A DNA stretch of 62,474 nucleotides from an uncultured Bacilli bacterium (GTDB lineage: Bacteria > Bacillota_I > Bacilli_A > RFN20 > CAG-826): the NCBI GenBank assembly GCA_905235515.1, contig CAJOLV010000006.1, positions 1 to 62,474 on the forward strand, in the 5' to 3' direction. Within the stretch, counting starts at the first letter, position 1, and each line of letters begins with the position of its first letter. Below are positions 1 through 62,474 of the stretch, one piece after another. A model generated the notes under the pieces. The model was not told where the DNA came from and made no database searches. It saw nothing but the letters and a program-made list of their open reading frames with translations. The position numbers and the translations under genes were made by a program.

Positions 1-108
1 AATTTGTTGCTTAAACTACTATTTTTAGCAGATAAAAAGATAAAATTCCGTGATGTTATCAAGTAAAAATATCAACACTTTGCTTTATTCGCCTGTTTTT
101 TTATATTT

Positions 109-546
109 TTACTTTTCTTCGTCGATTATCATCTGCACTCTAGTGGCGTGTCTGCCACCTTCAAAATCAGTCGATAAGAAGATATTTATTCTTCTTAACA
201 CATCATCTAATGACATGAATTTTTGGCCAAAAGCAATCATGTTTGCGTTGTTATGTTGTCTAGAAAGTGCCGAAACTTCATCATTATATCCAATTGCACA
301 CCTAACGCCTTTAACTTTATTAGCGGAAATCATGATTCCTTCTCCGCTAGTGCAGACAAGAATGCCAAAATCACATTGGCCACTTCCCACTAATTTTGCA
401 GCAGCAATTCCAAATTGAGGATAATGACAAGAATTCTCATCATTGGTGCCTACATCAATCACTTCATATTTATCTTTTAAATATTTTTTAATAGCTTCTT
501 TATAAGCAAAGCCACCATGATCACTACCAATTGCAATTTTAAGCAT
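109..546 (-). CDS. rpiB: Ribose-5-phosphate isomerase B
   Basis: Interconverts ribose 5-phosphate and ribulose 5-phosphate in the pentose phosphate pathway; cytoplasmic. The 145-residue length and the N-terminal IAIGSDHGG motif fit the RpiB/LacAB family. The family's catalytic cysteine is Cys65 in GILVCTSGEG, followed by the conserved SANKVKGVRCAI segment. An ATG nine bases upstream (555) abuts the AGGAGG ribosome binding site with no spacing, whereas the ATG at 546 sits nine bases from it, so 546 is chosen. It lies at the end of a minus-strand run with prfA and prmC, and its start is slightly inside the end of prmC. The assignment is secure. Confidence 0.93.
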   Translation of the reverse strand: MLKIAIGSDHGGFAYKEAIKKYLKDKYEVIDVGTNDENSCHYPQFGIAAAKLVGSGQCDFGILVCTSGEGIMISANKVKGVRCAIGYNDEVSALSRQHNNANMIAFGQKFMSLDDVLRRINIFLSTDFEGGRHATRVQMIIDEEK

Positions 547-1399
547 AGTTACCATCCTCCTTAATCATTATATATAAGAAACGCATTTTCCCATACATAT
601 CTTTAGATAATTTATAAGCACTGTTAGGAAAATATTGTTCGACTAAAGCGCATAATTCGTCTTCCATATCTTCGCCTATTTCAAAGGCCAATATAGCGTT
701 CTTATTTAAGATTTTATCAACATCTTTAAAAATTCTTTCATAGAACAATGTTTTTGGTTCAGCAAGCAAAGCTTGGTGAGGTTCATATTTCCATACTTGT
801 TCATCAATTGTAGAAGGGTCTCCAATATATGGGGGGTTACAAACTAAGACATCTAATTTAATTCCCTTTTCTATTAATGGTTCTAATAAATCACCTTGTA
901 ATGTTTCTATCGAAAGATTATGCATTTTAGAATTTGATTGAGCGACCTTTAAGCATTGCTCACTGATGTCTGTCGCGTACACTGTTGCTGATCTAAATAA
1001 CTTCTTAAGATAGATTCCAATCACACCAGAACCAGTACATACATCTGCAATAGTTAATTTTGAAAAAGGTGGAAAAATTTTATCAATCATCACTTTAGTG
1101 CCAATTACTAATTCTTCAGTTTCTTGTCTTGGGATTAAAACACCTGGCTCAACATTAAAAGTTAAATCAATGAAATTTGCTTTTCTAATAACATATTGAT
1201 ATGGCTCGCCATTTCTTACTCTATCAATCAAACTTAAAAAGTTTTCATAATTATCTACTTCTCTATCAAAGTTTTTATAGAGTGTGAGGTTGCAATCAAA
1301 ACCATTTATAAAACAAAGCATTGTATTTACAATGTTTCTATTTAAATATTTATTATTTTCTTTTAATAAAGAAAAGTATGTTTCTCTATTTGTTGGCAT
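539..1399 (-). CDS. prmC: Peptide chain release factor N5-glutamine methyltransferase PrmC
   Basis: SAM-dependent enzyme that methylates the glutamine of the GGQ motif of release factors, the product of the gene just upstream. The SAM-binding segment IADVCTGSGVIGIYL and the substrate-Gln motif NPPY (about residue 188) are both present. The start at 1399 is one base after the prfA stop (TAATATG), with a GGCGGG-like binding site inside prfA; an alternative ATG at 1429 lacks any such site. The 3' end overlaps the start of rpiB by a few bases. Length is about 286 residues, normal for the family. Confidence 0.93.
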   Translation of the reverse strand: MPTNRETYFSLLKENNKYLNRNIVNTMLCFINGFDCNLTLYKNFDREVDNYENFLSLIDRVRNGEPYQYVIRKANFIDLTFNVEPGVLIPRQETEELVIGTKVMIDKIFPPFSKLTIADVCTGSGVIGIYLKKLFRSATVYATDISEQCLKVAQSNSKMHNLSIETLQGDLLEPLIEKGIKLDVLVCNPPYIGDPSTIDEQVWKYEPHQALLAEPKTLFYERIFKDVDKILNKNAILAFEIGEDMEDELCALVEQYFPNSAYKLSKDMYGKMRFLYIMIKEDGNYA

Positions 1400-1400
1400 A

Positions 1401-2471
1401 TTATCCCGCCATTTTGGTGGATTGATCATAGTGGATTAAAGCATCGATAACTTCATCTAAATCACCTTCGATAATGCGATCGAGCTTTTGAACAGTGAAA
1501 CCAATGCGATGATCAGTGACACGATTTTGTGGATAGTTATATGTTCTAATCTTTTCAGATCTTTCACCTGTACCGACTTTAAGTTGTCTTTCCTTACCAA
1601 TTTCTTCTTGTTGCTTTGCAAGTTTATCAGCGTACATCTTTGCTCTTAACATTTGCATAGCAATTTCTCTGTTTTGAATTTGTGATTTTTCAGTTTGGCA
1701 AGCAACCACTGTTCCTGTAGGAATGTGAGTAATTCTCACTGCGGATTCTGTCTTATTAACGTTTTGTCCACCTGCTCCTTGTGAATGATATGTGTCAACT
1801 TGCAAATCATTAGGATTAATTTCAATATCAATTTCTTCGGCTTCTGGCATCACTAACACTGTTGCGGTAGATGTATGAATACGTCCACTGGCTTCAGTCT
1901 TAGGAACGCGTTGGACACGATGTGCACCACTTTCAAACTTCAATTTTGAATAGACGTTTTTTCCTGTAATTTTGAAAGAAACCATAGCAAAACCCCCGGC
2001 TTCTGATGGGTTTTCGTCTAACATTTTAATTTTCCAGCCTTGGGTTTCTGCATATCTGGTATACATGCGAAAGAGGTCTCCAGCAAAAATATTTGCTTCA
2101 TCACCACCAACCGCTCCACGGATTTCAACAATGATGTTTTTATCATCAAGAGGGTCTTTTGGTAGAAGCATTTCTCTTAAATCTGCTTCTAATTTTTCTT
2201 GTTCGGCTTCAATTCGTTTGATTTCTTCTTTACCCATTTCAGATAATTCTGAATCAGAGTCTCTCGCCATTTCTTGCGCGCCAAGAATGTCTTCTTCGTT
2301 TTTTAAAAATTGTTTGAAAGTTTCAACTTGAGGTTCTAAATTGGATCTCTCTTTAGAGATTTCACGAAAATGCACCAAGTCTTTCATTAGATCAGGGCTT
2401 AATAATTCTTCATCAATTTCCGCTAAACGTTTTTGTGCAACAATTAAACGTTGTCTCATACTTTCTTCCAT
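1401..2471 (-). CDS. prfA: Peptide chain release factor 1
   Basis: Recognises UAA and UAG at the ribosome and triggers peptide release. The GGQ motif is near residue 232 (GAGGQNVNKTES). The codon-recognition tripeptide is PKT (RVQRVPKTE, near residue 190), the PxT form typical of RF1 rather than the SPF of RF2. The 356-residue length is standard. A GTGAGG binding site precedes the ATG at 2471. A second ATG four codons downstream is possible but less well placed. Translationally coupled to prmC, its modifying enzyme. Confidence 0.96.
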   Translation of the reverse strand: MEESMRQRLIVAQKRLAEIDEELLSPDLMKDLVHFREISKERSNLEPQVETFKQFLKNEEDILGAQEMARDSDSELSEMGKEEIKRIEAEQEKLEADLREMLLPKDPLDDKNIIVEIRGAVGGDEANIFAGDLFRMYTRYAETQGWKIKMLDENPSEAGGFAMVSFKITGKNVYSKLKFESGAHRVQRVPKTEASGRIHTSTATVLVMPEAEEIDIEINPNDLQVDTYHSQGAGGQNVNKTESAVRITHIPTGTVVACQTEKSQIQNREIAMQMLRAKMYADKLAKQQEEIGKERQLKVGTGERSEKIRTYNYPQNRVTDHRIGFTVQKLDRIIEGDLDEVIDALIHYDQSTKMAG

Positions 2472-2498
2472 AAATAGAGCCTCACTTTCGCGTTTGAT

Positions 2499-2507
2499 AT
2501 TCTAACA
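2499..2507 (-). promoter_or_regulatory. Candidate extended -10 promoter for prfA-prmC-rpiB
   Basis: On the minus strand the sequence reads TGTTAGAAT, an extended -10 element, 28 bases before the prfA start. No convincing -35 box is visible. It diverges from the dnaX promoter about 80 bases away. Confidence 0.4.
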
Positions 2508-2586
2508 TATAAGTTCTAGAAGAAAAAGAAACAAAAGATTTTGCTTAATATTAATATTAATTCTTCATAGAAACTTGCACTTTGTG

Positions 2587-2592
2587 TATAAT
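2587..2592 (+). promoter_or_regulatory. Candidate -10 box for the dnaX operon
   Basis: A perfect TATAAT lies 20 bases before the dnaX ATG, with an AGGTGGTGAG binding site between them. The -35 region is weak. The leader would be only about 13 bases long. Confidence 0.45.
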
Positions 2593-2611
2593 CTTGTTAG
2601 GTGGTGAGAAA

Positions 2612-4276
2612 ATGGCTTACAAAGCATTGTATAGAACGTATCGTCCAAGTACATTTGATGAAGTTGCTGGCCAACAGCACATCGTCAGAACTATTAAAAA
2701 CGCATTAACGACTAGAAAAATCGCTCATGCATATCTTTTTGCAGGTCCTAGAGGAACTGGTAAAACAACAATGGCTAAATTATTAGCCAAGGCTTTAAAC
2801 TGTGAACAAGGAATTGGTTGCCAATGTAATCAATGTAAAAATTGTTTGGCAATTAATGAAGGAACACATCCTGATGTATTAGAAATTGACGCTGCTAGCA
2901 ATAATGGTGTTGATGAAATCAGAGACCTTATTGATAGAGTCAAATATGGCACTATTTTAGGTAGATATAAAGTTTACATTATCGATGAAGTCCATATGAT
3001 GACTGCTGGTGCTTTTAATGCTCTATTAAAAACACTAGAAGAGCCACCAGAACACATAGTGTTTGTTTTAGCAACAACCGAACCACATAAGATTCTTCCA
3101 ACCATCTTGTCAAGATGCCAAAGATATGATTTCAGCAAAGTCTCAGACCACGATATTAAAGATAGAATTAGAACTGTTTTAAAATCTGAAAGTATTCAAT
3201 TTAATGAAGAGGCTATTGATTTAATTGTCTCTTTAGCTGATGGCGGAATGCGTGATGCCTTAAGTATCTTAGACCAAGTTCTTGCATATTCCGGAGACCA
3301 TCTCAATGTGGACGATATCTTAGATATGTTCGCTTTAGAATCCACAGAAGAAAAGATTGAACTCATCACTTCTATAACTCACGGTAATGTAGTCGATGTT
3401 TTAAATAGACTTAATGACTATGTTGCTAGAGGAACAGACATCAAAAGATTAACTAATGATTTATTAATGATTCTTAAAGATGTTCTTATCTTCCAAACAT
3501 CCCTCAAGACAGATTTCTTTGAAGTGTTAAAAGATAGTGAAGCAAGAGAACTCGCTAAGATTATTGATGAGAAAAACACATTGTCGATGATTAACATTTT
3601 AATGGATACTTTGAAGGACTATAAGAACGTCACATCCATCGTACCTTTGTTTGAAGTGACATTATTAAAAATGACAACCTTGAATGCTCCTTCAAAACCT
3701 ATTGAAAAACCAATAGAAAAGGTTGAAATCGCTGCAAAACCTCAACAAAAAGAAGAAAAGCCAGTGATTTCGCAGCCAAGTACAGTTTCCTTATTTGATA
3801 CATTTGAAGAACCTAAAAAAGAAGTTGTTATTAGCAAAGATACACTTGTTTTAAAAGACACAAAAGGTGAAGAAGGATTCTTTGTTTCAGATGAACTAAT
3901 GATTAATATCATGGTCACTAGTAAAAAAGATTTTAAAAACAAATACTTAGAAGACTGGAAAAAGATTAAGATGTACACCACTCATCCACAAATTGGTAAT
4001 GCCGCGATGATGTTATTAGATAGTCATACATTAGTGGCCTCTAACAAAGTGCTTATTGTTGAATCACAATTACAAACATTAGCCGATAAAATTAATCGTT
4101 TTGAAAATCAAAAAGCATTACAAGATGTCATTTCCACTGTCTTTGGTATCAAACCATTTATCTATGCAGTTAGCAGAAACGAATCAGTGAGACTTCAAAA
4201 AGTCTATACCGATAAATTACAATTAGGAACCTTGCCAAAGAAAGATTCCATCACATTAGAATTTGAAGGAGAATAA
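2612..4276 (+). CDS. dnaX: DNA polymerase III subunit gamma/tau
   Basis: ATPase subunit of the replicative clamp loader. Walker A GPRGTGKT is at about residues 44-51, a four-cysteine zinc module follows (near residues 64-80), then the DEVHMM Walker B and the SRC motif. The C-terminal 200 residues are tau-like and variable. The start is set at 2612 (MAYKALYRTYRP), the canonical N-terminus; an in-frame ATG ten codons earlier overlaps the promoter and binding site. First gene of an operon that also holds the clamp-loader delta' gene holB and the usual partners ybaB and recR. I saw no canonical A-AAA-AAG slippery site for a short gamma form. Confidence 0.96.
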   Translation: MAYKALYRTYRPSTFDEVAGQQHIVRTIKNALTTRKIAHAYLFAGPRGTGKTTMAKLLAKALNCEQGIGCQCNQCKNCLAINEGTHPDVLEIDAASNNGVDEIRDLIDRVKYGTILGRYKVYIIDEVHMMTAGAFNALLKTLEEPPEHIVFVLATTEPHKILPTILSRCQRYDFSKVSDHDIKDRIRTVLKSESIQFNEEAIDLIVSLADGGMRDALSILDQVLAYSGDHLNVDDILDMFALESTEEKIELITSITHGNVVDVLNRLNDYVARGTDIKRLTNDLLMILKDVLIFQTSLKTDFFEVLKDSEARELAKIIDEKNTLSMINILMDTLKDYKNVTSIVPLFEVTLLKMTTLNAPSKPIEKPIEKVEIAAKPQQKEEKPVISQPSTVSLFDTFEEPKKEVVISKDTLVLKDTKGEEGFFVSDELMINIMVTSKKDFKNKYLEDWKKIKMYTTHPQIGNAAMMLLDSHTLVASNKVLIVESQLQTLADKINRFENQKALQDVISTVFGIKPFIYAVSRNESVRLQKVYTDKLQLGTLPKKDSITLEFEGE

Positions 4277-4281
4277 AAGTT

Positions 4282-4581
4282 ATGAATATGCAACAAATGA
4301 TGGCGCAAGCACAAAGAATGCAACGCGAACTTCAAAAAGCTATGAAAGAACTCGAGGAAAAAGAGTTTACTTTTAGTAAAGGCGGAGCAGTTACAGTTAA
4401 AATGTATGGCTCAGGCCAAATCATTTCTGTCAACATTGATGAAGACGCCTTTGAAAAAGATAACAAAGAAATGATTGAAGATATGATTGCTATGGCGGTC
4501 AATGAAGGCTTAGAAACCATTGCCGATGAAAAAGAAGCAATCAACGAAAGAATCACAGGACAAAAAGGGTTTGGTTTTTAA
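4282..4581 (+). CDS. YbaB/EbfC family nucleoid-associated protein
   Basis: Small dimeric DNA-binding protein, nearly always encoded between dnaX and recR as here. The 99-residue length, the Met/Gln-rich coiled-coil start (MNMQQMMAQAQRMQRE) and the central GSGQIISVNID segment fit the family. A GGAG site ends ten bases before the ATG. Its stop overlaps the recR start by one base (TAATG), indicating translational coupling. Confidence 0.92.
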   Translation: MNMQQMMAQAQRMQRELQKAMKELEEKEFTFSKGGAVTVKMYGSGQIISVNIDEDAFEKDNKEMIEDMIAMAVNEGLETIADEKEAINERITGQKGFGF

Positions 4582-5177
4582 TGGAAAAACTCAAAGCTTT
4601 AGAAAGACTTGAAGAATCATTAAACAAACTCCCAAGCGTTGGCAAAAAAAGCGCTGAGAGATTGGCTTTTGCTATGCTTGATATGGACGATGATGATTTA
4701 CAAGAATTTGCTGGAGCGGTTGCTGATTTAAAAGCATCAATCCACACTTGTCCAATATGTGGTAACCTTACCGAAGATGAGATTTGTTCTATTTGTTCTG
4801 ATGATAGCAAAGACAAATCAACCATAATGGTTGTTTCTACACCTAAAGATGTTTTAGCGTTAGAAAAAGCAGAAGATTATAATGGCCTATATTATGTCTT
4901 AGGAGGCACAATTTCTCTATCTAAAGGCAAAGGGATTGAATCATTAAATATCGCTGGTTTAATGAAGAGATTAGAAAGTGGCGCTGTTAAAGAAGTAATT
5001 CTTGCTACAAACCCAACAGTGGACGGAGAAACCACTGCTTTATATCTTGCTAAAATCATTGAGCCATTAAATATCACTGTAAGTAGAATTGCCTATGGCC
5101 TTCCAATGGGAGGTAATCTTGATTACACAGACTCATTAACCATCAGCAAAGCCATTCAAGGAAGAAGAAAAATCTAA
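4581..5177 (+). CDS. recR: Recombination mediator RecR
   Basis: Acts with RecF and RecO to load RecA on gapped DNA. The helix-hairpin-helix LPSVGKKSAERLAF is near residue 17, a four-cysteine zinc finger (CPIC...CSIC) near residues 57-72, and a Toprim domain follows (MVVSTPKDVLALEK). Length 198 residues is typical. The start overlaps the ybaB stop. recF is also in this window, in the dnaA operon. Confidence 0.96.
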   Translation: MEKLKALERLEESLNKLPSVGKKSAERLAFAMLDMDDDDLQEFAGAVADLKASIHTCPICGNLTEDEICSICSDDSKDKSTIMVVSTPKDVLALEKAEDYNGLYYVLGGTISLSKGKGIESLNIAGLMKRLESGAVKEVILATNPTVDGETTALYLAKIIEPLNITVSRIAYGLPMGGNLDYTDSLTISKAIQGRRKI

Positions 5178-5189
5178 GGAGAAGCGATT

Positions 5190-5810
5190 ATGTTTATTAC
5201 TTTAGAAGGACCAGAAGGATCTGGAAAAACCACTGCTGTTGAAACAGCTGTTAAAAGATTACAAGAGCTTGGTTATGAAATCGTGAGAACTCGTGAACCA
5301 GGCGGAACACCAATCGCTGAACAAATTAGAAATGTTATTTTAGACAAAGCCAACACAGCGATGGATCCAAGAACCGAAGCATTACTTTATGCAGCCAGCA
5401 GAAGACAACATTTAGTGGAAAAAGTCTGGCCAGCAATTAAGGAAGGTAAGATTGTTATTTGCGATCGTTATTTAGATTCTTCTTTAGCCTATCAAGGCGG
5501 TGCAAGAGGTTTAGGCGTCGATAACATTTTAAATATTAACTTATTCGCTACCGAGAATACTTGGCCTGATTTAACATTATTGTTCGATTTAGATCCCAAA
5601 ATCGGTTTAGAAAGAATCAACAAAAACGCTAATCGTGAAGTAAATAGATTAGACTTAGAAAAATTAGAATTCCACAATGCAGTAAGAAACACATTCTTAC
5701 AATTAGCAAAGCGCTATCCGGAGAGATTTGTCATTATTGATGCAAGCAAATCACAAGAAGAAGTTGCTAAAGCAACTTTAGATGCCATTTTAAATAGACT
5801 ATGCAAGTAG
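5190..5810 (+). CDS. tmk: Thymidylate kinase
   Basis: Phosphorylates dTMP to dTDP for DNA synthesis. Walker A GPEGSGKT occupies residues 7-14, the DRY motif (CDRYLDSSLAYQGG) is near residue 93, and TREPGGTPIAEQIR is the expected dTMP-binding segment. AAGGAG precedes the ATG. The last ten bases overlap holB, a common Bacillota arrangement. Confidence 0.96.
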   Translation: MFITLEGPEGSGKTTAVETAVKRLQELGYEIVRTREPGGTPIAEQIRNVILDKANTAMDPRTEALLYAASRRQHLVEKVWPAIKEGKIVICDRYLDSSLAYQGGARGLGVDNILNINLFATENTWPDLTLLFDLDPKIGLERINKNANREVNRLDLEKLEFHNAVRNTFLQLAKRYPERFVIIDASKSQEEVAKATLDAILNRLCK

Positions 5811-6796
5811 GTACTTACTTAAAAAAATATCAACCAATCATATATCAAACATTTGTAAATTCGTTTCAAGCAAAGCGCCTTTCTCATGCTTATTTAATAT
5901 CAGGCAATCCTGGAACACCACTTTTAGAAGTTGCGAAATATTTTGCAAAAAGCATCCTTTGCGATGATCCAGATCCTTTAGCGTGTAATTCTTGCATTAC
6001 TTGCCTACGTATAGATGATAATAACTACCCAGACTTCATTGTTATTGACGGCAGTAAAGGCACGATTAAAAAAGATGAGGTTAGTAATATCGAAACACAG
6101 TTTGAAAAAACCGCTTTTGAATCAAAAGGTATCATGATTTATATTCTCCACTTAGTGGAAAACATGACAGTTCAAGCAATTAATAGCATTTTGAAGTTTT
6201 TAGAAGAACCAGGCAATGAGATATATGCCTTTTTAACCACTAATAATGAAAACAGCATTCTTCCAACAATTATTTCTCGTTGCCAAGTATTAAGACTTAA
6301 GCAAATAGAAAGACAAGAAGTGATTGATAATGCGATTGAATTAGGCGTTGATCAAAAAGATGCTGAATTATTATCTTATTTTTATAATGATCCTGAACTA
6401 ATTCAGGAATCTCTAGAAGATAACGATGACAAAGATACATATCTAGACGCTAAAAAAGCATTAGAGGAATTATTAGAACATTTAATTGAGGAAGATTATA
6501 GAGCGAGCATTTATTATGCTCAAACATATATAATTCCACAAATAAGAACACTTCCTGAGGCTAGATTCTTCTTTGACATGTTAGGGCAAGCATTCGAAGA
6601 TATTTTGAATATTAAACATAACAAAGAGCCAATTCTAAAAAGTTATGATACAATACTACGCGAGTTATCACTTAAGCTTCCTCATATAGAAGAAAGCTTA
6701 TTAGAAATATTAAAAGATAGAAACTTATTAAATCTTAACGTAAATATATCGTTATTACTTGATAACTTAATTCTTAAAATAATTAAGGAGGGATAA
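5801..6796 (+). CDS. holB: DNA polymerase III subunit delta'
   Basis: Non-catalytic AAA+ subunit of the clamp loader. It resembles the N-terminal region of DnaX, with a zinc module (CDDPDPLACNSCITC). The P-loop is degenerate (ISGNPGTPLLEVAK, no GKT), as expected for delta'. The SRC motif is kept (IISRCQVLRL). 331 residues. It overlaps tmk and is followed one base after its stop by ricT. Confidence 0.92.
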   Translation: MQVGTYLKKYQPIIYQTFVNSFQAKRLSHAYLISGNPGTPLLEVAKYFAKSILCDDPDPLACNSCITCLRIDDNNYPDFIVIDGSKGTIKKDEVSNIETQFEKTAFESKGIMIYILHLVENMTVQAINSILKFLEEPGNEIYAFLTTNNENSILPTIISRCQVLRLKQIERQEVIDNAIELGVDQKDAELLSYFYNDPELIQESLEDNDDKDTYLDAKKALEELLEHLIEEDYRASIYYAQTYIIPQIRTLPEARFFFDMLGQAFEDILNIKHNKEPILKSYDTILRELSLKLPHIEESLLEILKDRNLLNLNVNISLLLDNLILKIIKEG

Positions 6797-6797
6797 C

Positions 6798-7682
6798 ATG
6801 GTCGATTTAGACAGACAAACAAATTCAGAAACAATAGATAACACAATATATGAAGGCTTTGTGGGAGTAAAGTTTTACTCTGCCCCAAGAGCGTACTTTT
6901 TTGGTTATAAAGACATTAAATTAGAAATGGGCGATAGAGTTGTTGTTGAAACTAGCAAGGGGATAGAATTAGGTGAAATTGTAATCGCTCCAATTTCTAT
7001 TGAAAAATATAAGAGTTCTATGGGGCTCAAGCCAATCATTAGAAAAGCCACTGATGTGGATAATAGAATGTATGAAATTAATGAAAAAGATGCCGGTTTT
7101 GCTCTAGATATTTGTAAAGTTGAAGCACAAAGGCTTAATTTAAACATGAATTTAATTTCATGCGAATACACATTAGATAAGAGCAAAGTTCTCTTCTCCT
7201 ATGTCGCTGATGACAGGGTCGATTTTAGAGAATTATTAAAAGTTTTAGCGTCCAAACTTCACACTCGTATTGAGCTAAGACAAATTGGTCCAAGAGACAA
7301 AGCCAAAATGATTGGTGGTTTAGGTATCTGCGGTTTACCACTTTGTTGTTCAACATTCTTAAATGAATTCGATGGTATTTCTATCAACAGAGCCAAAAAC
7401 CAAATGTTAGCCATTAATATCCCGAAGTTAAGCGGCCAATGTGGTAAACTTATCTGCTGTTTAAAATATGAAGATGACACATATACAGTTGAAAGATCTA
7501 AATATCCTGAATTAGGAAGTAAGGTTTTCTTGGATAATAACGAATATACAATCACATCAGTGAACATCATTTCTGGTGTCATCAAAATTGAAAACGCCGA
7601 AGATGTTAAATTCATGCCTTATGACGATTTAAAAAAGCAAGGCAAAGTAAGAAAAAACAAACCAAACGATGACAAAAGATAA
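6798..7682 (+). CDS. ricT: PSP1-domain protein RicT (YaaT)
   Basis: In Bacillus subtilis, RicT with RicA and RicF forms a Fe-S complex that controls RNase Y maturation of mRNAs; no ricA or ricF is seen here. The PSP1 core carries the family's cysteines in CGLPLCC and QCGKLICCLKYE. GGAGGG precedes the ATG. Position between holB and rsmI is the classic Bacillota order. Its 3' end overlaps rsmI by 14 bases. Confidence 0.92.
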   Translation: MVDLDRQTNSETIDNTIYEGFVGVKFYSAPRAYFFGYKDIKLEMGDRVVVETSKGIELGEIVIAPISIEKYKSSMGLKPIIRKATDVDNRMYEINEKDAGFALDICKVEAQRLNLNMNLISCEYTLDKSKVLFSYVADDRVDFRELLKVLASKLHTRIELRQIGPRDKAKMIGGLGICGLPLCCSTFLNEFDGISINRAKNQMLAINIPKLSGQCGKLICCLKYEDDTYTVERSKYPELGSKVFLDNNEYTITSVNIISGVIKIENAEDVKFMPYDDLKKQGKVRKNKPNDDKR

Positions 7683-8508
7683 AAGCTTCTCAAGCAAAAA
7701 CAATCTTTTATATCTAGTAGCTACTCCCATTGGTAACTTAAATGAAGTTAGTGAGAGGTTTATTTCAGTCATTAAAGAAATGGACATTATTGCCGCAGAA
7801 GACACTAGAAATACTGGTTCTTTATTATCAAAACTAGGTATATCAAAAGACTTTTTCTCTTTAAGAGAACATAACGAGAATCAAGCATCAGAACACCTCA
7901 TTAATTTAATTAAAGAAGGAAAGAAAGTTGCTTATATGTCTGATGCTGGATATCCAGGTATCAGTGATCCTGGTTATTTATTAGTGCAAAATGCATTAAA
8001 AGCCGGAATCAGAGTGTCAACAATCAGTGGTCCTTCTGCTTTTATCAACGCCTTAGTGGCGTCAGGTCTACCAACTAATCATTTTTATTTCCATGGTTTT
8101 TTACCTGCAAAGGAAGGAGAAGCTAAAAAGGAATTAGAAGAGCTAAAAGAAAAGAAAGAAACAATTATATTTTACGAGGCGCCTCATAGAATTATTAAAA
8201 CACTAAACTTACTATTAAATGTCCTTGGTAATAGAAAAGCAGTCATCGCCCGTGAACTAACAAAAATTAATGAAGAATATATTAGAGGCGATTTGTCTGA
8301 ATTAGTTGAACTAGATGAAACAACACTCAAAGGAGAGATGGTTGTTTTAATCGAAGGTAATAAAGAAATCAAAGATATTAGCGACAAAAAAATATTATCA
8401 TTAGTAGGTTATTATAAGAAGCAAGGATTAAGCAACAAGGATTCAATAGAAGTAGTGGCAAAAGAGTTGCAAATTCCCAAAAATCGTATTAAAAAATTAG
8501 TATTATAA
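7669..8508 (+). CDS. rsmI: 16S rRNA (cytidine1402-2'-O)-methyltransferase
   Basis: SAM-dependent tetrapyrrole-methylase-fold enzyme that 2'-O-methylates C1402 of 16S rRNA. Recognisable segments: LVATPIGNLNEVSERF near the start, AAEDTRNTGSLLSKLGI, SDAGYPGISDPGYLL, and FYEAPHRI. 279 residues. Last gene of the dnaX operon, closed by the terminator just downstream. Confidence 0.94.
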   Translation: MTKDKSFSSKNNLLYLVATPIGNLNEVSERFISVIKEMDIIAAEDTRNTGSLLSKLGISKDFFSLREHNENQASEHLINLIKEGKKVAYMSDAGYPGISDPGYLLVQNALKAGIRVSTISGPSAFINALVASGLPTNHFYFHGFLPAKEGEAKKELEELKEKKETIIFYEAPHRIIKTLNLLLNVLGNRKAVIARELTKINEEYIRGDLSELVELDETTLKGEMVVLIEGNKEIKDISDKKILSLVGYYKKQGLSNKDSIEVVAKELQIPKNRIKKLVL

Positions 8509-8527
8509 TGTTTTAAATTCTACAAAT

Positions 8528-8559
8528 AACAATCCAACTAAGTGGGTTGTTTTCTTTTT
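8528..8559 (+). terminator. Intrinsic terminator of the dnaX-rsmI operon
   Basis: AACAATCC (8528-8535) pairs with GGGTTGTT (8544-8551), including one G-U pair, around an eight-base loop. A T-rich tract follows. Confidence 0.75.
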
Positions 8560-8578
8560 GTCTTTTTATAAACTTTTG

Positions 8579-8654
8579 TTGCTTGAAAAACATTGTTTTT
8601 CTTGCAAAGTGATATTTATATTTTTTAATATATAAAACGTGTTTTTTAAACACG
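8579..8654 (+). promoter_or_regulatory. typA leader: candidate promoter and two dyads
   Basis: The first dyad is at 8579-8607: GAAAAAC/GTTTTTC with a three-base loop, flanked by TTGC/GCAA. Its right arm contains TTGCAA, a possible -35, 18 bases before TAATAT at 8626-8631. The second dyad, CGTGTTT/AAACACG with a TTT loop (8638-8654), ends seven bases before the typA ATG, where no good Shine-Dalgarno is seen. Confidence 0.4.
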
Positions 8655-8661
8655 AAGTATT

Positions 8662-10500
8662 ATGAATATTAGAAATATCGCAATTATTGCTCACGTCGAC
8701 CACGGCAAAACCACATTAGTAGATCAGTTGTTAAGAACTTCTGGCGCTTTTCGTGCTAATGAAGAAGTTGCTACTCGTGTTATGGATAGTAACGATATCG
8801 AACGTGAAAGAGGCATTACCATTTTAGCCAAAACAACATCTATCATTTATAAAGATACCAGGATCAACATTCTTGATACTCCTGGACACGCCGACTTTGG
8901 TGGTGAAGTGGAACGTATTATGAACATGGTTGATGGTTGTTTACTTTTAGTAGATGCTTTTGAAGGCACAATGCCACAGACCAGATTCGTTCTTAAAAAA
9001 GCTTTACAAGCTCATATTAAACCAATTGTTGTTATTAATAAAATTGATAGAGCAAATAGTGATATCAACAGAACATTAGACGAGGTTCTAGATTTATTTA
9101 TTGAATTAGGCGCTCCTGATGAATTTTTAGAATTCCCAACAGTGTTTACATCTGCTTTGAAAGGCACCAGTTCATTAGATCCTGATCCAGCCACTCAAAA
9201 ACAAGGTATGGAAGCAGTCTTAGATACAATTATTAAAGAAATTCATGAACCAAACGTTGATAAAAATGCACCACTACAACTTCAAATAGCTTTATTAGAC
9301 TATAACGATTTTGTCGGAAGAATTGGTATTGGCACTATCAAAAATGGCAAAATTAATACTGATGATTTAGTAGCGGTTTCAAGATTAGATGGAACTGTTA
9401 AACAATTCAAAGTTATGAAATTGTTCGGCTATGAAAATGTTAAGCGTTTGGAAATTGACCACGCCGAAGCTGGAGATATTGTTGCAGTAGCAGGTTTAAC
9501 CGATATCAACGTTGGTGAAACTATTAACCTGCCAAATCATATTGATCCACTACCATTAATTAGGTTAGACGAACCAACATTACAAATGACTTTTGGCACA
9601 AATACATCCCCGTTTGCAGGCAATGATGGCAAATTATTAACAGCGAGAAAAATTGAAGAAAGACTCTTTAGAGAAACTCAAAAAGATGTCGCTTTAAAAG
9701 TTGCACGTATTTCTAATAGTGAAACTTGGGTTGTATCTGGTCGTGGTGAACTCCATCTTTCAATATTAATTGAAAACATGAGACGTGAAGGCTTTGAATT
9801 AGAAGTTAGCAAACCACAAGTCATTATCAAAGAAATTGATGGTCAAAAATGTGAACCATATGAAGATTTAACAATTGACGTCCCTAACGAATTTGTTGGT
9901 GATGTAATGACTACTTTAGGTGAAAGAAATGCTGAGCTCATTAATATGGATGTGAAAGAATCAGTTACAATTCTGCAGTATGTCATTCCATCTCGTGGTT
10001 TATTGGGCTATATGACCGCTTTTATGACCTTAACTAAAGGTTATGGAATTATCTCTCATGTGTATAAAGAATATCGCCCAATGACGACAAGTGCGATTGG
10101 TGAAAGAACAATAGGTGTTCTTGTCGCCACAGAAGCTGGTATGGCCACACCTTATGCGATTGAGCATGTAGAGGAAAGAGGCATTATGTTTATTGAACCA
10201 GGGACTCAAATCTATGAAGGTATGATTGTTGGTGAAAATAAATACGCTATGGATTTAGCGGTTAATGTTGTTTTAAAGAAAAATCTCACTAATGTGAGAA
10301 GTTCTACAAAAGACAACACAGTTGTTCTTAAAACCCCAAGAAGAATGTCATTAGAAGCTTGTTTAGACTATATCAATACTGATGAATTAGTTGAAATCAC
10401 TCCTACAACATATCGTATGAGAAAGAAAATTCTTAATACAGTTGATCGTAAAAAATATGACGCTCACGTAAAAGCTGAGCTTAAAGAAAAAGACTTATAG
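8662..10500 (+). CDS. typA: Ribosome-associated GTPase TypA/BipA
   Basis: Translation-factor-family GTPase implicated in ribosome assembly and in growth under stress or cold. G1 AHVDHGKTT (residues 10-18), the DTPGHADF switch II, NKIDR (near 128), then EF-G-like domains and the BipA C-terminal domain with [11 protein letters not shown]. 612 residues, full length. Monocistronic: upstream terminator, own leader, and a terminator overlapping its stop codon. Confidence 0.96.
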
Positions 10501-10511
10501 AGTCTTTTTTT
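10487..10511 (+). terminator. Intrinsic terminator overlapping the typA stop
   Basis: AAAAAGACT (10487-10495) pairs perfectly with AGTCTTTTT (10501-10509). The TAG stop is in the loop and the T-run forms the 3' arm and tail. Because the flanking genes converge, it may work in both directions. Confidence 0.75.
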
Positions 10512-10559
10512 CTTGTTTAAAATAATATAATGATTGTATCTTTATCTACTGTTAGATAA

Positions 10560-11513
10560 CTATTTTTTCTTGCTTTTATTGACTGTCTTATGTTGGACAT
10601 TGTTTTCATTAAATAATGCTTCAAATTCTTTTGGCATTGGAGAGGTAAATTTCATATTCTTACCTGTAATTGGGTGCTTTAATTCTAGGCAATAAGCATG
10701 TAAGCCCAATCTTTTTAAAGGATTTGATGGGTTTCCATATTTATCATCGCCTATTACATTGTGTCCAAGATCGCCCATATGAACACGTATTTGATTCTTT
10801 CTCCCTGAATCAATATTAACATCTAGCAATGAATATTTATCATTCTCTTTTATTACTTTGTAATGAGTAACTGAGAATTGTCCATTTTTATCTTTTGATG
10901 AATACATCAAATTTTGAGCGTTTTTCTTTAAATAGGATTTAACAGTTCCTTGTTTTTCTTTCATTTGCCCTTCAACAATCGCGTAATATCCACGCTTAGA
11001 TACAATGTCATTCCAATTATCTTGAAGGGCTTTTTGAATGTCTGGATTCTTAGCCACCATTAAAACACCTGAAGTATCTTCATCAAGTCTATGCACAACA
11101 AAGATTCTGTTGTGTTTATCTTTTTGTTGAACATAATCAGACAACATACGATATGCTGTAGAACTTTTTTCCTTATCAGAAGCAATTGAAAGAAGTCCGC
11201 TTGGCTTATTGATAACTATTATTTCGTTGTCCTCATAAATGATTGGTAAATTACTTCTTGTTTTCTTTTTAATTGGTTCTTTTGAAATTATTACTGTGTC
11301 ACCAGGATATAATTTGAAATCAAATTGAGTTATTGGTGCGCCATCAACAGATACTCTTTTGGAGGTCAAAACCGATTTAACAGAATTACGTGATTGCCCT
11401 TTGAGCACCTCAAATAAAAAATCTAGCAATTCACATTGTTTATTAACAGGGAATTCCCTAATACGATTGAATTCTTTATTTTTATGTTGAAAACGTGGTT
11501 TGTTCTTATTCAT
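10560..11513 (-). CDS. RluA-family RNA pseudouridine synthase
   Basis: Converts uridine to pseudouridine in rRNA or tRNA. An N-terminal S4 RNA-binding domain (about residues 28-90) is followed by the catalytic domain with the conserved HRLDEDTSGVLMVAK loop carrying the catalytic Asp, and RKNQIRVHMGDLGH near residue 235. The exact target base cannot be told from sequence. 317 residues. The start overlaps the ATP-grasp gene by eight bases, so they are coupled. Confidence 0.88.
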   Translation of the reverse strand: MNKNKPRFQHKNKEFNRIREFPVNKQCELLDFLFEVLKGQSRNSVKSVLTSKRVSVDGAPITQFDFKLYPGDTVIISKEPIKKKTRSNLPIIYEDNEIIVINKPSGLLSIASDKEKSSTAYRMLSDYVQQKDKHNRIFVVHRLDEDTSGVLMVAKNPDIQKALQDNWNDIVSKRGYYAIVEGQMKEKQGTVKSYLKKNAQNLMYSSKDKNGQFSVTHYKVIKENDKYSLLDVNIDSGRKNQIRVHMGDLGHNVIGDDKYGNPSNPLKRLGLHAYCLELKHPITGKNMKFTSPMPKEFEALFNENNVQHKTVNKSKKK

Positions 11514-12420
11514 ATATCTTTCTAATCACCATTTCAGCAAATGCTTTTGCAACATTTAAACCAGTTGTTTTTTCAAACTCTTCAAAGAAAGCGTTAGAAT
11601 TAATTTCACACAACACAATCTCGCCATTTTCATCGTCCAATAGGTCAATTCCAGCATACTCAATATCTAATTTTTCTGCAATTTTCGTCGCAAAACTCAA
11701 ATATTTTTCTGGATTTTGCAATTTTTCACTTCCCGCAGTGGTGCCAAAGTTGCTTCTGAAATCGCCATGGTTTTTACGTATAAAAGCACCAAAAACTTTG
11801 CCATCAATGACAATAACTCTTATCGAATGACCACTTGATGCTGCCATATATTTTTGAAATAAAACTGGGAAATGGCAAATGTCTTTATATAGAGAAATAA
11901 GTTCTTCTTTGTTTTTAACTAGGAAAACTCCTTCGCCTAATGATCCATATACTTTTTTAACAACAATCGGGAAGCCAAGTTTATTGCTTATTTCATTTAA
12001 GAATTCAATATGAGGTTCTTCAATTGATGTATATACTAATGGTCCAGCGTATGTATCGGGCATTCTAATTCCTTTATTGGAACAAGTGATAAAAGTTAAC
12101 ATCTTGTCATCGCACATTTTAATAAAATCTGCCCTGTTAAAAAGACGTTTGCCAGACTTCTCTAATAATCTTGCTAAATATTGGTCTTTATCTAAATAGA
12201 TAACAAAATCGCATTTTGGAATATTCAAGACAATATTATTATTCTCAATTCTCGCTAAAGTTCCATCGTTTTTCCTGACTTCAAGTTCCACACCAAGTTC
12301 AAAAAACTCTTTTTGGAATCTTTGAATTTTATATTCATTGTGTCTTATTTCTTGGTTTGTAATTATTAATCCACGCATACTTTTACTAACATTACAACTT
12401 ACTAATTTGATTGTAAACAT
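11506..12420 (-). CDS. RimK-type ATP-grasp ligase
   Basis: ATP-grasp enzyme expected to join an amino acid or amine to a carboxylate through an acyl phosphate. Characteristic segments are FPIVVKKVYGSLGEGVFLV (nucleotide-binding strand and Gly loop), DGKVFGAFIRKN, and the metal-binding LCEINSNAFFEEFEKTTG. It resembles RimK/LysX-like proteins; the substrate is unknown. Neither start has a good binding site. The ATG at 12420 lies five bases from the upstream stop; an internal ATG at 12375 would give the more usual short N-terminus. Co-transcribed with a serine hydrolase and a pseudouridine synthase. Confidence 0.75.
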   Translation of the reverse strand: MFTIKLVSCNVSKSMRGLIITNQEIRHNEYKIQRFQKEFFELGVELEVRKNDGTLARIENNNIVLNIPKCDFVIYLDKDQYLARLLEKSGKRLFNRADFIKMCDDKMLTFITCSNKGIRMPDTYAGPLVYTSIEEPHIEFLNEISNKLGFPIVVKKVYGSLGEGVFLVKNKEELISLYKDICHFPVLFQKYMAASSGHSIRVIVIDGKVFGAFIRKNHGDFRSNFGTTAGSEKLQNPEKYLSFATKIAEKLDIEYAGIDLLDDENGEIVLCEINSNAFFEEFEKTTGLNVAKAFAEMVIRKIYE

Positions 12421-12425
12421 CGTTA

Positions 12426-13340
12426 TTAATCAAAGATATATTGTTTAATCTTTTCTAACACTAAAGCTAAATTTCCATCTTCTGGGCATTGAATTGATAA
12501 AGCTTCTCCTAAATCATCAATAATGAAAGTAATTTGTCCAAACGCCCCATCGGCGCGATAGCTATCATAATAACGGACTTTCCAAAATTGATATGTGTAA
12601 CCATATCCTAGCCATGTATCTTCTGGTAAATTGACTTTTAACTTGCGACATTCTTTAACATAATCTGGGTCAATTAATTGTTTTCCGTGCCACTTTCCAC
12701 TATTTAAAAATAATCTGCCCAATTTGTTCATGTCTTTAATGTCTAAGCGCAAACCAGAAGCACCCAAACAATTTCCATACATATCTATTTCCCAAGCTGG
12801 TGAATTGATTCTTAATGGTTTAAACAATTTATTGTTTGTCAAAGTATAAAAGTTTGTTTTATAAGCGCCTTCTATAACTTTTGTTAATAAAAATGTGTCA
12901 CCATTTGAATAATGGAAGTGAGTTCCTGGTTCATATTTCAAAGAGTGTGATAAAACGTATGAGGTAAAACCATTAGGAATACCTTTTATTCTTTCGTTGC
13001 TCATTAGTATGGATTGGCCAAAACCTGATTTCATTGTTAATAAGTCTTCAACTTTAATATCATAAAGTCTTTTATAATCTTCCTCACTTAACTCATCTTT
13101 CATATAATCAACAAGTCTATCTTGAAGAGTAATTTTCTTTTCTAATAGGGCCACACCAATCATTGCGGAAACAAAGCTTTTGGAGTGCGAATAAATATTT
13201 CTTTTCTTTTTTTCAACAAAGTGATGCTCAATCAATACCTTATCGACATTGGATAAAAGAATAGCCTCAATTGGTAATTTTTCTTTTTTTGCTACTTTTA
13301 TAAATTCTTTAACTTTGTTAAGCATACTAATTGTTCCCAT
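12426..13340 (-). CDS. Serine hydrolase of the beta-lactamase/class C PBP family
   Basis: The SxxK nucleophile motif (SHSK in IYSHSKSFVSAMIG, about residue 50) and the YxN motif (YSNGDTFLL) are both present, with a DGAFGQ segment where the third motif normally sits. There is no signal peptide, so it is probably a cytoplasmic esterase- or peptidase-like member rather than a secreted beta-lactamase. 304 residues; a start five codons later (13325) is possible. First gene of the three-gene minus-strand operon, insulated from degV by a terminator. Confidence 0.8.
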   Translation of the reverse strand: MGTISMLNKVKEFIKVAKKEKLPIEAILLSNVDKVLIEHHFVEKKKRNIYSHSKSFVSAMIGVALLEKKITLQDRLVDYMKDELSEEDYKRLYDIKVEDLLTMKSGFGQSILMSNERIKGIPNGFTSYVLSHSLKYEPGTHFHYSNGDTFLLTKVIEGAYKTNFYTLTNNKLFKPLRINSPAWEIDMYGNCLGASGLRLDIKDMNKLGRLFLNSGKWHGKQLIDPDYVKECRKLKVNLPEDTWLGYGYTYQFWKVRYYDSYRADGAFGQITFIIDDLGEALSIQCPEDGNLALVLEKIKQYIFD

Positions 13341-13352
13341 TACTTTTATTAA

Positions 13353-13394
13353 ACAAAAAAAGATCGTGAATTTAAATCACAATCTTTCTTTTTT
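13353..13394 (-). terminator. Intrinsic terminator downstream of degV, possibly bidirectional
   Basis: An 11-bp stem (13359-13369 with 13377-13387, one G-U) has a seven-base loop. Read on the minus strand it ends in a run of T and lies just after the degV stop. A T-rich tract is also present on the other side. Confidence 0.7.
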
Positions 13395-13403
13395 ATTGAA
13401 TTA

Positions 13404-14327
13404 TTAAAGTGATGAGTAATCAAGTGATGGGGCAACATCACAACCATCAAACACTTTAATGGTGTCACAATAACCAAATACTGCGAAGACACCTGGGCCG
13501 CATGTTGTGCCAACAATAGGGCCAATCCATCTAATACGAACTTCGATATCTTTGATTTCTTCTAGTAATCTAGCTTTCATCTTTTCCGCTCTTTCTTGAG
13601 CCATGCCTTGTCCGATGTAGACGATATTGCACTTATCTTTTAATAATCTTTCTTTTAAACCTTTAACTAATTCATTATCAGCGTTCTTTGTGCCTGTAAC
13701 GGTGCCTAATGTGTAATTGTTACCATGAGCATCAGAGATGAAGATTGGTTTTTTATGGAACAAGTTACCCATAACAGCCTTGCTGGCTTTAATTCTTCCA
13801 GCTTCCTTTAAATAACTTAATGTTTCCACTGTTGCTAATTGAAGAATATTATTTCTAATGCTTTCGGTGTATTTTGCAACTTCTTCAATGCTTGCGCCTT
13901 CTTTTTGTTTTAAGGCGGCGTTAATAACAACCAAACCCTCGGTAAGAGAACCACACAAGGAGTCAACGCCAATGATTTTGCGTTCTGGGAATTTTGCTAA
14001 TAATTCTTGTTTTGCTAATTCAAAGATATTGATTGAACCAGATAAAGCAGAAGAACACGCGATGTACAAAACATCGATTCCTTTTTCTAAGTAAGGTGTA
14101 AAACGATCAATGAATTCTGTTAGTGGAACTTGTGTAGTTTTAATGTGTTTTCCGGCTTCTAGCCAACCATAGAATTCTTCTGGTTTATAAACAACCCAGT
14201 CTAAGTCTGCTGGCATTTCTTCACCATCAACAACAATGTGCATTTGGACGTATTCAACGTCAAATTCTTTACGGTCTTCTAAGCATAAATCACTACATGA
14301 ATCTGTAAAAATTTGAAACTTTGCCAT
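13404..14327 (-). CDS. DegV family fatty-acid-binding protein
   Basis: DegV/FakB-type proteins bind a fatty acid and present it to the kinase FakA for phosphorylation; no fakA is in the window. The N-terminal FTDSCSDL corresponds to the family's TDSxSDL lipid-binding motif. IKTTQVPLTEF and the central segment ALSGSINIFELA also fit. 307 residues, cytoplasmic. A strong GGAGG site precedes the ATG. It appears to be a single-gene unit between two terminators. Confidence 0.85.
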   Translation of the reverse strand: MAKFQIFTDSCSDLCLEDRKEFDVEYVQMHIVVDGEEMPADLDWVVYKPEEFYGWLEAGKHIKTTQVPLTEFIDRFTPYLEKGIDVLYIACSSALSGSINIFELAKQELLAKFPERKIIGVDSLCGSLTEGLVVINAALKQKEGASIEEVAKYTESIRNNILQLATVETLSYLKEAGRIKASKAVMGNLFHKKPIFISDAHGNNYTLGTVTGTKNADNELVKGLKERLLKDKCNIVYIGQGMAQERAEKMKARLLEEIKDIEVRIRWIGPIVGTTCGPGVFAVFGYCDTIKVFDGCDVAPSLDYSSL

Positions 14328-14362
14328 ATTTAATCCTCCGACAAAAATAATCTTAATTAATT

Positions 14363-14392
14363 AAAAAATAAAAAAATAGTGAAACTTCACTA
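14363..14392 (-). terminator. Intrinsic terminator after the FGGY kinase unit
   Basis: On the minus strand TAGTGA/TCACTA forms a six-base stem with a four-base loop (14377-14392), followed by a long T-rich tract. Confidence 0.6.
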
Positions 14393-14397
14393 CTTTC

Positions 14398-14413
14398 CTT
14401 TACACGTGTAAAG
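14398..14413. promoter_or_regulatory. 16-bp perfect palindrome
   Basis: CTTTACACGTGTAAAG is a perfect inverted repeat between the small Arg-rich ORF and degV. It could be a dimeric repressor's operator or add to the neighbouring terminator. No matching regulator is identifiable. Confidence 0.35.
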
Positions 14414-14421
14414 TCTTTTAA

Positions 14422-14565
14422 TTATGCACCATCTATGTGGGTGTCACATATTGGTTGTCTTTTCTTACGGCGGTTCTCATATTCTCTTTCATTGAGCATA
14501 TCGATATCTTCGCCAGTTCTATATCTATTACGTTTACGACGTGGTCTATTTGGTGAACTTGTCAT
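14422..14565 (-). CDS. Small Arg-rich protein, 47 residues
   Basis: A 47-codon frame starts MTSSPNRPRRKRNRYRTGED, has a second basic block (ENRRKKRQ) and ends ICDTHIDGA. It begins 20 bases inside the 3' end of the FGGY kinase gene and stops before the palindrome and terminator, so it would be the last gene of that unit. The composition (13 Arg/Lys in the first half and middle, acidic centre) suggests nucleic-acid or ribosome binding, but this is inference. The ribosome binding site is weak (AAAAAG). Not recognised as a known family. Confidence 0.45.
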   Translation of the reverse strand: MTSSPNRPRRKRNRYRTGEDIDMLNEREYENRRKKRQPICDTHIDGA

Positions 14566-16096
14566 TGTACTTTTTGATTTCTTTATAAATATCTTTAGCG
14601 TGTGGATACAATCTTACATAGGCTTTTTTGTATAAGAAATTGTATTGTTTATGAGCTTCAGGATTTGGTTGGAATGTTTGCGTTTTATGAGACATTGATT
14701 TTAACGCGACGTCAATAGATTCAAATCTACCCAAAGCACAGAAAACCGCAATTGCAGCGCCCAAAGATGTAGTTTCAAAAGTTTGAACACGAGAAACTGG
14801 CTTACCAAAAATATCCGCTGTAATTTGGCAAATTGCATCACTTTGTGATCCACCACCAGAAATCATAATTCTTCTCACTTTATTGTGTTGAGATTTTTCA
14901 ATACCTTCTAAACCTTCTCTCAAAGCGTAAGCAATGCCTTCAATAATAGCTCTATAGAGGTGATATTTAGTGTGGACATCACTAAAACCAACAATTGCAC
15001 CTTTTGATAAAGGTCTTCTTAAACCTGGTCCCCAATATGGTTGTAAAACAAGTCCATCACTACCAGGAGGAATTTCACCAAGTTTTTTGTTTGCTAATTC
15101 TTCTAAAGATAAAGCAGTTATTTTGGCTTCATCAATTAATTCAGAGGCAAATTCCTTTGTAAACCAAGTTAGCATCCAATATCCACGATAGATTTGAACT
15201 TCCATATTGTATAAGCCAGGAACAGCAGCTGGATAGGCGGGTAAGAATGGTTCTGGTTCAAAGAATTTAGAGTTTGTGACTTCCACTGTTGAAGCAGTTC
15301 CATAAGAAATAGCAGCAGTATTAGGGTTCAAAGCGCCTAAACCAATGGTTTCACAAGCTTTATCGGAGCCCGACGCAAATAAAGGAATGTCCCTAGGTAA
15401 ACCAACTTCATCAGCAAACTCGTTACAAATAGTGCCCATTTTCTCGCCAGGCAATTTTAATTTACACAGCATTGATGATGGAATCCCATAAACATTTTTA
15501 AGTGCTTTTTCACTGTACCATTTTCTCTTTTTGAAATTAATTGGATAGTGACCAGTGACTGAAGAGGCAGAATCCACTAATTGGCCAGTTATTTTATAGG
15601 TTAAGTAACCAGAAATATTTACGTACTTATAAGTCTTCGCCCAAATCTCTGGTTCATTTTCTTTAATCCATTGCGCCATAGTTCTTTTTCTATTTAAAAC
15701 AATGGTGTCTTTCATACCTACTAAATTAAACAAAATCCTATGTAAAAGTGGCAGTTTTTCCCTTGCTTCTGCATTTCTTTGATCTAACCATAATATACAT
15801 TTTCTTAATGGTTTTAAGTCCTTATCTAGTTGTACTGATGAGTCTCTAAAAGTGGTGATTGTTGCACCGACTATATATTGCAATTTATCCTTATGTTGAG
15901 AGGTTAACTTTTTCATCCCCTCCACTAAAACATCATAGTAATAATCAGCATCTTGCTCGGCGTAGCCTTTACACTCCGAAATATAGACAGGATTATATGG
16001 CGTTTTAACAATTGCCACCGTTTCACCTTTCTTATTAAATAAAGCAACTCTAGCTGATTGAGTTCCAAAATCGATAGTAAGGGCTAATTCTTCCAT
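14546..16096 (-). CDS. FGGY-family carbohydrate kinase (xylulokinase-like)
   Basis: Phosphorylates a sugar or polyol. The N-terminal phosphate-1 motif is ALTIDFGTQSARVALF, LWLDQRNAEAREKL is the substrate-side segment, and the C-terminal FGGY signature region contains GLVLQPYWGPGLRRP and MISGGGSQSDAICQITADIFGKPV. The sugar cannot be assigned. The start is set at 16096 (MEELALTIDF), which gives 516 residues; longer readings run through the promoter. There is no Shine-Dalgarno and a TATAAT ends nine bases before the ATG, so translation is probably leaderless. Divergent from ppdK. Confidence 0.85.
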   Translation of the reverse strand: MEELALTIDFGTQSARVALFNKKGETVAIVKTPYNPVYISECKGYAEQDADYYYDVLVEGMKKLTSQHKDKLQYIVGATITTFRDSSVQLDKDLKPLRKCILWLDQRNAEAREKLPLLHRILFNLVGMKDTIVLNRKRTMAQWIKENEPEIWAKTYKYVNISGYLTYKITGQLVDSASSVTGHYPINFKKRKWYSEKALKNVYGIPSSMLCKLKLPGEKMGTICNEFADEVGLPRDIPLFASGSDKACETIGLGALNPNTAAISYGTASTVEVTNSKFFEPEPFLPAYPAAVPGLYNMEVQIYRGYWMLTWFTKEFASELIDEAKITALSLEELANKKLGEIPPGSDGLVLQPYWGPGLRRPLSKGAIVGFSDVHTKYHLYRAIIEGIAYALREGLEGIEKSQHNKVRRIMISGGGSQSDAICQITADIFGKPVSRVQTFETTSLGAAIAVFCALGRFESIDVALKSMSHKTQTFQPNPEAHKQYNFLYKKAYVRLYPHAKDIYKEIKKYNDKFTK

Positions 16097-16105
16097 TTCT
16101 AATTT

Positions 16106-16114
16106 ATTATACCA
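16106..16114 (-). promoter_or_regulatory. Extended -10 promoter of the FGGY kinase
   Basis: The minus strand reads TGGTATAAT, an extended -10 element, ending nine bases before the ATG at 16096. The transcript should start within about three bases of the start codon. Confidence 0.6.
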
Positions 16115-16233
16115 AATTAGTTTTTTTATGACCTTATCTTTATAAATAAATATGAAAAAATGCACAAAAACAGGGGTAGGTACACAAATAATGCCCATTT
16201 TTGTTAATTTTTATAGCATGTAGCGCGTACTCG

Positions 16234-16277
16234 TGATATATTTTAATACGTTGGTGTACGCAACAATGTTGCTACAC
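16234..16277 (+). promoter_or_regulatory. ppdK promoter and leader hairpin
   Basis: TGATATATT (16234-16242) is a candidate extended -10. The leader then forms a strong hairpin at 16254-16277: GTGTA/TACAC and GCAAC/GTTGC with one bulged C and an AAT loop. The upstream bases 16219-16230 can alternatively pair with 16256-16261 and 16271-16276. Confidence 0.45.
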
Positions 16278-16302
16278 AAATTAGCCTATTAGGAGGAATT
16301 AT

Positions 16303-18948
16303 ATGGCTGAAAAAAGATACGTTTACGCCTTTGAAGAAGCTTACGGCTTAGGTAAGGAACTCTTAGGTGGTAAAGGTGCTGGTTTAGCGGAAATGACACA
16401 TATTGGTGTCCCAGTTCCACAAGGTTTTACAATTACAACTGAAGCCTGCACACTTTATTATGACAGTGGAAAGAAAATCCCAGAATATGTTGAAAAAGCA
16501 ATTTTCAACGCTGTTGCCGACATCGAAAAGAAATCCGGCAAGAAATTCGGTGGAGATAAGAATCCATTATTAGTCTCTGTTCGTTCCGGCGCTCGTGTGA
16601 GTATGCCTGGTATGATGGACACAATTTTAAACTTAGGTTTAAATGACACATCCTGTGCTGCTATCGCAAAAGAAACAGGAAATGAAAGATTTGCATTAGA
16701 CTCCTTCCGTCGTTTCATCTTAATGTTCACAAACATCGCAAAAGGACACCCAAGAACCGACATGGACAAAATGCTTGACGATCTCAAAAAATCACGTGGT
16801 TACAAACTTGATACAGAAGTTACCGCTGATGAGTTAAGAGAATTAGTCAAAAAATACAAAGCATATTACAAGAAAACATTTGGCGAAGAATTCCCAAGTG
16901 ATCCAAAAGTTCAATTAATGGAAGCTGTCGCAGCTGTCTTCAGAAGCTGGGACAACCCACGTGCTAACGTTTTCCGTCAAATGTATGGTATTCCATACAG
17001 TTGGGGAACCGCAGTTAACGTTCAATCCATGGTTTTCGGTAACAAAGGTGAAACATCCGGTACAGGCGTTGCTTTCTCACGTGACCCAGGTACAGGTGAA
17101 AAGAAAATCTCTGCTGAATACTTACCAAATGCTCAAGGTGAAGACGTCGTTGCAGGTATCCGTACTCCTCTTCATATTGAAGAACTCAGAGCTCGTATGC
17201 CAGAAGTCTATAAACAATTCGAAGAAACCATTAAGAAGATGGAAGCCCATTACAAAGATATGCAAGATATGGAATTCACCGTTGAAGACGGTAAATTATA
17301 CTTCTTACAAACCCGTAATGGTAAAAGAACACCAGCCGCTGCATTAAAAATCGCATGCGACTTAGTCGACGAAGGTGTTATCGATGAAAAAGAAGCTGTC
17401 CTCCGTATGGATCCAGTCTCCTTTGACAAATTATTATTGCCAGGTTTTGATGCTGAAGCATTAAAACATGCTCAACCAATCGCTACAGGTTTAGCCGCTG
17501 GCCCAGGTGCTGGCACAGGCGCTATCGCATTTACAGCAGAAGAAGCACAAGCCCGTAAAGAAAAAGGTGAAAAAGTTGTTCTCTGCCGTGCCGAAACATC
17601 TCCAGAAGATATCGTTGGTATGGTTGCAGCTCAAGGTATCTTAACAATGCGTGGTGGTATGACAAGTCACGCCGCAGTCGTTGCTCGTGGTATGGGTAAA
17701 TGCTGTGTTTGTGGTTGCTCTGCTGCTATTATTGATGAAGAAAAGAGAACACTTACCATTAATGGTAAAGTTTACACAGACAAAGATGTATTATCAATCG
17801 ATGGTAGTACAGGTAAAGTCTATGAAGGTGAAATCAAAACAGTCAATCCAGATTTAACTTCCGGTTACTTCGGCAGATTAATGGGTTGGGTTGATCAATA
17901 TCGTGACTTATTAGTCAGAACAAACGCTGATACTCCACGTGATGCTAAACAAGCACGTGAATTCGGTGCTCAAGGTATCGGTCTCTGCCGTACAGAACAT
18001 ATGTTCTTCGCCAAAGATAGAATCTTCTCTATGAGAAAAATGATTCTCGCTGACACAAAAGAAGAACGCGAAAAAGCATTAGCGGAAATCGAACCAATGC
18101 AACAATCAGACTTTGAAGCATTATTTGAAACAATGGATGGCTTCAATGTCAATGTTCGTTTATTAGACCCACCACTACATGAATTCTTACCACAAGAAGA
18201 AGAACTCATTGAAGAATTAGCAAAAGCTATTGGTAAAACAGTTGACCAAGTTAAAGATAGAATCGCTGAATTACACGAAGCTAACCCAATGATGGGTCAC
18301 CGTGGTTGCCGTTTAGCGGTTACATATCCAGAAATCTGCGTTATGCAAACAACCGCTATTATCAAAGCCGCAATCAACGTTAGCAAGAAACTTAACAAAG
18401 TTATCGAACCAGAAATCATGGTTCCATTAGTACTTGAAGAAAGAGAACTCAAGTTCGTTAAAGACATCATCTGTGAAACAGCTGATAAACTCATCAAGAA
18501 AGCCCATATGGTCAGATCCATTAAATACCATGTTGGTACAATGATTGAAATTCCTCGTGCAGCTTTATTAGCAGACGAAATTGCTAAACACGCTGAATTC
18601 TTCTCATTTGGTACAAATGACTTAACACAAATGACCTTTGGTTTCTCCCGTGATGACGCTGCTAAATTCTTACCAGCTTATTACGATTCCAAGATATTTG
18701 AAGAAGATCCATTCAAGACATTGGATCAAAATGGTGTTGGTAAACTTGTTCAAATGGCAGTCAAAGCTGGCCGCAAGACAAGACGTAAATTACACGTTGG
18801 TGTTTGTGGTGAAACAGGCGGTGAAGCGAAGTCCATCGAATTCTACCACAAAGCTGGTTTAGACTATGTCTCCTGTTCACCATTCCGTGTTCCAGTCGCA
18901 AGATTAGCCGCTGCTCAAGCCGCCATCAAATTCCCAAGAAAGAAATAG
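16303..18948 (+). CDS. ppdK: Pyruvate, phosphate dikinase
   Basis: Interconverts pyruvate, ATP and Pi with PEP, AMP and PPi; in fermentative anaerobes it often replaces or supplements pyruvate kinase. The N-terminal nucleotide-binding domain begins KRYVYAFEEAYGLGKELLGGKG. The phosphohistidine swivel domain has GGMTSHAAVVARG with catalytic His456. The C-terminal PEP-binding TIM barrel has HVGVCGETGGE with catalytic Cys835. 881 residues, full length. A perfect AGGAGG precedes the ATG. Codon choice (frequent CGT, few AGA) differs from neighbours and suggests high expression. Single-gene unit with its own leader and terminator. Confidence 0.97.
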   Translation: MAEKRYVYAFEEAYGLGKELLGGKGAGLAEMTHIGVPVPQGFTITTEACTLYYDSGKKIPEYVEKAIFNAVADIEKKSGKKFGGDKNPLLVSVRSGARVSMPGMMDTILNLGLNDTSCAAIAKETGNERFALDSFRRFILMFTNIAKGHPRTDMDKMLDDLKKSRGYKLDTEVTADELRELVKKYKAYYKKTFGEEFPSDPKVQLMEAVAAVFRSWDNPRANVFRQMYGIPYSWGTAVNVQSMVFGNKGETSGTGVAFSRDPGTGEKKISAEYLPNAQGEDVVAGIRTPLHIEELRARMPEVYKQFEETIKKMEAHYKDMQDMEFTVEDGKLYFLQTRNGKRTPAAALKIACDLVDEGVIDEKEAVLRMDPVSFDKLLLPGFDAEALKHAQPIATGLAAGPGAGTGAIAFTAEEAQARKEKGEKVVLCRAETSPEDIVGMVAAQGILTMRGGMTSHAAVVARGMGKCCVCGCSAAIIDEEKRTLTINGKVYTDKDVLSIDGSTGKVYEGEIKTVNPDLTSGYFGRLMGWVDQYRDLLVRTNADTPRDAKQAREFGAQGIGLCRTEHMFFAKDRIFSMRKMILADTKEEREKALAEIEPMQQSDFEALFETMDGFNVNVRLLDPPLHEFLPQEEELIEELAKAIGKTVDQVKDRIAELHEANPMMGHRGCRLAVTYPEICVMQTTAIIKAAINVSKKLNKVIEPEIMVPLVLEERELKFVKDIICETADKLIKKAHMVRSIKYHVGTMIEIPRAALLADEIAKHAEFFSFGTNDLTQMTFGFSRDDAAKFLPAYYDSKIFEEDPFKTLDQNGVGKLVQMAVKAGRKTRRKLHVGVCGETGGEAKSIEFYHKAGLDYVSCSPFRVPVARLAAAQAAIKFPRKK

Positions 18949-18968
18949 TTTTCTTTGGATAATAAAAT

Positions 18969-18999
18969 AACCAGAGCCTTCGGGTTCTGGTTTTATTTA
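18969..18999. terminator. Intrinsic terminator between ppdK and the lipase gene, bidirectional
   Basis: AACCAGAGCC (18969-18978), TTCG tetraloop, GGTTCTGGTT (18983-18992), then TTATTTAT. A-rich sequence on the other side allows it to act on the convergent minus-strand gene too. Confidence 0.85.
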
Positions 19000-19012
19000 T
19001 CTTTGATAAATA

Positions 19013-20428
19013 TTAAGAGTTAAAGTATGTAACGTAAGATTGGAAGAAATGGGCAAATGCGATAGCTTTAAAATCAATTGTGTCCTTAAGCGCCATTATA
19101 TTATCAATTCCTGCAAATTTAGCATAAAAAGATAATATGGAATAATATTGTAGGGTTAATGTTTGAAAAGCGTAATTTAAACCATAAGCATTAATCCCAA
19201 CACCAATCATATCGCTTAACAAAGCAGAGCAACTTACAACACTTACAACAAACTTATCATCATCGTTTTTATTCACATCAAAACGTAAATATTTTTGAAG
19301 GTGAACAAAAATTCCATCAAATTTGTTTTTATATTTTTGAATATAATCGTCTACTTTTTCTTGTGTATCAAACGGTTTAGAAACATCTAAAGTATATTTT
19401 TCATCAAAGACATAAGATTTATCGCGTGAGTCACAAAAAGAACTAAGTAAATTAACTATTATCGATTCCTCTTCATACTCTGGTAGGTCTTGACCAGTAA
19501 ATTGTTTAAATTGTTCTTTATAATTTCTAATATCAAAGCGGATATCTTGGCCAAATCTCTTGAATCCCCATTGTGCTGATGGCATTGAAGTAATTGGGTC
19601 CACAACATTAACATAATTAAAAATGTGATTATATTTTGGATTAGAAGTCTCTGTTGATGTGCTTGTAAAAGGTGAGGCTAATGTATACGCAACAACCTCG
19701 TGACCTTTATCAATCATCTTTTTTGCCACTAGATTTGAGATGGCTCCGCCACGAGAATGACCAAAAATATAGATGATTTGCGGCGTTTTTCCTGATTTTA
19801 CTTCAGAAAGATATTCTTCAATAAAAGACATTGTTCTATTAGCAGACACATCAAATCCCTTGTGATTTTCTTTATCTGTCCACTCTGGGTGTTCACCGGT
19901 CTTTTCGTAATAAGAAGCGCTATCATATCCAACATCTAAATTGGATTTCCAGCTGTTTTTAACACTGCTATCACGAATCGAACAGAAAATAACATTGTAT
20001 TTCTTACCGTCTTTTTTAACAAAGTGGTGACCCATTTCAACATGGGTTACATCTGCATCTTCACCTTTGTTTTCTGTAGAGCGATTTCTCAGTTTTTCTA
20101 AACCAAAATGATTAAATAGAGCAAAATCGCCTGCAATGTTATTTGGGTTGGCTCCAGTAACAAGCACTTTAGAATTTAAACAAATGTTAGCGCTAAATAG
20201 CATAGCTATTTTGGCTTTATTGATATTAGGTTCATCTTCAATTGTTACAAAATCTTCAAGATTAAAAGTTACATTAAAAGGGCCTAATTCGCCACATCCT
20301 TCTATGCCCAAATCTTTTGTGTCAATTTTTATCTCTTTTTCAACATTAACATTGTCTGTATTGTCGCAAGCAACAGTTGAAAACAATAACGGGGTTACTA
20401 ATAATAATGTTTTAACTATTTTTTTCAT
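19013..20428 (-). CDS. Lipase/alpha-beta hydrolase lipoprotein
   Basis: Surface lipoprotein with a lipase class-3-like fold. The signal peptide runs from Met at 20428 (MKKIVKTLLLVTPLLFS) to the lipobox STVAC, so the cysteine near residue 21 is expected to be acylated. The nucleophile elbow is GHSRGGAIS (GxSxG), and DPITSMP may supply the catalytic Asp. A longer in-frame start at 20467 would bury the signal peptide and is rejected. The start lies inside the end of the ROK kinase gene. Substrate unknown. Confidence 0.8.
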   Translation of the reverse strand: MKKIVKTLLLVTPLLFSTVACDNTDNVNVEKEIKIDTKDLGIEGCGELGPFNVTFNLEDFVTIEDEPNINKAKIAMLFSANICLNSKVLVTGANPNNIAGDFALFNHFGLEKLRNRSTENKGEDADVTHVEMGHHFVKKDGKKYNVIFCSIRDSSVKNSWKSNLDVGYDSASYYEKTGEHPEWTDKENHKGFDVSANRTMSFIEEYLSEVKSGKTPQIIYIFGHSRGGAISNLVAKKMIDKGHEVVAYTLASPFTSTSTETSNPKYNHIFNYVNVVDPITSMPSAQWGFKRFGQDIRFDIRNYKEQFKQFTGQDLPEYEEESIIVNLLSSFCDSRDKSYVFDEKYTLDVSKPFDTQEKVDDYIQKYKNKFDGIFVHLQKYLRFDVNKNDDDKFVVSVVSCSALLSDMIGVGINAYGLNYAFQTLTLQYYSILSFYAKFAGIDNIMALKDTIDFKAIAFAHFFQSYVTYFNS

Positions 20429-21368
20429 GTAAGAATAACGCAGCGGCTCCAATTTTCCCTGAATCATATCCTAACTTTGCCGGAACAACCTTAACAACAG
20501 GGCTTCTTGGAAAACCATATCTTTCCTTTGCTAAATAAGTGTTAATTCTATCAAATAAATAGTCACCTTCGTTGGCAATGCCACCAGAAAGAATAACTAT
20601 GTTAGGTCTAAAAATATTGCAGTAATTAAGGATTCCTTCGGATAAGCAATAAATATATTGTTCAACTACTTCTAAGCCAGCTAAATCACCTTGTCTAGCC
20701 GCTTTAAAAGCAACGCGACCATCTATTTGTCCTTGTTCAGCAGAAATTCTATGCATTAATGATTCTGGGTGTTCATCCATCGCTTTTGTGGTATCAAAAA
20801 CTAACGCTGTAGCAGAAGCATATCTTTCTAAACATCCTTTTCTTCCACAAGAACATTCACGCCCACCAAATTGAACGACTGTGTGACCTAATTCAGCTCC
20901 TTGTCCTAAATTGCCTTCATATAATTCACCATCGAGGACAATTCCACCACCAACTCCAGTGCCTAAAGTAAGCATAATAACATAGGGAATGCCCTTACCA
21001 GCGCCATATATTGCTTCACCATATGCAGCGCTGTTTGCGTCATTAGCAATTCTCACTGGATAAGGGAGTCTTTTCTTAAATATTTCTACAATTGGAAGAT
21101 TCTCCCATTTAAGGTTGTTAGAGGATACAACAACGCCTTTTTCAACATCTATCAAACCAGGAATTCCAATACCAATTCCAATTATTTCATCGGCAATTCC
21201 TTGATCTTTTACGTAATTTTCTAGTAAATCAATTAGTTTTTCAATTGTGTCCTCGCCAGGTTCACCTTTAATTACAGGTAAAGAAAAAACATCTAACATT
21301 TTACCGTCATCATAGACAGCAGCGCCTTTAATTGATGTTCCACCAATATCAATTCCAATAGCAATCAT
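20412..21368 (-). CDS. ROK-family glucokinase
   Basis: Phosphorylates glucose or a related sugar with ATP. The N-terminal phosphate loop is GIDIGGTSIKGAAV, and the ROK zinc motif is CSCGRKGCLE within GGRECSCGRKGCLERYAS. LTLGTGVGGGIVLDG is the expected sugar-site segment. 318 residues matches glucokinases of Bacillota. Likely co-transcribed with ispE (26-base gap). Confidence 0.88.
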   Translation of the reverse strand: MIAIGIDIGGTSIKGAAVYDDGKMLDVFSLPVIKGEPGEDTIEKLIDLLENYVKDQGIADEIIGIGIGIPGLIDVEKGVVVSSNNLKWENLPIVEIFKKRLPYPVRIANDANSAAYGEAIYGAGKGIPYVIMLTLGTGVGGGIVLDGELYEGNLGQGAELGHTVVQFGGRECSCGRKGCLERYASATALVFDTTKAMDEHPESLMHRISAEQGQIDGRVAFKAARQGDLAGLEVVEQYIYCLSEGILNYCNIFRPNIVILSGGIANEGDYLFDRINTYLAKERYGFPRSPVVKVVPAKLGYDSGKIGAAALFLHEKNS

Positions 21369-21394
21369 GTTTGTTTTCCTTCTTTCCTAATGAA

Positions 21395-22252
21395 TTATTT
21401 CAAAACTTTTGCCACTATGGTGTGGTATTTGTTTTCTAATTTCTTATTGGCCACTTTAAGTAACTTCTTGTCTCTTGTTAAGCCAAATACGGCACTACCA
21501 GAACCACTCATTAAAACTATCTTAAAACCAATTTCCTTTAATTCATCTTTTACAGTTTGAATCTCTGGAACCAATTCAATAGATGATTCTTCTAAAACGT
21601 TGAAAACTGAATTCGCTAATAATTCGTCATCACCTTTTTCTAATGCCTTAACAACGTTTTCAACGTTACCATGTGGATATTTATGTTTTTTATCTGCTGC
21701 AAAAAATACATTTTGTGTAGAACAACCTTTTTCTGGCTTAACTAAAAAAACATAGTAGTCGTTTTTAATATTGATTGGTTCAATAATTTCACCAATACCT
21801 TTGCACCTAGCTGGCTTGTTTTTAATAAAGAATGGAACGTCAGCGCCAATTTTTACGGCTGCGTTAATTAATTCATTTTCTGATATATTAATTTTTTTAT
21901 ATTGGGTAATTGCTTTTAAAGTAAATGCTGCATTAGATGATCCACCACCTAAACCAGCTTTCATTGGAATAACTTTGTGCAAATCGATTTTAAATTTAGT
22001 ATTTAATTGATATTTATCCTCTAAATAATTGATAGCCTTGGTAACTGTATTATATTGAGAGTCACCGATAGTGAATTCATCTAAAGTAATATAATTATCG
22101 ATTACTCGTGATGTTTCCTGAATCAATAGAGTGTCATGCAAAGAGATAGGCAACATAATTGTATCTAAAAGATGATATCCGTCCTCTCTGACACCAGTGA
22201 TATCTAAACAAATATTAATCTTAGCAAAGCTTTGAACCACCAATTTTTTCAT
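21395..22252 (-). CDS. ispE: 4-diphosphocytidyl-2-C-methyl-D-erythritol kinase
   Basis: GHMP kinase of the non-mevalonate (MEP) isoprenoid pathway. N-terminal SFAKINICLDITGVREDGYH, the ATP loop PMKAGLGGGSSNAAF (near residue 98), and C-terminal LMSGSGSAVFGL. 285 residues. Neighbour of rsmA as in many Bacillota. It shows that the organism uses the MEP rather than the mevalonate route. Confidence 0.94.
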   Translation of the reverse strand: MKKLVVQSFAKINICLDITGVREDGYHLLDTIMLPISLHDTLLIQETSRVIDNYITLDEFTIGDSQYNTVTKAINYLEDKYQLNTKFKIDLHKVIPMKAGLGGGSSNAAFTLKAITQYKKINISENELINAAVKIGADVPFFIKNKPARCKGIGEIIEPINIKNDYYVFLVKPEKGCSTQNVFFAADKKHKYPHGNVENVVKALEKGDDELLANSVFNVLEESSIELVPEIQTVKDELKEIGFKIVLMSGSGSAVFGLTRDKKLLKVANKKLENKYHTIVAKVLK

Positions 22253-22268
22253 AGTTTATTCCTTCTTC

Positions 22269-22293
22269 AACATTGATTGTATCATTCAATGTT
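22269..22293 (-). other. Intercistronic hairpin between rsmA and ispE
   Basis: An eight-base perfect stem AACATTGA/TCAATGTT with a nine-base loop overlaps the rsmA stop and precedes the ispE ribosome binding site. No T-run follows on the minus strand, so it is a possible mRNA processing or stability element rather than a terminator. Confidence 0.3.
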
Positions 22294-23110
22294 AATTTTG
22301 TAATAGATAGTTATTATAAATACGATATAGTTTCAAATAATCTAATGGGGAAATATCTTCTGGTCTAGCAGTAGGCAGAATGTTGCCTTGCTTTAATATA
22401 TCAATGGTTTTTTCTTTGTTTTTCAAAACACCTAATAGATTATTGGAAATAGTTTTTCGACGATTTAAAAATAGTTTTTTAGTAAATAGATAAACTTGTT
22501 TAGCTTCTTCTAATTCACATTTGTTTTCAATATTAATTTCAAATACGGTGCTATCACATTTAGGAACAGGATAAAATGAACCAGCTTTTACTTGGAACAA
22601 TTTTTTAGGCTCGCCTAACAGGTGTAACAACACTGAAGATGGTCCATATTCTTTTCCTTTAATGTCGGAAAAGTGTGGATAAGCATCAGTTTGAACCATC
22701 AAAACAATCTTAGTTGCTTTGCGAGCATTTAGTAAAAGATAAACAATTGTTTCACTAGTGATGTTATATGGAAGATTTCCAATTATCTTTTTATAACCAC
22801 TCACATCATGACTTCTAATATCTTCTAAAACAATATTTATATTGTTTTGATAAACTAATTTGAGGAAGGCTATCATTCTTTCATCAATATCAACAACAGT
22901 AAGATTATTAGTTTGTTGAGTGATGAAATGAGTTAATGATCCAAGTCCAGGTCCAATCTCTAATACAGAATCATCTTTATCTAAATTGGCAGAAGAAACA
23001 ATATGATTACAAACATCTGGTTCAACCAAAAAGTTTTGCCCGTAATCTTTGCTTGGCCGAGCGTTAGAATTATTGACGATTTCATAGATGTTTGAGCGAT
23101 TAATTTCCAT
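22292..23110 (-). CDS. rsmA: 16S rRNA (adenine1518/1519-N6)-dimethyltransferase
   Basis: KsgA-type enzyme that dimethylates two adenosines in helix 45 of 16S rRNA. KDYGQNFLVEPDVCNHIV is the family N-terminus, VLEIGPGLGSLTHFI the SAM motif and GNLPYNITSE the NLPY catalytic motif. 272 residues. Overlaps rnmV by 11 bases, the standard pairing. Confidence 0.95.
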   Translation of the reverse strand: MEINRSNIYEIVNNSNARPSKDYGQNFLVEPDVCNHIVSSANLDKDDSVLEIGPGLGSLTHFITQQTNNLTVVDIDERMIAFLKLVYQNNINIVLEDIRSHDVSGYKKIIGNLPYNITSETIVYLLLNARKATKIVLMVQTDAYPHFSDIKGKEYGPSSVLLHLLGEPKKLFQVKAGSFYPVPKCDSTVFEINIENKCELEEAKQVYLFTKKLFLNRRKTISNNLLGVLKNKEKTIDILKQGNILPTARPEDISPLDYLKLYRIYNNYLLQN

Positions 23111-23639
23111 CTTTATATTCCTTTATTGCTTCGCACAATTGTTGCTCAGTAATTTGTAAAGTTTCAAGCCTTTTAAATAATGTTTTATTATTACATTTTC
23201 CTAGGTGAAATTTAGAAGCTATATATTGTCTTAGTTGTTTATTAGAAAGGGTGATTTTTAATGATTTTTCCCGCAAAACCTCGCTTTTTTTAATGTTTTT
23301 GTCAGTAAAGAACGGTTTAACAATTGATATTATTTCATCTTGTGCACACTCTGCGATGCCGTTTTTTAAACCTCTATTACATTTGTTGATTTCTACATTA
23401 AGATATGTCGCTTTTTGTAGTTTTGATTTAAGTTTTTCTTCTATGTTTCTTCCTGCTTTGTCTGGATCAACAAGAACAATAATTCTTTTGTATTTCAAAG
23501 CGGCGTTTAAATATTCAATTTCTTTTTGAGGTAATTCATAACCATTGGTCACGACATATTCACTTTCAATAAATGATGAAAGATAACTCACATCTTCTTT
23601 TCCTTCAACAACGACAATGGCATCTAAATAATATTTCAT
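23100..23639 (-). CDS. rnmV: Ribonuclease M5
   Basis: Toprim-domain nuclease that matures 5S rRNA. The Toprim glutamate and DxD region are AIVVVEGKEDVSYL near the start and VLVDPDKAGRNIEEKL near residue 57. 179 residues, the usual size. Start overlaps the tatD stop by four bases; end overlaps rsmA. Confidence 0.93.
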   Translation of the reverse strand: MKYYLDAIVVVEGKEDVSYLSSFIESEYVVTNGYELPQKEIEYLNAALKYKRIIVLVDPDKAGRNIEEKLKSKLQKATYLNVEINKCNRGLKNGIAECAQDEIISIVKPFFTDKNIKKSEVLREKSLKITLSNKQLRQYIASKFHLGKCNNKTLFKRLETLQITEQQLCEAIKEYKDGN

Positions 23640-24406
23640 TCAAGACCAAATAATTTATTTGCGTTATTGTAAGTAACGTCAAGAATATGTTTTTTTGATA
23701 ATCCTTTTAATCTAGTGACTTCATCAATGATAAGTACAATGTTTTTTGGTTCATTGACTGTGCCTCTCAATGGGTGTGGCGATAAATAAGGACAATCTGT
23801 TTCGACAAGTAATCGTTCCAAAGGAACTACTTCACAAACTTCTTTTGGTGTTTTAGCGTTTAAAAACGTTAACGGGCCATCTAATCCGATATATAAACCA
23901 AGATTTAAAACATCTTTCAATAATTCAACACTTCCGGAATAACAATGCATGACACCACTATATAAAGGCTTGTGTTCTTTAAGAATCGCCAAACAATCTA
24001 AAAATGCTTCTCTATTGTGAATGGAAATCGGTTTATGATGTTCGTTTGCGAATTCAATTTGTTTAATAAACCATTCTTTTTGTAATTCTCTTTTGGTTTG
24101 ATCTTTAGTCCAATGATAATCAAGACCTATTTCACCCACCGCTACGACTTTTGGATGGTCTATGTATTTCATTGTTTCTTGGAAGTCTTCTTCGGTCGCA
24201 TCAAATATGTTTTCCGGATGAAAACCAATTGCAGCGTATACACCTTCATATTGTTCTGCAAGCTTAATTGCAGTCAAACTAGAATCCTTATCCCAGCCAA
24301 CAACAAGAAAACGATTTACACCTACTTTTCGTGCATTTTCAATGATTTCATCTACGTTTTGCAGTAGTTTTTCATCATTAAGATGACAATGTGTATCAAA
24401 AATCAT
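23636..24406 (-). CDS. TatD family metal-dependent DNase
   Basis: TIM-barrel metallohydrolase. Metal ligands are in FDTHCHLND at the N-terminus, GEIGLDYHW, HNREAF, MHCYSGS and ETDCPYLSP. The start at 24406 (MIFDTHCH) follows the mnmE stop by one base (TAATATG) with GGAAAA upstream; an ATG five codons earlier lies inside mnmE. This corresponds to yabD of the yabD-rnmV-ksgA cluster. Confidence 0.93.
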   Translation of the reverse strand: MIFDTHCHLNDEKLLQNVDEIIENARKVGVNRFLVVGWDKDSSLTAIKLAEQYEGVYAAIGFHPENIFDATEEDFQETMKYIDHPKVVAVGEIGLDYHWTKDQTKRELQKEWFIKQIEFANEHHKPISIHNREAFLDCLAILKEHKPLYSGVMHCYSGSVELLKDVLNLGLYIGLDGPLTFLNAKTPKEVCEVVPLERLLVETDCPYLSPHPLRGTVNEPKNIVLIIDEVTRLKGLSKKHILDVTYNNANKLFGLE

Positions 24407-24407
24407 A

Positions 24408-25733
24408 TTATTTTCCAACACAGAATCTAGAGAAAATTTCTTTGCTTAAATCTGTTTGATTGGCCTCTCCAAGAATTTCTAAAATAGCGTTATATCCTTC
24501 CATTAATGATATGGAAATTAAGTCTACTGGAAAATCGTTAATCGCATCTTCTTTTGCTTTTAACAACGCATTATAGGTTTTAGCTAATAAACCAAGTTGT
24601 CTTGTGTTGTTTAAAGCTGGCTGTTTAAATGATTGCTCATCTAAACCTACTACACGATATATTTCATCCACTAATGGTTTGATATCTTTATTTAATGCAG
24701 ATATTTGAATGCCATTAATTCCAGATAGTTTTAAGTCACTCTTGTTGTAAACAACAATTCTATTTGTTTCTTTTGTTATTTCTAATATTTCTTTATCTTC
24801 TTCTGTTAGCTTATTTGAGCCATCTAAAACAACAATAACAAGCTCTGCATCATTAATGCTCTTTTTTGCTCTTTCAACACCAATAGATTCAACTTTGTCA
24901 TCTACATCTCTAATACCGGCGGTATCTAATAAATGCAAAACCACCCCATTAAGATTTACTTCGCCCTCAACAATATCTCTTGTTGTGCCAGCAATATCTG
25001 TAACAATGGCTTTATCCTCGCCTGTCAAAGCGTTTAATAAGGATGATTTACCAACATTTGGTTTACCAACTATTGAGACTTTAATACCATCTTTAATGAT
25101 TTTGGCTTTATGACCATCAGAAATAAGCTTTTCAATACTTGGATTGATTTTATCAATCGATTCAATAATTTTTTCTTTATTTGCTACTTCTATATCTTCA
25201 TATTCGGGAAAATCAATATTGACTTCAATCAACGCGATAAGATCCGCTAAAGCGGTTTTAATAGGGGTGACTAATTTACTAACTTCTCCTTTAAGAGATT
25301 GCATTGAAAGTTGCTTGCTTTCTTTTGTGGTAGCGTTAATAACATCGTTAATTGATTCGGCTTGAATTAAGTCGATTTTTCCATGCAAAAAGGCACGTGA
25401 AGAATATTCACCATTTGTAGCGTATCTTGCTCCATGTTTAATTAACATCTCAATAATTTGATTAGCAATGAGCATAGAGCCGTGGCAAATTATCTCTACT
25501 AAATCTTCACCAGTAAAACTCTTGGGGCCTTTATAAACCGCAACCACAACCTGGTCAATAACTTCGTTATCATTAATAATTTCACCAGTTAACAGTGTTC
25601 TTTTATCAATGCTTCTAATGTCTTTTGAAAAGCATTTTGAGACAACATCAAAGCAATCATCACCAGAAACTCTAATGATGGCTAATGCACTCTTAAGAGG
25701 CGGAGTAGCTAATGCGACAATTGTTTCAAACAT
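24408..25733 (-). CDS. mnmE: tRNA modification GTPase MnmE
   Basis: With MnmG it forms the (carboxymethyl)aminomethyl modification on wobble U34 of tRNAs; mnmG is not in the window. N-terminal folate-binding domain (ETIVALATPPLKSALAIIRVSG), central G domain (GKPNVGKSSLLNAL, DTAGIRD, YNKSDL) and the C-terminal FCVGK with the essential Cys. The start at 25733 is chosen because the upstream ATG at 25766 falls inside a terminator hairpin. 441 residues. Confidence 0.95.
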   Translation of the reverse strand: MFETIVALATPPLKSALAIIRVSGDDCFDVVSKCFSKDIRSIDKRTLLTGEIINDNEVIDQVVVAVYKGPKSFTGEDLVEIICHGSMLIANQIIEMLIKHGARYATNGEYSSRAFLHGKIDLIQAESINDVINATTKESKQLSMQSLKGEVSKLVTPIKTALADLIALIEVNIDFPEYEDIEVANKEKIIESIDKINPSIEKLISDGHKAKIIKDGIKVSIVGKPNVGKSSLLNALTGEDKAIVTDIAGTTRDIVEGEVNLNGVVLHLLDTAGIRDVDDKVESIGVERAKKSINDAELVIVVLDGSNKLTEEDKEILEITKETNRIVVYNKSDLKLSGINGIQISALNKDIKPLVDEIYRVVGLDEQSFKQPALNNTRQLGLLAKTYNALLKAKEDAINDFPVDLISISLMEGYNAILEILGEANQTDLSKEIFSRFCVGK

Positions 25734-25740
25734 ACCTTTC

Positions 25741-25764
25741 AAAAAGCACCCTATAAAAGGGTGC
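25741..25764 (-). terminator. Terminator/attenuator hairpin between jag and mnmE
   Basis: On the minus strand GCACCC and GGGTGC form a perfect six-base stem with a seven-base loop, followed directly by TTTTT. It lies eight bases before the mnmE ATG and eight bases after the jag stop. No separate mnmE promoter fits between them. Confidence 0.65.
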
Positions 25765-25772
25765 ATTAATAA

Positions 25773-26372
25773 TTAGTCAATGTAAATGATTTGAACTTGA
25801 CGATGTGTTCCTTCACCAGTACTCTCAGTACGGATGTGTGGCATACCAGAACAAGCGTTATGAATCATTCTTCTTTCATCAGCAGGCATTGCCTCAAATG
25901 TATAAGTGGTTTTTGTCTTTTGAACTTCGTGAGCGCACTTACGGGCAATTCTTCTAAGGCGGTTATATTTTTCATCTTTATAACCGTTAATATCTAAAAG
26001 AATTCTGAATCTCTTCTTAAAGTGGTTAGAAACTGCTAACTTTGTTAATTCATTAAGGGCTTGTAATGTTTTACCATTTTTACCGATTAAAACTGGGTTG
26101 TGGGTAGAGTCAATCGTAATACGGATAATATCGTTATCTAAAACAGTGTGTAAAGTGCTTTCGATACCAAGATTATCAATAACCTTTAAGACATAGTCTT
26201 CAGCAAATCTAACAATATCAGAGAGGTCATATACCTCAATGATTAATTTCTTCGCAAAAAGACCTTTTTTCTTATCGGAAACTGCATAAATTAATTCTTC
26301 AACAGCAACACCTTGTTCTTCTGCGGCAATTTGTAACGCTTCTTCAATGGTTTTTCCTGTATAAATCTTCAT
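25773..26372 (-). CDS. jag: RNA-binding protein Jag/KhpB
   Basis: RNA chaperone with an N-terminal Jag domain (MKIYTGKTIEEALQIAAEEQ), a KH domain (VLIGKNGKTLQALNEL) and a C-terminal R3H domain (ADERRMIHNACSGMPHIRTES). In Bacillota its gene almost always follows yidC, as here (three-base gap). 199 residues. Confidence 0.93.
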   Translation of the reverse strand: MKIYTGKTIEEALQIAAEEQGVAVEELIYAVSDKKKGLFAKKLIIEVYDLSDIVRFAEDYVLKVIDNLGIESTLHTVLDNDIIRITIDSTHNPVLIGKNGKTLQALNELTKLAVSNHFKKRFRILLDINGYKDEKYNRLRRIARKCAHEVQKTKTTYTFEAMPADERRMIHNACSGMPHIRTESTGEGTHRQVQIIYID

Positions 26373-26375
26373 ATC

Positions 26376-27998
26376 TTATCTTTCCTTTTTCTTGGCAGAA
26401 ACACTTTCTCTGCTACTGCCATATTTCTCTTCTTTTGCTTTTTTAGCGGTGATGGCTTGCATGATTAAAGTTTGAGCGATTGAGAAGATCGCACCAAACA
26501 ACCAATAAATACCCATACCAGAGGCGAGAGAGAAGCCCATAAAGATAATCATGGCTAACATAATATATGTGAACCATTTCATTCTGTTGTTGTTTTGTTG
26601 TTGCGCTGGGTTCTTACCTAACTTAACAGCATTCTTAGCTTTCTTCTTTTGAATCCATTGTGGGAGTAGCATAGCTACTGTTTGAGCGCCAGACATTAAT
26701 AAGAATAAGCCTAAAGCAACTTCAGCAGCACCTGTTGACCAGGCCACTTTAGTGAATAACGCTGAAGAGATTGAATCGCTGAAACGTAACACGTTAAATA
26801 ACGCGCCACTACTTAGGTAGGCGTTACCTTGCATGGCACCCCAAACGCAGATAAAGACAGGGAATTGCACAATCATTACAAGAAGAGAAGATAATGGATT
26901 AATCTTGTTCTTCTTATAAAGTTTTTGCATATCCTGCGCCATACGCTGCTTGTCATATTGATTTGTGTTCGCGTTAGGATATTTAGCCTGAATCTTTTGA
27001 ATTTCAGGTTGTAATTCATTCATTTTCGCAGACGCCGAGGATTGTTTGATGGTAAGTACCATCATTAAACCCCTAATTAAGAATGTGACAACTAAAATTG
27101 ATAATAATTGTGCCCATCCATTACTAACGCCAACTCCAAAGAAACCTTTGGTTAAAACATCGATTAAAGCACCAATTGGCCAAACGAGAAGGAATTCAAA
27201 TAAGCCTTTCCAGTCTGTCCATTTTTTAGCTTGAATTTCAACAGCAGCACTTCTTGGACCGTATGACCCATAGTCACCAGTGTTGATTGTTAAACATGAA
27301 CGTTGATTTGCAATTGCGCCATCTAAACTCTTTCTATAATAAAGATTGAGATAGTCGGTTGATGGCACTTCATCCACGCCAATATAGCCTTTTACTTCAT
27401 CAATAAGTTTGTCATAATTTGTCCATAGGACTTGTTTTTCATTATATGAATCCTCAAATTTGAGATAACCATAAACATCTAAAATACCCTTATCTTCAGG
27501 TTTGGCATTTTTATCTGTGTAATCTCTGAGAACAGCGTCGGTTGTCAATTCGTTAGCGGCATTAGTGATATCTGATAATCCCCATTTTGTTTTAAGATCC
27601 GGATTAGCATATGCGTGTTCAATCGCGTGTCCTAATACAACGCTATCAAGAGTTGTTAAGAATTTGATGGTTGGTAACTTAACACCATCTTTAGCAGCAG
27701 CTTCATCAATAGTTTTGAAGGTACTGTTATATTCATAAATTTGCGCTCTTGCTTGTGTCACATCAGCGGAAAAACCCTTATAATTAACATTATTTAATGT
27801 TATTAGTGTCCCATTGACATACGCTTGTGCTTGTGTATCCGCACCTTCCGCACGATAATCAGTCACACCATAATCAAATGCATATAACATATGCGCTTTA
27901 TCTGTGACACTACAGAATGATGCTGTACAACTAGATAAAACAACCGCTCCTAGTAAGAGTGAAAAACCGCCTATTATGAGTCTTGTTTTTCTTTTCAT
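26376..27998 (-). CDS. yidC: Membrane protein insertase YidC (lipoprotein type)
   Basis: Inserts proteins into the cytoplasmic membrane. A signal peptide ends in the lipobox LSSC near residue 24, as in Bacillota SpoIIIJ/YidC. The insertase core spans roughly residues 260-520, with LSILVVTFLIRGLMMVLTIK and NPLSSLLVMIVQFPVFICVW. There is an unusually long extracellular region of about 220 residues between the lipid anchor and the first core helix. 540 residues, compared with about 260 in Bacillus. The tail is Lys-rich, fitting ribosome contact. Overlaps rnpA by four bases. Confidence 0.93.
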   Translation of the reverse strand: MKRKTRLIIGGFSLLLGAVVLSSCTASFCSVTDKAHMLYAFDYGVTDYRAEGADTQAQAYVNGTLITLNNVNYKGFSADVTQARAQIYEYNSTFKTIDEAAAKDGVKLPTIKFLTTLDSVVLGHAIEHAYANPDLKTKWGLSDITNAANELTTDAVLRDYTDKNAKPEDKGILDVYGYLKFEDSYNEKQVLWTNYDKLIDEVKGYIGVDEVPSTDYLNLYYRKSLDGAIANQRSCLTINTGDYGSYGPRSAAVEIQAKKWTDWKGLFEFLLVWPIGALIDVLTKGFFGVGVSNGWAQLLSILVVTFLIRGLMMVLTIKQSSASAKMNELQPEIQKIQAKYPNANTNQYDKQRMAQDMQKLYKKNKINPLSSLLVMIVQFPVFICVWGAMQGNAYLSSGALFNVLRFSDSISSALFTKVAWSTGAAEVALGLFLLMSGAQTVAMLLPQWIQKKKAKNAVKLGKNPAQQQNNNRMKWFTYIMLAMIIFMGFSLASGMGIYWLFGAIFSIAQTLIMQAITAKKAKEEKYGSSRESVSAKKKER

Positions 27999-28333
27999 TG
28001 TTTTATTCCTACCTGTGTATTTAATAAATTAAATAAGTGTTCCTTATTACTATTAAATGTTCCTTGCAAAAAAGGTGATCTAACAATAATAACTACATCA
28101 ATTGAGGCTTCGTTATAATCCAAAATAGAATCACACATTGCTCTTAATTGACGTTTGATGCGGTTGCGAACCACTGCGTTTCCTAGCTTGCTTGATACAG
28201 ATAGTCCTACACGTGAGTACCCGAGATTTGTTTGATACATATGGACTGTAAATTCGTTGCAGCGATACGCTTTACCTTTCTTAATCGTTACAAGAAAGTC
28301 ATCAGATTTCTTAATTCGATTAAAGATTTTCAT
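27995..28333 (-). CDS. rnpA: Ribonuclease P protein component
   Basis: Protein subunit of the ribozyme that matures tRNA 5' ends. The signature RNRIKRQLRAMC is near residue 57. 112 residues, basic. The gene stands between rpmH and yidC, the near-universal order. Confidence 0.94.
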   Translation of the reverse strand: MKIFNRIKKSDDFLVTIKKGKAYRCNEFTVHMYQTNLGYSRVGLSVSSKLGNAVVRNRIKRQLRAMCDSILDYNEASIDVVIIVRSPFLQGTFNSNKEHLFNLLNTQVGIKQ

Positions 28334-28344
28334 CTTACTCCTTA

Positions 28345-28479
28345 TTAGGCAGTTAAAACTTTTCTACCTTTAGCTCTACGACGGGCTAAAACACGACGAC
28401 CATTAGCGGACTTCATTCTGGCTCTAAAACCAGCTTTGTGTTGATGTTTGATTTTGCTTGGTTGATACGTTCTTTTCAT
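28345..28479 (-). CDS. rpmH: 50S ribosomal protein L34
   Basis: 44-residue, very basic ribosomal protein starting [20 protein letters not shown] and ending KGRKVLTA, matching L34 throughout. A GGAGG site precedes the ATG. First gene of the rpmH-rnpA-yidC-jag unit. Confidence 0.97.
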
Positions 28480-28512
28480 TTTAATAAACCTCCATTTTAC
28501 ATAGCGTGTTTA

Positions 28513-28542
28513 ATTGTATAGGCATTTATATATAAATGTCAA
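28513..28542 (-). promoter_or_regulatory. rpmH promoter
   Basis: On the minus strand a consensus TTGACA (28537-28542) is separated by 18 bases from TACAAT (28513-28518). A small dyad TGTGC/GCACA lies just upstream of the -35 (28548-28561). Confidence 0.75.
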
Positions 28543-28560
28543 TTTAATGTGCATACGCAC

Positions 28561-28905
28561 AGGAAAATTGTGAATGAATTGTGAATAAAAATAATCAGTA
28601 TCCACTTTTCCACATTGTTTTAAACTACACTTATTATATGAAAATATTTATTAATTATGACAAAGTCATATTAAGCAAAAGACTATTTAGTTATCAGTTT
28701 GAAAAATACACCAAAATTCACAATGTTAATAACTTTTCAACATAATTATCCACATTTAAAATTTGTGGAAAATGTGGAAAACTCACTTAATGGTTTTTGG
28801 GGGCAAAATCAGGCTGTGGAAAACCAAAAAACGCAAAAATTTTCCACCAAAAATATGTGGATTACTAGTATAATGTGAGCAATACAAATAAAGGATTTAT
28901 TTATT
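28561..28905. other. Chromosomal origin oriC (upstream part)
   Basis: Several DnaA boxes are visible: TTTTCCACA at 28606-28614; TTATCCACA at 28746-28754; TGTGGAAAA at 28764-28772, 28773-28781 and 28815-28823; TTTTCCACC at 28840-28848; and TGTGGATTA at 28856-28864. Two direct copies of ATTGTGAAT (28567-28575, 28578-28586) resemble weaker boxes. The AT-rich stretch at 28615-28740 is a candidate unwinding element. Genes on both sides run away from this region, as expected for leading strands. TATAAT at 28869-28874 is the likely dnaA -10, adjacent to boxes, consistent with autoregulation. Confidence 0.9.
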
Positions 28906-30273
28906 ATGATTAGTTCAATATCAGAAATGACCCAATTATGGGACAAGACATTAGGTAAAGTTGAAAAGAAGTTAGGTGAGAAACAAATATTTGATTCATT
29001 TTTCACTGGTAGTTACATTGATGAAATTAACGGTGATGTTATCGTGGTGGTAGTTAATTCCGCTTTAGCGGTAACCTTAATGAGTGGTAAATATTACAGT
29101 TTAATCGAAGAAACCATTAATGAAATCACTGGTAATAATTTCAAAGTTGAATTTATTCAAAAAGATTCATCAAAAAAACAACATAGAGTAGAAGTAGTCG
29201 AACAAAAAGAACAAAACTATTTCGCAGGATCAGTCGTAAAACCTAACTGTACCTTTGAAAGCTTTGTTGTTGGACAATCAAATAGAGAAGCATCACAAGC
29301 CGCTTTGTTAGTCGCAACAAATCCTGGTGAAATGTATAATCCTTTATTCATCTACTCAAATTCCGGTTTAGGAAAAACACATTTGCTTTACGCAATTGGT
29401 AACTATGTTTCAAAAATTAGTAAACCAGGCGCGAAAGTGTTATATGTTCAAGCATCTGATTTTGTTACAGAATACATCAATAGTGTTAAAGGAGAAGTTC
29501 ACGCTGAAGATTTAAAAAAGTATATTTGTAGCTTTGATGTTTTGCTTTTAGACGATGTTCAAATGTTGTCAACAGCGGTTAAATCTCAAGACTTCTTTTT
29601 CTCTATTTATGAAAAGCTTTACAACGCCGGCAAACAAATCGCTATTACATCAGATAAACAACCATCTGAATTAGTAAACATGCAAGAACGCTTAGTAACA
29701 AGATTTAGCCATGGTTTGACGGTAAAAATCGAAGAACCAGACCAAAATACATGTGTTGAAATCTTAAGAAAAAAGATAATTGAAAAGGGTATTGATATCT
29801 CAAGAATTGATGAATCGGTATTATATTTTTTAGCCGATAAATTTTCTAAGAATATTCGTGAACTTGAAGGGGCGTTAAATAGGTTAACTTTTAGAATTCA
29901 AATGTTAGCCCAAAATGAACGTGTCACATTAGAAATTGCCGCCGAATCTGTCCAATCACTTTCTGGTGGTAAAGCTTTCGCAAACGAGCTCAGCGAGCAA
30001 AAAATTATTAATACAGTTGCTGACTATTATAGCCTTGCTCCAAGCCAATTAGTGGGCAAGATCAGAACTGGTCAGATTGCACTCGCAAGACATATCGCAA
30101 TGTATTTAATTAGAAACACGCTCGATGTCCCACTAAAGAAAATTGGTGATATTTTTGGAGGCAAGGATCACACCACTGTGATGAACGCAATTCAAAAAGT
30201 GGATAAAGGGTTGAAAACTGATATGACATTAAAAGAAGCTGTAGATGAGCTTCAAAAACGTTTAAAACCATAA
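28906..30273 (+). CDS. dnaA: Chromosomal replication initiator DnaA
   Basis: Binds the boxes in oriC and opens the DNA for helicase loading. Domain I at the N-terminus; AAA+ domain III with Walker A NSGLGKTHLL (near residue 150) and Walker B LLLDDVQML; DNA-binding domain IV with GDIFGGKDHTTVMNAI at the C-terminus. 455 residues. AAAGGA lies 13 bases before the ATG. Confidence 0.98.
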   Translation: MISSISEMTQLWDKTLGKVEKKLGEKQIFDSFFTGSYIDEINGDVIVVVVNSALAVTLMSGKYYSLIEETINEITGNNFKVEFIQKDSSKKQHRVEVVEQKEQNYFAGSVVKPNCTFESFVVGQSNREASQAALLVATNPGEMYNPLFIYSNSGLGKTHLLYAIGNYVSKISKPGAKVLYVQASDFVTEYINSVKGEVHAEDLKKYICSFDVLLLDDVQMLSTAVKSQDFFFSIYEKLYNAGKQIAITSDKQPSELVNMQERLVTRFSHGLTVKIEEPDQNTCVEILRKKIIEKGIDISRIDESVLYFLADKFSKNIRELEGALNRLTFRIQMLAQNERVTLEIAAESVQSLSGGKAFANELSEQKIINTVADYYSLAPSQLVGKIRTGQIALARHIAMYLIRNTLDVPLKKIGDIFGGKDHTTVMNAIQKVDKGLKTDMTLKEAVDELQKRLKP

Positions 30274-30418
30274 AAATTTATTGAAAATAAATACTAATGC
30301 TTAATTACTTGTGGTAGAATAAAAAAAGAAATGTGCAAATAAGGCATTAAAATAGAGTTATCCACATAATCCACATTGCTTATAATTATTATTAATATAA
30401 TAAAGAAAGGAATTAAAT
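30274..30418 (+). promoter_or_regulatory. dnaA-dnaN spacer with DnaA boxes and dnaN promoter
   Basis: Two contiguous boxes occur, TTATCCACA (30358-30366) and TAATCCACA (30367-30375). Candidate -10 boxes TATAAT lie at 30381-30386 and 30396-30401, so DnaA binding would overlap the dnaN promoter. With boxes on both sides of dnaA, the origin looks bipartite. Confidence 0.6.
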
Positions 30419-31540
30419 ATGAGATTTACCATCAGACGTGAAGAACTTCTTAAAGGATTAATGATTGCTTCTAGAGCGGTAGCAAGCAAGGTTGCAGTCC
30501 CTGTTTTAGCTAATTTAAAAGTGGAGTTGAACGAAAGAGGATTATTCATCACTGGTTCAAACTATGATTTAACCATTAGAACCTTTATTCCTTATAAACA
30601 AGATGAATTAGAAATCATTAGAAACTTTAAAGAAGGCGCTACATTAATTAATTCCAAAATTATTGTTGAAATTGCTAGAAAAATGGGTTGTGAAGAAATC
30701 ACTTTAGATGTCATTGATTCCACTATTGCTACAATTTCTGGCGGTGGATCTGAATATAAACTAAATTGTATTAAACCTGAAGAATATCCAGATTTAGATT
30801 TAGATTCTTCTGGTACAAAACTTACATTGAGAAAAGATCAATTTGATGCAATTGTTGCTCAAACTTCATTTGCAGCATCAACAAAAGAACAACGTCCAAT
30901 CTTAACAGCTATGAATTTAGAAGCTGCTAATGGTTTGTTAGTTGCAACCGCAACAGACTCTGCAAGATTAGCTCGTAAAGAAATTGAAATCGATAGAGGC
31001 ATTGATTTTGTTGCTAATGTTCCAGCGAAAATGATGGTTGAAGTTGACCATTTAATGGAAGGTGTTGAAAGTGTTGATATCGCTTTTAGCGATAAAAAAG
31101 CTTTATTCTCATTAGGAAGAACAGTTATTGCTACTCGTTTAGTGGCGGGTGATTATCCAAATACAAGAGGAATTCTTCCACGTATTACCAATTATTCATT
31201 AGAAGTTAACGCTTCCGATTTATCTAAAGCTATTGAACGCGCAAACATTTTATCTATTGATAGAGAGAATGTTGTTGATTTAGCCATGAGTGAAGATGGA
31301 GTGGAGATTTCTGCTAAATCCAGTCAAGTTGGTTCCGCTGTTGAAAAGATTGAATTATTTAAGTTTGACGGACAACAACTCAAGATCTCCTTTAACTCCG
31401 AATTTGTCCTTGCTGCAGTTCGCGCTTTAGGTTCAGATGATGTCACATTCTTATTTGTCGGTGAGATGAAACCGTTTGTTGTAAAGAACAATGCTGACCC
31501 ATCGGTTATTCAAATTGTGACACCTGTTAGAACATACTAA
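30419..31540 (+). CDS. dnaN: DNA polymerase III sliding clamp subunit beta
   Basis: Forms the ring that tethers the replicase to DNA. Three-fold clamp domain architecture over 373 residues, starting MRFTIRREELLKGLMIASRAV and ending with VTPVRTY, where a C-terminal PxR-like end is typical. AAAGGA precedes the ATG. Followed by a terminator. Confidence 0.97.
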   Translation: MRFTIRREELLKGLMIASRAVASKVAVPVLANLKVELNERGLFITGSNYDLTIRTFIPYKQDELEIIRNFKEGATLINSKIIVEIARKMGCEEITLDVIDSTIATISGGGSEYKLNCIKPEEYPDLDLDSSGTKLTLRKDQFDAIVAQTSFAASTKEQRPILTAMNLEAANGLLVATATDSARLARKEIEIDRGIDFVANVPAKMMVEVDHLMEGVESVDIAFSDKKALFSLGRTVIATRLVAGDYPNTRGILPRITNYSLEVNASDLSKAIERANILSIDRENVVDLAMSEDGVEISAKSSQVGSAVEKIELFKFDGQQLKISFNSEFVLAAVRALGSDDVTFLFVGEMKPFVVKNNADPSVIQIVTPVRTY

Positions 31541-31568
31541 AATAGCCCATTCAAGGCCTATAAAATTT

Positions 31569-31593
31569 AAGGGAATATTTTATTCCCTTTTTT
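31569..31593 (+). terminator. Intrinsic terminator after dnaN
   Basis: AAGGGAATA (31569-31577) pairs with TATTCCCTT (31581-31589) around TTT, followed by T residues. Confidence 0.75.
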
Positions 31594-31605
31594 CTTTATA
31601 TCGTG

Positions 31606-31611
31606 TATAAT
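31606..31611 (+). promoter_or_regulatory. Candidate -10 box for yaaA-recF-gyrB-gyrA
   Basis: TATAAT lies seven bases before AAAGGAG (31618-31624), the ribosome binding site of yaaA. The box overlaps an in-frame ATG at 31610, which argues against that ATG being the start. Confidence 0.5.
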
Positions 31612-31630
31612 GAGCCTAAAGGAGTCTTTT

Positions 31631-31855
31631 GTGGGCAAAATTGAGATACAACTTAAGTCTGATCAGGAGTTCATCACACTTCAAGCATTGCTTCAAATCA
31701 CTGATATCATCTCAACTGGAGGGATGGCAAAAGCGTACTTGATGGAAAATGAAGTTGTGGTAAATGGCGAGTTAGAAGACCGTCGAGGTCGCAAGCTCTA
31801 CCCCGGAGATAAAGTTGAAGTTGAAGGTCGCACATTTGTGATAAAAACACCATGA
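31631..31855 (+). CDS. yaaA: S4-domain protein YaaA/RlbA
   Basis: Small RNA-binding protein of the S4 type, nearly always encoded between dnaN and recF. The core ISTGGMAKAYLMENEVVVNG and RRGRKLYPGDKVEVEG matches Bacillus YaaA. I set the start at the GTG at 31631, six bases after a strong AAAGGAG; the ATG at 31610 lies upstream of that site and inside the -10 box. The resulting 74-residue protein has the family's length. Stop overlaps recF (ATGA). Confidence 0.88.
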   Translation: MGKIEIQLKSDQEFITLQALLQITDIISTGGMAKAYLMENEVVVNGELEDRRGRKLYPGDKVEVEGRTFVIKTP

Positions 31856-32919
31856 TTGTTAAGACCATCACACTCAAAGGATTCCGCAATCATGATTACT
31901 TGTCCTATGATTTTGCACCAGGATTAAATGTTCTCACTGGTCCTAATGGTGCTGGTAAAACTAATGTCATTGAATCTCTCTACTATTTATCCCTTGCGAG
32001 AAGTTTCAGATTAAATGATTCAGAAGGTTTAATTAAAAAAGGCAAGGAACACGCGGAAATATACGCTGAAGTATTGGAGGGAAAATTATTAAGAAAAATT
32101 AGGATTGTCATCACTCCTACTGGTCATCAAATATTTATTAACGGTAAAGCAGCCACTAAGGTTTCAGATCTCGCTAAAATCGTTAATGTTGTGTTATTTG
32201 AACCAAAAGATGTGTTGTTATTCCGTGGTTCACCAAGGGCAAGAAGGAACTTTTTAGACATTTCCCTATCTAAAAAGAGCCCATCTTACTTAGATTATAT
32301 AACTCGTTATGAAAAGGTCTTAAAAGAGAGAAACGAGCTTCTAAAAGGGGAAAATGTTGATAAAACACTGCTTGAAACCACTACTGAAATGTTGGTCAAA
32401 TTAAGCGGTCCAATTGTCGGTTATCGACAGATGTATGTCAAGGATATCAACGATATCCTTAATAAAATAACGCGCGCGCTCACGGGCGAAGAAAACAAAA
32501 TTGAAGTCATCTACAAACCATTTGTTGAGAACTCAGTTAACTTCGAAAATGATGCGCTAGAAGCATTTAAAAGGGCAGAAGAAAGCGATTTAAAGAAAAA
32601 AGCAACATCTATTGGTGTTCATCGAGAAGACTTCTCAGTGAACCTAAATGGGCGTGATGTTGGTGAATTTGGCTCTCAAGGTGAGAATCGCTTAGCAGCA
32701 TTGGCTCTCAAATTAAGTCCCTACTTCTTAATTGAAGATAAGGACAAGCGCCCAATCATAGCTTTAGATGATGTGATGTCTGAGTTAGATCAAAACCATC
32801 GTTTAAGGCTCATAGCATTTTTAAAAAAGTTTGAGCAAGTATTTATTACTGCAACTCGACTTGAGATTAATGGGGCAACCCATTATCAAATAAAAAAGAA
32901 GAAAAAGGAGGTCTTCTAA
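31852..32919 (+). CDS. recF: DNA replication and repair protein RecF
   Basis: SMC-like ATPase that acts with RecO and RecR in gap repair. Walker A GPNGAGKTNVIESLYYLSL near residue 30; signature GSQGENRLAALALKL; Walker B ALDDVMSELD. 355 residues. Overlaps yaaA by four bases and abuts gyrB. Confidence 0.96.
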   Translation: MIVKTITLKGFRNHDYLSYDFAPGLNVLTGPNGAGKTNVIESLYYLSLARSFRLNDSEGLIKKGKEHAEIYAEVLEGKLLRKIRIVITPTGHQIFINGKAATKVSDLAKIVNVVLFEPKDVLLFRGSPRARRNFLDISLSKKSPSYLDYITRYEKVLKERNELLKGENVDKTLLETTTEMLVKLSGPIVGYRQMYVKDINDILNKITRALTGEENKIEVIYKPFVENSVNFENDALEAFKRAEESDLKKKATSIGVHREDFSVNLNGRDVGEFGSQGENRLAALALKLSPYFLIEDKDKRPIIALDDVMSELDQNHRLRLIAFLKKFEQVFITATRLEINGATHYQIKKKKKEVF

Positions 32920-34998
<2,079 letters not shown>

Positions 34999-35016
34999 TA
35001 GAAGGAGGACGAAACT

Positions 35017-37674
35017 ATGTTATTCGAAGATGAAGAAAAAGTCGTTGAAGAAGCAGAACAAGAAACTGAAAACGAAGAAGAAACCATCGAACAAGAAGCA
35101 GAACTAGAAGCTGGTATTGTTGCTGGCTTAGAAGATGTTGACACAGTTCGTTTAGTCAAAGAATCCTTCTTAGATTATGCAATGAGTGTTATCGTCGCTC
35201 GTGCTATCCCTGATGTTAGAGATGGTATGAAGCCAGTCCATAGACGTATTGTTTACTCAATGAGTGAAACAGGCAATACACCAGACAAGCCATTTAAAAA
35301 ATGCGCTCGTATCGTTGGTGACGTCATGGGAAAATATCACCCACATGGTGACTCTGCAATTTATGGTGCCTTAGTTAGATTAGGTCAACCATTATCCACA
35401 AGATACACTCTTGTTGAAGGTCATGGTAACTTTGGTAATCCATTAGATGGTGACGAAGCTGCTGCTTATCGTTACACTGAAGCAAGAATGTCTAAACTCG
35501 CCCTTGAAATGGTGAGAGATATTAATTGTAACGTAGTTGACTTTATGGATAATTACGATGGTGTTGATCAAGAACCAGTCGTTTTACCATCTAAATTTCC
35601 AAACTTATTAGTTAATGGTTCAAATGGTATTGCTGTTGGTATGGCCACAAATATGCCACCACACAACTTAAGAGAAGTTATTGATGGTGTTATCGCTTTA
35701 GCAAACAACAGAGACATTGATACAGAAGGATTAATGGAATATATCAAAGGTCCTGACTTCCCAACCGGTGGTATCGTTCTTGGCAAGGGCGGAATTAGAG
35801 ATGCGTATGAAACAGGTACAGGTAGTATTGCTATCCGTAGTAAATGTCATATTGAAGACCGTTCCCAAGGTTTAAAGAGAATCGTTATTGATGAAGTTCC
35901 TTATGGTTTAAGAAAAGATATCCAAATTGAAAATTTGGCCAACCTAGTAAGAGACAAAGCATTAGAAGGAATTTCGGATATACGTGATGAATCTAATAAA
36001 GATGGTGTCCGCATTGTTATTGAAGTTAAACGTGAAACAATTCCAGAAGTTTTATTAAATCAAATTTTTAAATTAACACAATTCCAAACCAGCTTTGGTA
36101 TCATCAACCTCTGCTTGGTCGATGGACAACCAAAAGTTTGTTCATTAAAGATGATGTTAGAGCAATATCTTGATTTCCAAATTGAAGTTATCGAAAGAAG
36201 AACCAAGTTCTTACTCGATAAAGATATGGCCAGAGATCATATTGTTATTGGTTTAATTAAATGTCATGACAATATCGATGATATCGTAGATATCATTAAA
36301 GATAGCGCCACTCCAGAAGAAGCCACTCAAAGATTAATGGCAAAATATGGTTTTACAGAAATCCAAGTCAACGCTATTTTAGCAATGAACTTAAGAAGAT
36401 TAACAGGTATTGAAACCGAAAAATTAGAAGCTGAAAGAGCGCAATTGGAAAAGAATATTGCTGAATACAATAGTATCCTTTCTAGCAAAGCAAACGAAAC
36501 CGAAGTAGTTATTAAAGAATTACTCGAAATCAAAGAAAAATTCGGTGATAACAGACGTACAGAAATCTCTAATGACGCTGCCACAATTGATGATGAATCG
36601 TTAATTCCTGAAGAAGAAATTGTTATCACATTATCACGTGGCGGATACGTGAAGAGATTAACTACAGATACGTTCCGTGCCCAAAACAGAGGCGGTCGCG
36701 GTGTGCGTGGTGCAGGCCTCAATGAAAATGACCATGTTGAGATGATGGTTTATGCAAAAACCCATACAGATATCCTCTTCTTTACTGATTTAGGTAAAGT
36801 TTATCGTATTCGTGGATATCAAATTCCAGAAGGCCAAAGAGGCAGTAAAGGTATCCCAGTAATTAACCTCATTAACGTTGAAAAAGGTGAATCTGTTAAA
36901 GCCATTATTGCGTGTGATCAATATTTAGATGATCACTATCTCATGTTCTTCTCTGAAGGTGGCGTCGTAAAGAAAACACCTATCAAAGAATATGAATCAA
37001 TTCGTCAAAACGGTAAAATTGCAATTTCATTAAGAGAAGGCGATATGCTCTTAGATGTTAAAGAAATTACTGATTATGAAGAAGTTGATGGTGTTACATA
37101 TCCAACAATTGTTGGTATTGGTGCATCCAATGGTAAAATGTGTAACTTCCCTGCTACAGAAGTAAGACCAATGGGTAGAAGTGCATCTGGTGTTAAAGGT
37201 ATTGAATTAGCTGATGATGAAAAAGCTGTTGGTGTTACAACATCTCACGATGGTGATAAGATTCTTGTCTTGACAGACAAGGGATTTGGTAAAATCACCC
37301 CGGTGTTCAATGAAGGTGATGGACCATTAGAAGAAAGAAGAAATTACCGTATCACCAAACGTGGTGCGAAAGGTGTTTCCACTTTAAAAGTTACAGACAA
37401 AGTTGGCAAACTCGTTGCAGTCCGCGCAGTTAATGGTGATGAAGACTTAATGGTCGTTACTAACGCCGGTATTGTGATTAGAACACCATTAGAACAAATT
37501 AGAATGATTGGTCGTAACACTCAAGGTGTCAAGATTATGAATCTTGAAGCACGTCAAAAAGTGGCGTCTATGACTATTATTCCTCACGCCGAAGAATCTG
37601 ATGAAGATGTTGAAGATCCTTTAGATGAAGGTACAGATGTTCAACAACCAGTTGAAGAAAACAGTGAAGAATAG
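35017..37674 (+). CDS. gyrA: DNA gyrase subunit A
   Basis: Cleavage subunit. The active-site tyrosine is Tyr153 (YRYTEARMS). The quinolone-determining segment [17 protein letters not shown] has Ser113 and Gly117 at the positions of E. coli Ser83 and Asp87. The C-terminal wrapping domain carries a variant GyrA box (QNRGGRG), supporting gyrase rather than topoisomerase IV. N- and C-terminal ends are strongly acidic. AGGAGG precedes the ATG. 885 residues. Confidence 0.96.
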
Positions 37675-37680
37675 TCTTTT

Positions 37681-38685
37681 ATGAAAGTTCTCGTTCACTT
37701 TCAAATAAATCCAAAGAATGACATTTTTGAGGGCGCTAGATTGCGTAAAACAATTAAAAGCGCTCTCGAAATGAATAACGCTCCTTATGCAAACACCTCA
37801 ATGGACGATTTCGATATTGCTCATTTTGTCTATGTTGAAAGTGACAACATAATAGATGAACTAAAAGAAAGACATATTCCAATTGTTGTTTCGGCACTAT
37901 ATTGTGAGAATGACCCGTGTGCGTCTTATTTAGAATATAAATATAAGAACGGCGAGCGAAGTTATTCATTAAAATCAAAAGCGATTAGATTTTTGGAAAA
38001 AGCCAATCTAATACTTGTGCCGAATGACGCTGCTAAAAATATCTTAGAAGCATCAGGGATTAATAATCGCATTGAAATTTGCCCTTTAGGCGTAAATTTA
38101 ACAAGATTTGATTTTTCCAGAGATGATGAAAAAGATATCTTCTATCGTTACTTCTCTTGCAACAAAGAGAATAAGGTTGTGGTCGCTATTGGTAACGCAT
38201 ATTTAGAAGGCCTTAGCACAATCGCTACAGTTGCCAATCTATGCCAAGACACACATTTCTACTATTTCTATAAGCCAGAAAAAGCAAAATTAAATAAAGA
38301 AGATAAAAAGATTCTAAAGAATCTTCCTAACAATTTAATTATTAGTAATTTAGTAGCGGATGATATTTATAGAAGTGCATTAATCAATGCAGATATGTGT
38401 TTGTTACTAACTTATAGGCCAGTAGGCACGATCACAATATTAGAAGCCATGGCGGCTAAATGCCAATTGGTGGTAAGAGAACAAGAGCTCTTAAAAGAGA
38501 TTGCTGTTGATCAAAAAACAGCCTATGTTGCTAATTATAGTGAAACATTAGTAGAAATTATTAAAGAGTATTTAGAAGGAAAATTAAAACCTACAATAAA
38601 TGAAGCGTATAAGATTGTTAGGCAAAATGATATAAACGCTTTTGGAAAAAGATTGTTGGATATTTATCAAAGTTTAATTAAATAA
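37681..38685 (+). CDS. GT4-like glycosyltransferase
   Basis: Transfers a sugar from a nucleotide donor; acceptor unknown. GT-B fold features are CPLGVNLTRFDFS (acceptor-domain end), VAIGNAYLEGLSTI, and a degenerate EX7E region TYRPVGTITILEAMAAKCQLVVRE. 334 residues, no signal peptide or membrane helix. It begins six bases after the gyrA stop and is probably co-transcribed with gyrA and serS. I see no specific link to either in function. Confidence 0.72.
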   Translation: MKVLVHFQINPKNDIFEGARLRKTIKSALEMNNAPYANTSMDDFDIAHFVYVESDNIIDELKERHIPIVVSALYCENDPCASYLEYKYKNGERSYSLKSKAIRFLEKANLILVPNDAAKNILEASGINNRIEICPLGVNLTRFDFSRDDEKDIFYRYFSCNKENKVVVAIGNAYLEGLSTIATVANLCQDTHFYYFYKPEKAKLNKEDKKILKNLPNNLIISNLVADDIYRSALINADMCLLLTYRPVGTITILEAMAAKCQLVVREQELLKEIAVDQKTAYVANYSETLVEIIKEYLEGKLKPTINEAYKIVRQNDINAFGKRLLDIYQSLIK

Positions 38686-38699
38686 AAGGAGGCAATAAC

Positions 38700-39980
38700 A
38701 TGTTAGACATAAATGTTATTCGTGAGAATCCAGAAAAAATTAAAGAAGCCCTTAAAAAGAAGTTATGGGATACAGACTTTAGTGAACTTCTTCTTTGGGA
38801 TAAACAAAGAAAAGAATTAATTCAAGAAGTCGAAGGTAATAAAGCAGAAATGAATCAACTTTCTGCATCTGTTCCTGCTGCTAAAAAAGCTGGTGAAGAT
38901 GTAAGCAAAATCTTTGCAAAAGTTAAAGAAATTGCTGCAAAAAACCAACAAAAAGATCAAGAATTAAAGGAATTAGAATCTAAGATTTTCAATTTCTTGG
39001 CTGAACTTCCAAATATCCCAGACGATGATTTAGTGGGTGGTGGAAAAGAGAATAATAAGGTTATTAAAATAGTCGGTAAAAAACCCGAATTTGATTTCCC
39101 AATGAAAGACCATGTTGAATTAGCGACATCATTAGGGTTAATCGATTATGATAGAGCTGCAAAAATCGCTGGCCGTGGTGCTTGGATTTATACAGGGTTA
39201 GGCGCTCAATTAGAATTTGCTTTATTACAATATTTCATTAATACACACCTCAAAGATGGATATACTTTTATCCTACCTCCACATTTATTAAATGAACAAT
39301 CTGGTTTTGGTGCTGGTCAATTCCCTAAATTTAGAGAAGATGTCTTCTGGTTAGATGGTTTAGAACCAAAGAGATTTTTACTCCCAACCGCTGAAACCGC
39401 TTTGGTAAATATTTATAGAGATGAAATTTTAAAGGAAGAAGACCTTCCTAAGAAGTTCTTTGCATATACCCCTTGCTATCGTAGAGAAGCTGGTTCATAT
39501 AGAACAGAAGAAAGAGGTATGATTCGTGGCTATCAATTCGATAAAGTCGAAATGGTTCAATATACCAAACCAGAAGATAGTGATGCAGCTTTTGAAGAAT
39601 TAGTTAGAAAAGCCGAAGAATTAGTCGCTGGTTTAGGATTACATTATCAAGTATCTAAATTAGCGGCTGGTGATATTTCTCACTCAATGGCGAGAACATA
39701 TGATATTGAAGTTTATATTCCAAGCATTGGAATATATAAAGAAGTCAGTTCCGCGAGTAACGCAAGAGATTACCAAGCTCGTAGAACTATGTGCAGATAT
39801 AGAGATAAAGCAACCGGAAAAACACGTTATGTTCATACATTAAATGCTTCTGGCTTAGCGACATCTCGTATTTTTCCGGCTTTATTAGAACAATATCAAC
39901 AAGCTGATGGGTCTGTTTTAATTCCTGAAGTATTGCAACCATATATGGGTGGATTAAAGGTCTTAAAGCCAGTTAAATAA
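38700..39980 (+). CDS. serS: Serine--tRNA ligase
   Basis: Charges tRNA-Ser. N-terminal coiled-coil arm (residues 1-110), class II motif 2 (FAYTPCYRREAGSYRTEERG), and motif 3 (TLNASGLATSRIFPALLE). 426 residues. AAAGGAGG precedes the ATG. No T-box leader: only 14 bases separate it from the glycosyltransferase. Confidence 0.97.
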   Translation: MLDINVIRENPEKIKEALKKKLWDTDFSELLLWDKQRKELIQEVEGNKAEMNQLSASVPAAKKAGEDVSKIFAKVKEIAAKNQQKDQELKELESKIFNFLAELPNIPDDDLVGGGKENNKVIKIVGKKPEFDFPMKDHVELATSLGLIDYDRAAKIAGRGAWIYTGLGAQLEFALLQYFINTHLKDGYTFILPPHLLNEQSGFGAGQFPKFREDVFWLDGLEPKRFLLPTAETALVNIYRDEILKEEDLPKKFFAYTPCYRREAGSYRTEERGMIRGYQFDKVEMVQYTKPEDSDAAFEELVRKAEELVAGLGLHYQVSKLAAGDISHSMARTYDIEVYIPSIGIYKEVSSASNARDYQARRTMCRYRDKATGKTRYVHTLNASGLATSRIFPALLEQYQQADGSVLIPEVLQPYMGGLKVLKPVK

Positions 39981-39990
39981 CTAATGAGAT

Positions 39991-40021
39991 AAACGGAGGA
40001 TGTTTAAAACCTTCGTTTTTT
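39991..40021 (+). terminator. Intrinsic terminator after serS
   Basis: AAACGGAGG (39991-39999) pairs with CCTTCGTTT (40010-40018), one G-U, then a T-run. Confidence 0.75.
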
Positions 40022-40044
40022 CTTAATTACAATTGTTAGTATTA

Positions 40045-40053
40045 TGTTATAAT
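40045..40053 (+). promoter_or_regulatory. Extended -10 promoter of the SRP RNA
   Basis: TGTTATAAT, ending seven bases before the predicted 5' end of the RNA. No good -35 box. Confidence 0.6.
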
Positions 40054-40059
40054 AACCAC

Positions 40060-40147
40060 GCCACCGCGATGGGTAAATATGAACCAGGTCAGGACAGGAA
40101 TGTAGCAGCCTTAAGTACCTTATTCATGTGCGATGGTTTTTTTAAAA
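40060..40147 (+). ncRNA. ffs: Small bacterial signal recognition particle RNA (4.5S type)
   Basis: The conserved SRP domain is present: GGTCAGGACAGGAA on one side and GTAGCAGCC on the other of the apical loop (40087-40110). The 5' end CCACCGCG pairs with the 3' TGCGATGG to close the rod, and a run of seven T acts as terminator. It is the short form without an Alu domain. It scaffolds the Ffh GTPase for co-translational targeting. Confidence 0.93.
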
Positions 40148-40150
40148 GAT

Positions 40151-40600
40151 ATGAAAACTGATATTAAATACATGAAACAAGCAATTAAAGAAGCTAAAAA
40201 AGCTGAATTGATTGATGAAGTGCCAATTGGATGTGTCATTGTTAAAGATGGCAAAGTTATCGCTAGAGGTTTTAATCACCGAGAAAGTAAAAGAATGGTA
40301 ATTAGTCACGCCGAAATAGAAGCGATTAACAAGGCAAATAAGAAGTTAAACGCTTGGAGATTAGAAGATTGTGATATTTATATTACCTTAGAGCCATGTA
40401 TTATGTGTGCTGGTTCAATTATTCAAGCTAGATTCAAAAGAGTAATTTACGGTGCTAAAGATTATAAAGGGGGAGCTTTTGGTTCATCCATTAATATTCT
40501 AGACGCTCAAAATATTAATCATCGCCCAGAAATAACGGGTGGAATACTCGAAGAAGAATGCTCGTTGCTTCTCACAAATTATTTCAAGAAAAAGAGATAA
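40151..40600 (+). CDS. tadA: tRNA-specific adenosine deaminase TadA
   Basis: Converts A34 to inosine in tRNA-Arg(ACG). Zinc ligands and catalytic Glu are in SHAEIEAI and LEPCIMCAG. The C-terminus ITGGILEEECSLLLTNYFK fits. I place the start at 40151 (MKTDIKYMKQAIKEAKKAE), aligning with Bacillus TadA; an earlier ATG at 40133 lies in the SRP RNA stem. Transcription may come by read-through of the SRP RNA. 149 residues. Confidence 0.93.
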   Translation: MKTDIKYMKQAIKEAKKAELIDEVPIGCVIVKDGKVIARGFNHRESKRMVISHAEIEAINKANKKLNAWRLEDCDIYITLEPCIMCAGSIIQARFKRVIYGAKDYKGGAFGSSINILDAQNINHRPEITGGILEEECSLLLTNYFKKKR

Positions 40601-40627
40601 AACTTGGAACATTGCTCCAAGTTTTTT
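40599..40627 (+). terminator. Intrinsic terminator after tadA
   Basis: AAAACTTGGA (40599-40608) pairs with TCCAAGTTTT (40616-40625) around a seven-base loop, followed by T. Confidence 0.8.
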
Positions 40628-40640
40628 ATTATTATTGTGT

Positions 40641-42944
40641 ATGCGCAATTCTAGAAAAACATTATTAAATGTTTTAATGGACAACCTGTTCTGCTTATTT
40701 GATTTAGCTTTAATTACACTTTTAATTATATTTATAATTAATAAATCATTTTTGTACATCCCTCCATTGTTCATCGCCTTTACTACTTCTATTTTTAGAT
40801 TAGTTTTAAATATTAAGCATTATGTGGTTTATAAACCATTTGATTGGACATGCCATGTTTTAATCGACGGCCAAGAAACCGAAAAAAGATACGATAAAGT
40901 TGAAGTTGGTGATTTGGTTTGTGTATATCCAAAGGAAATAATTAATTACACCGGTCTTGTAAAAAGTGGAATGTTATTTGTTGATGAAAGCAAAATTAGT
41001 GGTGAAACAAGAACAATTAAAAAGGGTATTGGAGATAGAATTAGACAAGGATCTATCATAGTTAACGGCAATGGTGTAATTGAGATATTGTCATTAGATA
41101 GACAAATTGCAAGACCAAACAAAGTCCAAAACACTTTCTTTGTAAAAGCATTAAAAATGTTTAATGACATTTTAGGCGGAATAATTGTTTTATTGATTGT
41201 CTTAACACTCATATTCAATAAAGAGAATCTTTATAATACAGCGTTGGGATGTGTGGCGACACTACCGTTCTTTATGAATTTATTAATTACTATATATTTA
41301 TATATAGAGTCAAAAACTTACCACACATTTAAAGCCAACGATCTCACTGGAATCGCAAATTTCGGTAGAATGGATACCTTCTGTTTTGATAAAACAGGAA
41401 CCATCACAGATTTGCAATTTGAGGTATTTAAAACCATTCCTATTCAATCACAATCTTTAAACCAAATATCTTTAGATACTAACCGAGCGTTGTCTCAAAT
41501 AGTATCGGATGTTATTAAATCTACAAACGAAAAAGGTGGATATTATTCAGCTTTAAGAAATTACTTTATTTATGATGTGAGCAAGGTTGTTGAGTTTTCA
41601 TCACCAATTTATGAGAATGGCTTTTATTCTGTTGCGTCGTTTAAAGGCAACAAGATATACGCTATTGGAAGCGAAGATAGTTTTGATCTTTCTAATAACG
41701 ATTCTATTGCTGGATTAATTAATGAATATAAAGCTTTAGGATATTATGTTTTGGTGGTTGCTGAAGCAAAAACCATATCAGAAACCGGCTTAATTGAAGG
41801 AAAATCAGTTGGTATTGGTTTAATTATCATTCAAGAAACCGTTCGCGAAAATGTTAAACAAATGATTAAAAACATCTATAAAAATGGTGGGGATATTAAG
41901 GTTATTTCAGGAGATACCTTAGCAAATACTGCTGAGGTATGTCGAAAAGCCGGGATTGAAAATACCGACAAAGCTGTCGCTATTAACAAAATGCCTTTTG
42001 AACAATTAGATTTGATTGTTGATGAAACAATTATTTTTGCAGACGCATCTATGTCGCAAAAGGCATACATAGTAGAGCAGCTTAAAAAGCATGGCCGCAA
42101 AGTAACATTTATCGGTGACGGCGACAACGACACTCAAGCAATGAAGGCATCTGACCTTGCTATTACAGTAAGTGGTTCCTCTGAATCAGCGCACATGTGT
42201 TCTCATATCACACTTAAAGATGATTTTGTTTATGACCAAGACACAATTAATAGATGTAGAAAGGTCCGTAACAATGTTTTAACAATTATGTTATTAAATC
42301 TTTCTCAATCTGTGTTTGCTTCTGTGATTGGAACCATATTCTTTATTTGTAATTTGGTTAATAAAACAATTGTTAATCCATTTACTTATGATCACCTGGT
42401 TTTTTGGGCCTTGTTTGGTGCTTTCATACCTTCGGTTCTCATTTTGTTAAATAGAAAAAGTGATGAAAACGCGAAAGTAAGTTTCAAAAGAAACTTGATT
42501 GCAAATTCATTACTCTATATGCTTCCTGTCGCGGTAATATATCTATTTCAACTTTTGCAATATTATGGAGTTGGTTTTATTGCTATTACATCAGATTATA
42601 ACGAAATGCATGAGATGTTAATTACATCACAAACCGCTAATAATTTGTGTTATCTTTCTTTAATTTTAGCAGCTATGTTTATTGTTTATAGAATGTATCA
42701 ACCATTAAATAATTTCAGAATTTTAGCCCTGCTAGGTATTTATTTAATCCCGTTAGTGTATTTTATTTTGATTGGTTTTGGTGTGAATAATTTAGAATCA
42801 ATTACAAACATCAAAACATCTATTATTACCCCTGTTCAATTCTTTGTTGGTTTGGCCATTACAATAATTGCAGCAAGTTTACATTTATTGATTTTACAAA
42901 TAATTAAAACTTTGAGAGGAGATAAAGACAATGCTAAAAATTAA
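40641..42944 (+). CDS. P-type (E1-E2) cation-transporting ATPase
   Basis: Membrane ion pump, ion unknown. Actuator domain SGET (KISGETRTIKKG), phosphorylation site DKTGTITD, and hinge GDGDNDTQAMKASDLAI are present. The hinge has Asp in place of the usual Val of GDGVND. Two helices lie near the start and about six at the C-terminus. No heavy-metal-binding N-terminal domain and no CPC motif, so a CtpE- or Ca/Mg-like pump is more likely than a copper pump. The start is set at 40641, just after the tadA terminator; longer frames run back into tadA. 768 residues. Overlaps psuG by 14 bases. Confidence 0.85.
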   Translation: MRNSRKTLLNVLMDNLFCLFDLALITLLIIFIINKSFLYIPPLFIAFTTSIFRLVLNIKHYVVYKPFDWTCHVLIDGQETEKRYDKVEVGDLVCVYPKEIINYTGLVKSGMLFVDESKISGETRTIKKGIGDRIRQGSIIVNGNGVIEILSLDRQIARPNKVQNTFFVKALKMFNDILGGIIVLLIVLTLIFNKENLYNTALGCVATLPFFMNLLITIYLYIESKTYHTFKANDLTGIANFGRMDTFCFDKTGTITDLQFEVFKTIPIQSQSLNQISLDTNRALSQIVSDVIKSTNEKGGYYSALRNYFIYDVSKVVEFSSPIYENGFYSVASFKGNKIYAIGSEDSFDLSNNDSIAGLINEYKALGYYVLVVAEAKTISETGLIEGKSVGIGLIIIQETVRENVKQMIKNIYKNGGDIKVISGDTLANTAEVCRKAGIENTDKAVAINKMPFEQLDLIVDETIIFADASMSQKAYIVEQLKKHGRKVTFIGDGDNDTQAMKASDLAITVSGSSESAHMCSHITLKDDFVYDQDTINRCRKVRNNVLTIMLLNLSQSVFASVIGTIFFICNLVNKTIVNPFTYDHLVFWALFGAFIPSVLILLNRKSDENAKVSFKRNLIANSLLYMLPVAVIYLFQLLQYYGVGFIAITSDYNEMHEMLITSQTANNLCYLSLILAAMFIVYRMYQPLNNFRILALLGIYLIPLVYFILIGFGVNNLESITNIKTSIITPVQFFVGLAITIIAASLHLLILQIIKTLRGDKDNAKN

Positions 42945-43836
42945 TCCAGAAGTACGAAAGGCACTTGAAGAAGGGAAACCAGTAGTCGCTTTAGAAAGTA
43001 CAATAATTTCTCATGGTATGCCATATCCTAAAAATGTCGAAACAGCCTTATTGGTTGAAAAAACAATTAGAGACCATGGTGTAGTGCCAGCGACCATTGG
43101 AATTATTGATGGTAATCCAGTTGTTGGAATGACACCTGATGAAATAGAAGAATTTGGTAAAAAAGAAGGCATTATAAAAGCATCCAGGCGTGATTTGCCG
43201 GTAATTTATGCGAAAAAGTACTGGGCTGCTACTACTGTTGCAACCACTATGATTATTGCCTCTCAAACTGGAATTGACTTATTTGTTACAGGCGGTATTG
43301 GTGGTGTTCATAGAGGAGCCCAAGAAACAATGGATATCTCCGCCGACTTACAAGAATTAGCAAAAACAAACGTTACAGTTGTTTGTGCCGGTCCAAAAGC
43401 AATTTTGGATCTCCCTTTAACTTTAGAATATTTAGAAACACAAGGTGTACCTGTTTTAGGTTTTAAAACAAAAGAACTTCCAGCTTTTTACACTCCTCAC
43501 TCTGGTCTGAAAGTTGATTATCAAATCGATTCATATGAAGAAGCTGCTTTAGTGATGAAAGAAAAAAGAGCTATTGGGCTTCAAGGTGGCATTTTGATTA
43601 CTAATCCAATTCCAGAGCAATACGCTATGGACCAAAAAGTAATTGATACCGCTATTAAGACTGCTCTTATGGATGCTCAAAGAGATGGTATTAAAGGCAA
43701 AGAAGTTACCCCTTATTTATTAAAAACGATTGTGGAAATTACTGGTGGAGACTCCCTAGAGTCAAATATCAAACTAATTTTAAATAACGCTGCTGTTGGA
43801 GCGGAAATAGCAAAAGCATATTGTAAGATTAAATAA
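42931..43836 (+). CDS. psuG: Pseudouridine-5'-phosphate glycosidase
   Basis: Cleaves pseudouridine 5'-phosphate to uracil and ribose 5-phosphate. The family is very conserved: ALESTIISHGMPYPKN, VGMT, SRRDLP, TTVATTMIIA, FVTGGIGGVHRGA and CAGPKAILDLPLTLEYLET. 301 residues. GAGGAG precedes the ATG. No kinase psuK is beside it; the FGGY kinase elsewhere in the window is not of that family. Confidence 0.95.
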   Translation: MLKINPEVRKALEEGKPVVALESTIISHGMPYPKNVETALLVEKTIRDHGVVPATIGIIDGNPVVGMTPDEIEEFGKKEGIIKASRRDLPVIYAKKYWAATTVATTMIIASQTGIDLFVTGGIGGVHRGAQETMDISADLQELAKTNVTVVCAGPKAILDLPLTLEYLETQGVPVLGFKTKELPAFYTPHSGLKVDYQIDSYEEAALVMKEKRAIGLQGGILITNPIPEQYAMDQKVIDTAIKTALMDAQRDGIKGKEVTPYLLKTIVEITGGDSLESNIKLILNNAAVGAEIAKAYCKIK

Positions 43837-43838
43837 TT

Positions 43839-44408
43839 ATGAAAACAGAACACGAACTAGCTTTAACTCTTAAAACCATGATGGCGGAAGTTCCACTTGA
43901 TGAAATATCAGTAACTTCATTAACCAAAAGATGTCACATCAATAGAAAAACATTCTATTATCATTTTCATGATATTTTTGACTTACTCACCTTGGTGTTT
44001 CTTGATGAAAATATCCCTGGTGTAACCGAAACAAAAGATATTAACCAATTAATGAAATTGATATTTGCCTATTACACAAAAAACTACAAGTTTATTGATG
44101 CAACTCTTAATTCTGCTGGTAAAGACTTGGTTCGTGAGTTTTTCTTCAACAATTGTTATACAAGTTTTTTAAGATATATCGCTGCTATTCCAGATGGCAA
44201 GAAATTACACATCAACGATCGTAAATATATAGCTAGATTTTATTCATTTGGATATTCTAATTCCATCATTTACTATCTCTCCACTTATAAAAACAAGACT
44301 TTTGCAGGAATGATGAATTGTTTTAATTTCCAAAGCAAAAATGTTTTAGAAGACGCAGTTAATAATTTATTAAAAACAAAGGAGAAAAAGACCTATGTTG
44401 AACTTTGA
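43839..44408 (+). CDS. TetR/AcrR-family transcriptional regulator
   Basis: The N-terminal helix-turn-helix (ISVTSLTKRCHINRKTFYYHFHDIFDLL) is typical of TetR repressors. The C-terminal ligand domain resembles the DhaS-like subgroup. 189 residues. Two bases after psuG and overlapping the alcohol dehydrogenase by 14 bases, so it may control this operon. No obvious operator was recognised. Confidence 0.85.
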   Translation: MKTEHELALTLKTMMAEVPLDEISVTSLTKRCHINRKTFYYHFHDIFDLLTLVFLDENIPGVTETKDINQLMKLIFAYYTKNYKFIDATLNSAGKDLVREFFFNNCYTSFLRYIAAIPDGKKLHINDRKYIARFYSFGYSNSIIYYLSTYKNKTFAGMMNCFNFQSKNVLEDAVNNLLKTKEKKTYVEL

Positions 44409-45570
44409 TTTTGAAATAAAAACTAAATTGTATTTTGGTAAAGGCAGACATTTAGAAACAGGGCGAATTTTATCATCTTTTGGTGCTAAAAAGGTGCTTG
44501 TTATAATCGGCCAAGGGTCTGTCAGAAAAAGCGGTCTATTGGGTGAAGTGATGAACACTTTATCTGCTGAAAAAATAAGTTTTTATGTTTTAGAAGGTGT
44601 CAGACCAAATCCAACAATTGACTTAGTCAAAGATTTCCTTAAGTTTGCGAAAGAATATCAACCAGATTTTGTTTTAGCTATTGGCGGCGGCTCTGTTATA
44701 GACACCGCTAAATCAATCTGTGTTGGTTATTATTATGATGGCAACCCATTTGATTTTAATTTAAAAAAAGCGGTGCCTAACAAATCACTTCCTTTAGGGG
44801 TTATTTTAACCATTTCAGCTTCAGGTAGTGAAATGTCCACCTCGTGTGTTATACAAGATGATAAAACAATGATTAAGTGTGGTTTTAATTCAGAATATGT
44901 AAGACCAACTTTCGCTATTGAGAATCCTGAATTAACATATTCAGTTAGCCCATCTCAAACTGCTTATGGCATTGTTGATATTATGATGCACACCATGGAA
45001 CGTTATTTTATGCCATCCGCAGAGATTGAACCTGCAGATAGATTTGCAGAAGGATTATTAAAATCTGTAATTGATGCATCTAAAAGAGTTATTGCCAATC
45101 CAAACGATTATGAGGGGAGAGCGGTTATTATGTTAATGTCTTCTCTTTCACACAATGGTTTGACAAATATTGGTAAAACACCGTTTTTGTTGGTTCATAA
45201 ATTAGAACATGCTTTATCTGGTGTTTATCCGAATGTCGCTCACGGAGCGGGTTTATCAGTATTGTTCCCTGCATGGGCAGATTATTATATCAATATTGAT
45301 ACTGATAAATTTGACACATTTGCTAGGAATGTATTTGGCTGCAATAATCCTGATAAATTAGAGAATGGTAAAGAAGGCATTAAATGTCTTAGGGAATTTT
45401 TCAAATTTGTTGGCGCTCCATTAACATTAGAGGAATTAAATGTTGGCGAAATTGATATTGAAAAAGTAGTCAACGTGCTCACTGATGGTGGTCAAAAAGT
45501 GGTTCCACATTATAAAAAACCACTCGATGCCGAAATTGCGCGTATAATATATGAAAGTTGTGTGAGGTAA
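44395..45570 (+). CDS. Iron-containing alcohol dehydrogenase (butanol-dehydrogenase type)
   Basis: NAD(P)H-dependent reductase of aldehydes or ketones in fermentation. NAD-binding LAIGGGSVIDTAKSI; metal ligands in GIVDIMMHTMERY (Asp, His), LEHALSG and NVAHGAGL (His, His). 391 residues. The N-terminal FDFEIKTKLYFGKG is typical of the YugJ/Bdh group. Co-transcribed with its TetR neighbour. Confidence 0.92.
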   Translation: MLNFDFEIKTKLYFGKGRHLETGRILSSFGAKKVLVIIGQGSVRKSGLLGEVMNTLSAEKISFYVLEGVRPNPTIDLVKDFLKFAKEYQPDFVLAIGGGSVIDTAKSICVGYYYDGNPFDFNLKKAVPNKSLPLGVILTISASGSEMSTSCVIQDDKTMIKCGFNSEYVRPTFAIENPELTYSVSPSQTAYGIVDIMMHTMERYFMPSAEIEPADRFAEGLLKSVIDASKRVIANPNDYEGRAVIMLMSSLSHNGLTNIGKTPFLLVHKLEHALSGVYPNVAHGAGLSVLFPAWADYYINIDTDKFDTFARNVFGCNNPDKLENGKEGIKCLREFFKFVGAPLTLEELNVGEIDIEKVVNVLTDGGQKVVPHYKKPLDAEIARIIYESCVR

Positions 45571-45576
45571 GTTGAT

Positions 45577-46716
45577 ATGAAAAAACAAGATTTTGCTGGA
45601 ATTATCGTTTATGTTATCATCCTTGCTTTAGCGGCGGTTTTTGGGTTGGTTGTTATCAGAGAATATTCACCTAAAAGTGGTTTAAGTTCTGGAATCTTCA
45701 TTCTATTTGTTGCTGGTGCGATTGTTTCTGGTGTTATTTTTAACGCTATATTATTTGAACTAGCTCATATTGTTGGAGCTAAAGTTGGTGGTTATAAAAT
45801 CACATTTGTTTCTATACTTGGATTTACTTTTAATAAGGTTGATGACAAGTTTAAATTCCGTTTTTCTTCCTATGATGGATTAACTGGTGAAACAAGAATA
45901 ATTCCTAATTTAAAACGCAAAAAACCTGCAAATCCCATTCCTTATTTGATTTTTGGCACTGTTTTTTATGCAATTGAAGTTATCGCAGTTGTCTTGTCTT
46001 TTGCCATTTTAAAAAGAGATGAATTGCCGATATCTGTTAATAATATTGCTTATTTCTTATTAATCATTATGGCTGTTGGTGGAATGATTCTTTTCTATAA
46101 CATTATTCCATTTAGATTAGATTCTATGACCGATGGTTATAGATTGAGATTAGTCTCTGGAAAGAAAAATAAGGAAGCGTTTAACGCTATGTTATTAGGC
46201 GAAACGGTGTCCACAGAAGAATCGCAAGAAGAACAAAATGCTTCTTCGTTTTCTAGTGACATTAAAGTTAATGAATTGTATGTTTGTTTGAATGAAGATA
46301 AATTTGTTGAAGCAGAACAAATAACTGATGCTATCATCGAAGACAGCAAAACAAACAAGAAAATTAGTAATAAGGCTTTAATCGAATCTAAAGCCAATAA
46401 AATTTACCTTATGTTTGCGAATCATGACTTTGAAGAAGCGAAAAAATATTGTGAAGATAGTTTTTCACTCCATGACAAAAAGGAATTAAGTGAAGAAAAC
46501 AATCTCTCATGTTTGCGTGCATATATATTGTTATCTGGATTAGTTGATCGTTCACGTTCCGAATGTGTAAGATCACTAGATAAGGTTTATAGATTATATA
46601 AACACACGCCTGAAGAAAAAAGACGGCTTGAAACCAAACTATTTAATATCGCGATTGAAATGATTGCTGAAAAACACCCTGATTGGGGAATAAGCGATTA
46701 TCGAATTAACGCATAA
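45577..46716 (+). CDS. Membrane protein with degenerate M50-like core and cytoplasmic tail
   Basis: Four or five hydrophobic segments occupy residues 7-27, 38-60, 122-143 and 155-180. The second ends in FELAH (residues 60-64) followed by VGAKVGGY, which looks like the HExxH helix of site-2 proteases with the first His replaced by Phe. The segment NIIPFRLDSMTDGYRL (175-190) resembles the third metal-ligand region (NxxPxxxxDGxR). The C-terminal 170 residues are soluble and helical, perhaps TPR-like. A catalytically altered M50 homologue is an inference. Six bases after the alcohol dehydrogenase and followed by a terminator. Confidence 0.55.
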   Translation: MKKQDFAGIIVYVIILALAAVFGLVVIREYSPKSGLSSGIFILFVAGAIVSGVIFNAILFELAHIVGAKVGGYKITFVSILGFTFNKVDDKFKFRFSSYDGLTGETRIIPNLKRKKPANPIPYLIFGTVFYAIEVIAVVLSFAILKRDELPISVNNIAYFLLIIMAVGGMILFYNIIPFRLDSMTDGYRLRLVSGKKNKEAFNAMLLGETVSTEESQEEQNASSFSSDIKVNELYVCLNEDKFVEAEQITDAIIEDSKTNKKISNKALIESKANKIYLMFANHDFEEAKKYCEDSFSLHDKKELSEENNLSCLRAYILLSGLVDRSRSECVRSLDKVYRLYKHTPEEKRRLETKLFNIAIEMIAEKHPDWGISDYRINA

Positions 46717-46719
46717 TTT

Positions 46720-46745
46720 AAAACAGCACAAGTGCTGTTTTATTA
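46720..46745. terminator. Bidirectional terminator between convergent genes
   Basis: AAAACAGCA (46720-46728) pairs with TGCTGTTTT (46733-46741) around CAAG. It separates the M50-like gene from the surface nuclease gene. Confidence 0.8.
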
Positions 46746-47078
46746 TTCTCTCTTTTTCTTAAGTTTCAAAAGCACAAAACCTGTAATTGACGTTAAACTT
46801 ATCAACACACTACTAACGACAACCGACCCGCCACAGCCAGTCGATGAGTGGTCTTGTGGTGCTTGACCATCTTGATTTACTACAATAGTGCATTCAGCTT
46901 CAAAATTACCATCACTCGTAACTACAGTAACTTTTGCTATGCCTTCTTTTAAACCATTCACTTTAAATGAAGTTGGAGTTTTGTCGGAAACGCTAATGAT
47001 AGTGTAGTTACTAACTAAAATTTCATAGTTTTTATTTGATGCGTTAGCAGGAGCAAAAATCGGTGTTAAGGCAATACT
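46743..47078 (-). pseudogene. Cut-off 3' part of the endonuclease I gene: Big2-like domain and membrane tail
   Basis: Directly after the in-frame TAA of the nuclease gene, the same frame stays open for 111 codons. It encodes the rest of a bacterial Ig-like (Big2) repeat: SIALTPIFAPANASNKNYEI, NGLKEGIAKVTV and EAECTIVV. A linker, a GCGG motif, a hydrophobic segment and LKKKRE complete it. Because frame and domain continue across the stop, this looks like the natural C-terminus of the nuclease, separated by one nonsense codon. No convincing own start or ribosome binding site was found (an internal ATG at 46961 has none). Confidence 0.7.
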
Positions 47079-47966
47079 TTATCCTTTTGCAACATATCTT
47101 GTGTTTTCTTCAAAAGAAACGCCTGTAACTGCTGTGCCACCATCGTGTGTTGAGCCATCGATTGGATCTGGGGATTTATATTGTGTGTAGCCTTCAAAAA
47201 TCTTGTTTGCGTAAGATGGATGATCAACGAATGGATTTCTATTCCCTTGCAAAGTATAAACCTTGTTATTTCTATATATTTCTCTTGCTGTTACTGGATG
47301 TTCTGCATGCCATTTCAAACAAGTTGAAGTATCAACAAAAATATCTGTTAATTTATAGCCATAATAAACAGTGCAATACATACACGCTCTGGCAATTTCA
47401 CCTTTAGCGTCATCACAAGGTTCGAAATAACCGCCAGAAGATTTGCATCCAGTATCATGCCCAAAGACACTCACGGTTGTTGTAACATTATCTAATTGAG
47501 CAAACTTATCATTATCTCTAATTTGGTTAATTTGTCCTTCACAAGCGAAGATATTGTGATTATCAGTGTTTGAGTTTGGGAATTTTGTTTGAGTATAAAC
47601 GTGTTCTCTATTCCATTTGTCCCAAGCATAGGCTCCACAGTGACTACTCTTTTTGATAGTGTGTCTTGTATAAATAGAAAGAATACTAGTTGAATCACCT
47701 TCCGCTTCATCAGCAGCCTCATATCTAGACCAGTCGTAACTTGGTTTGGTTGGTTTGTTAAAATTACTTAACGCGTTTACTAGGAAATTACCATATAAAT
47801 CATCGCAACTTGAATAGTAGGAAGCTGAGACGCTACATTGTTGTTCTCCAGACCACGCTGAAACAACTTTTTCTTTTTCTGGAGTTTTTATTGCAACCGC
47901 AGAAAAAGCCAACGCACTAAAGGCTAGCAGTGGAGTAAATAAATTCTTTAATAATTTGCTTTTCAT
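47079..47966 (-). CDS. Secreted endonuclease I family nuclease, interrupted by a stop
   Basis: Signal peptide at residues 1-26 (LLAFSALAFSAVA). The endonuclease I (EndA/BsnA-like) core carries WNREHVYTQTKF with the catalytic His, a downstream His/Asn cluster (TDNHNIFAC) and the typical GNRNPFVDHPSY. Unusually Cys-rich. After the nuclease domain a Big2 domain starts (AVTGVSFEEN), but TAA ends the frame at VAKG, where this domain usually has a Lys, Gln or Glu codon. The stop can therefore be explained by one base change. The product may be a released, still active nuclease. 12 bases after a lipoprotein gene, so probably co-transcribed. Confidence 0.8.
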   Translation of the reverse strand: MKSKLLKNLFTPLLAFSALAFSAVAIKTPEKEKVVSAWSGEQQCSVSASYYSSCDDLYGNFLVNALSNFNKPTKPSYDWSRYEAADEAEGDSTSILSIYTRHTIKKSSHCGAYAWDKWNREHVYTQTKFPNSNTDNHNIFACEGQINQIRDNDKFAQLDNVTTTVSVFGHDTGCKSSGGYFEPCDDAKGEIARACMYCTVYYGYKLTDIFVDTSTCLKWHAEHPVTAREIYRNNKVYTLQGNRNPFVDHPSYANKIFEGYTQYKSPDPIDGSTHDGGTAVTGVSFEENTRYVAKG

Positions 47967-47978
47967 ATTTATTACCTA

Positions 47979-48686
47979 CTAAATGGTGATACCATTTCCT
48001 CTAAATAATTTTTTAAAGAAGGACTTGATTTTATTAAATTCATTAATAAAATTCATTCCTATACTGACAATTTTAATTTCGATAATGTTAACTACATTGT
48101 TGAAAAAGGAACGGTGGATAATAGGAATACTTACTTGTAAGTTTGCTTTTCCATATTGCTTTCCATTTTTGTTATAGAACTGAATTGTATAAATCTTTGA
48201 TTCCATAGATCCGAGATAGAATTTGTAAGTGATTTTGTCATCAATAGTTTCTCTTTGAATACTTTTTGAATTTTCTAATTCTGTGTTGTCGATAGTGTAA
48301 TAAGCAAATTGATATTTATCATCAAATGGATTTTCATCACATAAAACAAGAGCAAAATTATCTTCACCAATTGAAACAAAACTTAAATCAAAAGTCACAA
48401 TTTGATTACCAAAATCAATTGGTTGATATGTTTCTCCTGGTGTTGTTGGTTGAATGGTTTCTTCTGATTTTTCTGATTCTTTAGGGTTGTCTTCAGAATT
48501 AGATCCGGCTCCTCCACCATAAACTCCATCACCTGTGTGTTCGGTGCTTGGTTCTAGTCTTTGATCTTCTTCTTCGTACTCAACATAAGAGTTACTATCA
48601 GCTATAGAAAAACCACCATCAGAACAGCCTGACAAAAGTAGTGAGAACACTAACGAAGCTAAAATAAGTGGTCTAATTGACTTCAT
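47979..48686 (-). CDS. Putative lipoprotein of unknown function
   Basis: A signal peptide ends in the lipobox LLSGC (Cys near residue 21), followed by a low-complexity acidic/Ser/Gly linker to about residue 90. The rest is a beta-rich domain of unknown type, and the C-terminal 40 residues are basic and hydrophobic. 235 residues. Not recognised as a known family. A possible extended -10 (TGTCATAAT on the minus strand) lies just upstream. Followed by the nuclease gene. Confidence 0.65.
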   Translation of the reverse strand: MKSIRPLILASLVFSLLLSGCSDGGFSIADSNSYVEYEEEDQRLEPSTEHTGDGVYGGGAGSNSEDNPKESEKSEETIQPTTPGETYQPIDFGNQIVTFDLSFVSIGEDNFALVLCDENPFDDKYQFAYYTIDNTELENSKSIQRETIDDKITYKFYLGSMESKIYTIQFYNKNGKQYGKANLQVSIPIIHRSFFNNVVNIIEIKIVSIGMNFINEFNKIKSFFKKLFRGNGITI

Positions 48687-48759
48687 AATTAAAATGCATT
48701 TGCAAATTAATTATGACATTAGAATGATATAAAAGATACATCTTTTTGTTTCGATGAAG

Positions 48760-48765
48760 TATTAT
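48760..48765 (+). promoter_or_regulatory. Candidate -10 box of pit
   Basis: TATTAT ends six bases before the ATG at 48772, placing the transcription start at or next to the start codon. No Shine-Dalgarno is visible. Confidence 0.4.
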
Positions 48766-48771
48766 TGATAT

Positions 48772-49872
48772 ATGAGCATTCAGGAATTTTTCACTCTTTG
48801 CAATAGTCACCCTTGGGCTTATATTGCATTGATTATTAATTTTGGGGTTGTGTTTGTTAATGGATGGACAGATGGTCCTAATTCAATAGCTACTGCAGTT
48901 ACAACAAGAGCAATAACACCTAAAAAAGCTGTCACTATGTGTGCTATATTGAACGCTACTGGTGTAATAATCATTGTAGCGTTCTCATCATATATTTCAA
49001 AACTAGTAGGTGGAGACGTCTCACAAACCATTGCTAATTTAGTTAGTTGGGGAAACGCCTCTGTTGATCAAATACTTTGTGCTATTGCTTGTGGACTTTT
49101 AGCCATTGTGGTTGTCAGTCTCTTATGCACATATTTTGGTTTTCCATCAAGCCAATCCAATTGTTTGGTGGGTGGTATCACTGGAGCGGGTCTAGCTTTG
49201 ATGTTATTAGGCAATGGTGGCTCAATTGGAATTAATCCTTGGGTTAAAGTAATTATTGGTTTCTTTGGCTCACTAATATTAGGATTTGCTTTGGGTTATG
49301 GATTAACACTTCTGATTCAAGTGCTATTTAAAAAAATGACTAGAGGTAAAACAACCAGATTTTTCAATATTGGTCAAGTAGTTACAAGTGGGTTAATGTC
49401 ATTCATGCACGGTGTGCAAGATGGTGCTAAGTTTTTAGGCATTTCTATTTTAATTGGCGCTATATTAGCAAGCGCGAACGGGGGCTCTCAAGCAGAAGCT
49501 TTAATTGCCCTATCTGGCCAGTGGTGGATTTACATTCCAGTAGCGATTTTTATCACCTTGGGTACATTCATGGGTGGCTATAACATCATTAAAACAATGG
49601 GTAAAGGAATGGCGGTTTTACAAAAATACCAAGCTTTTGCGACAGATATTGCTACATCTATTGGATTATTACTCGCAACATTCTTTGGCCTTCCTGTTTC
49701 AACTGGAACAACAAAGAGCACTGCGATTATGGGTGGCGGGGCAGCCAAAAGTTTTAGAAGAGTTAAATGGCATACAGCGGGTAGAATGATAATGTGGGGA
49801 ATTATAGTTTTCCCGGCGTCTGCTGTTGTGGGATTAATACTTACATTTATATTTGTTTGGACATGTCATTAG
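48772..49872 (+). CDS. PiT-family inorganic phosphate transporter
   Basis: Cation-coupled low-affinity phosphate uptake. About ten membrane helices in 366 residues. The N-terminal repeat signature is FVNGWTDGPNSIATAVTTRA (usually ND-GAN) and the second repeat has FMHGVQDGAKFLG; FGFPSSQSNCLVGGITGAG and FFGLPVSTGTTKSTAIMGGG are the paired transport loops. The DUF47 partner gene follows after 14 bases. Confidence 0.9.
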   Translation: MSIQEFFTLCNSHPWAYIALIINFGVVFVNGWTDGPNSIATAVTTRAITPKKAVTMCAILNATGVIIIVAFSSYISKLVGGDVSQTIANLVSWGNASVDQILCAIACGLLAIVVVSLLCTYFGFPSSQSNCLVGGITGAGLALMLLGNGGSIGINPWVKVIIGFFGSLILGFALGYGLTLLIQVLFKKMTRGKTTRFFNIGQVVTSGLMSFMHGVQDGAKFLGISILIGAILASANGGSQAEALIALSGQWWIYIPVAIFITLGTFMGGYNIIKTMGKGMAVLQKYQAFATDIATSIGLLLATFFGLPVSTGTTKSTAIMGGGAAKSFRRVKWHTAGRMIMWGIIVFPASAVVGLILTFIFVWTCH

Positions 49873-49886
49873 GAGGTTAAAACAAT

Positions 49887-50522
49887 ATGTTAAAAAGAAA
49901 GAAAGCTAATAAGTCAAATTATTATTTTGATTCATTCCCTGTCCTTGCTCATTACTCTGTGGAATGTGGCGAGATGATTTTAGACTTCATGAATAATTTT
50001 GATCAATCAAAACTTGAAGAAATTAAAACTTCTGTTCATTTAATTGAACATAAAGCAGATGATTTAAAACACGAAGTCACCGCTAAGTTATTAACCGAAT
50101 TTATGACACCTATTGATAGAGAAGATATCTTTGCGTTGTTAAAACTCATTGATGATGTCACAGACGCCATTGAAGAGATTTCTCTCAAATTATATTTATA
50201 TAATTATAGTGAATTGCCACATAACACAGTTAAGTTTACTGAACTCACACTAGAATGTATGAAAAAGATGGAAGAATGTTTAAAACACTTCCCAGATTAT
50301 TTAAATAGAGAGCTATTTGAACCATATATAATGGAAGTTGTTCATTTAGAAGAAGCTTCCGATGCTGAATACATTGAAGATATGCATCATCTATATTTAA
50401 CAGAAGTTGATGGATTTAAGCGTCATAAGGCAGAAGCAATGTATACGATGTTAGAAGATGTCTCTGATCGATGCCGTGAAGTATGTCGTTTTGTACAAAA
50501 CATTGCGTTTAAAAACATTTAA
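49887..50522 (+). CDS. DUF47/PhoU-like phosphate transport regulator
   Basis: Helical PhoU-fold protein usually encoded next to PiT transporters and thought to regulate them. Typical segments are IEHKADDLKHEV, MTPIDREDIFALLKLIDDVTDAIEEI, and LEDVSDRCREVCRFVQNIAFK at the end. 211 residues, cytoplasmic. AGGAGG precedes the ATG. Confidence 0.9.
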   Translation: MLKRKKANKSNYYFDSFPVLAHYSVECGEMILDFMNNFDQSKLEEIKTSVHLIEHKADDLKHEVTAKLLTEFMTPIDREDIFALLKLIDDVTDAIEEISLKLYLYNYSELPHNTVKFTELTLECMKKMEECLKHFPDYLNRELFEPYIMEVVHLEEASDAEYIEDMHHLYLTEVDGFKRHKAEAMYTMLEDVSDRCREVCRFVQNIAFKNI

Positions 50523-50523
50523 A

Positions 50524-50554
50524 AACTCGGCTATACCGAACTTTTATTTTGTAT
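50524..50554. terminator. Weak bidirectional terminator
   Basis: TCGG/CCGA with an outer AAAA/TTTT pairing and an internal mismatch, followed by T-rich sequence, between the convergent DUF47 and lipoprotein genes. Confidence 0.4.
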
Positions 50555-51301
50555 AACCTATCTCTAAGGAATGTAGGAACACCCTTCCATCAAGACTACC
50601 TAGTGTTATGGATTTAACTGGACTAGAATATTCTTCACGTTTTTCTATTTTTTGAGGTGTTTCTCCCTCACTTAATGTTAAGTTGGTAACATTTGTTTCG
50701 TTATCGATATAAAACCTTGCTTCACTATCAGCGTTATAAATCAATGTATCTGTTCCTGGGGTTGTCCAAGTATCATAGTATGGTTTTGAATAAGCCTCGA
50801 TATTGACTTTAATATAATTAATATCGTAATTGAAATCTAATTTTAGAGTTCCATCTTCACTAGCTGAACCGACCCACATATATAAGTTTTTAGAGACCAC
50901 TTCTTTTTGTTTTTAATCTCGATGTAATTAATGTTGATGTGATCTGATATAACAATAGATTTAAATAAATCCGTTTCACCATTTAAGAAATTTAAAAATC
51001 TATTTTTAGCGGTCTCGTTATTTAATTCTCCTGCTGGAGCTTGATTATCAAACACAATTGTCTTTGTGTAAGTTCCATCTGTGTTTTGTTGATCCTCATC
51101 GCCATCATCGATAGGGGTTACGGGTGTTGGACCAGGGATATCCGTGTTAGTATTTTCATTATTTGTCTCATTGCTTGGTGGTTGATCATTGTTGTCTATT
51201 TGATTGTTTTCTGGTTCTTTTGTTGCGCTTTCTCCGTGCAAATCAAGAGTGCATCCTGTTAATAATGTTAGACACAACAATGGTATTAATATCTTTTTCA
51301 T
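50544..51301 (-). pseudogene. Lipoprotein gene split by a frameshift
   Basis: The 5' part (51301 to about 50909) encodes a lipoprotein signal (LLTGC lipobox, Cys near residue 17), an Asn/Asp/Pro-rich linker and NINYIEIKNKK. It then runs out of frame to a stop at 50843. The 3' part, in another frame from about 50908 to 50544, continues naturally with EVVSKNLYMWVGS and a beta-rich domain with DINYIKVNIEAYSKPYY. The break lies in two adjacent A5 runs on the minus strand (plus positions 50904-50914); one extra A restores a single frame of about 250 residues. It may be a mutation, a phase-variable tract or a sequencing error. Function unknown. Confidence 0.65.
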
Positions 51302-51344
51302 ATTCAGACCTCACCTGTTATTATAACTTTGTTATCTTTTTTTG

Positions 51345-51350
51345 TATAAT
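51345..51350 (+). promoter_or_regulatory. Candidate -10 box of the m5U methyltransferase gene
   Basis: TATAAT ends nine bases before the ATG at 51360, and no Shine-Dalgarno lies between, so the transcript would be nearly leaderless. Confidence 0.5.
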
Positions 51351-51359
51351 TAATACGTT

Positions 51360-52715
51360 ATGGGTCAAATTGTTAGAGGAAAATGTTTAGATATATCATC
51401 AGAAGGTAAAGGTGTTGCTAAAGTTGGTAAGAACATCTATTTTGTTGATGGCTTGTTTGTTGGTGAAGAAGCTGATATAGAAGTCCTTTATCAAAGAGCG
51501 GGCGTGTATTTTGGCAAAGTCAAAAAACTATACACACTATCAAAAGATAGAATCCAACCAAAATGTAAAGTTTGTACTTCTTGTGGCGGTTGCCAATATC
51601 AACAAATTAATTATCAAACCCAATTGGAATATAAAACCAAAAGAGTGAAAGAAGCTCTCACTAGAATTGGTGGTGTTAAAACAAATGTTTTGCCATGCCT
51701 TGGTATGAATAATCCATATTATTACCGCAACAAAATTCAAATGCCTTATGGCAAAGATAGAAAAGGCAATGTTGTTTACGGCTTCTTTAAAGAAAACTCA
51801 CATGAAATCATCCCTGTTAAAGAATGTGTTATTGAAGATAAAAGAGCGGCATCTATTCTTTGGGATATTAAAGAATTAGTAAAACAGATGAATATCCCTA
51901 CCTATAACGAAGATAATGGGAGAGGTATTTTAAGATATGTCCTTATTAGAACGAGTTATCATTACAAAGAATTAATGGTGGTGCTTGTTACATCAATAAT
52001 GAATTTTCCTGGCCAAAGGAATTTTATTGACGCTTTGGTAAAATTGCATCCAGAGATTACCACCATAGTGGAGAACATTAACAAAAGACACACAAATGTA
52101 ATTCTCGGTAATTCAGAAAAAGTGCTTTATGGACCAGGCTACATTAAAGATAAGATACTTGATTTAACATTCGAAATTAGTGCCTCTAGTTTCTTCCAAG
52201 TGAATCCTGTTCAAGTTGAAAAACTATATCAAAACGCACTTGAATTAATCAAAATTGATGAAAAATCAGTTGTTTTAGATGCCTATTCAGGAGTAGGGAC
52301 GATTGGTTTAATTGCCGCTAAAAATGCCAAAAAAGTTATATCTGTGGAAATTAATAGATCAGCCCACGAGAACGCAAAAGAAAACGCCAAACGTAATGGT
52401 GTTACAAATATTGAGTTCTATTGTGATGATGCCGGACACTTCATTGACAATTATCAAGGAAAGATTGATACAGTAATCATGGATCCACCTAGAAAAGGTA
52501 GTGATGAAAAGTTCTTATCAGTATTGATTAGAAATAGCATAAAACAAATTGTGTATATATCTTGTGACCCAGAAACCTTAGCAAGAGACATCAAATATTT
52601 GTCTTCACACTATGGGGTTACTTATGTCCAACCTGTTGATATGTTTCCAATGACCGCTCACGTTGAAACAATTTTATGCTTATCTTTGATAGGCAACAAA
52701 ACCTCAAAAAACTAA
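51360..52715 (+). CDS. TrmA/RlmD-family RNA (uracil-5-)-methyltransferase
   Basis: SAM-dependent m5U methyltransferase for tRNA or 23S rRNA. N-terminal TRAM domain, a Fe-S cysteine cluster (CKVCTSCGGCQYQ), SAM motif (LDAYSGVGTIGLIAA), and the catalytic Cys in YISCDPETLARD with MDPPRKG before it. The Fe-S motif points to the RlmD/RlmCD type. 451 residues. Divergent from the split lipoprotein gene. Confidence 0.92.
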   Translation: MGQIVRGKCLDISSEGKGVAKVGKNIYFVDGLFVGEEADIEVLYQRAGVYFGKVKKLYTLSKDRIQPKCKVCTSCGGCQYQQINYQTQLEYKTKRVKEALTRIGGVKTNVLPCLGMNNPYYYRNKIQMPYGKDRKGNVVYGFFKENSHEIIPVKECVIEDKRAASILWDIKELVKQMNIPTYNEDNGRGILRYVLIRTSYHYKELMVVLVTSIMNFPGQRNFIDALVKLHPEITTIVENINKRHTNVILGNSEKVLYGPGYIKDKILDLTFEISASSFFQVNPVQVEKLYQNALELIKIDEKSVVLDAYSGVGTIGLIAAKNAKKVISVEINRSAHENAKENAKRNGVTNIEFYCDDAGHFIDNYQGKIDTVIMDPPRKGSDEKFLSVLIRNSIKQIVYISCDPETLARDIKYLSSHYGVTYVQPVDMFPMTAHVETILCLSLIGNKTSKN

Positions 52716-52770
52716 TAAAAATCATATAAAAATAGCATCTTTTTTTAGTAGATGTTACGAAATACGAATT

Positions 52771-52806
52771 CACCAGAAATTGGAGTCACTCTGACTGGTG
52801 TTTTTT
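52771..52806 (+). terminator. Intrinsic terminator after the m5U methyltransferase gene
   Basis: CACCAG (52771-52776) pairs with CTGGTG (52795-52800), followed by six T. The loop can form a smaller inner pairing. Confidence 0.65.
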
Positions 52807-53287
52807 CATATTAGGCAACCTTAAAAATTGTTACGAGCATTGTAAAAGGAGTAATGTCTTTATTGAGTATTTGTTATATAGAATACACAAGGGTCGTCAC
52901 TATGCTTATAACTTCAAAACTAGTGTAATGGAGAACGCTCAACAAAGAATAATAATTCCTTTTTTTCTTAAAAACACTGCAGTTGTTTAACATTTAGCTG
53001 TTTTTTGGTTGAAAAGCTTAAAAACTCAATTAATCCATGTGAAAGTAAATAGCGATAAGTAGCAGTTTTATTGTTTGAAAAAGAGTGCAACAACGCGTCA
53101 ATCTTCAAATAAGTTCTGGGACATTTTCAGGGACAAAATTCAACTATCTAATGTAATGTGTTAAGATAATTTTGCAGCAGGAGCAAGGATATCAAGTTGT
53201 TTCCATTGCGACACCTATGTTGGTTTATCCAAGGAGTGGTGTGCTGCACTTAGCTTAAGTAAATAAAAAGCAGTGAGAGGTTTATGT
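52807..53287. other. Gene-poor stretch at the edge of the accessory region
   Basis: About 480 bases without a supported gene. Seen here: a weak hairpin CAGTT/AGCTG followed by six T (52980-53006); an 84-codon open frame without a start that ends just before this hairpin (52735-52989), perhaps a gene remnant; and a GGGACA-containing segment at 53118-53142, half of a direct repeat also found at 54533-54545. Confidence 0.5.
53129..53142 (+). repeat. Direct repeat, left copy
   Basis: AGGGACAAAATTCA. A near copy, AGGGACAAACTCA, lies at 54533-54545 in the same orientation. The two flank the unknown gene and the XRE gene. Confidence 0.35.
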
Positions 53288-54250
53288 ATGGCTAGAGAAA
53301 TTTTTGATTATAGTAAGTCAAACCCAAACGACTATGAATATTATGGCTTTCATCTAAAAGATGGAAGGTATCATATTGACACAAAGAGACTAAAAAAGCT
53401 TCATTGCGATGGATCTTTTCCTGAAGCTCTTTTTTCAAACCCAAGAAATACACATTATTTTGTTCCGAAGCATAAAAACTATAGTGATTATGCGATAAAT
53501 GTCTTAAGAGAACAACTCAATAGATTAACAAGTGATTGGAACAAAGAATATAAAGATGTAATTAGTAAAATAACAACTCCAAAAGAAGTGATGGAAAATG
53601 TACGAACTGCCGAATTAGCCTATACAACTGATGTTGATGATTTAGATGATATTGCATTTGAATCTTTACGAGCTGGGTTAAGGCGCGAAGCTAAATACAA
53701 TCAGGTTATCAAAAGTATTCATCTTCAATATTTACAGAAAATATTTACCGAATTCTTTAGAACAATCCTTTTAGTTATCAAAGATAGAGGGTATACAGAC
53801 TCAATCGATTTTACATACAAATCATTTTTCTTTTATGTTCAAAATAGGTTTAATGCTGAAACTAAAAGAGCTAACCCGTTGTATAAACTTCCACATTATC
53901 GTTATTTCGACATACTCAATAAGATAGACAATTTTTTAAAGCACAATACAGTCATGTCTTATAACGCTCTTGCAAACAATCCATTTGAAAAAGATGAAAA
54001 AATGAAGAAGTTTCAGGCTAGTTTTGTTTATACAAAAAAAGAAGCGGGGTTTGAATATGAAAATGGCATGTATGCTGGAGATTGGTTAAAAATAGGACCC
54101 ACATTTGTGGATGAGACACTTACTAATCTACAAGAGTTCGCTAATGAATTCTGTGAACTAATGTATGAAGAGAATGCAGATGAAGTTTACTGGAATTCAG
54201 ATGAATCACTTTTAAAAATTCTGAAAGATAATTTCTACGATTTAGTATAA
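53288..54250 (+). CDS. Unrecognised protein, 320 residues
   Basis: No family recognised. The protein is soluble, helical and rich in Asn, Lys, Tyr and Phe, with no signal peptide or membrane helix. Segments that may help searches: HYFVPKHKNYSDYAINVLRE, AFESLRAGLRREAKYNQVI, and DILNKIDNFLKHNTVMSYN. The start is the ATG at 53288, seven bases after GAGAGG; a GTG five codons earlier overlaps that site. It precedes a small XRE regulator by 54 bases. A defence, toxin or phage-derived role is possible but unsupported. Confidence 0.6.
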   Translation: MAREIFDYSKSNPNDYEYYGFHLKDGRYHIDTKRLKKLHCDGSFPEALFSNPRNTHYFVPKHKNYSDYAINVLREQLNRLTSDWNKEYKDVISKITTPKEVMENVRTAELAYTTDVDDLDDIAFESLRAGLRREAKYNQVIKSIHLQYLQKIFTEFFRTILLVIKDRGYTDSIDFTYKSFFFYVQNRFNAETKRANPLYKLPHYRYFDILNKIDNFLKHNTVMSYNALANNPFEKDEKMKKFQASFVYTKKEAGFEYENGMYAGDWLKIGPTFVDETLTNLQEFANEFCELMYEENADEVYWNSDESLLKILKDNFYDLV

Positions 54251-54304
54251 AATAAAAAACGCAACAAATAATCTGGCCTCAGCTATACGGAGGAGGACAA
54301 GATT

Positions 54305-54508
54305 ATGAACAGTTGCTACTCTTCCAGTAAAGTTATGGAAGAAATCAAGTGTCGCATTAAAGACAAGTTCAAAAACCAAGAAAACTTTGGTAAAGAACTT
54401 GGTGCGAGTCGCAAAACCGTGAGTCGAATTTTGAATCATGGTACTGACATCTCCACATTCTTCAGAATATGCAAGATACTTGGTATCGACGGAATATCAA
54501 TCGACTGA
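54305..54508 (+). CDS. Small XRE-family helix-turn-helix protein
   Basis: 67 residues. The HTH spans about 22-63 (NQENFGKELGASRKTVSRIL, then ISTFFRICKILGID), a Cro/C1-type DNA-binding domain with nothing else attached. A strong GGAGGAGGA site precedes the ATG; CCTC about ten bases upstream could pair with it and reduce access. It stands between the unknown gene and the eight-gene operon and may regulate either. Its stop is in the following terminator. Confidence 0.75.
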   Translation: MNSCYSSSKVMEEIKCRIKDKFKNQENFGKELGASRKTVSRILNHGTDISTFFRICKILGIDGISID

Positions 54509-54521
54509 TATTCCTTTTTTT
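54491..54521 (+). terminator. Intrinsic terminator overlapping the XRE stop
   Basis: GGAATATCA (54491-54499) pairs perfectly with TGATATTCC (54506-54514), loop ATCGAC, followed by seven T. It separates the XRE gene from the downstream operon. Confidence 0.85.
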
Positions 54522-54532
54522 GTAACCTTTTT

Positions 54533-54545
54533 AGGGACAAACTCA
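54533..54545 (+). repeat. Direct repeat, right copy
   Basis: AGGGACAAACTCA, near copy of 53129-53142. Confidence 0.35.
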
Positions 54546-54586
54546 CATTTTATCAGCAGAATTTGCTAAAAATATATAAGTTAACC

Positions 54587-54607
54587 CAATTTATAAGATA
54601 TAATTGG
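54587..54607 (+). promoter_or_regulatory. Promoter and dyad of the Ycf46/FN3-like operon
   Basis: TATAAT at 54599-54604 lies 33 bases before the first ATG (54638), with GAGGG before the start. The box is within an inverted repeat, CCAATT-TATA / TATAATTGG, about 54587-54607, a possible operator for the nearby XRE protein. No clear -35. Confidence 0.5.
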
Positions 54608-54637
54608 ATTAATATAGATTACTTGTGAGGGAACACT

Positions 54638-55039
54638 ATGAATGTTAAAGTTTATGGTTTAATAGAAGGCCTGATGGTTTGTTGGGATGAAGTTAAAGAT
54701 GCCGCTGTTTACCATGTCCATCTTTTTATTGGTGATTGGAATAGGCGCATGGAAGTAATTAACGGACAGCAAAAAGTTGTTACAGACAAAAAACAAAAAT
54801 TTCAAGAAATTGCTCTCGTAGATGTTGATAGGAATCTTAAATACTATTCTTTTAAGAATTTACCTAGAATTCACGTAAATTTTATGTATAGCATTCATGG
54901 CCGCATTAGAGAAGAAACTGGCTTAGATTATTATTTGTTTGTCGAAGCTGAAGATAGGCAAGGCAAAATAATTGATTCTTCTGATAAAGTGGTGGGAAGA
55001 GTTTCATCGATTGATAATGGTTTTGCCACTGTGGGGTAA
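54638..55039 (+). CDS. FN3-like domain protein 1 of the Ycf46 operon
   Basis: 133 residues, no signal peptide. It is a single beta-sandwich-like module: LMVCWDEVKDAAVYHVHLF, VDRNLKYYSFKNLPR and YLFVEAEDRQGKII. The pattern W-x-x-V/I-x-x-A-x-x-Y, a DR-N/E-T step and an AEDR-x-G end is typical of fibronectin-III-like folds and recurs in the next two genes, so the three are paralogous. Exact family not recognised. First gene of the operon; three bases before the second. Confidence 0.6.
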   Translation: MNVKVYGLIEGLMVCWDEVKDAAVYHVHLFIGDWNRRMEVINGQQKVVTDKKQKFQEIALVDVDRNLKYYSFKNLPRIHVNFMYSIHGRIREETGLDYYLFVEAEDRQGKIIDSSDKVVGRVSSIDNGFATVG

Positions 55040-55042
55040 TTT

Positions 55043-56056
55043 ATGAGTTGGAAAAAAGTTAACTTATTTGAGCATCTTGGAAGCTATGTTTTTATGGATG
55101 AATATGGCTTTTGCCATAGTGAGATAAATGGCATTTTTATTAACGATATTAATTTATCTGACCTGTTTGTATATAACAACGATAGCAAAAGATATGAAAG
55201 AATTAGATTTGGAAACAGAGGGAATTGCACCCAATCTATCGCTGATCTCTTTTCTTTGGATATTGCAAAGAGAAAAAAGACTAATCAACCATACTATAAT
55301 TACGGCTATGGTAATGACTACTTTAGTAACGATCAAGCTGTAAGCGTGAAACCTAAGACCATTAAAGTAAATTTAAGAACATTCTACCATACGACTCTTG
55401 GATATAACGGTGGTGGGGCTCAGGAGCAACATGCTGATGATATTATTGAACTTAATTCAGCAAAAGATGTTAGCAAATATTTTTGCTGGTTTGAAGAAGG
55501 TGCTAGCACATCCTCATTCAAAACGACCATTTTGCCTGAACTCAAAGTAGATGACGAATTGTATCTTGTTGGCGTAGGCAAAGTTAAGGTATCGAATCTT
55601 GTTGAATATCCAAACAAAGATGATGTTGTCTGCGAAGCCGTTGATGTAGAAGGTAAAAAGCAAAAGATTAAAATGGAGTCGGAGGTTTTTTGCTTACCAT
55701 ACAACAAAGCTGTTGACGAATATGAAGATGTTGATAAATCGCTTAATGAATTAAAATTGTCACCTTATGTTATACGCAGTAAGGAACAGAACCATATTTA
55801 TAATATTTATTGGAACAAAATAGAGGAAGCAAGCTGTTATCATGTTATTCTCTACAAATATATTGAGTTAAGAAACAGAAGACGTATTTTGAAAATTGCA
55901 GATTATGAAGTCGATAGAAACACTAGCTTTTTATCTTTAGATAAACTTGTAGGTGGAAACTTTATTTTTAAAGTTAAAGCCGAAGATAGAAGTGGAAATA
56001 TAATCGCTGAATCAAGAGGGGCTATTGATGGTGTTCCTCGCGATTTCAAAAAATAG
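55043..56056 (+). CDS. FN3-like domain protein 2 with a novel N-terminal region
   Basis: 337 residues, cytoplasmic. Residues 1-230 are unrecognised, beta-rich and Asn/Tyr-rich; the part from about 175 to 225 (DDELYLVGVGKVKVSNLV and onwards) looks like a small beta-barrel. Residues 245-337 repeat the FN3-like module: YNIYWNKIEEASCYHVILY, YEVDRNTSFLSLDKL and FKVKAEDRSGNII. Probably a scaffold or target-binding subunit, by inference from domain type and operon. Confidence 0.55.
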   Translation: MSWKKVNLFEHLGSYVFMDEYGFCHSEINGIFINDINLSDLFVYNNDSKRYERIRFGNRGNCTQSIADLFSLDIAKRKKTNQPYYNYGYGNDYFSNDQAVSVKPKTIKVNLRTFYHTTLGYNGGGAQEQHADDIIELNSAKDVSKYFCWFEEGASTSSFKTTILPELKVDDELYLVGVGKVKVSNLVEYPNKDDVVCEAVDVEGKKQKIKMESEVFCLPYNKAVDEYEDVDKSLNELKLSPYVIRSKEQNHIYNIYWNKIEEASCYHVILYKYIELRNRRRILKIADYEVDRNTSFLSLDKLVGGNFIFKVKAEDRSGNIIAESRGAIDGVPRDFKK

Positions 56057-56065
56057 GAGGTATTT

Positions 56066-56437
56066 ATGCCAGTTGTTCATCCAGAAGCAGGCATCTACAA
56101 CGGATTAGGTGCGGTTAAAACAGAACTTGAAAAGTTGAATTCAAAGGTTGACCAGTTAATAAAAAGCCAAGAACCAGGTCAAATTAAGACCGAATACGCA
56201 AATGGGTTTGAATTAAAAGCCCAAGATAGAGTGGTTTGGTGGACTAAAGTAGATAATGCTGCAAGGTATCGTCTCATTTTAAAGATCAATATTGATGAAG
56301 TTGGTTCTTTAGATTTAGATAGAGAAACTAGATTCTACGTGTTTGATAAAATGCCAAAAGGCATTTATTTCTCGGTTAAAGTAATTGCTGAAGATAGAGA
56401 AGGAAACGAAATTGTTTCTGCATCGATTGGACTTTAG
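56066..56437 (+). CDS. FN3-like domain protein 3 with N-terminal coiled coil
   Basis: 123 residues. A short coiled coil (about 15-35, VKTELEKLNSKVDQLIKSQ) is followed by the third copy of the module: VVWWTKVDNAARYRLIL, LDLDRETRFYVFDKMPKG and VKVIAEDREGNEIVSA. The coiled coil suggests oligomerisation. AGGAGG precedes the ATG. 12 bases before the AAA+ gene. Confidence 0.6.
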   Translation: MPVVHPEAGIYNGLGAVKTELEKLNSKVDQLIKSQEPGQIKTEYANGFELKAQDRVVWWTKVDNAARYRLILKINIDEVGSLDLDRETRFYVFDKMPKGIYFSVKVIAEDREGNEIVSASIGL

Positions 56438-56448
56438 GAGGTTCGTTT

Positions 56449-58056
56449 ATGAGATACTACGAAGAAGAATTAGAAACACTAATTAAAGCAGGCGCGAAAG
56501 TGGTAGAAGTTGCTTCTTTCGAATGGGAAAGAGTGCACGGCTTCGCTAATTATGTCGCTGAAGACTTAGGAATCGATTGGTACTCTTGGAGCAGTGTTTC
56601 CGGATTGAAAGTTTGGGATGGGAAAGGATTTAAAGTAATTAATCCTGATTGCCAAACTCTAGCGGCAGTTTTAGATTATTACATTCAAAATGAGAACGAT
56701 ATGCTTCTAGTATTAGAAGATTTCCACCCATATAGTGAAGCTCAAAACCCCGTAAATATTAGATATTTAAGAGAAATGATGAGACCACAAAACTATTCTC
56801 CAAAATATAAGAAGGCCATCATTTTAAGTTCTCCTAACAAATTTGTTCCTGAAGAATTATCTAAGGAACTTCCTGTAATTGAAGTTGAATTACCAGACAG
56901 ACAAACTATTGAAGTTATCGCTAATAGTGTTGTTGAAGAATATAGCGAATATTGTATGGAAAGTGAAATCACTTCTAAACTTTTAGAATCTGCTTTAGGT
57001 TTGACCGTTATGGAAGCAAGATTAGCTTTTGCTAAAGCAATTATTACAAATAGAAAATTAACTGAAGAAGAAATCCCACTCATCATTAGCGAAAAAGAAC
57101 AAATTATTAAGAAGAGCGGACTTCTTGAATATTTCCATCCAAAAGAATTCTTATCCAGCATTGGTGGTCTTGAGAATTTAAAAGAATGGATTCATAGACG
57201 TGGCAATGCTTATAGTGATGAAGCAAAAGACTTTGGTTTAAATACTCCAAGAGGCGTTTTGCTCCTTGGCGTTCCTGGTTGTGGTAAATCATTAACCGCA
57301 AAAGCCATTGCTAACGAATGGAAATTCCCACTATTAAGATTTGACTTAGGCAAAGTCTTTGGTGGTATTGTTGGTGAATCTGAAAGAAACATTAGATATG
57401 CACTCGATGTTGCTAAAACAATCTCTCCATGTGTCCTTTGGATTGATGAAATCGAAAAAGGTCTAAGCGGATCACAAAGTAGTGGTAGAACCGATGGTGG
57501 CACAAGCGCCCGTGTCTTTGGTACATTCTTAACCTGGATGCAAGAAAAGAAAGAGCCCGTCTTCGTTGTTGCCACAGCAAACGACATCAGCTCATTACCA
57601 CCTGAATTGCTCCGTAAAGGTAGATTTGATGAAATTTTCTTTGTTGATTTACCATCCGCAAAAGAAAGAGACAACATCTTCAGAATTCACCTCAAAAACA
57701 AGAACAGAGATGCCGACAAACTCGGTTTAGATATGAATAAGCTCGTTAAATTAAGTGAAGGTTTCTCTGGTGCCGAAATTGAAGAAGTTGTAAATGAAGC
57801 ATTATTCAATGCTTATGCCAATGGACAAAAAGATTTAGAAATGAAAAATCTTGTTGAATGTATTGAAGCAACATCTCCTCTTTCTAGAACAATGGCGGAG
57901 ACAATTGCTAACTTAAGAAAATGGGCAGAACAAAGAGCAAGATTGGCCAGTTCCGAAAAACCAGAAGAAGTCAAAGATCTCGGAGCAGATGTTCCAAGAC
58001 TTCAACAAGAGTATAAGAATCCATTTATAGCTAAGAAACACGATGATAAGCAATAA
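56449..58056 (+). CDS. Ycf46-type AAA+ ATPase
   Basis: Very close in pattern to the Ycf46 family of cyanobacteria, plastids and some bacteria. The N-terminal half (about 1-220) is a P-loop-less domain with the family's LLVLEDFHP (residues 87-94). The C-terminal AAA+ domain has [11 protein letters not shown], Walker A GVPGCGKS (274-281), Walker B WIDEIEKG (Asp333, Glu334), [16 protein letters not shown] and RKGRFDE with Arg389/Arg392 as candidate fingers. It should be an active remodelling ATPase; the family's substrate is unknown. 535 residues; AGGAGG precedes the ATG. Overlaps the next gene by 14 bases. Confidence 0.9.
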
Positions 58057-59899
58057 GCTCGTTACAATTGTCAAAGAGAATCAATTTGATAAAGGTTGGA
58101 CGATATTTTCTCCTGCCTCTTTTGAAATTGAAAGAAATTGGCAATTCAAAAAAGTTGATTTATCAAACGTTGTGAAATTAATTACCTTTTCCACTCAGGT
58201 TAATTTAATCTTGTCTGATGCTTGCCTTCCTTCAAGATTGATTAGCGAATTGGAATGGTCTAACAAATATATAAAAATTAACATAGTTGCTAAAAGCAAG
58301 GACATAGTCGAAAGGTACAAAAATATATCTTTTAATTCGTACAAAATTGATGAGTCATTAAACATCAATTACATCGGAATCACTGGTAAAAATAATGGAT
58401 ATTTCATGCTGGGCGCCGATTTATGTGAGATTGATGAATCTATCGAAAATATTTACTTTAACCCAAAAAAGAAAAGCGAGAAAAGCTCATCTTTAGAAAA
58501 GGCTAAAATGCTTATTCTTTGCAATAGTGGTAAGCACATAGACTTCAACAACGTTATCTCTTTGGCTGAAAAATATGGCGCAAAATGCCGTTATGTTATT
58601 TGCAGTAGATATTTTGATAGGGCCGCTTATGATTTTGCAAAGGACAACAGTATTGAATTATTTATTTCTAACTATGTTGATAATGTTGTTCTTGTTATTA
58701 ATGCAGATAATTCTATTAGCAGGATATCGGTTTTAAATGATGGATATATTGTTTTATATCCCATTGAAAGAATAAGTAACTATGTTGGCGATCTTTATAA
58801 AAATTTGTTTTTAAAAGACACAATCGGAGTGGATAAAATCCCCTCTGGTGTTTATTCTTGCTTCAATGGCAAAAATGAACAATTAAATATAGTCGATGCC
58901 GTTACTATAAAGAAGGATGTCGCTATAAACGAAATGTCTGATTTTGTCAAAGAAAGCTTTGATAAATCAATAACTGAAAAGCACAACGAATACTCCAATA
59001 AAGGGAGGATGACACAATATTTATTCACTTTAATTCCTCCTCTTTTTGATTCTTCCTACAAGGAATCAACAATTTACGCTCCAATCCATGAATTTAGTTC
59101 TGAGTGGTTGGCGCTCAATAAAATTAAGTTTGATCGAATTGTAAGAGATTACCGCGAATTCATGAACAAGGATTCCAAGTTAATATCGTTCATTGAATTC
59201 TCCAAGGAGTTTACTGGCCAGTTGGAAAAAATGGTTAATAAATGCTTTTATAAAGGCTATTATTCAAAAATAGAAGAAGCAATTGATATTTTTCAACAGT
59301 ATCAAAGTAATCTATTAGATGACTGTTTGTTTATGTTTGATGAAGTCAATTCTGAAAGTTCAGGCACAAAGTTCGATAAATTCGATGTCGAGATTGAAGG
59401 GTATAGGAAGACAATTGCTGAAAAAGAAGCCCTTGTATTTGTTGGAACCGATGTTTTGAGCAACAAGAGAAGAATAGAAATTCTTAATAAGAAAATTAAT
59501 GATTTATTAGCTTTAAAAGAAAAATTTGAAGTCAGCGCATCTTCGCGTTCCGACAAGGAAGCTGAATCATTTATCAATTATTGTAAGAAACTTATTAATG
59601 AGGTAACAAAATCATCTTTGGATGATGGTGATTCTATCGGTAAGATCGTTAACACGAGCGAAAAGTCCAAGTCGATTAAATTGAATAATTTTGTTTCCAA
59701 ATACTTAAAAGAAATTAGTGATTATGTTTTCAATTGTTTATCTTGCTTACAAAAGATGAAAGAAGTTAATATCCCAGAAGAATACCCTGTTTATGAGAAA
59801 GATGGTCAAAAATACATTGTTATAGATGATCTGAGCGAATTTGATGCCACTAAAAGCTTGCGTGAAAAATTTTCACTCAAGTGTTTGGCAAGGAGGTAG
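58043..59899 (+). CDS. Unrecognised 618-residue protein of the Ycf46 operon
   Basis: No family recognised. Residues 1-145 alternate beta and alpha (FSPASFEIERNWQF, VNLILSDACLPSRLI, INYIGITGKNNGYFMLGADL), loosely like a phospholipase-D or Rossmann-type layout, but no HxK motif is seen. A second alpha/beta part follows (AKMLILCNSGKHIDFNNVI, ELFISNYVDNVVLVIN). Residues 300-600 are mostly helical with probable coiled coils (ETKIL-like IAEKEALVF, LNKKINDLLALKEKFE). The C-terminus EYPVYEKDGQKYIVIDDLSE is well formed. No signal peptide or membrane helix. Its overlap with the AAA+ gene suggests it is the ATPase's partner or client. Confidence 0.6.
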   Translation: MISNKLVTIVKENQFDKGWTIFSPASFEIERNWQFKKVDLSNVVKLITFSTQVNLILSDACLPSRLISELEWSNKYIKINIVAKSKDIVERYKNISFNSYKIDESLNINYIGITGKNNGYFMLGADLCEIDESIENIYFNPKKKSEKSSSLEKAKMLILCNSGKHIDFNNVISLAEKYGAKCRYVICSRYFDRAAYDFAKDNSIELFISNYVDNVVLVINADNSISRISVLNDGYIVLYPIERISNYVGDLYKNLFLKDTIGVDKIPSGVYSCFNGKNEQLNIVDAVTIKKDVAINEMSDFVKESFDKSITEKHNEYSNKGRMTQYLFTLIPPLFDSSYKESTIYAPIHEFSSEWLALNKIKFDRIVRDYREFMNKDSKLISFIEFSKEFTGQLEKMVNKCFYKGYYSKIEEAIDIFQQYQSNLLDDCLFMFDEVNSESSGTKFDKFDVEIEGYRKTIAEKEALVFVGTDVLSNKRRIEILNKKINDLLALKEKFEVSASSRSDKEAESFINYCKKLINEVTKSSLDDGDSIGKIVNTSEKSKSIKLNNFVSKYLKEISDYVFNCLSCLQKMKEVNIPEEYPVYEKDGQKYIVIDDLSEFDATKSLREKFSLKCLARR

Positions 59900-59902
59900 A
59901 GC

Positions 59903-60640
59903 ATGAGCTGTCAAAGAACTGTTAAAACTTTTGAGACCGTTGAAGTCAAAATTGATACATGCAACAAGAAAGAGTTAGAGGAATTAGAGCAAAGCATAAT
60001 TTCTTCAACAAATCAAAAATTAGAAAAACTTAATATTTTGATTAAGAATTGCGATATTTATTCCAATGGTAACTGCATCCTAGTTCATGATAGATTCAAC
60101 ATCTGCTCTAGCCTAAAAGAAGTAGCTGAGGCTTTTGGTCTTGAGTGTGAATTAGTGGATTGTTCCTTAAAAGGAAAAACATATTTAATTTCAGACCAAT
60201 TACTGCATGTTCTTAAACAAATAGATGTTCAATTTAATTTTGGTTCAAATGTCTCTAACAAAGATTTAGTTGATGAAATAGAAGACATTATGGGTGAATT
60301 TGGAACTACGAAAATTGATCCAGACATTTTAGAAATGGTTCGTAATATAAAAAAGAATGGTGTTTATACGACCAGTAAGACCAGAGAAGTATCACAAACA
60401 TTCTACGATGGTAGATTAATTGGTCACTCCGAAGGCGAGTGGTCTACTGATGAGAATGTGATTAGGGACAGACTTTTAAAGATGTCTAAAGACGCCGAAA
60501 GTGTTGTCAAGAAGACAAATATGAATTTGAGAGATGGTACGACAAAGTTAATTTATACAAGAGCAAAACAAATGGGATATGCGGTTCAAGAAGTCAAAAA
60601 AGGAACCCAAACGCAATTAGTGTTAGTGAGGTACGAATAA
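59903..60640 (+). CDS. DUF1257-like protein (Ycf35 relative)
   Basis: 245 residues, cytoplasmic. The last 30 residues (IYTRAKQMGYAVQEVKKG then LVLVRYE) resemble the end of DUF1257/Ycf35 proteins. The segment SLKEVAEAFGLECELVDCS resembles their start, with extra sequence in between. This is a pattern-level match, supported by the DUF2997 gene directly downstream, a pairing I recall from cyanobacteria. Function unknown. AAGGAGG precedes the ATG; its stop overlaps the next start by one base. Confidence 0.55.
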   Translation: MSCQRTVKTFETVEVKIDTCNKKELEELEQSIISSTNQKLEKLNILIKNCDIYSNGNCILVHDRFNICSSLKEVAEAFGLECELVDCSLKGKTYLISDQLLHVLKQIDVQFNFGSNVSNKDLVDEIEDIMGEFGTTKIDPDILEMVRNIKKNGVYTTSKTREVSQTFYDGRLIGHSEGEWSTDENVIRDRLLKMSKDAESVVKKTNMNLRDGTTKLIYTRAKQMGYAVQEVKKGTQTQLVLVRYE

Positions 60641-60840
60641 TGCCAGAGAAAAAAATTGTTGTAAATATTAGTGATACCGGCGAAATCGATGCCGAAACTT
60701 TCAATATGGAAGGCACTGAGTGCTTAGAAGAATTGGATAAACTTTTAAAGGATTTGGCTCTTGAATCGAAAACAACCAAAAAAGAAGATTTCTTTAGAAA
60801 TTCCACAAAAGTCGAAAATACAATTAAAGTTAAAAAATGA
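60640..60840 (+). CDS. DUF2997 family small protein
   Basis: 66 residues. KKIVVNISDTGEIDAETFNM and EGTECLEELDKLLKDLA match the DUF2997 pattern (beta strands with a GEI-ETF turn, then a Cys-containing helix), with a Lys-rich KKEDFF tail. Function unknown; the family commonly accompanies DUF1257 proteins. Overlaps both neighbours (one base and four bases), so it is co-translated with them. Confidence 0.75.
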   Translation: MPEKKIVVNISDTGEIDAETFNMEGTECLEELDKLLKDLALESKTTKKEDFFRNSTKVENTIKVKK

Positions 60841-61409
60841 TTAGCATTCAAAGAATGATGCTTGTCGAAAATGAGCATCTCTACGGTCCCGGAAAAAGGT
60901 TGTTAATTTATTTAAAAGGCTGTTCCATACATTGCGAAGGATGCATTAATCCTCATTTATGGTCTTTTGAAGGCGGGACCCCTCTGTCATCTGAAGAAAT
61001 AATGAAAATTATTGCAGATAACGATCTCGATGGCATTACTCTTCATGGTGGAGAGCCATTGGATCAAGCAGACGATTTGCTTCAAATAGTTAAAGACATT
61101 AAATCAAACAATAAAACAGTTATTTTGTTTACTGGATATATAAAAAAAGAAATCAGCGGCAATAGACTCAAGGTATGGAACTTGGCCGACATTGTAGTGG
61201 CTGGAAGGTTCAAATTGAAAAAAAGAAATGTTTATCTTCAATTTAGAGGATCTACCAATCAAAAGGTCTATATGCACAAAGGCAAATATAAAGATTATAA
61301 ATTGAAAGATGGATATACCGCCGCAATGTTCACAATTGGTGAAAATGGCGAGATGGACGTCAACGGCTTTTTAACAGAAGACATCGCAGAATTGATGAAA
61401 ATTAAATAA
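60837..61409 (+). CDS. NrdG-like radical SAM protein
   Basis: 190 residues. The [4Fe-4S] motif CxxxCxxC is Cys29, Cys33 and Cys36 (GCSIHCEGCINPHLW). Further radical SAM features are GITLHGGEPLDQ (the GGE motif) and ILFTGY. Closest in layout to NrdG-type glycyl-radical-enzyme activases. No glycyl-radical enzyme (no NrdD- or PflB-like gene) is in the window, so it may act on another operon product. Last gene of the operon, overlapping DUF2997 by four bases. No terminator seen after it. Confidence 0.85.
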   Translation: MISIQRMMLVENEHLYGPGKRLLIYLKGCSIHCEGCINPHLWSFEGGTPLSSEEIMKIIADNDLDGITLHGGEPLDQADDLLQIVKDIKSNNKTVILFTGYIKKEISGNRLKVWNLADIVVAGRFKLKKRNVYLQFRGSTNQKVYMHKGKYKDYKLKDGYTAAMFTIGENGEMDVNGFLTEDIAELMKIK

Positions 61410-61483
61410 ATGTACCCAATATATGGACAAAATCACAAACTACAATTCGTTTACGGTATCTTGTAACTAAGAGAGGTAAACAA

Positions 61484-61663
61484 ATGGAAATTGCACCAGT
61501 ATTTACAGTTTTAGGTATTATTAATACAGTTATTAGTGTAATCGCATGTCCGATTATCGCAGGACACAAAAACAGAAGCGTGGCTGGATGGATCTTCGGG
61601 GGCTTATTTCTAGGCCTTATTGGATTAATCATTGTGGCTTGCCTTCCAAGCAAAGATTATTAA
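61484..61663 (+). CDS. Small membrane protein, 59 residues
   Basis: Two hydrophobic segments: about residues 6-25 (VFTVLGIINTVISVIACPII) and 34-54 (WIFGGLFLGLIGLIIVACLP), joined by a short basic turn (GHKNRS) and ending PSKDY. This two-helix layout with a GLIGLII core and a CLP end is common among small unannotated bacterial membrane proteins. AGAGAGG precedes the ATG. It lies 74 bases after the radical SAM gene and may belong to that transcript. Function unknown. Confidence 0.7.
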   Translation: MEIAPVFTVLGIINTVISVIACPIIAGHKNRSVAGWIFGGLFLGLIGLIIVACLPSKDY

Positions 61664-61733
61664 TAAAAAGAGAATCTTGAATGCCTAACCTAATGTTATT
61701 TCTAAATCTAAAATGTTTCAGACAGAAATTGAG

Positions 61734-61742
61734 TGGTATAAT
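61734..61742 (+). promoter_or_regulatory. Extended -10 promoter of the MATE-like gene
   Basis: TGGTATAAT, giving a predicted 5' leader of about 110 bases before the ATG at 61860. Confidence 0.55.
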
Positions 61743-61749
61743 TATATTG

Positions 61750-61859
61750 TTCAGAAATTGTAACATACGAATTTAACTTTAATGTTTCTCCTCATTTTAG
61801 TTGGTTCGGCCACGATTGGTGTTATGAATTTCTAGAACATGAAAGGAGACTTTTCTTTT
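61750..61859 (+). promoter_or_regulatory. Possibly structured leader of the MATE-like gene
   Basis: AGAAATT (61753-61759) can pair with AATTTCT (61827-61833) to close a domain. AACAT (61762-61766) can pair with ATGTT (61782-61786). TCTCCT (61787-61792) is complementary to the ribosome binding site AGGAGA (61844-61849). No known riboswitch class is recognised. Confidence 0.35.
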
Positions 61860-62474
61860 ATGAAAGAGAAAGTAAAGAAGTGGTGGTCGGACTTCAAACA
61901 ATTCGACTGGAAGATGTATTTGGCACTTTGTTTATTAGCTTTGGTGCCTGCTATCTATCAAACAGTTATAACAAAGCTAATAACATCCACAACAAGCCCC
62001 GGCAGCTTAGATATTGTCGGACAAATGGAATGGTTTGATCTTATTGATGAAACCATCTGTGCCTTCTTAATCGTGCCTATGTATTCCGTATTATCAAAGG
62101 CACATAAACGAGAAGATTTTAATAAAGTAGTATTTAAATTAGGAATCATAGTGGTGGGCCTATATGCATTGTTCTCACTGGGAACATTCTTTTATGGCAT
62201 CCATATGGTTTCCTTTATGAATCCTGGTGAGATTGATATTAACGCTGCTTATCGCTATCTATCTTTAGAAACAATTGCGTTCATGATTGGTATAGTTTTC
62301 AGCTATGTTAGCGTTGTCTTTATTGTCATTGATAAATCTAGATACATGTATGCTTTCTTAGTGGCCAAAATCCTATTAGCGTTACTTTCAGATTTTGCCT
62401 TAATTCCTAGCATGGGCATTGATGGTATAGCGGTATCTAATATCATCGCTAATACGATTATGGGTGGCTTAGGT
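61860..62474 (+). CDS. MATE-like multidrug transporter, partial
   Basis: The frame is open from the ATG at 61860 to the window edge (205 codons). It starts MKEKVKKWWSDFKQFDWK, then has hydrophobic segments beginning MYLALCLLALVPAIYQTVI, and contains IPSMGIDGIAVSNIIANTI, a segment typical of MATE/MOP-superfamily transporters. Family assignment is moderate because the N-terminal part is divergent and the rest is missing. AAAGGAGA precedes the ATG. Preceded by a long leader. Confidence 0.6.
   Translation, partial: MKEKVKKWWSDFKQFDWKMYLALCLLALVPAIYQTVITKLITSTTSPGSLDIVGQMEWFDLIDETICAFLIVPMYSVLSKAHKREDFNKVVFKLGIIVVGLYALFSLGTFFYGIHMVSFMNPGEIDINAAYRYLSLETIAFMIGIVFSYVSVVFIVIDKSRYMYAFLVAKILLALLSDFALIPSMGIDGIAVSNIIANTIMGGLG

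Follow-up and report, generated by a model that had tools for sequence, protein, structure and literature searches.

A nonsense codon inside a Big_2 domain probably separates an exported nuclease from its C-terminal membrane anchor in an uncultured Bacilli genome

The DNA analysed here, a stretch of 62,474 nt from an uncultured Bacilli genome (the window), probably holds a single gene for an anchored nuclease that is now cut by a nonsense codon inside its Big_2 domain, with the anchor lost as a result. This reading draws on one ancestral frame, a complete nuclease domain, an intact anchor that has been severed from it, no second anchor, and relatives in which the gene is intact, all of them seen in the sequence, and we infer that the organism itself carries the stop and acquired it recently. 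The event would be ordinary in kind and would require no new mechanism; most likely, a mutation has recently broken the gene, or else the sequence contains an error.

The gene lies on the minus strand (46743-47966), where translation gives a frame of 295 aa (47079-47966) that ends at an in-frame TAA (47079-47081). Beyond this stop, the frame continues for 111 open codons (46746-47078), which comprise the rest of the Big_2 domain, a linker, and the anchor tail, up to a second and final TAA at 46745-46743. An earlier note on this DNA had described an Endonuclease I gene with a single in-frame TAA in its Big_2 domain and 111 further codons that complete the domain and add a transmembrane segment and a basic tail. 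Both points hold, as translation, Pfam, and a Big_2 search of the genome that allowed reading through stops agree on the former, and the Pfam and tail profile matches bear out the latter. The post-stop open frame is not a product of chance, the probability of 111 open codons under a dinucleotide Markov model being ~4e-4, and the G+C content by codon position stays the same across the stop, with 0.42/0.43/0.25 ahead of it and 0.42/0.41/0.26 behind it. This unspoilt codon-position pattern, together with 295 + 111 codons that contain no further stop or frame break, makes it rather unlikely that the gene is a long-established pseudogene with a useless product, even though a nearby lipoprotein gene is frameshifted and a paralogue on contig C14 could cover the function. 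Divergence from the relatives (~60% identity) is similar after the stop and in the start of the Big_2 domain before it, and neither shows nor excludes decay.

Upstream of the stop, the protein begins with a putative signal peptide without a lipobox (residues ~1-25, MKSKLLKNLFTPLLAFSALAFSAVA; 47892-47966, minus strand), read from the sequence by eye, and then carries an Endonuclease_1 domain (PF04231; residues 78-250; 47217-47735, minus strand; Pfam E 5.5e-29) that is complete, scoring 102 bits versus a curated cut-off of 25. The conserved NREH, DNHN, and INxxRxN motifs are all present in this domain, and N119, R120, E121, H122, N138, N147, R150, and N152 were invariant in an alignment with five relatives. 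By analogy with Vvn/EndA, the core residues among these (EH, N, RxN) are presumably catalytic. The NCBIfam full-length equivalog NF011716 was not reached (41 bits versus a cut-off of 372). In its NREH...DNHN...INxxRxN core and its predicted export by a signal peptide, the window protein resembles E. coli EndA and Vibrio Dns, which belong to the same family (PF04231). Endonuclease I of E. coli is a soluble periplasmic protein, whereas the homologues in the order studied here are built either with a lipid anchor at the N-terminus or with an Ig-like linker and membrane tail at the C-terminus.

The Big_2 domain cut by the stop (PF02368; 46884-47132, minus strand) matches the whole model (positions 1-79) with 42.4 bits, which is above the cut-off, and has one TAA inside it, while the genome's 24 further Big_2 matches contain no stop. 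Even the post-stop part alone is matched by the Big_2 model (Pfam E 9.3e-7). The usual Trp of these repeats is missing from the window's domain, which scores 42 bits versus 70 for its counterpart in the relative G023, and the domain might already have been loosely constrained. In an alignment of 24 Big_2 domains (23 of the same genome and one of a relative), the position of the stop is occupied by E in 7, D in 5, S in 3, Q in 2, K in 1, other residues in 5, and a gap in 1; the suggestion that Glu, Gln, or Lys usually stands at this position was therefore a fair one.

The relatives are uninterrupted. The paralogue on contig C14 of the same genome (584 aa, 59% identity) and the closest relative, in G023 (414 aa, 61% identity), share the order nuclease, Ig-like domain(s), and Gly-Cys tail, and both are read in one piece. 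Nuclease and tail are likewise kept in one frame in G110 (427 aa) and in several other distant members of the family, and the three close relatives found in the species-level genome collection are all uninterrupted; a search among viral contigs returned no close relatives. The earlier note had advised inspecting sister genomes, and in the genus mate G001 the corresponding slot is indeed filled by an uninterrupted nuclease with such a tail, 475 residues long and ending in GCKGSVIAGSVIVSTTSLLGVGLLLIKKKKD. As in the window, it converges on the orthologue of the neighbouring gene (45577-46716, plus strand, 379 aa; 61% identity in G001), and further flanking genes of the window also have orthologues there (42931-43836, 85%; 43839-44408, 74%; 51360-52715, 82%). 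The nuclease in the G001 slot is only 29% identical to that of the window and may be a substitute and not a strict orthologue, but the locus shows that a tail-bearing nuclease is what occupies this slot within the genus. Synteny around a phosphate transporter led only to G016, where the 9 kb read contained no match to the window nuclease. Within the reach of these comparisons, the fused nuclease-tail form is ancestral, and it is the normal state of the family.

The same comparison bears on whether the stop simply separates two genes, one for a short secreted nuclease and another for a Big_2 membrane protein. Many homologues are indeed nuclease-only and end just past the domain, but nearly all of them carry a lipobox, which the window protein lacks. 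Moreover, the post-stop part starts in the middle of a domain, lacks a signal peptide, and has its first possible start codon (ATG, GTG, or TTG) only ~40 codons in, a GTG at 46961, and nuclease and Big_2/tail parts were found as separate genes in none of the relatives inspected, a case that the earlier note had named as telling against its own reading. We consider this two-gene arrangement scarcely credible. A recurring stop at the same position, suggested by ~10 homologue matches with an internal stop, was also rejected, these being the normal ends of nuclease-only genes. A palindromic terminator-like stem (46719-46742) lies between the convergent genes and directly 3' of the TAA that ends the read-through frame; although scored on the plus strand only, it is probably common to both genes and used on the minus strand as well, and its position would agree with the nuclease and the post-stop stretch forming one transcription unit.

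It is possible, although we lean against it, that the TAA is a metagenome assembly error or a base from a minority strain, in which case the real gene would be whole and its product anchored. The genome is a draft in 49 contigs with 92% completeness, and two more frame breaks were met by chance, in the lipoprotein gene at 50544-51301 and in a CPBP gene on contig C5. However, the window has 50 long frames (18,633 codons), among which the expected core genes are present at full length, the observed breaks are confined to accessory surface and membrane genes, as in true gene decay, and assemblies are less prone to a substitution that creates a stop than to an indel. The broken lipoprotein gene (minus strand), 2.6 kb from the nuclease, is split by its frameshift into the overlapping frames 50843-51301 and 50544-50900; its relatives are single intact frames of 211-256 codons, one of them in the corresponding place in G001 (L163:2069-2701). 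The CPBP (Rce1-like) protease gene on contig C5 of the window's genome, G000 (L161:1307-2061, minus strand), is apparently frameshifted and appears as two frames that overlap, 155 and 126 codons long; another CPBP-family protease gene of this genome, on contig C12, is intact.

The earlier note had also left room for read-through. Programmed or leaky, it would let one gene give mostly released nuclease plus some anchored nuclease. The post-stop tail is intact and gives a full profile match, as such a mechanism would need, but among the long frames of the 62,474-nt window TAA is the most frequent stop, terminating 38 of the 50, and none of the relatives inspected has the in-frame stop, so that there is no conserved read-through signal. 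Read-through thus seems very unlikely here. A change in the genetic code was rejected on the same count of TAA-terminated frames and is unlikely.

With a nonsense mutation as the preferred explanation, the ancestral gene would have encoded a secreted nuclease of the Endonuclease I family, held on the outward-facing side of the membrane by the Big_2 linker, the Gly-Cys motif, the transmembrane helix, and the basic stop-transfer tail. Translation would now end after residue 295, which would keep the nuclease domain and ~45 further residues and lose the anchor. Release of the truncated protein into the medium is to be expected because it has no lipobox either and its membrane helix is lost, and this would be the simplest outcome, with a product that is presumably active and soluble; alternatively, the protein may be degraded if the half-made Big_2 end is unstable. 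Of the earlier proposal that the stop turned an anchored nuclease into a secreted one, the loss of the anchor through the stop is borne out by the intact tail-bearing relatives, while the released and working product stays a prediction.

We surveyed the anchors of 57 complete Endonuclease I homologues of the order (loci L001-L101), the window copy included. Rule-based classification gave 25 with a lipobox and no C-terminal helix, 24 with a C-terminal helix and basic end and no lipobox, 0 with both, and eight with neither. After reading by eye, a lipobox was assigned to 29 of the 57 (the 25 found by rule plus L011, L031, L062, and L065, where the rule had missed it on account of the start codon or one residue), a C-terminal helix to 24, and both to none. 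What remained of the eight were L063, which has no readable N-terminus, two tandem genes of G025, and the window copy. The two G025 genes have a signal peptide and no visible anchor, and they alone in the survey seem to encode proteins secreted free of the cell; the locus concerned (G025:C25:2000-8000, L068) holds three tandem endonuclease I genes, one of which encodes a lipoprotein. Judged by these sequence features, most of these nucleases are tethered to the cell through either their N- or their C-terminus. The rule that emerges from the survey is a single anchor per protein, at one of its two ends, and the window copy would be among the very few exceptions. Each of the three other nuclease genes of the genome (on C14, on C3, and on C11) encodes an anchored protein, and the severed copy would be the only unanchored nuclease there. 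The severed copy matters modestly, in that it falls in a gene group with a clear anchor rule, and it may offer a natural test of why bacteria keep this nuclease on the cell.

Exported nucleases that are kept on the surface are also described in Gram-positive bacteria. Nuc2 of S. aureus is reported to be cell-attached, the released and attached nucleases of this species being the products of separate genes (PMC3994088), and S. sanguinis is reported to have an exported, cell-wall-anchored nuclease (PMC4118848). The anchored form of the nuclease described here resembles both in principle, being exported and retained at the surface. The anchors there are different ones, and the present gene differs from the two-gene system of S. 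aureus in that detachment would arise by a stop codon within one gene.

The part of the locus most worth following is the Gly-Cys tail itself, a repeated module without a convincing model. In the window it spans 46746-46862 (minus strand) and is identified by alignments and by profile matches with E 3.8e-18 and 9.2e-18. Its layout consists of a linker, Gly-Cys (Cys codon 46833-46835), a transmembrane helix (~46767-46823), and the basic end KLKKKRE, and the post-stop part ends STGCGGSVVVSSVLISLTSITGFVLLKLKKKRE. A profile built from ten tails found 10 strong matches in the genome (E below 1e-5), all at the ends of long frames save the severed one, which fits the profile as well as the attached tails do. 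A 17-tail profile had matches in 68 of the 224 genomes of the family, in 77 of the 279 of the order, and in 15 of the 395 that were sampled from the class. Among the tail matches listed in the family, a frame of fewer than 120 codons occurred only in the window and on G110:C17; the latter, a 58-codon frame, was rejected as a second severed tail, since it sits at the end of contig C17. Gly-Cys is present in 17 of 17 tails and in 30 of 30 further loci from the class search, all loci having been chosen by a profile that rewards Gly-Cys, and other C-terminally anchored homologues lack it; this invariance describes the group and is no proof of function.

Neither Pfam nor NCBIfam gave a convincing model match for the tails. 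LPXTG_anchor weakly matches 8 of the 17 (best TIGR01167, E 0.0024), but an assignment as LPXTG sortase substrates (TIGR01167/PF00746) failed, as the tails have no LPXTG motif and that of the window matches no family. The MYXO-CTERM model (TIGR03901) matched one of the 17 (E 0.046). The tail can be regarded as a possible new Cys-type sorting signal. A much bolder proposal would be that it is an undescribed C-terminal signal of this type in uncultured relatives of Bacilli, where the Gly-Cys would acquire a lipid and an intramembrane protease would cut off the helix, with strains switching the nuclease between held and released by a stop codon; we consider this proposal improbable. The tails do carry the features that characterize MYXO-CTERM, namely an invariant Cys before the helix and a basic end, and they resemble both MYXO-CTERM (TIGR03901) and JDVT-CTERM in combining a short invariant-Cys motif, a transmembrane helix, and a basic end (PMC11980579). 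In MYXO-CTERM, processing by a CPBP-family protease depends on the Cys (PMC11980579). The hosts are different, as MYXO-CTERM occurs in Myxococcota, whereas the tails described here occur in uncultured relatives of Bacilli.
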